Notes under the pieces: generated by a model
The model's input: the letters and a program-made list of their open reading frames with translations, nothing else
Told to the model about the DNA's origin: nothing
Databases searched by the model: none
Position numbers and translations under genes: made by a program
In this document: piece after piece, positions 1 to 38,858 of the stretch
Position numbering within the stretch: the stretch's first letter is position 1
Layout: each line of letters starts with the position of its first letter
Assembly: GCA_013153605.1 (NCBI GenBank)
Contig: JAADED010000084.1
Coordinates: 1-38,858, forward strand
DNA: 38,858 nt
Source of the DNA: Chlorobiota bacterium
GTDB taxonomy: Bacteria > Bacteroidota > Bacteroidia > Flavobacteriales > Flavobacteriaceae
Direction: 5' to 3'

Positions 1-680
1 GCACCTACAAAGGCACGCGCTTTACGGTGATTTCCACCGGCATCGGACCCGACAATATCGACATCGTGCTCAACGAATTGGATGCATTGGTCAACATCGA
101 CTTGCAAAAACGGGTTGTAAAGGATACGTTGACTTCGTTGAACATCGTACGCATCGGCACCTCGGGAGCGTTGCACGCCGACATTCCGGTGGACAGCTTC
201 GTGATGGGGCAATACGGCCTGGGACTCGACGGCCTGTTGCATTATTACCGCTCGGCGGATGTGCGGGAAACGGACATGGAAGAAGATTTTATCGCCCGCA
301 CTCCGTGGGAAATTCCCGGCGTACGCCCTTATATCGTGCGCAACTCGCCCGAATTGGAATCCCGTTTGGAAGGCGACAACGTGTTTAAAGGCATTACCGC
401 CACGGCCGGCGGATTTTACGGCCCCCAAGGAAGACGCCTCCGCCTGGAACTGGCCGACCCGCGGCTGAACGACAAATTGGCGGCTTACCGGTGGAAAGAC
501 GTGCGCGTGACCAACTTCGAAATGGAAACCGCCGCCATTTACGGCCTGGCCAAATTGTTGGGCCACCGCGCCTGTTCCATGAACGCCATCATCGCCAACC
601 GGGCCACCTTGGATTTTTCGGCCGACTATCACGGTACCATGCGGCGACTCATTCGCCATGTATTGGATGCTTTGGCTTAA
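1..680 (+). CDS. Nucleoside phosphorylase (uridine phosphorylase-like), 5' end outside the window
   Basis: This is a PNP/UDP-family phosphorylase that would split a nucleoside with phosphate into a free base and ribose 1-phosphate in the cytoplasm. The frame is open from base 3, before the first possible start (GTG at 27), and the residues there (TYKGTRFTVISTGIGPDN) are typical family sequence, so the gene begins upstream and the true N-terminus is missing. Visible family features are STGIGPDN (phosphate-site loop region), GTSGALHADIP, and TNFEMETAAIYGLA, whose FEME glutamates contact the ribose in uridine phosphorylases. The C-terminus is complete. The next gene begins 11 nt later on the same strand, so the two are probably cotranscribed. 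Uridine is the likeliest substrate, but other nucleosides are possible. Confidence 0.88.
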   Translation, partial: TYKGTRFTVISTGIGPDNIDIVLNELDALVNIDLQKRVVKDTLTSLNIVRIGTSGALHADIPVDSFVMGQYGLGLDGLLHYYRSADVRETDMEEDFIARTPWEIPGVRPYIVRNSPELESRLEGDNVFKGITATAGGFYGPQGRRLRLELADPRLNDKLAAYRWKDVRVTNFEMETAAIYGLAKLLGHRACSMNAIIANRATLDFSADYHGTMRRLIRHVLDALA

Positions 681-691
681 AAACGGCACTT

Positions 692-2494
692 ATGAAATGG
701 ACTCCCGATCCCGACTTCATCCGCACCACCAACCTGTGGCGCGCCATGCAAGAAGCCGGCTTCGGCCGGTATGAAGATTTTTACGATTGGTCCGTTACCG
801 AGCGGGAAAAATTTTGGGACTTTACCGTGCGGCAATTGAGCATACGCTTCAAACGCCCCTACGACCGGGTGCTGGACCTCTCGGGCGGTCCCGAGGCCCC
901 CTACTGGTTGCCGGGTGCCAAGATGAACATTATCGACAGCGTCTTGACGGCACCGCCCGAAAAAACGGCCATCCGCCATGCGTCGGAACGCGACCCGCAA
1001 ATCCGCGAAATTACCTACGGCGAACTGTCCCGCCGCATCGACGACGTATTGCACTCGCTCCGCGAAGCCGGATTGAAAGAAGGCGATTTTGTGGGGATCG
1101 ACATGCCCATGACGCCCGAAGCCGTCATCATCTATTTGGCCGCCCTCAAAGGGGGAATGCCCGTCATTACCGTGGCCGACAGCTTTTCGCCCAGGGAAAT
1201 CAACATCCGGTTCGGTATCGCTCCGCCGAAAATCGTGTTTACGCAAGATTTTATCCACCGCGGCGGAAAAATATTGCCGCTATATGAAAAACTGAAGCAA
1301 GCCGGCGCACCACAAACGGTGGTGATCCGTACGGTCCAAGACGGACCCGCCTTGCGCGAAGGCGACCGGAATTGGGACGACTTTCTGGTGTCCGCCCCGC
1401 AACCGCTTGAAAGCACGGCCGCCGATCCCATGGACACCATTACCGTGTTGTTTTCGTCGGGCACTACGTCGGAACCCAAAGCCATTCCTTGGAACCACAC
1501 CACCGCCATCAAATCCGCCGCCGACGCCTATTACCACCACGACATCCGCGCCGGCGACACCGTGGCTTGGCCCACCAACTTGGGATGGATGATGGGGCCG
1601 TGGCTGATTTTCGCTTCGTTCATTAACAACGCCACCATGGCCCTGTTCGACGGATTGCCCACCGGCGAAGATTTCGCCCGTTTCGTGCAAGAGGCGGGTG
1701 TGACCATGTTGGGCACCGTGCCCGGCATTGTACGGGGGTGGAAAAAGAACGAAAAAGTCCGCCAATACGATTGGTCGGGTATTAAATGTTTCAGCTCCAC
1801 CGGCGAAACCTCCCATCCCGACGACATGGCTTGGCTCATGGAATTTGCCGGCGGCAAGCCCGTTATCGAATATTGCGGCGGCACCGAAATCGGGGGCGGT
1901 TACGTCACCTCCACCTTGATTCAGCCCAATTATCCGTCCACCTTTTCCACACCCGCATTGGGAAGCGAATTCGTGATTTTGGACGAAAACTTCCGCGAAA
2001 CGGATGCCGGGGAAGTATTCCTCATTCCGCCCTCCATGGGCTTGTCGGTCAAATTGCTCAACAAAGACCACCATGCGGTCTATTACGCGGGCTTGCCCAA
2101 ATATAAAGGCAAAACCTTGCGCCGCCACGGCGATTACTTGGTCCGATTGCCCGACGGCTATTACCGCGTGATGGGACGCACCGACGACAGCATGAACATC
2201 GGCGGCATCAAAGTGGGTGCCGGACAAATCGAAGAAGTCATCAACGCCTTCGACGAAGTCAAAGAAAGTGCCGCCATTGCCGTTACGCCGCCCGAAGGCG
2301 GCCCGTCGGAACTGGTCATTTTTGCCGTAGTGCGCGAAGGCGACGAAAACGAGTGGCACCGCAAATTCCAACAAGCCATCCGCGAAAAGCTCAATCCGCT
2401 TTTTAAAATTTCCCGCGTCATCCTGACCGATAAATTGCCCCGCACGGCATCGGGTAAAATTATGCGGAGGATTTTGAGGGGGAGGGTAACTTAA
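692..2494 (+). CDS. AMP-forming acyl-CoA synthetase (acetyl/acetoacetyl-CoA synthetase-like, AAE17/18 type)
   Basis: A 600-residue ANL-superfamily enzyme that adenylates a carboxylic acid and transfers it to CoA. The ATP-binding loop FSSGTTSEPKAIPW lies near residue 253, YCGGTEIGGG near 395, the hinge region GDYLVRLPDGYYRVMGRTDD follows, and the catalytic lysine of TASGKIMRR is near 589. The N-terminus (LWRAMQEAGFGRYEDFYDWSV) resembles the acetyl-CoA synthetase N-terminal domain. WPTNLGWMMGPWLIFAS is characteristic of the plant peroxisomal AAE17/18 branch, whose substrate is poorly known, so acetate or acetoacetate is only inferred. The ATG at 692 was chosen because it gives the normal family start 11 nt after the upstream stop; the open frame further upstream is an overlap with that gene. 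Confidence 0.87.
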   Translation: MKWTPDPDFIRTTNLWRAMQEAGFGRYEDFYDWSVTEREKFWDFTVRQLSIRFKRPYDRVLDLSGGPEAPYWLPGAKMNIIDSVLTAPPEKTAIRHASERDPQIREITYGELSRRIDDVLHSLREAGLKEGDFVGIDMPMTPEAVIIYLAALKGGMPVITVADSFSPREINIRFGIAPPKIVFTQDFIHRGGKILPLYEKLKQAGAPQTVVIRTVQDGPALREGDRNWDDFLVSAPQPLESTAADPMDTITVLFSSGTTSEPKAIPWNHTTAIKSAADAYYHHDIRAGDTVAWPTNLGWMMGPWLIFASFINNATMALFDGLPTGEDFARFVQEAGVTMLGTVPGIVRGWKKNEKVRQYDWSGIKCFSSTGETSHPDDMAWLMEFAGGKPVIEYCGGTEIGGGYVTSTLIQPNYPSTFSTPALGSEFVILDENFRETDAGEVFLIPPSMGLSVKLLNKDHHAVYYAGLPKYKGKTLRRHGDYLVRLPDGYYRVMGRTDDSMNIGGIKVGAGQIEEVINAFDEVKESAAIAVTPPEGGPSELVIFAVVREGDENEWHRKFQQAIREKLNPLFKISRVILTDKLPRTASGKIMRRILRGRVT

Positions 2495-2520
2495 ACAATA
2501 GGTCTAGGGAAAAGCCCGTC

Positions 2521-3087
2521 ATTTTTACCGTAGGCCACAGCAATAAGCCTATAGAAAAATTGATCGAAGAACTCAAACGCTTCGACATTCCGTATGTCAT
2601 AGACGTGCGTTCGCAACCCTATTCAAAACGTAACCCGCAATACCGGAAGAAAAATTTAGAAAAAGCGCTGGCGGAAGCGGGAATCGTTTATGCCTGGTGG
2701 GGCAAACAATTGGGCGGCAGGCCGGAAGATCCGTCGGTTTATACGGACGGGAAAGTCGATTACGAAAAACTGAAGATTAAACCTTATTTTCGGAAAGGTA
2801 TTGAAAGGCTTATGAAGGCCCATCAAAAAGGCATTCGCGTCGCACTGTTATGTAGTGAAGCCGATCCGGCCCAATGTCATCGATCAAAGCTTATAGGTGA
2901 AGCATTGCGAGAAAAAAATATTCCTGTAAGTCATATTCGACGACGAAAAAACGACAAAAGTATTTATCTCGAAAGTCAAGAGGAGGTGATGCTTAGAGTT
3001 GCACCCTTTGGAACGGTAGATTTATTTGGAGAAAAGTTGTTTCTAACTTCAAGAAATAAAATGAACGGCATTTTAAAATATGAATAA
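2521..3087 (+). CDS. DUF488 family protein, start codon unclear
   Basis: A protein of about 188 residues in the DUF488 family (PF04343), whose biochemical role is unknown. It shows the family hallmarks: VGHSNKPIEKL at the N-terminus, VIDVRSQPYSKRNPQ, WWGKQLGGRPEDPS, and the C-terminal LLCSEADPAQCHRSKLIGEAL with its Cys and His. The GHSN motif (2533-2544) lies before the first in-frame ordinary start, a TTG at 2560, and no ATG, GTG or TTG exists in frame from the upstream stop (2455-2457) to there. The start given is an ATT at 2521, where the family sequence usually begins and which has AGGGA about 10 nt upstream. It follows the acyl-CoA synthetase gene closely and overlaps the next gene by 8 nt. 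Base composition becomes AT-rich from about 2880. Confidence 0.75.
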   Translation: MFTVGHSNKPIEKLIEELKRFDIPYVIDVRSQPYSKRNPQYRKKNLEKALAEAGIVYAWWGKQLGGRPEDPSVYTDGKVDYEKLKIKPYFRKGIERLMKAHQKGIRVALLCSEADPAQCHRSKLIGEALREKNIPVSHIRRRKNDKSIYLESQEEVMLRVAPFGTVDLFGEKLFLTSRNKMNGILKYE

Positions 3088-3754
3088 CAAAATTTATTAT
3101 CTCATTTTCATCTCCGTTTTATTTACCAACTTATTATTCAGTCAAAATATAAATAAATCAAAATTTTATTTTATTTATACCGCCGGCCCCTTATTTAATT
3201 TGGATATACCGAATCCCGCATATCCTCCCAAAACTCAAGGCAATTTCTTTTATCCTTCGCACAAAGGTTCACTCGCTTTATTTTACCAAAAAAAGAATCC
3301 CGGCATATACATGGAAACGGGATTGGAGTATGCCTACAACAAAACCAATTTTTTTAAAGCTTCTTTTTTTATCGGCTCCTATAAAGCGCGGTATGTTTAC
3401 CAAACCACAATTAATGAATATAATATAGATATAGATCAAACTTTAACAGACAGAATTTATCGGATTAAACTCGGGCATTTTTATACTTTTAGGAAGAGTA
3501 AGCTTCAATTAGGCCTCAATTTGTACTTAGGGATTTATTATTATTCGTTCTGGGAAATAAGCACTCATCCTCAAGCCGGGGCATGGCTATATGAATATCA
3601 TTCCACGGAATGGGGAATGGCATTAGAAGGCCTGTACAGATTTTTAAAAGGTCCTCATTATTCCCTATTTTTTCATGGAGGTTTAAATTACGATATTTCC
3701 ATAATTGCTTTTGCGGATTTACAAATGGGCGTATTATTAAAATTTAAATTATAA
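3080..3754 (+). CDS. Secreted protein, probable outer-membrane beta-barrel, unknown function
   Basis: A 224-residue protein that I do not recognise. A signal peptide is evident (MNNKIYYLIFISVLFTNLLFSQ, cleavage likely after FS-Q or nearby), so it is exported. The mature part is rich in Tyr and Phe in alternating strand-like stretches (LALFYQKKNPGIYMETGLEY, LGLNLYLGIYYYSF) and ends in a strand with final hydrophobic residues (LQMGVLLKFKL), which suits a small beta-barrel. Its ATG overlaps the end of the DUF488 gene by 8 nt, so it is probably translated in the same operon. It is clearly more AT-rich than the genes on both sides, with many A- or T-ending codons, which suggests recent acquisition. 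Confidence 0.8.
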   Translation: MNNKIYYLIFISVLFTNLLFSQNINKSKFYFIYTAGPLFNLDIPNPAYPPKTQGNFFYPSHKGSLALFYQKKNPGIYMETGLEYAYNKTNFFKASFFIGSYKARYVYQTTINEYNIDIDQTLTDRIYRIKLGHFYTFRKSKLQLGLNLYLGIYYYSFWEISTHPQAGAWLYEYHSTEWGMALEGLYRFLKGPHYSLFFHGGLNYDISIIAFADLQMGVLLKFKL

Positions 3755-3764
3755 TCAACCATTT

Positions 3765-4397
3765 ATGATCATTAAAAGAAGTTTCGGACTTATATTTTTA
3801 TTAGTTTCTTTTATTTCCTACTCCCAAGAAAAACAAGATAAAAAAGGAACCATATTTGCTTTTATCGGATTTCATAAAAGCTATTTTGATTACCATATAA
3901 AAGGAAATGACATTTCAATGGGACTTTATAAAAAATATACCCGCCGCTTTATTTTAGGCATCAAATATTCATTTCTAACGGGTGAAGGTTATAAAAAATT
4001 CACTCCTTTAGTGCCGGTGGAATTTTATGATGAAAAGACAAATATCTATTACAAAACTGGATCCATTAATTACTATAAATTTTCTTTTTTTATGGAGCAT
4101 AGGCTCCTTTCAAACAAATTTTCTCCCTTTTTATATTTCTCTCCTCACATGGGATGGATGAAGCAGCACTTGTATTCACAAAACGAATTTATATACGACG
4201 ATCACGGAGTAGTAATCAGCATAAAGGAAGATTCGGGCGAAAACGGCCTGACGGGAGGAATTGAAATAGGACTGGGTTTGAATTATTCATTAAATGGTTA
4301 TGAAATTTCCGCGGGCGGATATTACGGCTCTACCATCCCGGCAAATTCTACATATACCTTATTGGAGATCAAGTTTTCCAAAGAAATTTCCTTTTAA
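3765..4397 (+). CDS. Secreted protein, probable outer-membrane beta-barrel, unknown function
   Basis: A 210-residue protein with a signal peptide (MIIKRSFGLIFLLVSFISYSQ) and a Tyr/Phe/Gly-rich mature part with alternating strand-like segments, such as MGLYKKYTRRFILGIKYSFL and GGIEIGLGLNYSLNGYEISAG. It begins 10 nt after the stop of the preceding secreted protein and shares its size, AT-rich codon use and barrel-like character, so the two probably form a pair. Direct homology between them is not obvious by eye. Function is unknown; an outer-membrane protein of the small barrel type (PF13568-like) is the best guess. The gene ends the AT-rich stretch. Confidence 0.8.
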   Translation: MIIKRSFGLIFLLVSFISYSQEKQDKKGTIFAFIGFHKSYFDYHIKGNDISMGLYKKYTRRFILGIKYSFLTGEGYKKFTPLVPVEFYDEKTNIYYKTGSINYYKFSFFMEHRLLSNKFSPFLYFSPHMGWMKQHLYSQNEFIYDDHGVVISIKEDSGENGLTGGIEIGLGLNYSLNGYEISAGGYYGSTIPANSTYTLLEIKFSKEISF

Positions 4398-4481
4398 ACT
4401 TCCCAATTTAATCTCCGATTAATTCGAATCCCTTTTACTTCAAAACCCAAAACCTTCAGCTCAAATTATCCGCCATTTTTC

Positions 4482-4489
4482 TAAATTTG
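4482..4489 (+). promoter_or_regulatory. Candidate Bacteroidota -7 element upstream of the phenol-lyase gene
   Basis: TAAATTTG matches the TAnnTTTG -7 consensus 25 nt before the ATG at 4515. No matching TTTG is present 19-21 nt upstream, so this rests on the -7 element alone. The surrounding 117-nt gap (4398-4514) holds nothing else that I recognise. Confidence 0.4.
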
Positions 4490-4502
4490 GTCCGACCCCT
4501 AA

Positions 4503-5894
<1,392 letters not shown>

Positions 5895-5911
5895 AAAGGT
5901 GATTTGTCATA

Positions 5912-5941
5912 TTTGTTTTGTGAGAAATATTCCTACATTTG
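5912..5941 (+). promoter_or_regulatory. Bacteroidota-type promoter for nifJ
   Basis: TTTG (5912-5915), an 18-nt spacer, and TACATTTG (5934-5941) match the -33/-7 pattern of the Bacteroidota primary sigma factor; the spacer is one base short of the usual 19-21. The -7 element ends 24 nt before the ATG at 5966, leaving a short leader. Confidence 0.65.
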
Positions 5942-5965
5942 TCATTCGACCCAAAACGAACGGAG

Positions 5966-8900
5966 ATGAAAACATATAATTTTCCCAAGTTTATCGGCGA
6001 TGCCAACGAGGCGGTCGCCCGGGTGGCGCATAAGATTAACGAAGTGTGTGCCATCTACCCCATTACGCCCTCCTCACCCATGGGCGAACATGCGGACGCC
6101 TTGAGTGCCAAAGGAAGCAAGAACATTTGGGGTCAGGTGCCGCGCATTATCGAGATGCAAAGCGAAGGGGGCGCCGCGGGAGCCGTTCACGGATCCCTCC
6201 AGGGAGGAGCCCTCACCACCACTTTTACGGCTTCGCAAGGCTTGCTCCTGATGATTCCCAACATGTATAAAATTGCCGGTGAGCTGCTTCCCACCGTCTT
6301 TCATATCGCGGCCCGTACGGTGGCCACCCATGCGCTTTCCATTTTCGGCGACCATTCGGACGTGATGGCCACCCGCCAGACGGGGTGGGCCATGCTCTTC
6401 GGCGGCTCGGTTCAGGAAGCCCAGGATTTCGCCTTGCTGGCTCAAGTGGCATCGCTCAAATCGCGGGTGCCTTTCCTCAACGTGTTCGACGGATTCCGCA
6501 CCTCGCACGAAATTCAAAAAATCGATGCCATCACCGACGAGATTTACAAGGAAATGATGCCCGAAGACGACATCCTCGCCTTCAAACAACGGGCATTGGA
6601 TCCCGACGCACCCAAATTGCGGGGTTCGTCGCAAAACCCGGATGTGTTCTTCCAAAACCGCGAACGGGCCAATCCTTTCTACCTCCGCGTGCCCGACATC
6701 ATGCAAGAGACATTCGATAAGTTTTACGAACTCACCGGACGCCGGTACAACCTCTTCGACTATTACGGCCATCCCGAAGCCGAACGCATTATCGTGCTGA
6801 TGGGATCGGGCACGGGCGCGGTACGCGAAACGGTGGACGAACTCGTCAAGCAAGGCGAAAAAGTGGGGGCCGTGTTCGTACGCCTTTATCGACCTTTCTC
6901 GGTGAAACACTTCATCGACGCCGTTCCCGAGTCGGTGAAAAAAATCGCCGTTTTGGACCGCACCAAAGAACCCGGCGCCATCGGCGAACCTTTATATATG
7001 GACGTGGTGAACGCCTTCGCCGAATCCGACCGCGATTTTCCCACCATCGTGGGCGGACGTTACGGATTGTCGTCCAAAGAATTCAACCCGCCCATGGTCA
7101 AAGGAGTGTTCGACGAACTCAAAAAAGATAAACCCAAAAACCATTTTACGGTCGGCATTATCGACGACGTGACCTACACCAACCTGGATCCCGACAAGGA
7201 TTTCAAAGTACGCACCAATACCAAAAACTTCATGTTCTTCGGTCTGGGATCGGACGGTACGGTGAGCGCCAATAAAAACTCCATTAAAATCATCGGCGAA
7301 ACCACCGATTATTACGTGCAAGGCTACTTCGTGTACGATTCCAAAAAAGCCGGCGCCCGCACCATTTCGCACTTGCGTTTCGGTCCCGACCCCATTTATT
7401 CCACCTACCTGATCGACGAAGCCGAATTCGTGGCCGTTCATCAATTCGATTTCATCCAAAAATTCAATCTGGCCGACAAGGCCAAAGAAGGCGGCGTGTT
7501 CCTTCTGAACTCGCCTTACGACAAGGATGAAATATGGGCCCAATTGCCCGTGAAAGTGCAAGAAACCATCATCAAGAAAAAACTGGAATTTTACGTGATC
7601 GATGCCTCGCGGGTGGCATACGAAGCCAAATTGGGACGCCGAATCAACACCGTGTTGCAAACGGCTTTCTTTGCCATTTCGGGCATCCTCCCGCAAGACG
7701 AAGCCATCAAGCGCATTAAGGATGCCATCGTGAAGTCCTATTCCCACAAGGGCGACCACATCGTGCAAATGAACTTCAACGCCGTGGACACCGCCCTCAA
7801 GTATCTCCAAAAAGTGGATTATCCCGACCATACGGTGGGCAACAAGGACTTCGAGCCCGTGATGGATCCGCGCGCGCCCGAATACGTGAAGAACGTGCTG
7901 GGCAAAATTTATGCGGGCGAGGGCGACAGCCTCCCGGTGAGCGTGTTCGAACCCGACGGCACTTTCCCTACCGGCACGGCCAAATACGAACGTCAAAACA
8001 TCGCCGATTTCATTCCCGTATGGGACGATGTGAACCTGTGTACCCAATGTAACAAGTGTGTGGAAATCTGTCCGCACGCGGCCATTCGTGCCAAGATCGT
8101 CAAGGCCGAAGACCTGGAAGGCGCACCCGAAGGGTTCCGTTCGGCCCCCCTCAAAGGACGTTACGAAGGAGTGGATACCTACGTGCTCCAGGTGGATCCG
8201 GTGCATTGTACGGGATGTCAATTGTGTGTGGCCGTATGTCCGGCCGAAAGCAAAGAGGTGGAAGGCTTCAAATCCATCAACATGCATCCCCGCCTCGAAG
8301 TACAGGAACGCGAAGAGCCGTACTGGGAATTCTTCGACAGCCTCCCTTGGTACGACCGCAAGAAGCTCAAGCTCACCACGGTCAAGAACGTCCAATTCCT
8401 CCAGCCGCTGTTCGAATATTCGGGTGCATGTCCGGGATGCGGCGAGACGCCTTACATCAAAACCATCACCCAACTTTACGGCGACAGCACGCTGATTGCC
8501 AATGCCACCGGATGTTCGTCCATTTACGGCGGAAACTTGCCCACAACTCCTTATACCTATAACGACATGGGCTTGGGTCCGGCATGGGCCAACTCCCTGT
8601 TCGAGGACAACGCCGAATACGGATTGGGTATGCGGCTGGCTCTTAATGCCAAACAAAAAGAAGCCTTCGAATTGCTCCACGAACTGGAAGACATCGTGGG
8701 TTCGGATTTGGTGGATGCCATCGTGAATAATCCCGAGCATACGGAAGAAGAAAAAGAGCAACAAATCCAAAACGTCAAGGCCGTTCGTGCCGCCCTGGCC
8801 GGCCTGACCGATCCCAAAGCCCGCCGCCTGAACGTGCTGGCCGATTACTTGCGCAAGAAATACGTATGGATCATCGGCGGCGACGGTTGGGCTTACGACA

Positions 8901-9493
8901 TCGGCTACGGCGGATTGGACCACGCCTTGGCATCGGGCGAAGACATCAACGTGCTGGTTTTGGATACCGAAGTGTATTCCAACACCGGCGGACAGGCCTC
9001 GAAAGCCACGCCTCTGGGTGCGGCGGCCAAATTCGCCATTTCGGGTAAATCCACGCCCAAAAAGGATTTGGCCCTTCAGGCCATTGCCTACGGCAACGTG
9101 TATGTGGCCCAAATTGCCATGGGCGCCAAGGAGCAACAGGCCTTACGCGCCATTCGCGAAGCGGCCGAATATCCGGGCCCGTCCATGATCATCGCCTACT
9201 CGCATTGTATCGAGCACGGCTACGGCATGGAAGACGGCGCTTACCACCAGGAATTGGCCGTCAAATCGGGATACTGGCCGCTGTTCCGCTACAATCCTTC
9301 GAAACCCGCGGGCAAGCGCTTCTCCCTCGACAGCAAGGGACCCGAAATTCCGGTATCGGAATTCATGTACAAAGAAGCCCGCTTCGCCCGTTTGATCAAG
9401 CAAAATCCCGAAAACGCGCAAAAACTCCTGGAAATGGCTCAGGAAGAAATCAACGCGCGTTGGGAACGTTTGCAAATCTTCGCCAACCTGTAA
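5966..9493 (+). CDS. nifJ: Pyruvate:ferredoxin (flavodoxin) oxidoreductase, single-chain
   Basis: A 1175-residue homodimeric-type PFOR that oxidises pyruvate with CoA to acetyl-CoA, CO2 and reduced ferredoxin or flavodoxin. All domains are present: the N-terminal pyrimidine domain (YPITPSSPMGEHAD, EGGAAGAVHGSLQGGAL), domain II (GSGTGAVRETVDELV), two 4Fe-4S clusters (CTQCNKCVEICPHA from C692; CTGCQLCVAVCPAE from C748), and the C-terminal TPP domain with the proximal cluster cysteines (ACPGCGETPY at about 822, GCSSIYGGNLPTTPYT) and the Mg-TPP motif GDGWAYDIGYGGLDHAL followed by NTGGQASKATPLG. The ATG at 5966 is preceded by CGGAG and follows a good promoter; a longer TTG start at 5939 would sit inside the -7 element. 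The gene indicates oxygen-sensitive, fermentative or anaerobic carbon flow. Confidence 0.97.
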   Translation: MKTYNFPKFIGDANEAVARVAHKINEVCAIYPITPSSPMGEHADALSAKGSKNIWGQVPRIIEMQSEGGAAGAVHGSLQGGALTTTFTASQGLLLMIPNMYKIAGELLPTVFHIAARTVATHALSIFGDHSDVMATRQTGWAMLFGGSVQEAQDFALLAQVASLKSRVPFLNVFDGFRTSHEIQKIDAITDEIYKEMMPEDDILAFKQRALDPDAPKLRGSSQNPDVFFQNRERANPFYLRVPDIMQETFDKFYELTGRRYNLFDYYGHPEAERIIVLMGSGTGAVRETVDELVKQGEKVGAVFVRLYRPFSVKHFIDAVPESVKKIAVLDRTKEPGAIGEPLYMDVVNAFAESDRDFPTIVGGRYGLSSKEFNPPMVKGVFDELKKDKPKNHFTVGIIDDVTYTNLDPDKDFKVRTNTKNFMFFGLGSDGTVSANKNSIKIIGETTDYYVQGYFVYDSKKAGARTISHLRFGPDPIYSTYLIDEAEFVAVHQFDFIQKFNLADKAKEGGVFLLNSPYDKDEIWAQLPVKVQETIIKKKLEFYVIDASRVAYEAKLGRRINTVLQTAFFAISGILPQDEAIKRIKDAIVKSYSHKGDHIVQMNFNAVDTALKYLQKVDYPDHTVGNKDFEPVMDPRAPEYVKNVLGKIYAGEGDSLPVSVFEPDGTFPTGTAKYERQNIADFIPVWDDVNLCTQCNKCVEICPHAAIRAKIVKAEDLEGAPEGFRSAPLKGRYEGVDTYVLQVDPVHCTGCQLCVAVCPAESKEVEGFKSINMHPRLEVQEREEPYWEFFDSLPWYDRKKLKLTTVKNVQFLQPLFEYSGACPGCGETPYIKTITQLYGDSTLIANATGCSSIYGGNLPTTPYTYNDMGLGPAWANSLFEDNAEYGLGMRLALNAKQKEAFELLHELEDIVGSDLVDAIVNNPEHTEEEKEQQIQNVKAVRAALAGLTDPKARRLNVLADYLRKKYVWIIGGDGWAYDIGYGGLDHALASGEDINVLVLDTEVYSNTGGQASKATPLGAAAKFAISGKSTPKKDLALQAIAYGNVYVAQIAMGAKEQQALRAIREAAEYPGPSMIIAYSHCIEHGYGMEDGAYHQELAVKSGYWPLFRYNPSKPAGKRFSLDSKGPEIPVSEFMYKEARFARLIKQNPENAQKLLEMAQEEINARWERLQIFANL

Positions 9494-9521
9494 GGCGGAC
9501 TATCCCGCCTCCCATGCCCGG

Positions 9522-9551
9522 AAGCCCCGCCTCGTGCGGGGTTTCTTTTTG
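9522..9551 (+). terminator. Intrinsic terminator after nifJ
   Basis: CCCCGC (9525-9530), loop CTCGT, GCGGGG (9536-9541), then TTTCTTTTT. The A-T pairs on the 5' side (9522-9523) extend the stem. It lies 29 nt after the nifJ stop and 10 nt beyond the end of the convergent exonuclease gene. Confidence 0.85.
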
Positions 9552-9560
9552 AGCCGAATC

Positions 9561-10361
9561 TTAATCGTCAAAGCGGAATGTGGCGATCACCGGTGCGTGG
9601 TCCGAGGGTTTGATTTTATTTTTGCGCCGCGCCCACATATCCACTTCCACGGCCTCGAGATGGGGGAGCAAAGCGCGGCTCACCAGGACGAAGTCGATGC
9701 GCATACCTTCGTTTTTCCAAATGCGCGCCCCTTTATAATCCCACCACGTGTATTGCACCTCGCCCGGGCGGAGCCGGCGCCAGGCGTCCACGAAACCCAG
9801 GTCGAGGAGGGCTTTCAATTTTTCGCGCTCTTCGGGCATGGTGCCTATGGTGTCGGCCAAGAGAACGGGGTCGAAGACGTCGGCATCGTCGAAGGTGATG
9901 TTGAAATCGCCCACCAGCACCACCTTGTCGCGCTCCAAATCGAAACGGGCGGCAATCCATTCCCTCAGGGCGTCGTACCAACGCAATTTGAATTCGAATT
10001 TTTCCGTTCCCCGCACATCGCCGTGGGGGGCGTAGAGGTTAATCAGGTGGAAAAAGGGGTAGCGGGTATAAAGAAGGCGTTTTTCCGCATCCAAAAGGGG
10101 ATGGCCGAATTGGGTCAACACTTCCTCGGGAAGGGGTTTGGTACAAGTACCCACGCCATTATAACGCTTCTGGGCATTGATGTAACAGGTAAAACCGAAA
10201 CGTTTGAAAAAATCGAACGGAAATTGGTCCTCTTCGGCTTTGAGCTCTTGCATACACAGGATGTCCAAATCGTTGCCGCGGTGTTCCAACCAAGCTTCCA
10301 ACAGAGGAAGGCGGGCACGTACCGAGTTGACGTTAAACCCGCACACTTTGATTCGCCCCAT
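9561..10361 (-). CDS. xth: Exodeoxyribonuclease III (AP endonuclease)
   Basis: A 266-residue enzyme of the exonuclease III / endonuclease-exonuclease-phosphatase fold. It incises abasic sites and trims 3' ends in base-excision repair. Visible motifs are NVNSVRARLP with the metal-site Asn (N10), CMQELK with the metal-binding Glu (E39), LYAPHGD, GDFNI (catalytic Asp), MRIDFVLVS, and the C-terminal SDHAPV with the catalytic His (about H255). The length is normal and the start is the ATG at 10361. It is divergent from the TPR-LuxR gene with only a short shared intergenic region, and convergent with nifJ across the terminator at 9522-9551. Confidence 0.94.
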   Translation of the reverse strand: MGRIKVCGFNVNSVRARLPLLEAWLEHRGNDLDILCMQELKAEEDQFPFDFFKRFGFTCYINAQKRYNGVGTCTKPLPEEVLTQFGHPLLDAEKRLLYTRYPFFHLINLYAPHGDVRGTEKFEFKLRWYDALREWIAARFDLERDKVVLVGDFNITFDDADVFDPVLLADTIGTMPEEREKLKALLDLGFVDAWRRLRPGEVQYTWWDYKGARIWKNEGMRIDFVLVSRALLPHLEAVEVDMWARRKNKIKPSDHAPVIATFRFDD

Positions 10362-10377
10362 TGTTTTAATTCCTAAT

Positions 10378-10397
10378 TTTTTGTAAATTTACAAAAA
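10378..10397. promoter_or_regulatory. 20-bp perfect palindrome in the divergent xth / LuxR-type promoter region
   Basis: TTTTTGTAAATTTACAAAAA reads the same on both strands. Its core TAAATTTA (10384-10391) is one base from the TAnnTTTG -7 consensus in either direction. On the plus strand a TTG at 10361-10363 lies 20 nt upstream, the correct -33 distance. It may be overlapping promoters, an operator, or both. Confidence 0.5.
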
Positions 10398-10416
10398 CTA
10401 GCCGACCTTGCCCGCT

Positions 10417-12051
10417 GTGAAGTGGCCAACCCTGATTGCCTTATTGGTGGCGGGGGTATGGACAGGCTCCTTGTGGGGACAATTTCCGGTGGTCAATCCC
10501 CTACCCCCGGACGTCGCCGCCCGTAAGTTCAGCTCCTTTCGTCTCATGCCCGACACTCCCGCCAAAGTGGACAGCCTTACCCGCTTGGCCGCCCGCGTAA
10601 TGGACGAACCCGACACCGCTTCCGCCATTTTGGATTATGCGTTGGACGTCTCTAGCCGCATTGCTTATACCCGCGGCTTGGGACGCATTTACAACCTCAA
10701 AGGAAGCCTCGAGCGCATGCGGAGCAATTTTATGCTGGCCATCCAATACCACAAACGGGCGCTCCACTTCCTCGAACGCTCCACCGACACGCTCACCGTG
10801 ATTTCCAATTACAACAACCTGGCCAATGCACTCCGTAAAATCAACATGGAAGAAGAGGCCATCAAATATTTTATTCAAGCCCTGTATTACGCCCGGCGGA
10901 TCAAAGACACTCCCGGCATCGCCCGCGCCTTGCACGGCATAGGTAACGTATATGCGGACATCGAGGATTTCGAAGGAGCCGTTCCCTACTTTTTCAAAAC
11001 CTTGGAATTGGAACAAAAACGGGGCAACCGCATCGGTATGGAATATGCTTACGCCAATTTGGCGGAAGCCTACACCATGTTGGGCGAACGGGAAAAGGCC
11101 CGCCAATATCTGGACATCACCATGCAATTGGCCCGCAGCATTCCCGGCAAAAATTTGGCCATCGAATACAATCTTACCGGCAAATACTACTACCGCTTCG
11201 GGCAATATCCGGCGGCGGCCCGCGCCTACCGCACTTCGCTGGCCCTTCTGGAAGGACGGCCCGTCAAACGATACATTGCCAACGGATACATCATGTTGGG
11301 CAAATGCCTGATGGCCATGGACAGCTTGCAAAAGGCGGGAGGCCTCATTCGAAAAGGAATCGGCGTGGCGCGCGAAGTCCATTCCAAAGAAAACATGGTC
11401 TTGGGTCTGGACGCCCTCACTTCATTGGCCCTCAGGCGGGGCGATTATAAACGGGCGTTTCATTATCAGCGGCAAAAAGAAGCCTACAAAGACAGCATCC
11501 TCAACGTGCGCACCCGGGCCAATCTCGACATCTTGCGGGTGCTCTACGAAACCCGCGAAAAGGACGAACAAATCAAACAATTGGCCCTGGCCAAAGAAGC
11601 CGAAGAGAAGAAATCGCGGCGAAACATGCGCATCCTCACGGCGGTGAGCTTCATCAGCGGGTTGATCATCCTCTTGCTATTCATCATTTTCCGCCTCAAA
11701 AACAAAGCCGCCGACTTGATGCTGGAAGCCAAAAACCGCGAAATCCAACAATATCTGGAACAGCTCCAACGCCTCAAAATACGGGAAAAAGAAGGCAGGC
11801 CTCCCGCGGCTGTTCCCCGTTTGGAATTTTGTACGCATTTCAAAGACGGTTACCAGCTGACTTCACGGGAATTCGAAGTATTAAGGCTCATTTGCGAAGG
11901 ATTGTCCAACGAAGAAATCGCTTCCAAATTATTTATCAGCAAGAACACCGTCAAAACCCACATTCGCAACATTTACGAGAAACTCAACGTGAAAAACCGG
12001 CTGGAAATTTTCAAAAAACTTTACGGTCCCGGAGCTCCCCATCCGCAATGA
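10417..12051 (+). CDS. Membrane-anchored TPR protein with C-terminal LuxR DNA-binding domain
   Basis: A protein of about 544 residues. An N-terminal signal sequence (KWPTLIALLVAGVWTGSLWGQ) is followed by tetratricopeptide repeats (about 50-330; for example AIKYFIQALYYARRIKDTPG and AYANLAEAYTMLGEREKARQ), a coiled stretch, one membrane segment (about 404-427, ILTAVSFISGLIILLLFIIF), a second coiled coil, and a LuxR helix-turn-helix at about 480-540 (LTSREFEVLRLICEGLSNEE, SKNTVKTHIRNIYEKL). This is the common Bacteroidota design in which a periplasmic TPR part signals to a cytoplasmic HTH. GTG 10417 gives the neater signal peptide; TTG 10408 is an alternative. Its 3' end overlaps the convergent glycosyltransferase gene by 41 nt. 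Targets are unknown. Confidence 0.88.
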   Translation: MKWPTLIALLVAGVWTGSLWGQFPVVNPLPPDVAARKFSSFRLMPDTPAKVDSLTRLAARVMDEPDTASAILDYALDVSSRIAYTRGLGRIYNLKGSLERMRSNFMLAIQYHKRALHFLERSTDTLTVISNYNNLANALRKINMEEEAIKYFIQALYYARRIKDTPGIARALHGIGNVYADIEDFEGAVPYFFKTLELEQKRGNRIGMEYAYANLAEAYTMLGEREKARQYLDITMQLARSIPGKNLAIEYNLTGKYYYRFGQYPAAARAYRTSLALLEGRPVKRYIANGYIMLGKCLMAMDSLQKAGGLIRKGIGVAREVHSKENMVLGLDALTSLALRRGDYKRAFHYQRQKEAYKDSILNVRTRANLDILRVLYETREKDEQIKQLALAKEAEEKKSRRNMRILTAVSFISGLIILLLFIIFRLKNKAADLMLEAKNREIQQYLEQLQRLKIREKEGRPPAAVPRLEFCTHFKDGYQLTSREFEVLRLICEGLSNEEIASKLFISKNTVKTHIRNIYEKLNVKNRLEIFKKLYGPGAPHPQ

Positions 12052-12844
12052 CGCGGCGGAGAAGGCGCCATTTTCGGGGAAAATCTCCGAGGGACAATCG
12101 CCCCCGGCGTAAGAGACCGAAGAACATTTTCAGGAAATACCCGTACAAATACCAATCCGGATAATAGCGGCGTATCCATGCCAGGCGTGCTTCGAAACGG
12201 GCATCCTTTTCCAAAAACATGCTGGAGTTTTCGCGGGGATGAAATACGAGGGGTTCCCCTCCGGCAAACCGGATATCGGCCCCTCGGGCGGCCGCTTCGC
12301 GCAAGAAGATTTCGTTTTCCCCGTCGGGATAGCGGGCCCCCAATCCGAACCGTTCGTCGAACGCGAGGCGGGTCCGGTCGATAAAAGATTTTTTCACGGA
12401 AATTTGGGGCGAATGCACTTGTGCAAACGAGCGGAGCCGTTCGCCGGGACGGCCGCGGGCGCCGAATGGTTCTCCGTCGGGCGTGGCAACGGGGAAAATC
12501 AACACTTCGGCGGGAAATTTCGCATGAGCCTCTATAATCCGGCGGGCAAAGCCGGGCGCATACACCACATCGTCGTCGGTAAAGAGGAGGATGTCGCCCC
12601 GGGCCGCCGCCAAAGCCGTATTGCGCGAAGCCGACAAGCCCGTGCGCGCGGAATGAATCACCCGCACTCCGGGCGGGACCGATTCGGAAGGAATGCGACG
12701 CCCCTCGGGACTTTGATTGACCACCAACACCTCGAATTCCTCCATTCCTCCCGGAAACATGCGGGACAAAAAGGAGAGGTCCTCCCGGTTCATGGTGGCC
12801 ACCAATACCTCTAGCCGTGGCGTAAAGTTGTGTATATTTGTCAT
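12011..12844 (-). CDS. Family 2 glycosyltransferase
   Basis: A 277-residue GT-A fold enzyme that transfers a sugar from an activated donor, probably in surface polysaccharide synthesis. It shows the GT2 pattern: LEVLVATMNRED at the start, VVNQSPEG, the conserved RTGLSASRNTALAAARGDIL, and the metal/nucleotide motif FTDDDVVY (D90-D92). A possible acceptor-side region follows (RYPDGENEIFLREAAARGAD). The C-terminus has a short hydrophobic/basic helix (YLYGYFLKMFFGLLRRGR) that may hold it to the inner membrane. The ATG at 12844 is only 15 bp from the start of the divergent glycosyltransferase. The 3' end overlaps the LuxR-type gene tail to tail. Donor and acceptor cannot be told from the sequence. 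Confidence 0.88.
   Translation of the reverse strand: MTNIHNFTPRLEVLVATMNREDLSFLSRMFPGGMEEFEVLVVNQSPEGRRIPSESVPPGVRVIHSARTGLSASRNTALAAARGDILLFTDDDVVYAPGFARRIIEAHAKFPAEVLIFPVATPDGEPFGARGRPGERLRSFAQVHSPQISVKKSFIDRTRLAFDERFGLGARYPDGENEIFLREAAARGADIRFAGGEPLVFHPRENSSMFLEKDARFEARLAWIRRYYPDWYLYGYFLKMFFGLLRRGRLSLGDFPRKWRLLRRVIADGELRDRKVF
12833..12840 (+). promoter_or_regulatory. Candidate -7 element for the second glycosyltransferase
   Basis: TATATTTG fits TAnnTTTG and sits 20 nt before the ATG at 12860, within the first codons of the divergent GT2 gene. No clear -33 TTTG is seen at the right distance. Confidence 0.45.
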
Positions 12845-12859
12845 TTGTTAGCCCAAGTT

Positions 12860-13999
12860 ATGAAAATTCTCTTAGCCGGAGAATACAGCCGCCTACACAA
12901 TACGCTCAAGGAGGGACTCGAAAAGCTCGGACACCAAGCCCGCATAGTGTCGGCCGGCGACGATTTTAAAGCCTACCCCAGCGATTTTTCCATTCGCCCT
13001 CTCAAATACGAACGATTTCCCTGGCGCACCCTTCGCAAGGCCGTACATAAATTCACCGGGCGCGACATGGCGGTGAAAGACAAAACCCGGCGTCTCGAGC
13101 GCCTGATTCCCGAGCTCAAAGGCTACGACGTGGTCCAACTCATCAACACCTACCCGTTCGAAACCCCGTTGCCGCGCGAAAAAGAATTCCTCCGTCGCCT
13201 CTTCGACCAAAACGACAAAGCATTCCTTCTGGCATGCGGCGACGATCTGGTCACCAATACCTGCTATCTGGAAGGGGCCATGCGGTATTCCGTGCTTACC
13301 CCCCTGATGGAAAACCCTTTTCTGAAAGACAAGTTTCAATATTCGTTGAAATATCTCACTCCCCCTTTTCGGGATTTGCATCACTTCGTGATGGACCGGG
13401 TGCGGGCCGTGATTCCAACCGATCTGGATTATGCCATCCCCTACCGCGATCATCCCAAAAATGCGGGCATGATTCCCAATCCCGTGAATGTGGACCGCCT
13501 CCGCTACGAATTTCCGCCCCCCGGAGGAAAAATCGTTATCTTCCACGGAATCAATACGGGTAATTACGATAAAAAGGGAAATTTTTATTTCGAAAACGCC
13601 CTTAAATTTATCCGCCGCAAATTCAAAGACAAGGTGGAAATTATCGAAACCCGTGATCTTCCTTACGACCGCTACATGTCGCTGATTCGAAAAGCACACA
13701 TTGTGCTCGACCAGGTATATTCCTACGACCAGGGGTACAATGCCTTGGAAAGCATGGCCATGGGAAAAGTGGTGTTTACGGGAGCCGAAAAGGAATTTTA
13801 CGACCACTACGGCCTCCAAGAGGAGGTATGCATCAACGCCTTGCCCGATATCATGTATTTGAAAGAACAATTGGAAGCGCTGATCGAGGATCCGGTGCGC
13901 ATGCAACGGATTTCGGAAAATGCCCGCCGCTTTGTGGAACGCGAACACCACTACATCGACATCGCCCGCCGCTATCTGGACACTTGGATCCGCTATTGA
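12860..13999 (+). CDS. Glycosyltransferase (GT1/GT4-like, GT-B fold)
   Basis: A 379-residue protein with a GT-B outline: N-terminal MKILLAGEYSRLHNTLKEGL with a long N-domain, then FHGINTGNYDKKGNFYF, and a C-domain with VLDQVYSYDQGYNALESMAM and GKVVFTG, the usual donor-binding Glu-containing region (E in NALESMAMG). This points to nucleotide-sugar-dependent glycosyl transfer in the cytoplasm, though the family is distant and the sugar is unknown. The ATG at 12860 was chosen over an in-frame GTG at 12830, which would run over the divergent gene's start and a -7 element. It probably works with the adjacent GT2 enzyme. The 3' end overlaps the convergent FAD oxidoreductase by 7 nt. Confidence 0.8.
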   Translation: MKILLAGEYSRLHNTLKEGLEKLGHQARIVSAGDDFKAYPSDFSIRPLKYERFPWRTLRKAVHKFTGRDMAVKDKTRRLERLIPELKGYDVVQLINTYPFETPLPREKEFLRRLFDQNDKAFLLACGDDLVTNTCYLEGAMRYSVLTPLMENPFLKDKFQYSLKYLTPPFRDLHHFVMDRVRAVIPTDLDYAIPYRDHPKNAGMIPNPVNVDRLRYEFPPPGGKIVIFHGINTGNYDKKGNFYFENALKFIRRKFKDKVEIIETRDLPYDRYMSLIRKAHIVLDQVYSYDQGYNALESMAMGKVVFTGAEKEFYDHYGLQEEVCINALPDIMYLKEQLEALIEDPVRMQRISENARRFVEREHHYIDIARRYLDTWIRY

Positions 14000-15057
14000 C
14001 GGCTCCGATCGTAACGTTTGCGAAACCGTCCGATATCGGTTTCGGGGAGGAGGGGCGCATTTCGGGTAATATGCTCGTACAAATCACGGGCGGCCCGGGG
14101 TGCGAGGATAATACCGCGGGTGCCCATGCCGTTGAGCACGTAGAGGGACGGGTATTCGGGATGAGCGCCCAATAGGGGTCGGCGGTCGGCGACGGTGGGC
14201 CGTATGCCCGCCCGCTGGCCGGTGATGCGAAAATCGCCGGTGTACAATTTGCGGAGCTTGGCCGTAAGCCGCGCGCGGGCACGGGCGGTAGGGCGCGGAG
14301 TTTTGTCATACCATTCGTAAGTGGAACCCGCCAACCACCCTTTGCCGCCCGGACGGGGAGCCAAAAAAATGTCCGATTTTACGATGGCGCCGGGCGAAGG
14401 GTCGAGTTCCAACTCCAAAACCTCGCCTTTGGTGCCCCGTAAAGGCAACCAATTGAAAAACGGATTCCGCACCAATCCGTATCCTTCGGCAAATACCACA
14501 AATCGAGCCTCTAGACCTTCGTACCGGACGCCGCCGGGCGTGATTTGCAATCGCTCGTGACGAAAAAACCGGGGAATCAACCGCCCTTCGGATTCCAATT
14601 CTTCGCGGGCTCGGGACAGAAGGAGGGAGGTATCCACCATGCCCGTTTGTTTGGTAAGGCCGAATCCGTAAGGAGCCGGCACACCCGGCAAAGGCTCCGT
14701 GCGGATATTGCCCAGAAAATCTTCAAACACGGGCCGTCCCGCCGCGGCCAACCACTCGTTTTGCTCGGCTACCGAATGGAATTTGCGATGAATGGGGGCG
14801 GGATAAACCAAGCGGATGCCGTGCCGCTCTTCGAACCGCCGGTACGTATCCAATGCGTAAGGCAGCCACTCGGGCGCCTTCCACGCAAGAGTAAGACGTT
14901 TTAAAATCACGGGATTGTACATGCCCGCCGATACCGTGGTGCTGTTGCTCCCGCCGGGGTCGAACACCCGGTAATCGTGCCCTTCGCGTCTTAAAATTTC
15001 GGTAAACGCCCATCCGGCAATGCCGAATCCCACCACGAGAAAATCCGTCGTCATCAC
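13993..15057 (-). CDS. FAD-dependent oxidoreductase, DAO family
   Basis: A 354-residue flavoenzyme of the D-amino-acid oxidase / glycine oxidase-like family. The N-terminus has a Rossmann dinucleotide motif (FLVVGFGIAGWAFTEIL), followed by STTVSAGMYNPVILKR; the C-terminal FAD-contact region is GIRPTVADRRPLLGAHPEYP then LNGMGTRGIILAPRAARDL. Such enzymes oxidise amines or amino acids, but substrate cannot be deduced here; an amino acid or a modified tRNA base (MnmC-like C-domain) is possible. The start at 15057 lies 12 nt after the yicC stop, so it is probably the last gene of the pncA-yicC operon. Its stop codon lies inside the end of the convergent glycosyltransferase gene. Confidence 0.84.
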   Translation of the reverse strand: MMTTDFLVVGFGIAGWAFTEILRREGHDYRVFDPGGSNSTTVSAGMYNPVILKRLTLAWKAPEWLPYALDTYRRFEERHGIRLVYPAPIHRKFHSVAEQNEWLAAAGRPVFEDFLGNIRTEPLPGVPAPYGFGLTKQTGMVDTSLLLSRAREELESEGRLIPRFFRHERLQITPGGVRYEGLEARFVVFAEGYGLVRNPFFNWLPLRGTKGEVLELELDPSPGAIVKSDIFLAPRPGGKGWLAGSTYEWYDKTPRPTARARARLTAKLRKLYTGDFRITGQRAGIRPTVADRRPLLGAHPEYPSLYVLNGMGTRGIILAPRAARDLYEHITRNAPLLPETDIGRFRKRYDRSRQ

Positions 15058-15069
15058 TTGCCGGAAAGG

Positions 15070-15936
15070 TTAAAGCACGTTGGCCGTTTGCTCTTTGATT
15101 TTTTCGAGGGCGTCTTTCATTTCCACCACCAGTCGCTGAATGTCGGCATCGGAGGCTTTGGAACCGGTGGTATTGATTTCCCGTCCCATTTCCTGGGCGA
15201 TAAAATTGAGTTTTTTTCCCTTCAGGTCGCGCGAAGGGTCGTGCAAGGTTTCGGCGAAGTGGTCCAGGTGGGTGGCCAGGCGTTGCATTTCTTCATTGAT
15301 GTCCCAGCGGTCGAGGTAATAAATCAATTCCTGTTCGAAGCGCTCGGGATCGGCTTCCACGCCGGCTTCGGCCAGGGAAGTAAGAAGCTTTTCCTTGAGT
15401 TTTTCCTTGCGTCGAGGCGCCAATTCCCGCACCTTTTCCAGCCGGTCGCGAATGAGGGCGGCCTTCTCTTCCATATCGCGGGCGATGGTTTGACCCTCCC
15501 GGCGGCGGAAAGCGTCCAATTCTTCCGCCGCTTGTTCCAAAGCGGGCAACAGGGCCCGAAATACTTCTTCGGCATCGGGGCTCTCGGCCTGGTACCACAG
15601 GTCGGGATTGCGGAGAAGAGAAGCCACGATTTGGCTTTCGTCCGCTTGAGGAAATACTTCCCGCACGGCGGCGGTATAATTTTTCAGCAATTCGGTGTTC
15701 AATTGCCGGGCCGCCATGTCTCCCGGTCCTTCGGGCGTAATTTGGACCGTCACCTTTCCGCGTTTGAGTTTATCTTCCAACAATTTGCGGATTTCCATTT
15801 CGGCCGCCCGCAACTCGTGGGGAAGACGCACGGACAAATCGAAATATTTTGAATTGAGGGATTTGAGTTCCACCTGATAAGGAATCCCGTTTACCACGGC
15901 CGTTGCTTTGCCGTAGCCGGTCATGGAGCGGATCAT
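15070..15936 (-). CDS. yicC: YicC/YloC family endoribonuclease
   Basis: A 288-residue protein of normal family length. The start MIRSMTGYGKA and the C-terminal block EMGREINTTGSKASDADIQR, then VVEMKDALEKIKEQTANVL, are diagnostic of YicC (YicC N-terminal domain plus DUF1732). YicC of E. coli is reported to be an endoribonuclease connected with sRNA turnover, and the same activity is inferred here. The long middle part is helical and charged, as in the family. Its ATG overlaps the stop of pncA by 4 nt, which indicates translational coupling. Confidence 0.94.
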   Translation of the reverse strand: MIRSMTGYGKATAVVNGIPYQVELKSLNSKYFDLSVRLPHELRAAEMEIRKLLEDKLKRGKVTVQITPEGPGDMAARQLNTELLKNYTAAVREVFPQADESQIVASLLRNPDLWYQAESPDAEEVFRALLPALEQAAEELDAFRRREGQTIARDMEEKAALIRDRLEKVRELAPRRKEKLKEKLLTSLAEAGVEADPERFEQELIYYLDRWDINEEMQRLATHLDHFAETLHDPSRDLKGKKLNFIAQEMGREINTTGSKASDADIQRLVVEMKDALEKIKEQTANVL

Positions 15937-16487
15937 AGCCTGTGGATTTGATTTTCGGAAATAATGCGAACTCCCGCCGCTTGCATTTCTTCGAATGCTT
16001 TTTGCTCATCGTCGGGTTGAAGATTCACGGCCCGCACCGCTTCTTTGACCACATACACTTCGAATCCCTTACGAGCGGCGGCTATGGCGGTGGCCTTTAC
16101 GCAATAATCCGTGGCCAAGCCGGTAACCACCAAACGGTCGATGCCGCGAATGCGAAGGTAGCTTTCCAAATCTTCGTTGGTAGCCTCAAAAGCCGAATAT
16201 CCGTCGTCGGCATAGCCGGTGCCTTTTAAAAATATTTTTTGGATGCGGGAAATGTTCAATCCGGGAGGAAATGCCGCTCCTTCGGTACCTCGAACGCAAT
16301 GGACGGGCCATTGGTCGAAATGCAAGGTGCGGGGCGGATGCCAATCTTTGGAGGCCAACACGGTATCGAATGAGGAAATAAGCCGGTTGACGGGTTCGAT
16401 CACTTCATCGCCCCGGGGAACGGCCAAAGCTCCGCCGGGCAAAAAATCGTTTTGCACGTCCACGATAAACAAAGCGGCGTTTTTCAT
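15933..16487 (-). CDS. pncA: Nicotinamidase
   Basis: A 184-residue isochorismatase-fold amidase that hydrolyses nicotinamide to nicotinate and ammonia. The catalytic triad reads D10 (FIVDVQNDFLPGG), K88 (FLKGTGYADDGYSAFE) and C129 (GLATDYCVKATA). The metal-binding residues are D48 and H50 (SKDWHPP) and H63 (WPVHCV). The gene directly follows pncB (gap 18 nt), which takes nicotinate to its mononucleotide, so the two form the NAD salvage route. It overlaps yicC by 4 nt. A promoter of its own lies in the last bases of pncB. Confidence 0.94.
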   Translation of the reverse strand: MKNAALFIVDVQNDFLPGGALAVPRGDEVIEPVNRLISSFDTVLASKDWHPPRTLHFDQWPVHCVRGTEGAAFPPGLNISRIQKIFLKGTGYADDGYSAFEATNEDLESYLRIRGIDRLVVTGLATDYCVKATAIAAARKGFEVYVVKEAVRAVNLQPDDEQKAFEEMQAAGVRIISENQIHRL

Positions 16488-16500
16488 AAGCCCTTTTTCA

Positions 16501-16532
16501 CAAAGTTACGGATTTAAATGTTGCCGAATCAA
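16501..16532 (-). promoter_or_regulatory. Promoter for pncA-yicC-oxidoreductase operon
   Basis: Read on the minus strand: TTG (16532-16530), a 21-nt spacer, then TAACTTTG (16508-16501), which matches TAnnTTTG. The -33 part lies within the end of pncB, and the pncA ATG follows after 13 nt. Confidence 0.55.
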
Positions 16533-17930
16533 TTCCTTGCGCAGGTCGAACAATTTTTTGCTCACTCCCACTTTATACACGTGAGGATTTTCGAACCGCT
16601 TGGTTTCGGGCGGCAATTTGGCCAACCGCTCGCGGCGGAATTCCGAAATGGCATAAGGGTCTTTTTCCACCGGCAAGGACCGCCCGCCTTCCATAACCGG
16701 ATACCGTATTTTCTCCTTGCGCAAGCCCCGGATATCGGTGTATTTGAATTCGTAATCGGGATGATAAATGCGGTCGATGCGGTCGATGTCTTCGTCGGCC
16801 AGGATGACGGCATCGCGGTAGAAATATCCGTTTTGATCGTAAATGCGCCACAATTCCTTTTCGCCGGGAAGGGAAATTTTGGCGATGTCTTCCGAAATTT
16901 TGAGGCGCGGCTTGCCGTCGAATACCGCCAGCTTGTATACCCCGTCCAGCGCCGGGCATTGGTACGAAGTTACCAGCTTGGTGCCCACCCCGTAGCTGTC
17001 GATTTGTGCGTTTTGAAGGTTGAGGCTTCGGATGATGTATTCGTCCAACGAATTGGAAGCGATAATTTTGACGTAATCCAATCCCGCGGCGTCCAGTTTT
17101 CGCCGCACTTCTCTCGACAGGTAAGCCATGTCGCCGCTGTCGATCCGGACTCCTTTGAGTCGGTGGCCTCGGGCTTCCAGCTCTTTGGCCACCGTAATGG
17201 CATGGGGAAGTCCCGAGCGCAACGTATCGTAAGTATCGATCAGGAGGACCGCATTGTCGGGATAAATTTCCACGTATTTGCGGAAAGCCTCCAATTCGTC
17301 GTCGAAAGTTTGCACCCACGAATGGGCCATGGTGCCTATGGGTTTGAGGCCGTAGATACGGGCCGCCATGGTGTTGGAAGTTCCCGACGCTCCGCCGATC
17401 ACCGCCGCGCGGGAGGCGAACAGGCCGGCCAATCCCTGAGCCCGCCGCAAGCCGAAGTCGGCAAAAGTCTTGCCGGGCAACAATACGCTTTCGATCCGCG
17501 AAGCCCGCATGGCGATCAGAGACTGGAAATTGAGAAAGTTCAGCAACACCGTTTCGATGACTTGCACCTCCACGATGGACCCTTTGACCGACACAATGGG
17601 CTCGTTGTTAAATACCACTTCGCCCTCGCGGGGAGCCGTGATCCGGCCGTGAAATCGAAAATCGCGGAGATAGTCCAAAAATTCGGGGCGAAATCCTTGC
17701 TCGGCCAAAAAGGCCAGCTCTTCGTCGCCGTAACCGAAATTTTCCACCGCTTCCAATAAATCGGCCAGACCCGCAAAAATTACATACCCGCTGTCGCAAG
17801 GCATGCGCCGGAAAAAATAATCGAAAACCGCTTCTTTATCCAACAGGCCGTGGTAAAAATACCCTTGGGCCATGGTGAGTTCGTAAAAATCGGTGTAAAG
17901 TCCGAATCGATCGAAAGAAAATCGTTTCAT
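16506..17930 (-). CDS. pncB: Nicotinate phosphoribosyltransferase
   Basis: A 474-residue enzyme that joins nicotinate and PRPP to give nicotinate mononucleotide, using ATP. Family features are GLYTDFYELTMAQGYF at the N-terminus, GTMAHSWVQTFDDE with the autophosphorylated histidine (H203), LLIDTYDTLRSG, GVRIDSGDMAYLS, and YGVGTKLVTSYQCPALDGVY. The ATG at 17930 was preferred to a GTG at 17951, because the GTG overlaps a -7 element and lies before the usual N-terminus. The length is that of the longer bacterial pncB2-like group. pncA follows it on the same strand. Confidence 0.93.
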   Translation of the reverse strand: MKRFSFDRFGLYTDFYELTMAQGYFYHGLLDKEAVFDYFFRRMPCDSGYVIFAGLADLLEAVENFGYGDEELAFLAEQGFRPEFLDYLRDFRFHGRITAPREGEVVFNNEPIVSVKGSIVEVQVIETVLLNFLNFQSLIAMRASRIESVLLPGKTFADFGLRRAQGLAGLFASRAAVIGGASGTSNTMAARIYGLKPIGTMAHSWVQTFDDELEAFRKYVEIYPDNAVLLIDTYDTLRSGLPHAITVAKELEARGHRLKGVRIDSGDMAYLSREVRRKLDAAGLDYVKIIASNSLDEYIIRSLNLQNAQIDSYGVGTKLVTSYQCPALDGVYKLAVFDGKPRLKISEDIAKISLPGEKELWRIYDQNGYFYRDAVILADEDIDRIDRIYHPDYEFKYTDIRGLRKEKIRYPVMEGGRSLPVEKDPYAISEFRRERLAKLPPETKRFENPHVYKVGVSKKLFDLRKELIRQHLNP

Positions 17931-17950
17931 TCGCTTGGATTGACGCTCCA

Positions 17951-17958
17951 CAAATATA
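17951..17958 (-). promoter_or_regulatory. Candidate -7 element for pncB
   Basis: The minus strand reads TATATTTG, matching TAnnTTTG, and ends 20 nt before the pncB ATG at 17930. No good -33 element is seen upstream. It argues against the GTG start at 17951. Confidence 0.5.
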
Positions 17959-18018
17959 AAGGGATTTTTACACTCCCGTACAGCTCCCGATCATGGGGAA
18001 AATGCGTTAATTAAGCTT

Positions 18019-18465
18019 ATGAACACACGTACGTACCCGATTAAACGCCCTTCACCGGGCCGCCGCATTTGGAAATGGATTCGTTCCCATTCGCGACAAT
18101 TAACCCGGCCGACGAAAAAATACGCCCCCCGGAGGCGGACCGTTCGGGTGGCCGACAAATTAACGGAACGATTGGAGGCATACGACGATTACGGATGGAT
18201 TAAATTATACGGGGATGAAAGGGGAAATCCGGTAGCCCTATTATCGGTCGACGGCGCCTATGAAGGAGAATCCCCCATGCTCCGGCTTCGCCACCAAGCG
18301 CCGCCCATGCCGGGCTGGACCGTGGAGACTTATCTTCCGCCTTCCGACGAACCGGTGAAACGGTTCGACTGCCAAATGGATATTGTCGATGTACGCACGA
18401 TTCCTTATCCGTATCCCAAGACGGGATTGCTTGTGTGGGAAATTTTTTTCCCGCCCCTCCCATGA
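18019..18465 (+). CDS. Unknown protein, probably 5' part of a frameshifted gene
   Basis: A 148-residue reading frame that I do not recognise. It has a strongly basic start (MNTRTYPIKRPSPGRRIWKW, then RRRTVRVADKL) and a soluble-looking middle with YGWIKLYGDERGNPVALLSV. No signal peptide or membrane segment is seen. It stops just after a run of seven T (18443-18449), while a sensible coding frame carries on at once in the +1 frame to 18646. Removing one T joins them into a protein of about 208 residues. A sequencing error, a real pseudogene or transcriptional slippage would all fit. It stands alone, divergent from pncB and convergent with the RND operon. Confidence 0.6.
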   Translation: MNTRTYPIKRPSPGRRIWKWIRSHSRQLTRPTKKYAPRRRTVRVADKLTERLEAYDDYGWIKLYGDERGNPVALLSVDGAYEGESPMLRLRHQAPPMPGWTVETYLPPSDEPVKRFDCQMDIVDVRTIPYPYPKTGLLVWEIFFPPLP

Positions 18466-18646
18466 CCCAGCCGAGTTCTACATCCTCGCTCGCCGGGCTT
18501 TAATCAACGGCCTGGGTGATTACAACCTTTTGCGATGGATACGCGAATATGCCGTTCACCCGCCGGGAACCGAGCCCCCGACGGACCGCACCGTGAATTT
18601 GTTCGCCCTCCTCAGGACCATCGAAAAGATTTATTACGGCCTGTAA
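18446..18646 (+). pseudogene. 3' part of the frameshifted unknown gene
   Basis: In the frame one base later than the preceding reading frame, the sequence reads SRPSHDPAEFYILARRALIN, then GDYNLLRWIREYAVHPPGT and a final LFALLRTIEKIYYGL. It is helical and protein-like and has no convincing start of its own (an in-frame ATG at 18383 lies within the upstream part). It is best read as the C-terminal part of the gene that begins at 18019, separated from it by an extra T in the T7 run. No family is recognised. Confidence 0.5.
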
Positions 18647-18653
18647 AACCTTC

Positions 18654-18681
18654 CAAAACGAAAGGCCCCTCGAGAGGGACC
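18654..18681 (-). terminator. Intrinsic terminator of the efflux operon
   Basis: On the minus strand GGTCCCTC, a very short loop, GAGGGGCC (with one G-U pair), followed by TTTCGTTTT. It lies about 40 nt after the RND gene's stop. The plus strand has no T-tract, so it serves the minus strand only. Confidence 0.6.
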
Positions 18682-18719
18682 TTCCGCCGGAAAAAGACTA
18701 AGCGCAAAAAGAAACGACA

Positions 18720-21700
18720 TCAGTTCCCGGTGACCCGGGATTGTTTTCGGGACATGATGAAATACATGGCCGGCACCACCACCAAAGTCAGAAAAGTGGC
18801 GAACGTCAATCCGTCGATCACCGCCCACGCCAAGGGCCCCCAATATGAGGTGTTCTCGCCGCCGATGTAAATATCGGGTTCAAGGCGGGTAAACAGGCCT
18901 ATAAAATCGATGTTCAATCCGATGGCCAGCGGTACCAGGCCCAAAATGGTGGTAATGGCCGTGAGAAGCACGGGACGCAAGCGCGTTTTGCCCGCATGGA
19001 TGATGGCACGACGCAACATGTCCTTATCGACGGGCGCGTCTTCGGGCAAATCTTCTTCGGCCTTCAAGCGGCGGATGGTCAGATTGGTATAATCGATCAG
19101 CACGATGGCATTGTTTACCACGATACCCGCCAACGAAATAATACCGATCATGGTCATGATGACGATAAAATCCTGGCGGGTGATAATCAATCCCAAGAGC
19201 ACCCCGATCATGCTGAGCAACACGGTGATCAGAATAATCACCGGGGTTTTGAGGGAATTGAATTGGGTAACCAAAATCAGGAAAATCATAAACACCGCCA
19301 TCACCAAGGCTTTGGAGAGGAAGCTCATGTTCTTTTTCATCTCTTTTTGTTCGCCCTCAAATGTGTAGCTCATGTCTTTGGGCAACGGATAAGTTTCCAT
19401 AAGCTTTTTGATTTCGCCCACGATTTCGTTGGCGTTATACCCTTCCAACACATTGGACGAAAGGGTGATGGCCCGTTTGAGATTTTGGCGTTTGATGGCG
19501 CTGAAAGTGGATACCGGCTTGATTTCGGTAAGGGCCGAAATGGGCACGGTCACCAGCTTGCCCGTTTGCTGGTCGCGATACACGATGCGTTGGTCCAACA
19601 AGCGGTTGCGGTCGTAGCGGTAGGCGGTGTCCAGGCGAATGTTGATGGGATAATCGTCGTCGCCCGATTTGTAAGTGTCGGCTTCGGTTCCGTACACCGC
19701 CGTTCGCAATTGCATGCCTATTTGGGCTACCGACACCCCGTAGCGGCCGGCCTTCTCTTTGTCCACCTTGATCTCCAATTCGGGCACGTTTTTGTCCACG
19801 TCGTACACCAGGTTTTCGATGCCCGGAATGGCGGCGTTATCGATATACTTTTTGATTTTTTCGGCTTCGGCAAGGAGGCGGTCGTAATCTTCGCCCAAGA
19901 GTTTCATTTCGATAGGGGCGCCCATGGGCGGCTTGTGCTGGTCTTTGTCCACGGTGATTTTGATTCCCGCATATCCTTTGATCATTTCCTGGAGGTCGCG
20001 CATGATTTTGGCCGTGCTGATGCCGCCCCGCTCCTCGTAGGGCACGAAATCGATCATGATTTTGGCCTTGTTGGGCGTCTTGCCTCCGAACATGCTCCGG
20101 CGCGGGTCTCCCGTTCCTTCCCCTACTTGTTCCACGATAGAGCGCACGATTTTGTCATACCCGTACGCCGTGAGATAATCGGTGATTTTGGCCGTAATTT
20201 TTTTGGTAAACGCATTAACCACTTCGATGTCGGTGGCTTCGGGGAACTCGATGTACACATACACCTGTTTGGGTTCGGGATCGGGAAAAAATTCCGTTTT
20301 GGGAGGAAACATTTTTAAAAGGAAAAAAGAAAAAACCAGTAATCCCACCGTACCCAAAAACACATACCACGCATGATGCCCGCGCAATGTCCAGCGGATG
20401 GTGCGTTCGTAAGCCCGTTCCAATGCCGGTAACACTTTGGTTTGAAATTTTCGGATGGCCCGCGAAAGCACGAAACGGGAAGCCACTTTCCAAAAGGCCA
20501 CCAGCGCAAACCACAAGGCCAAGGTATGCACCAGACTTCGGATGCGCGCATGGGGTGGAATCAATTTATAGGCCGTAAAGAAAAGGGCCGCCGAAACCGC
20601 CGCATAAATTAGGGCGGCCGTAATCGCCTTGCGGGCGCCGGTTTGCGGATGGTCCAATCGCATGTACAAATAAGTCAATACGGGATTGATCACCAGTGCC
20701 ACGAACAGGGAGGAGCTCAATACCACGATGAGGGTCACGGGAAGGTAACGCATAAACTCCCCGATGAGGCCGGGCCAAAAGGCCAGGGGCAAAAAAGCCA
20801 CCAGCGTGGTAAGGGTGGAAGTGATGATGGGCCAAGCCACTTCGCCCACCGCATATTTGGCGGCTTCCAACGGGCCGAAACCCTCCTCGCGATAACGGTA
20901 AATATTTTCCACGATCACGATGCCGTTATCCACCAGCATCCCCAAGGCCAATACCAGGGCGAACAATACCATGGTGTTGAGCGTGATGCCGAACGCCGAC
21001 AAAATGAGGAAGGACATGAGCATGGACAGGGGAATGGCCACTCCCACGAAAAGGGAATTGCGAAAACCCATAAAAAACATAAGGACCAATACCACCAGGA
21101 TCATCCCGAAAATGATGCTGTTTTCCAAATTGGCCACCTGGTGGCGGGTACGGTCCGACAGGTCGTTGGTGATATTGATGTGTACGTCCTTGGGTATCTT
21201 GCGGCGGGCCCGGTCGAGGATATCCCGGATTTTTTCGGCGGCAATGATTTGGTTGGCACCGCTTCGCTTTTTAATATCCAGCATGACCACCGTCTTGCCG
21301 AATTCGCGGGCATAACTTTCAGCCTTTTGTTCTTTGAAGCGCACGGTGGCGATGTCGCGCAAATACACCACTTTGTCTTTGGATTTGCGCACCACGATGT
21401 CTTCCAGCTCCGAGGGGTCTTTGATTTCGCCCGTAACGCGCAAATTGCGGCGGATGCCGTCTTCCACCAAATCGCCGGCCGACACGTTGAGGTTGTTATT
21501 TTTAATGGCGTTTTCGATATTGCGAAAGGTAATGTTGCGGCTTACCATGGCATTGAGGTCCACCGCCACTTCCACTTCCTTGTCTTGCACCCCGCGGATG
21601 TCGGCGGCCGAGATTTCGGGCAATTGTTCGATGCGATCCTGCAAATATTCGGCCCATTTCTTGAGCTCCGACGGTTTGTAATTGCCCGAAATGTTGATGT

Positions 21701-22157
21701 TCATAATGGGCATCATTTCCGAAAAGTCCAGCTTCATGGCCTTGGGCTTGGAAGGTACGTCCGAAGGCCAATCCTTGTCGGCGGTAACGTCGTCGATTTT
21801 GTCTTTCACGTCCGAAAGGGCCTTGTCGGGGTCCACGTCGAAATCGAATTTGATATCGATGCTGGAAAATCCGCTTTTGGAAGTGGATTTGATTTCGTCC
21901 ACTCCCTTGATTTTTTTGAGTTCCAATTCCAGCGGACGGGTAATGAGTTGTTCGATGTCTTCGGCCGAATTGCCGGGATAGGCGGTGGTAACGAACACTT
22001 CGGGCGCCGCCACGGTGGGAAGGGACTCGCGCGGCATGCCGATATAGGCCGCCAGGCCGCCCACCACCAAAATGGCAATCAATACCTTAACAGTGTTATA
22101 GGAACGCAAGGCGAAATTGGTAAGCCCGAATTCCTGAAAAATCTTTTTGGTCATCAT
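18720..22157 (-). CDS. RND-family efflux permease (AcrB-like inner membrane transporter)
   Basis: A 1145-residue inner-membrane pump of the resistance-nodulation-division family, expected to export a substrate through the TolC-type channel encoded in the same operon. It has the duplicated layout: a first membrane helix (VKVLIAILVVGGLAAYIG), a porter domain, helices 2-6, then the second half. Two things differ from AcrB. The helix-4 motif is LGMLVDNGIVIVEN (D410, N411) instead of two Asp, and the helix-10 position of the key Lys reads GIVVNNAIVLID (N1015). Between helices 6 and 7 are two further hydrophobic stretches (about 512-532 and 540-564), which explains the excess length over AcrB (1049). 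The ATG overlaps the stop of the fusion-protein gene by 4 nt. Substrate is unknown. Confidence 0.93.
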   Translation of the reverse strand: MMTKKIFQEFGLTNFALRSYNTVKVLIAILVVGGLAAYIGMPRESLPTVAAPEVFVTTAYPGNSAEDIEQLITRPLELELKKIKGVDEIKSTSKSGFSSIDIKFDFDVDPDKALSDVKDKIDDVTADKDWPSDVPSKPKAMKLDFSEMMPIMNINISGNYKPSELKKWAEYLQDRIEQLPEISAADIRGVQDKEVEVAVDLNAMVSRNITFRNIENAIKNNNLNVSAGDLVEDGIRRNLRVTGEIKDPSELEDIVVRKSKDKVVYLRDIATVRFKEQKAESYAREFGKTVVMLDIKKRSGANQIIAAEKIRDILDRARRKIPKDVHINITNDLSDRTRHQVANLENSIIFGMILVVLVLMFFMGFRNSLFVGVAIPLSMLMSFLILSAFGITLNTMVLFALVLALGMLVDNGIVIVENIYRYREEGFGPLEAAKYAVGEVAWPIITSTLTTLVAFLPLAFWPGLIGEFMRYLPVTLIVVLSSSLFVALVINPVLTYLYMRLDHPQTGARKAITAALIYAAVSAALFFTAYKLIPPHARIRSLVHTLALWFALVAFWKVASRFVLSRAIRKFQTKVLPALERAYERTIRWTLRGHHAWYVFLGTVGLLVFSFFLLKMFPPKTEFFPDPEPKQVYVYIEFPEATDIEVVNAFTKKITAKITDYLTAYGYDKIVRSIVEQVGEGTGDPRRSMFGGKTPNKAKIMIDFVPYEERGGISTAKIMRDLQEMIKGYAGIKITVDKDQHKPPMGAPIEMKLLGEDYDRLLAEAEKIKKYIDNAAIPGIENLVYDVDKNVPELEIKVDKEKAGRYGVSVAQIGMQLRTAVYGTEADTYKSGDDDYPINIRLDTAYRYDRNRLLDQRIVYRDQQTGKLVTVPISALTEIKPVSTFSAIKRQNLKRAITLSSNVLEGYNANEIVGEIKKLMETYPLPKDMSYTFEGEQKEMKKNMSFLSKALVMAVFMIFLILVTQFNSLKTPVIILITVLLSMIGVLLGLIITRQDFIVIMTMIGIISLAGIVVNNAIVLIDYTNLTIRRLKAEEDLPEDAPVDKDMLRRAIIHAGKTRLRPVLLTAITTILGLVPLAIGLNIDFIGLFTRLEPDIYIGGENTSYWGPLAWAVIDGLTFATFLTLVVVPAMYFIMSRKQSRVTGN

Positions 22158-23350
22158 TCTTCCTCTTCTTCTTTGATGTACACCTTGTCTCCTTCGGTCA
22201 GTCCCATGGCGCCGGTAAGGGCCACCTTATCTCCGGGGCGCAATCCTTCTTCGATCCAGGCCCGCTTGTTGTACACCAAAGCGGTTTTTACCGGTTGCTT
22301 GCGCACGCGGTAAAACACCCGCCCGTATTCGTCGGTGCCGATGCTGTCAAGCACGAACACGAAAGCCCGGCCTTGCGCGTCTTCCTGAATAATGGCCACG
22401 GGCACCACCAGGGCGCTGTCCACCTTGCGACTCAGCACTTTGATGCGGGCCGTAAGGTTGGGTTTGAGCAACCCCTCGGGATTGGGCGTGTTGATGCGGA
22501 TTTTAAACGTGCGGTTGCTGGGATGTATGAAGTTCCCGGTGTAATGGATTTCGGTTTCCCGCGTAATACCCGCTTCGGGAAACTCCAGGATGACGGGTTT
22601 GCCGGGAGTGATGTCCTTCAAGTAGCGCTCCGACACGTCGGCTTCCACATAGGTTTTGTCCAAATTGACCACTCTTGCCACGGGACGTCCCGGCATGGCG
22701 GTCTCCCCTTCTTTGATCATGAGCTCGTCCACGGTGCCCTCCACGGGAGCGGTAATCACGGCCCGTTTGAGCTGTTCGTTGAGGGTAGCCAGTTTTTTGC
22801 GCAAACTTTCATATTGGGTTTTGGCCTGCAAATATGCCATTTCCGACCCGATTTTTTGGTTCCACAAGCGGCGTTGGCGTTCGTAGGCGGTACGGGCCAG
22901 CTTATATTGGGTGCGCACTTCGGCGATTTGATTGCGCAGAATTTTGTCGTCCAATTTCATGATCACGTCTCCCTTTTTGACCTTGTCGCCCACGTTTTTG
23001 TAAATCTTCACCACCTCTCCTTGAAACAGGGGCATTATGTTGATGTCGCCGTCGGATTTGACGGTGCCTTGCAAATCGATGTAATAGCGAAACTCTTGAG
23101 GTTCGATGGTATCCGCGGGTATGGCCGGTATATCGGCTTCGACCGTGTCGCGCAACCGCCGCTCGATTTTGACCAGCTCCCGCTTGAGGCTGTCGATTTG
23201 ATGTTGGAGGATTTTTTTCCGGGTAACCAAATCGTCGGGAGAGGGCTTTCGCGATTTTCCGCAAGAAAACAGCACGCCCGTCATCATGAGTCCCACGATC
23301 ATGCGCGTGAGGATATGTGCACCGGGAAATTTGATTTTATTCTTCATCAT
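22154..23350 (-). CDS. RND efflux periplasmic adaptor (membrane fusion lipoprotein)
   Basis: A 398-residue AcrA/HlyD-type adaptor that bridges the inner-membrane pump and the outer channel. The N-terminus carries a lipobox (VGLMMTGVLFSC, lipidated C30). Next come a coiled coil (KKILQHQIDSLKRELVKIE), the lipoyl-like domain split around a hairpin (LFQGEVVKIYKNVGDKVKKG ... TAPVEGTVDELMIKEGETAM), beta-barrel (VEADVSERYLKDITPGKPVI) and a final membrane-proximal domain with RAFVFVLDSIG. It overlaps the channel gene by 14 nt upstream and the permease by 4 nt downstream. Confidence 0.93.
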   Translation of the reverse strand: MMKNKIKFPGAHILTRMIVGLMMTGVLFSCGKSRKPSPDDLVTRKKILQHQIDSLKRELVKIERRLRDTVEADIPAIPADTIEPQEFRYYIDLQGTVKSDGDINIMPLFQGEVVKIYKNVGDKVKKGDVIMKLDDKILRNQIAEVRTQYKLARTAYERQRRLWNQKIGSEMAYLQAKTQYESLRKKLATLNEQLKRAVITAPVEGTVDELMIKEGETAMPGRPVARVVNLDKTYVEADVSERYLKDITPGKPVILEFPEAGITRETEIHYTGNFIHPSNRTFKIRINTPNPEGLLKPNLTARIKVLSRKVDSALVVPVAIIQEDAQGRAFVFVLDSIGTDEYGRVFYRVRKQPVKTALVYNKRAWIEEGLRPGDKVALTGAMGLTEGDKVYIKEEEEE

Positions 23351-24674
23351 TCAAAAAATTTTCCAATTCTATTTTTTTAAGCACCAATTTGCCGATGGCG
23401 TCGATATATTGTTGCTGGGTTTGATAAAGTTGCATGCGGGCCAGGTTGAGTCGGAAGCTGTTGCCCACGCCCTCTTTGTATTTGATGCGTTCGCGCCGCT
23501 CGATTTCGGCGGCCAAATCCAAATTTTTTCGAGCCGTATGCCATTCGTCCAGCGCCAAGGTATAATCGGACAACAACTTTTTATACTTGATTTGAAGCTC
23601 GCGGCTCAGATTTTCGAAATCCAACAGAGCGTTTCGGTAATCCAGTCGTGCCTGGCCCACCCGTTTTTGGCGTACCAGTCCGCCGAACAAAGGGATGTTG
23701 AGGCTCAGCCCCACGAACGATTGTTCGTACCAGGCCTGGTCTTTGTCGAAAAAAGTAAAGTCGTTGTTATAGGCATTCTTGCCGTAGGAATAAAAAGCAC
23801 CTATCGATGGCAACATTTTGGATTGCTCGAACCGTACCATAAGCTTTTGTGCCCGCACCCGGTTTTCGCCGATTCGATAATCGATATTGCGGGAAGGATC
23901 GAATTCGGCGCGAGCCGACTTAAAATCCGCCGCCAGGCGGGCCAATGCTTCGGCATCTTCGGTGAGAACCAACGGCTCGTCGGGACGTCGGCCCATCACG
24001 AAATTGAGCATCTCGTAGGCGGTTTCCCGCATTTTTTCCAGATATTTCAACCGGTTTTCCAAACTCGCCAGGGTGATTTCCAGCTGGCGCACGTCCGTGT
24101 CTTCCACAAATCCGTTTTTGTACATTTCACGGGTTTCGGCCAGGTTGCGGCGCACCACGTCGATGTTGGCCCGTACGATCTCCAGATTTTTGTCGGCCAG
24201 CACGGCATTTACATAGGCTTGAGCGGCGGCTTCCTTGACCTTTTGCCGCGTTTTGACGGCCGCCAGCTCGGAAATTTTCTTATACACCCGCGACGAATAC
24301 AATCCCGTGATGTAAGAGCCGTTAAACACCAATTGATTGACGTTTACGCTCCACTTCATGTTTTGATCCGTCCCGAAAGACACCGGAATATATTGATCGG
24401 GCGGCGCCTGGGGATTAAAAATCCGTGCCGGCATCATATTGACCGGCTTGTCGATGAACCGCTGGTAATTGACGGTTCCGCTCACTTGGGGCAAGCCCGT
24501 GGCGGTGGTTTCCCACACTTTCTTCCGGGCTTTGAGTATTTCGTTTTCCGATTTTTTCACTTGCACGTTGTGCGTAAGGGCATAGTCGATGGCTTCGCGA
24601 AAGCCGAACGCTTCCTGGGCCCGGAGGGCGGGCGCCAGCGCCACCAACCAGATCATCATCCATCCGTACTTCAT
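23337..24674 (-). CDS. TolC-family outer-membrane efflux channel
   Basis: A 445-residue outer-membrane efflux protein. A signal peptide (MKYGWMMIWLVALAPALRAQ) is followed by the helical coiled-coil repeats of the family (AIDYALTHNVQVKKSENEI; NAVLADKNLEIVRANIDVVR; second half DFENLSRELQIKYKKLLSDY and RRERIKYKEGVGNSFRLNLA). It lacks a lipobox. It lies between tetR (4-nt overlap) and the adaptor gene (14-nt overlap), so it is the exit channel of this tripartite pump. Confidence 0.93.
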   Translation of the reverse strand: MKYGWMMIWLVALAPALRAQEAFGFREAIDYALTHNVQVKKSENEILKARKKVWETTATGLPQVSGTVNYQRFIDKPVNMMPARIFNPQAPPDQYIPVSFGTDQNMKWSVNVNQLVFNGSYITGLYSSRVYKKISELAAVKTRQKVKEAAAQAYVNAVLADKNLEIVRANIDVVRRNLAETREMYKNGFVEDTDVRQLEITLASLENRLKYLEKMRETAYEMLNFVMGRRPDEPLVLTEDAEALARLAADFKSARAEFDPSRNIDYRIGENRVRAQKLMVRFEQSKMLPSIGAFYSYGKNAYNNDFTFFDKDQAWYEQSFVGLSLNIPLFGGLVRQKRVGQARLDYRNALLDFENLSRELQIKYKKLLSDYTLALDEWHTARKNLDLAAEIERRERIKYKEGVGNSFRLNLARMQLYQTQQQYIDAIGKLVLKKIELENFLNDEE

Positions 24675-25288
24675 AATCCGTGTTGTTTTAATACTTCCTT
24701 CAATACCTTTTTGCCCTTTTTGGTGGAAAGGGCGTCCAAATACAATTTGATAAACATGGCGTTGTTCTTGTAGTTATGGAGCATGTCCTGGGGAAAGATG
24801 CGTTCGTCGTGGAGGACGAACTTGCATCCGTAAAAAATGCGTTTGAAAAAATCCTTGTTCAATTTTTTCTTATAAAATCCCAGACGAATACCTTTGTCGA
24901 AATTGCGTTCCAAAAATTCGAATATGCGCTTGCGCTTGATCTCCTCCATCTCGCGTACCAATTCGGGATAATATATTTGCATTTGTCGGTAAGGACTCAT
25001 GTTTACCTGTTTGACCAGGGTATTGATCATCCGGCGCACGGCGAAAAAATCTTCGTAAGGATTGAGATTGCGCGCCTCGATTTCGTCCATTTTGCGCGAA
25101 ATTTCGTCAGAAAGATAGCGCACCGCTTCGCGTACCAAATCGTCTTTATGGGCGAAATGTTTGTATAAGGTCTTTTTGGAAATATGCAAGGCCTTGGCCA
25201 ATGCATCCATGGTGGTTTCCTTAATTCCTTGGGAAAAAAAGAGTTCCACCGCTTTTTCGAGAATTTTTTCTTTATCCACGCTAGTCAT
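24671..25288 (-). CDS. TetR/AcrR family repressor of the efflux operon
   Basis: A 205-residue regulator. The N-terminal HTH (about residues 25-46) reads TTMDALAKALHISKKTLYKH, and KEKILEKAVELFFSQGIKET precedes it. The C-terminal ligand domain is helical and family-variable. The ATG at 25288 was chosen because a longer TTG start at 25321 lies upstream of the -7 element. As first gene of the tetR-tolC-adaptor-permease operon, with a palindrome-like repeat over its -33 region, it most likely represses itself and the pump until a substrate binds. Confidence 0.91.
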   Translation of the reverse strand: MTSVDKEKILEKAVELFFSQGIKETTMDALAKALHISKKTLYKHFAHKDDLVREAVRYLSDEISRKMDEIEARNLNPYEDFFAVRRMINTLVKQVNMSPYRQMQIYYPELVREMEEIKRKRIFEFLERNFDKGIRLGFYKKKLNKDFFKRIFYGCKFVLHDERIFPQDMLHNYKNNAMFIKLYLDALSTKKGKKVLKEVLKQHGL

Positions 25289-25308
25289 GACTCGCGATTT
25301 TGCCGGAG

Positions 25309-25339
25309 CAAAGATAGACAAAGAAACTTAAAAAACAAA
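25309..25339 (-). promoter_or_regulatory. Promoter of the tetR efflux operon
   Basis: On the minus strand TTTG (25339-25336), exactly 19 nt, then TATCTTTG (25316-25309). It is a full match to the Bacteroidota consensus and lies 20 nt before the tetR ATG at 25288. Confidence 0.8.
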
Positions 25340-25349
25340 AATAGTTTCC
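25322..25349. promoter_or_regulatory. Probable TetR operator (inverted repeat)
   Basis: AGAAACT (25322-25328) and AGTTTCC (25343-25349) are inverted with one mismatch and a 14-nt spacer. They bracket the -33 element, a position where a bound repressor would block RNA polymerase. A further GTTTCTT occurs at 25353-25359. Confidence 0.5.
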
Positions 25350-25444
25350 TTCGTTTCTTTATTCACCGCTTCTCTTTTCGTTTATTCCGCAAGGGGTCAG
25401 TCGTTTACTTCCCCCACCCATGTCCCGGGCATGGGAAAATTGCG

Positions 25445-25452
25445 TAAACTTG
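25445..25452 (+). promoter_or_regulatory. Candidate -7 element for the RemB/Wzi-like gene
   Basis: TAAACTTG differs from TAnnTTTG at one base and lies 17 nt before the GTG at 25470. No convincing -33 element is found. It favours the GTG start over the ATG at 25431. Confidence 0.35.
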
Positions 25453-25469
25453 CAAAAAAAGACCTTACG

Positions 25470-27083
25470 GTGAAAAAGTTATTCATCCTCTTGACGGGCA
25501 TATGGATGTCCGCCGCTTCGGCTCAAGTCAACGATTTGTACGAGCCGGCGACGGAGTTTCCTTTGATTGAATTTTTCTATGATCCCGATACGGTTCGCAC
25601 TTTCACTTCGTTCAAACCTTTGGAAGCCTTTCGCATCGACACTTCGGCGCTGGAGGCTTATTTACGCTCGTTGAGGTTGCCCGTACGCGCCCGGTGGGCC
25701 GATTATTTGCTCAACCGGGATTTTGTCCGCATACGGGGTGAAGATTACAGCCTCCGGCTGTATCCCGTGCTTTATTTGGAAGCCGGCCGCGCGGGCAATC
25801 AAAAGGTATGGATCAATACCCGCGGCCTCCGCATCGACGGAGAGCTGGGTCAACGTCTGGCTTTTTCCACCGCCGTGTATGAAAACCAAGCCCGCTTTCC
25901 CGCCTATTTGGACACCTTGTTCGTCAGCCGGGGGCCGGCCGGAGGGTTTCCCGCCACCGTTCCCGCCATGGGCATTGCCAAATCCCGCAAAAACGGAGTG
26001 CTCGATTTTCCTTCGGCACGGGGGCATGTCACTTATCGGGCTTCGAAATTTCTCCTGTTTAAAGCCGGCCACGGCACCCATTTCATAGGCGAAGGCGAGC
26101 GGTCGCTCCTCCTGGACGACAAAGCGCCTCCCTACCCCTACTTCCGAATCACGGCCCGTTTCTGGCACGTGCAATACACCGTCATGTGGGCCGAACTTCA
26201 GGACATCCGCCTTCGCGAAGGCGATCGCGGACAATATTACCGCAAAAAATACGCGGCATTCCACTACCTGGATTGGGCGGTCACGCCGCGCTTTAATTTG
26301 GGGCTGTTCGAAAGCGTGTTGTGGGACCCCTCCCACGGCCGGGGAATGGACGTCAATTTCTTTAACCCGGTGATCTTTTTCAAAACCGTCGAATTGCAAA
26401 CGGGCGCCAAAGGCGGAAACACCCTTTTGGGACTCCATGCGTCCCGCAAATTTCTCCGCCGTTTAACGGCTTACGGGCAATTCCTGTTGGACGAAATGAC
26501 CGTCTCCAAATTCTTCTCCGAACCCGGGTATTGGGGAAACAAATTCGGCCTTCAGCTCGGAGTCAAGGGCACCTTCCGTTATCACGACCACCTCCTATTC
26601 GCCCGCCTCGAATGGAACCGCATTCGCCCATACACTTATGCCCACCATCCGCCGGTTACCAATTACGGACACGACAATTACCCCTTGGCCCACCCCTGGG
26701 GCGCCAATCTGACCGAAACGCTCTTCCGCCTGAAGTGGTACAAAGGGCGATGGCGGGCTTGGACAGCGCTCACCACCGGACGCCAAGGCATCGACTTTCC
26801 GGACGACAGCCTCTCTTACGGCGCCGACATTTACCGCGATTATTTGGAACGCGTACCGGGTAACGACATCCGCATTCTCCAAGGCAACCGACTCCATCGC
26901 CTTTATGCCGATGCGGGAGGCGGATACTTGCTCAATCCCAGGTGGAACGCCGAAATTTATACGGGCCTCACCGCCGTGCGCCACCGCGTGGACCGTCCCG
27001 CCGGCATATGGGACAACCGCTGTTTGACCTGGATCTATGCGGGATTGAGGGCCAACATGCCTTTCTTCCGCCGCGACTGGTAA
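25470..27083 (+). CDS. RemB/Wzi-like outer-membrane beta-barrel protein
   Basis: A 537-residue outer-membrane protein similar to gliding-motility protein RemB of flavobacteria and to capsule-assembly Wzi proteins. A signal peptide is visible from the GTG at 25470 (MKKLFILLTGIWMSAASAQ). The mature part shows the RemB/Wzi pattern: GHGTHFIGEGERSLLLDDKA, YPYFRITARFWHVQYTVMW, GLFESVLWDP with NFFNPVIFFKTVELQTGAKG, YGQFLLDEM, and NYGHDNYPLAHPWGANLTE. RemB affects surface motility in F. johnsoniae, and Wzi anchors capsule in enterobacteria; which role applies here is not shown. No other gliding genes are in the window. An upstream in-frame ATG (25431) would add 13 residues before the signal peptide. 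Confidence 0.75.
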   Translation: MKKLFILLTGIWMSAASAQVNDLYEPATEFPLIEFFYDPDTVRTFTSFKPLEAFRIDTSALEAYLRSLRLPVRARWADYLLNRDFVRIRGEDYSLRLYPVLYLEAGRAGNQKVWINTRGLRIDGELGQRLAFSTAVYENQARFPAYLDTLFVSRGPAGGFPATVPAMGIAKSRKNGVLDFPSARGHVTYRASKFLLFKAGHGTHFIGEGERSLLLDDKAPPYPYFRITARFWHVQYTVMWAELQDIRLREGDRGQYYRKKYAAFHYLDWAVTPRFNLGLFESVLWDPSHGRGMDVNFFNPVIFFKTVELQTGAKGGNTLLGLHASRKFLRRLTAYGQFLLDEMTVSKFFSEPGYWGNKFGLQLGVKGTFRYHDHLLFARLEWNRIRPYTYAHHPPVTNYGHDNYPLAHPWGANLTETLFRLKWYKGRWRAWTALTTGRQGIDFPDDSLSYGADIYRDYLERVPGNDIRILQGNRLHRLYADAGGGYLLNPRWNAEIYTGLTAVRHRVDRPAGIWDNRCLTWIYAGLRANMPFFRRDW

Positions 27084-27165
27084 GGCTCCTTATCAGGGCC
27101 GTTTTTCGGGCGCTTTTTGTCAACCCCTTTTGGCGGAAAAATGCGTATCTTAAAAGAAAAAAGCC

Positions 27166-28392
27166 ATGGGGTTTGAATATCCGTACGCCCGGGGCGTGGC
27201 GCATTTGAAATCTTCCGACATTCGCGATTTGATGAAATACGCCATCGACCCCCGCTACATATCTTTTGCGGGAGGCATGCCCAACAACCGGCTGTTTCCG
27301 GTGGACGAAGTGGAAGAAATCTACCGCCGCCTTCCGCGCAAGGAAAAAGAGACCGCTTTTCAATACGGCCCCACCACGGGCTATCCGCCCCTTCGGGAGG
27401 CGGTGAAGGAATATATGGCCTCCAAGGGAATACCCGCGGATTCGCACGACGTGATGATTACTACCGGGTCGCTTCAAGGCATCTACATCGTATCGCAATT
27501 ATTTTTGGATCCGGGCGATACCGTATTGGCCGAAAATCCCACCTTCATCGGCGCCCTCACTTTGTTCAAAAGCTTTCAGGCCCGCACGGCGGGCGTACCC
27601 ATGGATGAACACGGGATCCTTCCCGAACGGTTGGAAAAGGCTTTCGAACGACATCCGGAGGCTAAATTTCTCTACGTGATTCCCAACTTTCACAATCCCG
27701 CCGGGCTGATCTACTCACCCAGACGCCGCCGGTATTTGCTGGATTTTATTCGAAAGAATAAATTGGTCTTGCTCGAAGACGACGCCTATAACGAGCTGTA
27801 TTTCGACGAAGCCGACCGCCCCCTCACCCGGCCGGTGTTGAGCATGGCCGATCCCGACACTGCCCGCCAAATCATTTATGCGGGTACTTTTTCCAAAATT
27901 TTCGGTCCCGGATTCCGGTTGGGATGGTTGGTATTGCCCCGGGAGGTATTTCCCAAAGCCGAGATTGTCAAACAAAGCTTGGACGCTTGCAGTCCCAACT
28001 TCTCCCAGGTGATTGCCAACACCTTCATGCGCGAAGGATACATGAAAGCCTATCTGGAACGCATACGCCCCGAATACCGGTTGCGCCGCGATCTGATCCT
28101 CCAAGCCATGGAAAAACACTTCCCGCCCGGGGTGCGCTACGTGCGGCCCAAAGGGGGATTTTACGTATGGGTGGAACTCCCCGACGGCGTACCGGCCGCC
28201 CGGGTGCTGGATTATGCATTGGAAAACGGCGTGGTGTTCGTATTGGGCAAAAGTTTCGCCCCCGACGACAGCCTGACCTCCGCCTTCAGGCTGGCATACT
28301 CGAATGTGGATCCGGAACAAATCGAGCCGGGCATACGCGTGATCGGCGAAGGCATCCGTCGCGCCATGGCTCGAGCTCAGAATCCCGGATAA
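27166..28392 (+). CDS. PLP-dependent aminotransferase (LysN / 2-aminoadipate aminotransferase-like)
   Basis: A 408-residue fold-type I class I/II aminotransferase without the GntR domain of MocR proteins. The PLP lysine is K244 in GTFSKIFGPGFRLGW. Other markers are ISFAGGMPNNRLFP, YGPTTGYPPLREAVKEYM, TTGSLQGIYIVSQLFLDPGD, IPNFHNPAGLIYS (Asn contacts PLP), and the C-terminal FRLAYSNVDPEQIEPGIRVI. It resembles LysN/ARO8-like enzymes that accept 2-aminoadipate, aromatic or branched amino acids; the substrate is not decided by sequence. An ordinary start (ATG 27166) is used. The 82-nt gap from the RemB-like gene has no clear promoter. It overlaps the convergent peptidase gene by 16 nt at its end. 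Confidence 0.9.
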   Translation: MGFEYPYARGVAHLKSSDIRDLMKYAIDPRYISFAGGMPNNRLFPVDEVEEIYRRLPRKEKETAFQYGPTTGYPPLREAVKEYMASKGIPADSHDVMITTGSLQGIYIVSQLFLDPGDTVLAENPTFIGALTLFKSFQARTAGVPMDEHGILPERLEKAFERHPEAKFLYVIPNFHNPAGLIYSPRRRRYLLDFIRKNKLVLLEDDAYNELYFDEADRPLTRPVLSMADPDTARQIIYAGTFSKIFGPGFRLGWLVLPREVFPKAEIVKQSLDACSPNFSQVIANTFMREGYMKAYLERIRPEYRLRRDLILQAMEKHFPPGVRYVRPKGGFYVWVELPDGVPAARVLDYALENGVVFVLGKSFAPDDSLTSAFRLAYSNVDPEQIEPGIRVIGEGIRRAMARAQNPG

Positions 28393-31300
28393 AAATTAAG
28401 CCCGAACGACCAGCGGTCGTACCCTTTGAGCGAGAGGGGACGGCTGATGTAAGGCTGGACGATCAGTTGGCCGAACAAATTGATGCGCCACGAAAAACCG
28501 GTCGAAGCCCACAGCCGGCGTTCGCCGGGAGCGGGATCGGTGGAGAGGCTGAGCTTGTCGCCCGGATTCCATACCCAACCGGCATCCACAAACCAGTTGA
28601 GGTCCGAAAACAGGAAGGACGATTTGATTAAAGCCAACCGCTCTGGCCCCGTAAAAGGCAAGCGCACCTCGAAATTGCCCACCAAAACCTTGTTCCCCAT
28701 CAAATCATTGAGCGAAAGGTCGGTATGGGTGGTTTGCACGTAGCGGGCCAACACGTCGAACGAATATCCGCGAATGAAATATTCATAGGTAATGAAGAAG
28801 GGATAAATGATGTTGTTTTCGTTCAAATGCTTGCCGAACCGGTTGATGTGCATTACGCGCCAAGCGAAAGTCAAAGGTTTGACATATTTGTAATAGCGAA
28901 AATCCGCCGAGGCGGTATTGAAATTGGCCTCTCCGAAGTAGCGCTGATATCCCAGGCGGTAGCGCATCCCCTTCATGGGAGCGGTCATTCCGAAAATGCT
29001 GTTGTCCCCCACTAAGGCGGTATTGGCTTCGCCCAAATTGAAGCCCGGGAAGGTGCCTTCCTTGCGGCGCTCGAAATACACGGGTTGCGGATATACGTAA
29101 CCGCTTACGGGATCGTAAGGGTAGAAATAGTTATAGCTGTCCACGCGGAAAGAATACCGTGCGAACGATCCGCCCGCTTCCAAACGCAGGGTGCGCGAGA
29201 AGGGGAACAGGCGGAACGCTCCTATTTTATCCTCGAACATGCGGATGAGGAAATAGCGGTACACCAAGTAATAATTTCCGTCCACCACTGCGGGCACCAC
29301 GTCTTGCATATAGCTGGGATACGGAATATGGGACACGTAAATGCCCATTTGCCGTTTTTTGCCCTGATTGAAATACATGGCCATGGCCGCGAAGTCATAA
29401 ATCTCGCCGTTAAGCGATACGGCGGCCGAGATCATGTTTTTGCCCAAAATGTCGCTGAAAATCATGTTCACCCCGCCTTGGAGGCCGGTGCCGTAAATGG
29501 AGGTGGTCATACCGAAGCCCATACTGCTGATATAGTCCAATTTGAATTTGGGCTTGTATTTTTTCTCCACGATTTGCGGTTGCACCGTATCCAGCGGCAT
29601 GAGGATGAGCGCGTCCACCAATCCGTATTTGGGCAACTTGCGGCGGGCCAACAATTCCATGGCTTTTTGCACATTGACGGGCGGGGGAAGCAAAGCGGCC
29701 TCCTTATGCACGTCTTGCCCGTTGACGGGGATGTCGTACAAATCCCGCGGGTGTACCGAATAGATGGCGTATTCGTGATTATTGAAATGGTTGTAAATGA
29801 TTTCGCCGTTGCGGGGATTGACTGTAATGGCGGGAGAAAATTTGGTGATGCCCGAAATGCCCGTAAAGAACTTGGTTTTCTGGTACACTTTGCCGGTGGC
29901 CGGTTCGTAGCGGTAGAGGTCGCGGAATCCTTCGCGGTCGGAGAGGAAATAAATGTTTCGACCCTCCCGATCGTACACGGGATTTAAATTATCCGCACCC
30001 GGAAAAATGCCGGGATAACTTTTTCGACCCGTTTCCAAATCCAAAATTCCCAAATGATAATGCACGGGATACTTATCGTGCTTGAGGTAATAATAATCGG
30101 TGGAAAACACGATTTTTTTACCGTCGGGACTCCAGGAGGGGGTCATCTCGGCATACCAATCATTGGTCAGCCGGGTTACTTCCTTGGTGTCGATGTGGTA
30201 GAGATAAAGGTCGGTATAGCCGTCTTCCTGACCCAACAGAAGGATGGTTTTGCCGTCGGGCGACCATTGGGGGTTTGAAAACGAATCCAGTCCTTTCACT
30301 TTCCAGGTTTTGACCACCTTGCGTTTTTGGACGTCCACCACCGCCAATTGGTTTTTGCCCTTTTTGAAAATTACGAACACGAAATATTTTCCGTCCGGCG
30401 ACCAGGTGCCCGCGCTCTCGTAGGCATCGATGGCGTCGATATGGGTGGCCATGGTGCGGGAAGCGATGATTTTGGTTTTTCCCGTTTCCAAATCGGCCAG
30501 GTAAAGGTCGAGGCTGATTACCTGTTTTTCCGAGAGGAAAATCATCTTGGTGCCGTCGGGCGAGATGGAAGGCGAAATATTGACGGCTCCGGCGTTTTTC
30601 TTATTAAACAATACTTTGCCCTTGGCCACCGTGTCTCGTCCGGCCAAAAACCGGCGGTAATAGGTTTCGTTGGCCGTTTTCCAGCGGCGAAAGAAGGTAT
30701 CGATTTTGATTCCGTACAGGCTGTCGAATGCGCGCTCGGGTCCTTGGCGGAGGGTGGCGTCATACATGCGCTCGATTTGGTCGTCGCCGTAAGTGGCCCC
30801 GAAGAAGGCCCAGAAATTTTGTCCGTAGCGGTAAGGAAAATATTTGGGTTTGTACATGTCTTTGTGACGGGCGGGAAAAAAGCCGTTGAGCACCGCATCG
30901 CGCATCCACATGGCGGTATGGGCGTCTTTGCGGCCCAAAGACATATATTCGGCCATGCCTTCCACCATCCACAAGGGCACGTTGGACAAATGTTGAAACG
31001 ACAAAAAAGCGCTTTCTTTCACATGGGTGTATTGGAAAGCGTGCACCAGCTCGTGGCCCAACACGTGGCGCGTTTGCCCGTAAGAAGGACGAAGGGGCAT
31101 GACCACCCGGGTTTTGAGGGCTTCGGTCACCCCGCCCGTACCCACGCCTATGGAGCCCATAATGGCCGTGGTTTGTTGGAAATCGGCGTGGTTGTTATAG
31201 AGAATAATGGGAATTTTCGAAGTGAAATGCGTCTCCCGAAATACCAGGCTGTGTTTGGCGAACCATTCCTCGGCATCGGTGAGGAATTTGGTACGCACCA

Positions 31301-31454
31301 TGTCGTTTTTCAAATAGGAATATAATTCGAAGTGCGGCGATTCGTACACTTTGAAATCGAAATCCTTGTAAATGGGCTTGTTTTGCCCGAACCACTCCTG
31401 GGCTTGCATCTGCCAGGCGGCGGCAATCGTCAGCATCCAAATCATTCTTTTCAT
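28377..31454 (-). CDS. Outer-membrane protein with metallopeptidase, TolB-like propeller and C-terminal barrel domains
   Basis: A 1025-residue exported protein (signal peptide MKRMIWMLTIAAAWQMQAQ). The N-terminal part holds a gluzincin-like zinc site: GHELVHAFQY (about residue 131) and a following E in WMVEGMAEYMS (about 165), as in peptidase MA-like proteins. The middle has at least four TolB/PD40 blades with SPDG signatures (SPDGTKMIFLS, SPDGKYFVFV, SPDGKTILLL, SPDGKKIVFS). The final 400 residues are strand-rich and end in the aromatic GLNFYPGF, as in outer-membrane beta-barrels. It could be a surface peptidase held in the outer membrane by its own barrel. Activity is inferred from the HExxH motif only. 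It follows the Omp28-like gene by 11 nt. Confidence 0.85.
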   Translation of the reverse strand: MKRMIWMLTIAAAWQMQAQEWFGQNKPIYKDFDFKVYESPHFELYSYLKNDMVRTKFLTDAEEWFAKHSLVFRETHFTSKIPIILYNNHADFQQTTAIMGSIGVGTGGVTEALKTRVVMPLRPSYGQTRHVLGHELVHAFQYTHVKESAFLSFQHLSNVPLWMVEGMAEYMSLGRKDAHTAMWMRDAVLNGFFPARHKDMYKPKYFPYRYGQNFWAFFGATYGDDQIERMYDATLRQGPERAFDSLYGIKIDTFFRRWKTANETYYRRFLAGRDTVAKGKVLFNKKNAGAVNISPSISPDGTKMIFLSEKQVISLDLYLADLETGKTKIIASRTMATHIDAIDAYESAGTWSPDGKYFVFVIFKKGKNQLAVVDVQKRKVVKTWKVKGLDSFSNPQWSPDGKTILLLGQEDGYTDLYLYHIDTKEVTRLTNDWYAEMTPSWSPDGKKIVFSTDYYYLKHDKYPVHYHLGILDLETGRKSYPGIFPGADNLNPVYDREGRNIYFLSDREGFRDLYRYEPATGKVYQKTKFFTGISGITKFSPAITVNPRNGEIIYNHFNNHEYAIYSVHPRDLYDIPVNGQDVHKEAALLPPPVNVQKAMELLARRKLPKYGLVDALILMPLDTVQPQIVEKKYKPKFKLDYISSMGFGMTTSIYGTGLQGGVNMIFSDILGKNMISAAVSLNGEIYDFAAMAMYFNQGKKRQMGIYVSHIPYPSYMQDVVPAVVDGNYYLVYRYFLIRMFEDKIGAFRLFPFSRTLRLEAGGSFARYSFRVDSYNYFYPYDPVSGYVYPQPVYFERRKEGTFPGFNLGEANTALVGDNSIFGMTAPMKGMRYRLGYQRYFGEANFNTASADFRYYKYVKPLTFAWRVMHINRFGKHLNENNIIYPFFITYEYFIRGYSFDVLARYVQTTHTDLSLNDLMGNKVLVGNFEVRLPFTGPERLALIKSSFLFSDLNWFVDAGWVWNPGDKLSLSTDPAPGERRLWASTGFSWRINLFGQLIVQPYISRPLSLKGYDRWSFGLNFYPGF

Positions 31455-31465
31455 GGGCGTAAATT

Positions 31466-32503
31466 TTAATAATCGGTCCGGGTATTGACGGGAGCTTGTT
31501 TCACGTTAACCACCCGCGGCTTTTCTTCGCCTTTAACCAACATGGCCGTAAATTCGGCTTGCGCGGGGTCGCTCACTTCCGGCGGCATGGGGCCGCTGTA
31601 GTGCCAAGTGTATTCGTTGTCGAACACGCATTGTTCCGAAGGAATCGGATCCCCCAAAAGGGCGGTGAAAGCGTGTCGCAATACATGATTGTGCTCGAAA
31701 TCGGGAATGGGATTTTGACCGCCGTAATAATCGGTGGCATTGGCCTGGTCGGCCAGGAGGCCGTTTTCCGAAGCGTAAACCACCAGTTTATACCCCTCTC
31801 GGGTCAAATCCATATCGAAACGCACCTTCACGGTCAAATCCAGGAGGGCCCCGTCATAGGAAGAAGCGATTCGGAGACCGGCGGGGCGCACGCTGTCCAA
31901 ATATTGCCGGGCGTGGGATTCTTCTTCGTTCCATATTTCGTTCCGGTTGATCAAGGGGGTGGGATAGCCCGTAATGCCGTAAACCGAAGCCAGTTCTTCG
32001 ACTCCTTCGAAATGAAAGGGGTCGGTTTGGTTGCCCCGGTTATGGATGGCCAGGGAAAATACCCGCGGCTCGCGGGCGGTGAGTTGCTCGAGCTTGTAAT
32101 GCACCCGCGGACAATTCACGCACCAGGTACCCGTAAAATCTTCGATAATCACGTAAGTGGGATGCCGCGGATCGATGACCGAGGCCCGAATGCTGTCGGC
32201 CGCTTCTTTTTCGTAGCCTCCTCCCAAATCCCATTTGGCGGTGATCACATAATCGCCCGGCGAATCGAACACATGGACATTGCCTTCGACAGCTTGCCCG
32301 TTCACGTAAAAAGTCACGTTGGCCGTAATATCGTTTCCTCCCGCATCTCGGGCATAAAAAGGAATTTCGTACCGCGTGATGTAGTGGGTCCCGTAGGGAG
32401 AATAAATGGTAAAGGAAAGCGATTCGGGATCGATGCCCCGTTCTTCCTTATTGCAACCTACGAAGAGGAGTAAAATTCCGATAAAAAACCACTTTTTTTT
32501 CAT
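31466..32503 (-). CDS. Omp28-like lipoprotein with thioredoxin fold
   Basis: A 345-residue exported lipoprotein (MKKKWFFIGILLLFVGC, lipidated C17). After an Ig-like region comes a thioredoxin-like domain with the redox pair C128-C131 in FTGTWCVNCPRVHYK and a cis-Pro motif GYPTPLIN. This fits the Omp28 family first described as a 28-kDa outer-membrane protein of Porphyromonas. A redox role in the envelope is plausible from CxxC but is not proved. It probably shares transcription with the peptidase-barrel gene 11 nt downstream and with the DUF4197 gene 44 nt upstream. Confidence 0.88.
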   Translation of the reverse strand: MKKKWFFIGILLLFVGCNKEERGIDPESLSFTIYSPYGTHYITRYEIPFYARDAGGNDITANVTFYVNGQAVEGNVHVFDSPGDYVITAKWDLGGGYEKEAADSIRASVIDPRHPTYVIIEDFTGTWCVNCPRVHYKLEQLTAREPRVFSLAIHNRGNQTDPFHFEGVEELASVYGITGYPTPLINRNEIWNEEESHARQYLDSVRPAGLRIASSYDGALLDLTVKVRFDMDLTREGYKLVVYASENGLLADQANATDYYGGQNPIPDFEHNHVLRHAFTALLGDPIPSEQCVFDNEYTWHYSGPMPPEVSDPAQAEFTAMLVKGEEKPRVVNVKQAPVNTRTDY

Positions 32504-32547
32504 CTGGGCCGGATTGAAACCTAAAAAATCAAAAACCGTGCCCCCGC

Positions 32548-33258
32548 TCAGCGTTTATCCTGGAGGGCGAACACCCGCCGGAGCAAGTCGGTGGTGCGGG
32601 CGTTAATATCGGTGCGAATGCGGACTTCTTCGTCGGCGATTTTTTTATACACCCCTTCCAACGCTTTCCGCGTTACGTAATCGTTCAAATCGGTATTGAC
32701 CGGTTCCACGAAAGGGATTCGATTATAACGGGTGATAATTTCCGTCCACACCCTGTCGGCCCCCACCCGGGCGAAGGATTGTTGTACCACGGGATAAAAC
32801 CGGATGTAAAGCTCCTCCCGGGTTTTTCGTTCCAAATATTCGGTGGCCGCCGTTTGCCCGCCCATCAGGATGCGTCGCGCATCGTCGAAAGTGATTTCCT
32901 TGACCGCCTGCACGAACACGGGCTTGGCTTCTTTCACCGCCTCTTCGGCCGCGCGGTTGAGCATGCGAATACCTTCGTCGGCCAAACTCGAAAGCCCCAT
33001 TTTTCGGAGGGTTTGATCCACCTTTTGCAATTCGGGCGGCAAGAGGATGCGGACATCGGGTTGGTTGTAAAAACCTCCTTCTTTCATCAACGAAGTAACC
33101 TGGCGCTCGATTCCTTCGTGCAAAGCTTGGCGCAAGGCGGCCGCTATATCGGCATTGCCGGGTTGGCCCGTGCCGGGGATATTTCGGAGAACATCCTCCA
33201 TTTCGCCGCACGAGCTCATCAAGAGCATCAGCCATCCCAGCCATAATATTTTTCTCAT
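32548..33258 (-). CDS. DUF4197 lipoprotein
   Basis: A 236-residue protein of DUF4197 (PF13852), whose function is unknown. It has a lipoprotein signal (MRKILWLGWLMLLMSSC, C17), then the family blocks ALRQALHEGIERQVTSLMK, YNQPDVRILLPPELQKVDQT, LNRAAEEAVKEAKPVF, and FDDARRILMGGQTAATEYL. The protein is mostly helical. The neighbours are envelope proteins on the same strand, so an outer-membrane or periplasmic place is likely. The 105-nt gap before it (33259-33363) holds only an imperfect GGGAAAG/CTTCCC hairpin. Confidence 0.9.
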   Translation of the reverse strand: MRKILWLGWLMLLMSSCGEMEDVLRNIPGTGQPGNADIAAALRQALHEGIERQVTSLMKEGGFYNQPDVRILLPPELQKVDQTLRKMGLSSLADEGIRMLNRAAEEAVKEAKPVFVQAVKEITFDDARRILMGGQTAATEYLERKTREELYIRFYPVVQQSFARVGADRVWTEIITRYNRIPFVEPVNTDLNDYVTRKALEGVYKKIADEEVRIRTDINARTTDLLRRVFALQDKR

Positions 33259-33363
33259 ATTCGACGGGTTTTAACCGACAATTTACGAAAATCCCTCCAA
33301 TGACGGGAGAAGGGAAAGCTACGCGCCTTCCCTTCCGCAATTTTTTCCAAAAAAGGAGCGGCT

Positions 33364-34941
33364 TCAGAAATTATACCGCACCGTGAAGGTGTAACGGTTC
33401 ATGACCGATGTAACGTCGTAGGTTTGGGTCAAACCCACGGGGAACAATTGCTGGGTGTAGCGGGTTTGGGAATGCAACATGGACAGGTCCAGCTCGACGT
33501 TGCCGAAATCATAACCGAGACCGAAGCTGTATCCGCCGGTGACATGATCGGGATAGCGGCGATAGGGAGAAGTCAGGTAAAACACGCCCGCTCTCAAGGC
33601 CCATTCCTGCATGCGCAGCTCGCCGCCGGCGCGCCACCGGTGTTGGGCGGTATAGACGGATGCAATTTCTTCGTTGAGCAAATCGAAGTAAGACTGGGAA
33701 AGGCCGTCGGCTCCGAGAGCCGAAAAACGGGTCATCGCCCAGTTCCGATAGGTATAATCCACCGAAACAAAACCGGTCTTGTCGTGAATATAAGCCGCTC
33801 CCGCTTGCCAATGTCCGGGTTCGAGGTAGCGGTATTCTTCGAAGATATTGTCCACCCCCGGATAGAGCTCGAACACGTTGAGCTCCGAAGTGTCGCCGTC
33901 TCCGTCCAGGTCGTCGCGGTCCATAGCTTCCGAATACAATCCTTCGCGTGTGGTTTCCTGCAATTTCCACCAGGTGGGGCTCACGTAAGCCACCGAAATG
34001 CGCACTCGGGGAACGGGTTTGTAAATCAATCCGGCCTTGAAAGCCAATCCCTCCCCTTCGGTATGGAGGCGGGTTTCGTATTCCACGTATTGAAGGGTGG
34101 ACCCGGGATCGTATCCTTCTTCGGCAAAGAGTTTATAATCGTCGTAATTCATGGTGCGAATGGAGAGGCTGAGACCCAAGGCCAGCTTCCGGTCATATTC
34201 GCCCGACACGAAAAAGTCATGGGTGAATTTTTTGCCGTCCATGCGGCGTTTGAGCGTATGGTATAAGGGATTGGAATAAGCGGCATTGCTCACGTACTCG
34301 CTACAAAGGCTGTCGCCGCATGCGGGGTCGATGAGGTAGCCCTGGTAGGCCAGAAATGCCTGTTGGGCGTAATTGCCATAGGCTTCGCCCAAATATTGAT
34401 ATACGCTTTCGAGGGTTTCGTTGTCGTAGATCCGCAATTCGCTCACTGGCACGCCTTCGGCTTGATAAACGAAATAGTCGGTAACCGATTGCATGGCCGC
34501 GCTTTGCCCTTGCATTTCGATGGAATTAAGGTAGTGCATGTCGGCGCGACCGGTAATGCCGAAGGTTACTTTGTGCCATTTGCGGGTATCGGACACAAAG
34601 GGAATGGCCACGCCCCATTGGTTGGTATAAAAAGGACGTTGAAAAATACTTGCGGTGCCCGAATATTCGGGATTTTGATTGTAAATGGCCGTGTTCGACA
34701 CATTGAATCCTCCCGGCGACCAGGAGATGCGATTGGCCACGAAATATGCTCCCGCCGCGGGGTTGTCGGCCACCGCCGAAAGGTCGGCACCGATGTTGGA
34801 AATGGTTCCCGCCGTGGCGGTGTAGCGGGCCGTCCCGTTCAGCCGGGAGGCATTATAGTGATAGACGTCGTCCGTAGTTTGGGCGAAGAGCCGTAAACCG
34901 CCCCCCAGGACGAGGAGCATGACACCGATGATCTTTTTCAT
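33364..34941 (-). CDS. OmpP1/FadL/TodX-family outer-membrane transporter
   Basis: A 525-residue beta-barrel protein. The signal peptide from the ATG at 34941 is MKKIIGVMLLVLGGGLRLFAQ; a TTG at 34962 would add seven residues. The family hallmark near the mature N-terminus is visible (ARYTATAGTISNIGADLSAV then ADNPAAGAYFV, comparable to the Asn-Pro-Ala motif of FadL hatch regions), and the end is strand-rich with MNRYTFTVRYNF. FadL proteins take up hydrophobic compounds such as fatty acids; the substrate here is unknown. The gene follows the lipoprotein gene by 30 nt. Confidence 0.86.
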   Translation of the reverse strand: MKKIIGVMLLVLGGGLRLFAQTTDDVYHYNASRLNGTARYTATAGTISNIGADLSAVADNPAAGAYFVANRISWSPGGFNVSNTAIYNQNPEYSGTASIFQRPFYTNQWGVAIPFVSDTRKWHKVTFGITGRADMHYLNSIEMQGQSAAMQSVTDYFVYQAEGVPVSELRIYDNETLESVYQYLGEAYGNYAQQAFLAYQGYLIDPACGDSLCSEYVSNAAYSNPLYHTLKRRMDGKKFTHDFFVSGEYDRKLALGLSLSIRTMNYDDYKLFAEEGYDPGSTLQYVEYETRLHTEGEGLAFKAGLIYKPVPRVRISVAYVSPTWWKLQETTREGLYSEAMDRDDLDGDGDTSELNVFELYPGVDNIFEEYRYLEPGHWQAGAAYIHDKTGFVSVDYTYRNWAMTRFSALGADGLSQSYFDLLNEEIASVYTAQHRWRAGGELRMQEWALRAGVFYLTSPYRRYPDHVTGGYSFGLGYDFGNVELDLSMLHSQTRYTQQLFPVGLTQTYDVTSVMNRYTFTVRYNF

Positions 34942-34971
34942 GTGCGATTTGTTTTGATTCAAAGCGGAAAA

Positions 34972-36282
34972 TTAACGACGGCGTCCCACCGAATGTCCTC
35001 CGCCCGAGCGGCCGCGCGAAATGCCCGCGCTCCGGGTGGAAGGGCTGTGGGAGCGACCTCCCGAAATCGAGCGCGTATAGCCGTGATGTACCGACGGACG
35101 ATAAGTTTCGATCCGATCGGGAGAGGCGTGACGGGTCGCACCTACGGGCATTCGGTTTACTGCCTCCGACGAGCGGGTACGGGTACGTGTATGTACGCGC
35201 GTATGCGTGCGGGTACGCGTGTGCGTGCGGGGACGTACGCTACGATATTCCGACGGATTGCGGTAGCGGCGAACCGGTACGGCGGATGCGCCTTGACGTG
35301 CCGGCCTCACGGTGCGGGTGGACGGCGTATGGCGGCCGGAACCGTTCCCTTGGCGCGAAGGAAGGGCGCGCGTGCGGGTACGGCCGTCCAAAGTGCGGCC
35401 CACGGAACGCACGGCACCCCTCGTTTGACGGGTTTGTCGAACCGTGGGCGCTTGACGCGGCCTACGGTCACGAAGCGAACGCGTGGAAGCGGGCGTGCGC
35501 GTACCTTGACGGCGAATTTGCCGGTCGTGCAATCCGCGCAAACCCCGGCCCGTGGAGCGCAACGTGCGTAACGTGTTCAAATGGGCCACATGCATGATGC
35601 GCGATCCGCCCTGCGTGCGGTGGCGGGTAACTTTGCCCCGCGGACCCCGCACGGTGGCCGCCGCTCCTCCGTAATAATTGTTGACCACCCCGTTGTTCAC
35701 GTAATAGGTGCCGTCGTTATAATAGTAGTAGTAAGGATAGCCTACGTAATAATACGGATAACCGACGTAATAATAAGGATAGCCCACATAATATCCCGTC
35801 CACCACGGATCGTACCAGGGATCGTAATACCATCCCCATCCGGGTCCGTAGTAATAGGAAATGTACACATAAGCATGGGGATGATACCGCCAATACCAGC
35901 GGGGACGATACCAATACCAGAAATTATCGTAATGCACGTACACGTGTACGTCGGTATCTCCGTCGCTTTCTACCAATTCGTCGGGATCGGTAGTGATATA
36001 ATAATTATTATAGGTATTATATTGGACCACATTACCGCCCGTTACCGTATCGCCTCGGGATTGTTCCGCTTCGGAAGCGGCGTAGGACGTTTCCTCTTCG
36101 CGGTCAAATACGTATTTGCGAACGGTTTTGGCTTTGGTGCGGGGTTGCACCACTTCGGCATAATATTCCCGGTCGGTATAATAAACGCCGTCATCGGCGG
36201 AGACGTTTCGGTAGCTTTCGCAGGATTGGAACATCCAACCCGAAGCAAGAAGGAAGAGCAAAGCGCGTAAGGTATTTTTCAT
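34972..36282 (-). CDS. Low-complexity lipoprotein, Tyr/Trp-rich centre and Arg/Thr-rich C-terminus
   Basis: A 436-residue protein I cannot assign to a known function; similar Bacteroidota proteins have sometimes been labelled vitellogenin-like for composition only. From the ATG at 36282 it has a lipoprotein-like signal (LLFLLASGWMFQSC, C21; weak lipobox). The centre is very rich in Tyr, Trp and Pro (YWYRPRWYWRYHPHAYVY) with three copies of GYPYYYV. The last 200 residues carry very many Arg, Thr and Ser (for example RTHTRTRTHTRVHTRTRTR) and hardly any acidic residues, so this part is strongly basic. It may bind a polyanion such as LPS, nucleic acid or acidic polysaccharide, as an inference. 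A FadL-like gene follows it. Confidence 0.75.
   Translation of the reverse strand: MKNTLRALLFLLASGWMFQSCESYRNVSADDGVYYTDREYYAEVVQPRTKAKTVRKYVFDREEETSYAASEAEQSRGDTVTGGNVVQYNTYNNYYITTDPDELVESDGDTDVHVYVHYDNFWYWYRPRWYWRYHPHAYVYISYYYGPGWGWYYDPWYDPWWTGYYVGYPYYYVGYPYYYVGYPYYYYYNDGTYYVNNGVVNNYYGGAAATVRGPRGKVTRHRTQGGSRIMHVAHLNTLRTLRSTGRGLRGLHDRQIRRQGTRTPASTRSLRDRRPRQAPTVRQTRQTRGAVRSVGRTLDGRTRTRALPSRQGNGSGRHTPSTRTVRPARQGASAVPVRRYRNPSEYRSVRPRTHTRTRTHTRVHTRTRTRSSEAVNRMPVGATRHASPDRIETYRPSVHHGYTRSISGGRSHSPSTRSAGISRGRSGGGHSVGRRR
35720..35800 (-). repeat. 21-bp in-frame tandem repeat coding GYPYYYV
   Basis: About three adjoining copies of a 21-bp unit encode GYPYYYV GYPYYYV GYPYYY in the lipoprotein. Third-position differences separate the copies (for example TAC/TAT), so the repeat has diverged at DNA level while the peptide is kept. 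Confidence 0.7.
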
Positions 36283-36293
36283 GGCGGTATGTT

Positions 36294-36325
36294 TTTGCAA
36301 GTCCGGCAATTAATGATTAGATTTG
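36294..36325 (+). promoter_or_regulatory. Promoter of proS
   Basis: TTTG (36294-36297), 20 nt, then TAGATTTG (36318-36325), a full match to the Bacteroidota consensus. It gives a leader of about 43 nt before the ATG at 36375. It lies between proS and the divergent lipoprotein gene. Confidence 0.75.
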
Positions 36326-36374
36326 CTGGCAATTTATCGAGTGCAAGAATTATACCAAAAATTTTTTAAAAATC

Positions 36375-37853
36375 ATGCCCAAAAACCTGCCCAAACGGTC
36401 GGAAGATTATTCCAAATGGTATCATGAAGTGGTGGTACGCTCGGGATTGGCGGAAAATTCGGGCGTGCGCGGAATGATGGTAATCAAACCGTACGGCTAT
36501 GCCATTTGGGAAAAGATGCAAAGCTATTTAGACCGCATGTTCAAGGAAACCGGTCATCAAAACGCCTACTTTCCCTTATTGATTCCCAAGAGTTATTTCG
36601 CCAAAGAAGCCCAACACGTGGAAGGCTTCGCCAAAGAGGCCGCCGTGGTCACCCACTACCGGTTGCGCACCACTCCCGACGGCAAAGGCATCGAAGTGGA
36701 CCCTACGGCCAAATTGGAAGAAGAGCTCATCATCCGCCCCACTTCCGAGACCATTATTTGGGATACCTACCGCCGGTGGATCCAGTCCTACCGCGATTTA
36801 CCGTTGTTGATCAACCAATGGGCCAACGTGTTGCGGTGGGAAATGCGGACGCGCCTGTTTTTGCGAACCGCCGAATTTTTGTGGCAGGAAGGGCACACGG
36901 CTCATGAAACCAAAGAAGAAGCCATCGAAGAAGCCGAGCGCATGATCGACATTTACGCCCGCTTTGCGCGGGAATACATGGCCATGCCGGTCATTAAAGG
37001 AATCAAAACCCCGTCCGAACGGTTTGCGGGAGCCGAAGAAACCTACACCATCGAAGCGCTGATGCAGGACGGTAAGGCGTTGCAATCGGGCACCTCTCAC
37101 TTTTTGGGTCAAAACTTTGCCAAAGCCTTCGACGTCAAATACCTCTCGCGCGAAGGCAAGCTAGAATACGTATGGGCCACCTCCTGGGGCGTATCCACCC
37201 GTCTGATGGGCGCCCTGGTCATGACCCATTCCGACGATTACGGATTGGTCCTGCCGCCCAAGCTGGCCCCGATTCAGGTGGTGATTATTCCCATTTTCAA
37301 GAAAAAAGAACAACTGGAAGCCATAAGTACCGAAGCCCGAGCTCTTATGGAAAAACTGAAGGCCAAAGGCATTTCGGTCCGCTACGACGACAGCGAACAT
37401 TACAAGCCGGGTTGGAAATTCAACGAATACGAGCTCAAAGGGGTGCCGATACGAATCGCCATCGGCCCGCGGGACATGGAAAAGGGTACCGCCGAAGTGG
37501 CCCGCCGCGATACGCTGGAAAAAGAAATCGTTTCCCGCGCCGATTTGGAAGACTACATCCCTCGCCTGTTGGACGAAATCCAAGAAAACCTTTACAACCG
37601 GGCTTTGGCTTTCCGCGACGCCCACATCACCAAAGCCGATACATTCGAAGAATTCAAAGACATTTTGGAAAATAAAGGGGGATTCGTGCTCGCCCATTGG
37701 GACGGCACGCCCGAGACCGAAGCCAAAATCAAGGAATTGACCAAAGCCACCATCCGGTGCATTCCCATGGATATGGACACGCGCGAAGAAGGCGTTGACC
37801 CCCTTTCGGGCAAGCCCTCCAAGCAACGCGTGCTTTACGCCCGGGCGTACTGA
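36375..37853 (+). CDS. proS: Prolyl-tRNA synthetase, type without insertion domain
   Basis: A 492-residue class II aminoacyl-tRNA synthetase that charges tRNA-Pro. The length and the start ([21 protein letters not shown]) fit the shorter eukaryote/archaeal-like type, not the long bacterial type with an editing insertion. Motif 2 is in [20 protein letters not shown], and motif 3 region is [19 protein letters not shown]. The anticodon-binding domain begins around [13 protein letters not shown] and the C-terminal zinc-like domain is degraded or short, ending in LYARAY. The ATG at 36375 is 6 bases inside a short AT-rich leader. It is convergent with greA with only 6 nt between. Confidence 0.95.
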
Positions 37854-37859
37854 AAAATC

Positions 37860-38327
37860 TTAACGGGTGATATTTTTGATTTTGAGGCGCATCAGGCCGG
37901 CCGGCACTTGCACCTCCACGATGTCGCCCACCCGTTTGCGCAATAAAGCCTTCCCGATGGGCGATTCGATGGAAATTTTGTTTTGCGAAAAATCGGCTTC
38001 GCCCGGCGAAACCAAAGTATAGGAAGTTTCCTGGCCCGTATCCAAATTTTCAAATGTTACGGTAGAGAGGATCAGGGCCATGTCGGTATCCAGTTCTTCG
38101 TCCAGCACCCGGGCATTGGCCAAAGTTTCCTGCAATTGGTGGATTTTCATTTCCAACAGGGCCAAAGCTTCACGGGCGGCATGATACTCGGAATTTTCCG
38201 AAAGGTCGCCCAATTCGCGGGCTTCGGCAATACGCTGGGCGATTTTGGGTTTTTCGTCCAGCAAAGCTTGCAATTCTTTTTTGAGTTTTTCGTATCCTTC
38301 TTTGGAAAAATATGCGATTTTGCTCAT
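37860..38327 (-). CDS. greA: Transcription elongation factor GreA
   Basis: A 155-residue factor that enters the secondary channel of RNA polymerase and rescues stalled complexes by stimulating transcript cleavage. The N-terminal coiled coil has the conserved tip with two acidic residues (EARELGDLSENSEYHAAREA, catalytic D and E), and the C-terminal FKBP-like domain includes SPIGKALLRKRVGDIVEVQV. The length is normal. The ATG at 38327 is unambiguous. Confidence 0.96.
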   Translation of the reverse strand: MSKIAYFSKEGYEKLKKELQALLDEKPKIAQRIAEARELGDLSENSEYHAAREALALLEMKIHQLQETLANARVLDEELDTDMALILSTVTFENLDTGQETSYTLVSPGEADFSQNKISIESPIGKALLRKRVGDIVEVQVPAGLMRLKIKNITR

Positions 38328-38398
38328 AATCTTCGAATTTGATTCAAACGGAAAATAAAAAAATCAAACCACCAACCGCAGCCGGTGATTTGTGAGGG

Positions 38399-38406
38399 CA
38401 AAAATA
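38399..38406 (-). promoter_or_regulatory. Candidate -7 element upstream of greA
   Basis: The minus strand reads TATTTTTG, which fits TAnnTTTG, 71 nt before the greA ATG at 38327. No -33 TTTG at the expected distance was seen. Confidence 0.4.
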
Positions 38407-38438
38407 ATAAATTTCCGTTAATTAAGCCGGACCGATGC

Positions 38439-38834
38439 TCAAACCCAGCAAGTGGAAATCACGGTTTCGGCCACCACTTCCCATTTCCGACGCAGGACCG
38501 GCAAGGTGGGCGCGGCTTCGCATCCCAAATAAATCTTGGAACCCGCACGGGATACCAAGGTAACATACGCTTCGCCCCGACGGGTGCCCTGTTCCCATGT
38601 CAGGCGGAGGGTGACCTTATAATCGTGCTCGGGATCGGTATTGATCAAATGAAATTCCCGCATGCCGAAGGGATGGGGACAAAAAGGACTGTCCACAATC
38701 ATGTGCTTGAAAGCGGGATTTCCGTATAAATAAGGGATGAATTCCCGCCGCCGTATAAGCATCCGATCGCGCCAGGTCAGGGGCGCTTCCTTTCCGAAAT
38801 TTTTATCGAACAAAGGCAAACGAAGCGTATTCAT
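38439..38834 (-). CDS. Small unknown protein
   Basis: A 131-residue protein without a signal peptide or membrane segment, which I do not recognise. It begins MNTLRLPLFDKNFGKEAP and has a strand-rich middle (HDYKVTLRLTWEQGTRRGEA YVTLV split by short loops) that could be a beta-sandwich. The ATG at 38834 seems intact and is 24 nt from the window edge, so what lies upstream is unknown. It is on the same strand as greA, 111 nt before it, with a -7 element in the gap, so greA is probably expressed separately. Confidence 0.65.
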   Translation of the reverse strand: MNTLRLPLFDKNFGKEAPLTWRDRMLIRRREFIPYLYGNPAFKHMIVDSPFCPHPFGMREFHLINTDPEHDYKVTLRLTWEQGTRRGEAYVTLVSRAGSKIYLGCEAAPTLPVLRRKWEVVAETVISTCWV

Positions 38835-38858
38835 GAGAAGGAGATTTGGTAGGGTAAA

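Follow-up and report, generated by a model that had tools for sequence, protein, structure and literature searches.

We found that the 38,858-nt stretch of DNA analysed here (the window) encodes a single chain in which a predicted gluzincin-type peptidase domain is followed by a TolB-like β-propeller and an Omp85-type outer-membrane barrel. We put a probability of about 0.6 on this chain being a WD40-Omp85-type outer-membrane protein with a gluzincin zinc peptidase at the periplasmic face, the peptidase serving to trim or remove proteins of the envelope; most likely, the chain's own Omp85 barrel tethers a peptidase that faces the periplasm and has a role in envelope maintenance. The domains, the predicted folds, the conservation of the active site, the wide spread of the family and one clade that has lost the catalytic residues were all computed and are given below.

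Domain architecture and predicted structure

The gene and the features of its product are as follows.

28377..31454, minus strand: coding sequence of the peptidase, TolB-like propeller and Omp85-type barrel protein, 1025 aa (ATG at 31454, TGA at 28377)
31398..31454, minus strand: probable Sec signal peptide lacking a lipobox, residues 1 to about 19 (sequence read by eye)
30624..31397, minus strand: gluzincin-type peptidase domain, residues 20-277 (PF04450, AlphaFold2, M9 collagenase fold match)
31041..31055, minus strand: HELVH, residues 134-138, predicted catalytic and zinc-binding motif (conservation)
30945..30962, minus strand: EGMAEY, residues 165-170, with E165 the presumed third zinc ligand (conservation)
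29745..30623, minus strand: TolB-like β-propeller, about residues 278-570 (PD40, 6.4e-27; TolB fold match)
29544..29744, minus strand: linker with two short helices, residues 571-637 approximately (AlphaFold2 model)
28380..29543, minus strand: 16-stranded Omp85-type outer-membrane barrel, residues 638-1025 (AlphaFold2; BamA fold match; PF01103 weak)
28764..28775, minus strand: IRGY, residues 894-897, within the long loop (874-921) that joins strand 11 to strand 12 (AlphaFold2, alignment)
28578..28592, minus strand: FVDAG, residues 955-959, conserved, in strand 13 (alignment)

The sequence features named in the original prediction were recovered. The N-terminus resembles a Sec-type signal peptide when read by eye; HELVH with its downstream Glu in EGMAEY is present and conserved; the several SPDG blades correspond to four SPDG motifs (at 298, 352, 398 and 442), PD40 repeats and a fold predicted to be TolB-like; and the strand-rich C-terminus has 16 modelled strands within residues 638-1023, with Phe as its last residue. 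We take IRGY to be the RGF/Y motif of Omp85 loop 6, and the letters of FVDAG also occur in another Omp85 protein of the window genome.

The full chain was modelled with AlphaFold2 on a 65-sequence alignment; the 65-row alignments omit 16 of the 80 named loci described below (the fragment L097 and 15 thinned by judgement). The model has a mean pLDDT of 86.2 and a pTM of 0.78, with pLDDT <50 at residues 12-23, 90-107 (peptidase domain), 311-313 and 334-344. We found that propeller residues 277-549 align to TolB (4pwz; Z 24.4, 2.3 Å, 238 residues) and barrel residues 641-1025 to the E. coli BamA barrel (7nre; Z 22.1, 4.6 Å, 302 residues). The top barrel match is F. johnsoniae BamA (9n2d; Z 22.6, 3.7 Å, 311 residues, a few of them beyond the barrel), and BamA, TamA and Sam50 chains match at Z 20.6-22.6 over 280-311 residues. 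Full-chain modelling, which had been proposed beforehand as a check, predicts a BamA-like barrel at the C-terminus, and the three-part, self-anchored architecture is backed, as a prediction, by sequence families and two AlphaFold2 models.

Sequence profiles gave the following. PF01103 (Omp85) scored 20.9 bits against the window protein (cut-off 24; E 2.8e-4 at residues 829-991), 23.3 bits in the genome-wide search, and 24 bits, equal to the cut-off, with neighbours in frame; it was matched at E 0.001 by 4 of 45 family members. Three proteins of the window genome match Omp85, namely the window protein and two others that we take by eye to be BamA and a TamL-like protein. The barrel profile matched neither the presumed BamA (probability 0.4) nor the second other Omp85 protein (probability 7.3) significantly, each being a weak test against a single-sequence template. 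Judged by sequence only, the tie to Omp85 is weak. Among the Pfam matches of the window protein up to E 1 there was no POTRA domain, with a propeller and short helical linker instead, and no M48 peptidase family. The threshold of the TolB equivalog TIGR02800 was missed (115.6 versus 343.15 bits).

The peptidase domain

PF04450 (BSP) scored 25.1 bits against the window protein, over its cut-off of 23.8, and was matched at E 0.001 by 24 of 45 family members, with all three clades (below) represented; Peptidase_MA_2 matched at 1.6e-4, under its Pfam cut-off. The alignment profile of the N-terminal domain found no meaningful match among solved structures; hence, the assignment as a peptidase rests on Pfam, the motif and the fold. 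HExxH arises in 442 of 20000 shuffles of this domain, so a lone HExxH might be chance, and its conservation argues against chance.

Modelled alone with AlphaFold2 (pLDDT 83.5), the N-terminal domain aligned to Grimontia collagenase (8jt1, M9; 3.5 Å, 227 of 258 residues) at Z 16.2, a value only modestly above the best Z of 14 that is typical of helical models without a clear match. It also aligned to lugdulysin (M30; Z 16.1, 4.7 Å, 232 residues) and to M1 aminopeptidases (Z up to 13.0), and all 14 Foldseek matches at E <= 0.001 were M9 collagenases. Given these M9, M30 and M1 matches, the domain most likely has a gluzincin fold, as modelled, although it is mostly helical and middling Z values are common for such models. 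In gluzincins, the Glu ligand lies in the next helix but one after the HExxH helix. In the model, HExxH sits in a long helix (125-147) and E165 lies two helices on (161-173). At this level of prediction, neither of the two outcomes named beforehand as refuting the idea was seen. The domain shares HExxH, a downstream Glu and, if the model is right, the gluzincin fold with the BSP/Peptidase MA superfamily (PF04450, PF13485) and the M9/M30 folds, and it differs in being fused to a propeller and a barrel; it is 10-14% identical to the top-matching M9 and M30 structures.

Conservation and spread of the family

From named genomes we retained the best 80 of at least 575 stretches encoding a relative. 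These loci were found with the patterns KYFPYRYG and MWMRDA rather than with HExxH; HE[LMI]VH was required afterwards by script, and none of the 80 was lost. We found H134, E135, H138, E165 and E169 to be identical in 81 of 81 aligned rows (the window plus the best 80 of at least 575). Named relatives in this same best-80 set include Pedobacter, Mucilaginibacter, Olivibacter, Cesiribacter, Saprospiraceae and Bacteroidales records.

At E <= 1e-30, a family profile built from 15 rows had a match in 252 of the 395 genomes sampled across the phylum (as delimited in the genome collection used), and the weakest best match among these 252 was 1.3e-72. An 80-genome search that included the window's own genome found relatives with 68-77% identity in all 8 other genomes of the same genus and, in 12 genomes from other families of the order, frames of 1075-1145 aa with 19-24% identity within residues 8-473. 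Within the window's own family, the chain is rare: the active-type N-terminal domain was found in only 4 of 199 genomes, the window genome counted. No encoded relative was found among viral contigs. The view that each part exists only on its own has been overtaken: fusions of a propeller with an Omp85 barrel were published in 2014 (PMC4104836), and the whole chain is widespread.

A relative of 633 aa, too short for a barrel, is encoded on the Salinibacter ruber plasmid pSR116 (L211:5920-7821) with 40% identity over residues 16-562 and with TlpA- and DsbD-type genes downstream. Its record annotates it as 'basic secretory protein-like'; hence, annotation pipelines can detect the peptidase domain.

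Loss of the catalytic residues in one clade

A second sample of 40 loci was hand-picked from the 395-genome profile matches, usually with one or two loci for each family code; the clade frequencies below are therefore not estimates for the phylum. Six of 107 rows (L047, L048, L051, L083, L084 and L085; near-copies or cut-off loci) were removed by judgement before the tree and motif counts, and the remaining 101 rows were placed on an unrooted tree of the propeller and barrel only (residues 278-1025), built by a quick search with one support type. Clade I, the window type, has 50 rows, 15 of them from other classes and the remainder from the window's class; clade II has 20 rows, all outside that class; clade III has 31 rows, all within it.

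We found that the presence or absence of HExxH is one change on this tree (support 100). HExxH, E165 and E169 are universal in clades I and II (70 of 70 rows). In clade III, H134, E135 and H138 are all absent from 31 of 31 rows and E165 and E169 remain in 7 and 3, respectively, while W162 and G166 are retained in all 31. In clades I-II, the barrel RG motif aligns in 69 of 70 rows and its strict form [VILMF]RG[FY] occurs in 63 of 70; in clade III, the corresponding counts are 31 of 31 and 30 of 31. FxDxG is found in 69 of 70 rows of the former and 31 of 31 of the latter. The label 'active' is HExxH itself; the independent results are the co-retention of E165 and E169 and the fit to a tree made without the N-terminal domain. 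Outside the 107 rows, the 1129-aa relative L039 resembles clade III in lacking HExxH and carrying MRGF. A tree of the N-terminal domain only separates clades I and III (100 and 99) and does not place clade II on one branch, as expected if clade III came from clade II-like forms.

Judged from these sequences, clade III is a pseudopeptidase paralogue. The class content of each clade suggests the order of events, which would be one early duplication and a later, single loss of catalysis in the second copy, within the window's class. Clade III retains the architecture without the catalytic residues; hence, proteolysis is not the sole reason for keeping this chain.

The chain might instead be mainly an assembly or scaffold factor resembling a fusion of BamA and BamB, in which the peptidase fold mainly binds clients and catalysis is an extra that clade III lost. 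The 31 clade III rows that lack HExxH and keep W162, G166 and the barrel RG motif speak for this, as do the Omp85 proteins studied prior to PlpD, which as described in PMC11116518 all serve assembly or transport, and a likeness to a BamA-BamB fusion was proposed for WD40-Omp85 as early as 2014 (PMC4104836). However, a pure scaffold has no need of the active-site residues present in all 70 clade I-II rows, and we consider this account unlikely beside that of a tethered peptidase.

Proposed placement of the peptidase at the outer membrane

A barrel that delivers the peptidase to the cell surface, in the manner of an autotransporter, would suit the secreted peptidases, such as collagenases, that are among the closest solved folds. 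To our knowledge, the N-terminal domains of studied Omp85 proteins are in general periplasmic, which argues against such delivery. The PlpD barrel was believed before 2024 to export its enzyme domain, yet direct experiment showed that this N-terminal domain stays periplasmic, as are the POTRA domains of studied Omp85 proteins (PMC11116518), and we regard surface delivery as very improbable. Since Omp85 barrels put preceding domains in the periplasm, as in the PlpD experiment (PMC11116518), the peptidase of the window protein is expected on the periplasmic side. With a barrel in the membrane and a propeller between, it would be anchored to the outer membrane on its inner side.

We infer a peptidase that would be active on the periplasmic side, with envelope proteins as its substrate and envelope maintenance as its role. 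The barrel would anchor the chain in the outer membrane; on the periplasmic side, the propeller would stand in for the POTRA domains and may, as had been suggested, present substrate, and the peptidase would lie on its far side; and the peptidase, held under the outer membrane at a spacing set by the propeller, could trim or remove envelope proteins while tethered. PlpD (patatin-Omp85) likewise joins an Omp85 barrel to an enzyme domain on its N-terminal side, but its domain is patatin-like (lipase-type) and is accompanied by POTRA, whereas the window protein has a peptidase and a propeller without POTRA.

BepA with BamA and BamB presents a similar set of parts, with a periplasmic zinc peptidase beside an Omp85 barrel and with BamB as the propeller, but these are separate proteins, BepA belongs to M48 and has TPRs, and the resemblance is in work only. 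BepA acts on LptD, which it promotes or degrades, probably at the BAM complex (PMC8423444). The window protein may work as BepA does at BamA, yet a single polypeptide would supply the anchor, the adaptor and the enzyme.

Gene neighbourhoods

Two genes precede the peptidase gene on its strand.

31466..32503, minus strand: Omp28-family thioredoxin-like lipoprotein with CVNC and a lipobox-like start (PF11551, E 1.1e-21), 11 nt upstream of the peptidase gene
32548..33258, minus strand: DUF4197 protein (PF13852, 8e-75), next gene upstream of the Omp28 gene

The window also holds an outer-membrane-protein-like ORF (33364-34962, minus strand), for which Pfam gave nothing up to E 1 and NCBIfam a weak match to BamG (E 0.0054), and a lipoprotein-like ORF of unusual composition (34972-36309, minus strand), in which YVGYPYYY repeats are followed by an Arg/Thr/Ser-rich tail. 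On the plus strand (27166-28392) lies an aminotransferase gene, whose product resembles the C-terminal domain of MocR regulators but lacks their DNA-binding region; the gene is convergent with the peptidase gene, and their 3' ends overlap by 16 nt.

The neighbour 11 nt upstream had been called a thioredoxin-like lipoprotein, which agrees with its Omp28 family, lipobox-like start and CVNC; a thioredoxin profile matched it at 0.062 only. The two genes had been proposed to work jointly, and they could form a unit that matures exported proteins, given the 11-nt gap, a gene order shared by the genus and three close-kin loci, and a CxxC retained in 9 of 9 clustered Omp28 neighbours. We ran the search for co-occurrence across Bacteroidota that had been suggested and found the pairing in the window's genus and close kin only: Omp28 adjoins upstream in the window and 10 distinct loci, all from the genus or the three close-kin loci, which amounts to 9 of the 80 named loci (best 80 of at least 575) and 0 of the 40 second-sample loci. 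The close loci L092 and L097 have other genes at this position, and the window genome has a further Omp28 gene at another site. The window protein contains 0 cysteines, and 7 of 10 Omp28-paired rows are Cys-free beyond residue 25, as are 47 of 81 clade I rows (the window and the best 80 of at least 575) beyond residue 20. Hence, with the pairing limited to the genus and close kin and the window protein free of Cys, a direct redox partnership is unlikely. The proposed joint work has weak support, and we give the two-gene unit hardly any credence; Omp28 as a general partner was dropped.

PBP1A, a class A PBP, is the adjacent upstream gene, in the same orientation, at 35 of the 36 Sphingobacteriaceae loci and at 37 of the 80 named loci overall (both among the best 80 of at least 575); PBP1A was called by Pfam on one locus (PF00912 and PF00905) and by profile on the others. 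PBP1A lies 2.2 kb upstream in L148, and none was found in the available surrounding DNA of the other 42 named loci of this best-80 set. Among 19 second-sample clade I loci, PBP2 is divergent upstream in 9, each of another family code (as the next gene in 7 and with one intervening ORF in 2), RodA is upstream on the opposite strand in 9, and one or both are present in 10, an arrangement checked by Pfam on one locus. No PBP2 was found at E 1e-15 within six genes of the window gene or of the 80 named loci, and no peptidoglycan synthase is among the nearest neighbours of the window gene.

The two arrangements with wall synthases are unrelated to each other and, short of proof, hint at a functional tie. 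The protein might be a partner of peptidoglycan synthases that couples wall growth to the outer membrane, by regulating PBP1A or PBP2 or by cutting a wall-associated substrate. This would account for the PBP1A and PBP2-RodA arrangements, but they are confined to two lineages, are missing from the 42 other named loci and from the surroundings of the window gene noted above, and in the PBP2-RodA case involve divergent genes that may work separately; we rate such a partnership as distinctly unlikely. In E. coli, outer-membrane activators of PBPs fill the role of tying outer-membrane and wall growth. A broader scenario, equally speculative and given little weight here, is an ancient Bacteroidota factor in which an Omp85-borne peptidase duplicated early, one copy became a pseudopeptidase in the window's class, and the active copy, with PBP1A and PBP2-RodA, ties the growth of the outer membrane to that of the wall.

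In clade II, RNase R is directly upstream in 7 of 20 loci, with TamB beyond it in 3 (4 by BLAST clustering); in L169, L185 and L194, the genes for TamB, RNase R and the peptidase-propeller-Omp85 protein are consecutive on one strand. In these classes, the clade II product may serve TamB as an Omp85 partner distinct from TamL; the RNase R neighbour suggested no function. No neighbour common to all lineages was found when gene neighbourhoods were compared.

Relation to known proteins and significance

The 2014 survey labels PF00149 a metalloprotease; we take PF00149 to be the calcineurin-like phosphoesterase family, so the survey's 'Metallo' Omp85 group, which is defined by it, is probably not made up of proteases. 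This 'metalloprotease-Omp85' group of PMC4104836 is separate from the WD40-Omp85 group of the same survey (Heinz and Lithgow 2014), in which a propeller closest to TolB is N-terminal to an Omp85 barrel in a non-POTRA architecture. The window protein shares with that subfamily a TolB-like propeller N-terminal to an Omp85 barrel; it differs in its peptidase domain, which goes unmentioned in the main text of PMC4104836, where no word starts with 'peptidase'. We found no paper joining a peptidase domain to a propeller-Omp85 protein in a literature search that was thin on subscription papers and preprints. Hence, the propeller-Omp85 class is already known, and its peptidase domain is without a mention that we found in print. 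In 2024, the WD40-like Omp85 subfamily was still described as poorly characterised (PMC11116518).

Outer-membrane assembly in Bacteroidota relies on unusual machinery (PMC12611786, PMC12578637), and the window family is a further widespread envelope protein of this phylum, with no job assigned to it in the literature we found. Residue E135 is the one to mutate, and clades I and II versus clade III offer a natural comparison of catalytic and scaffold forms. A gluzincin domain in members of WD40-Omp85 would give a concrete first hypothesis for their work.
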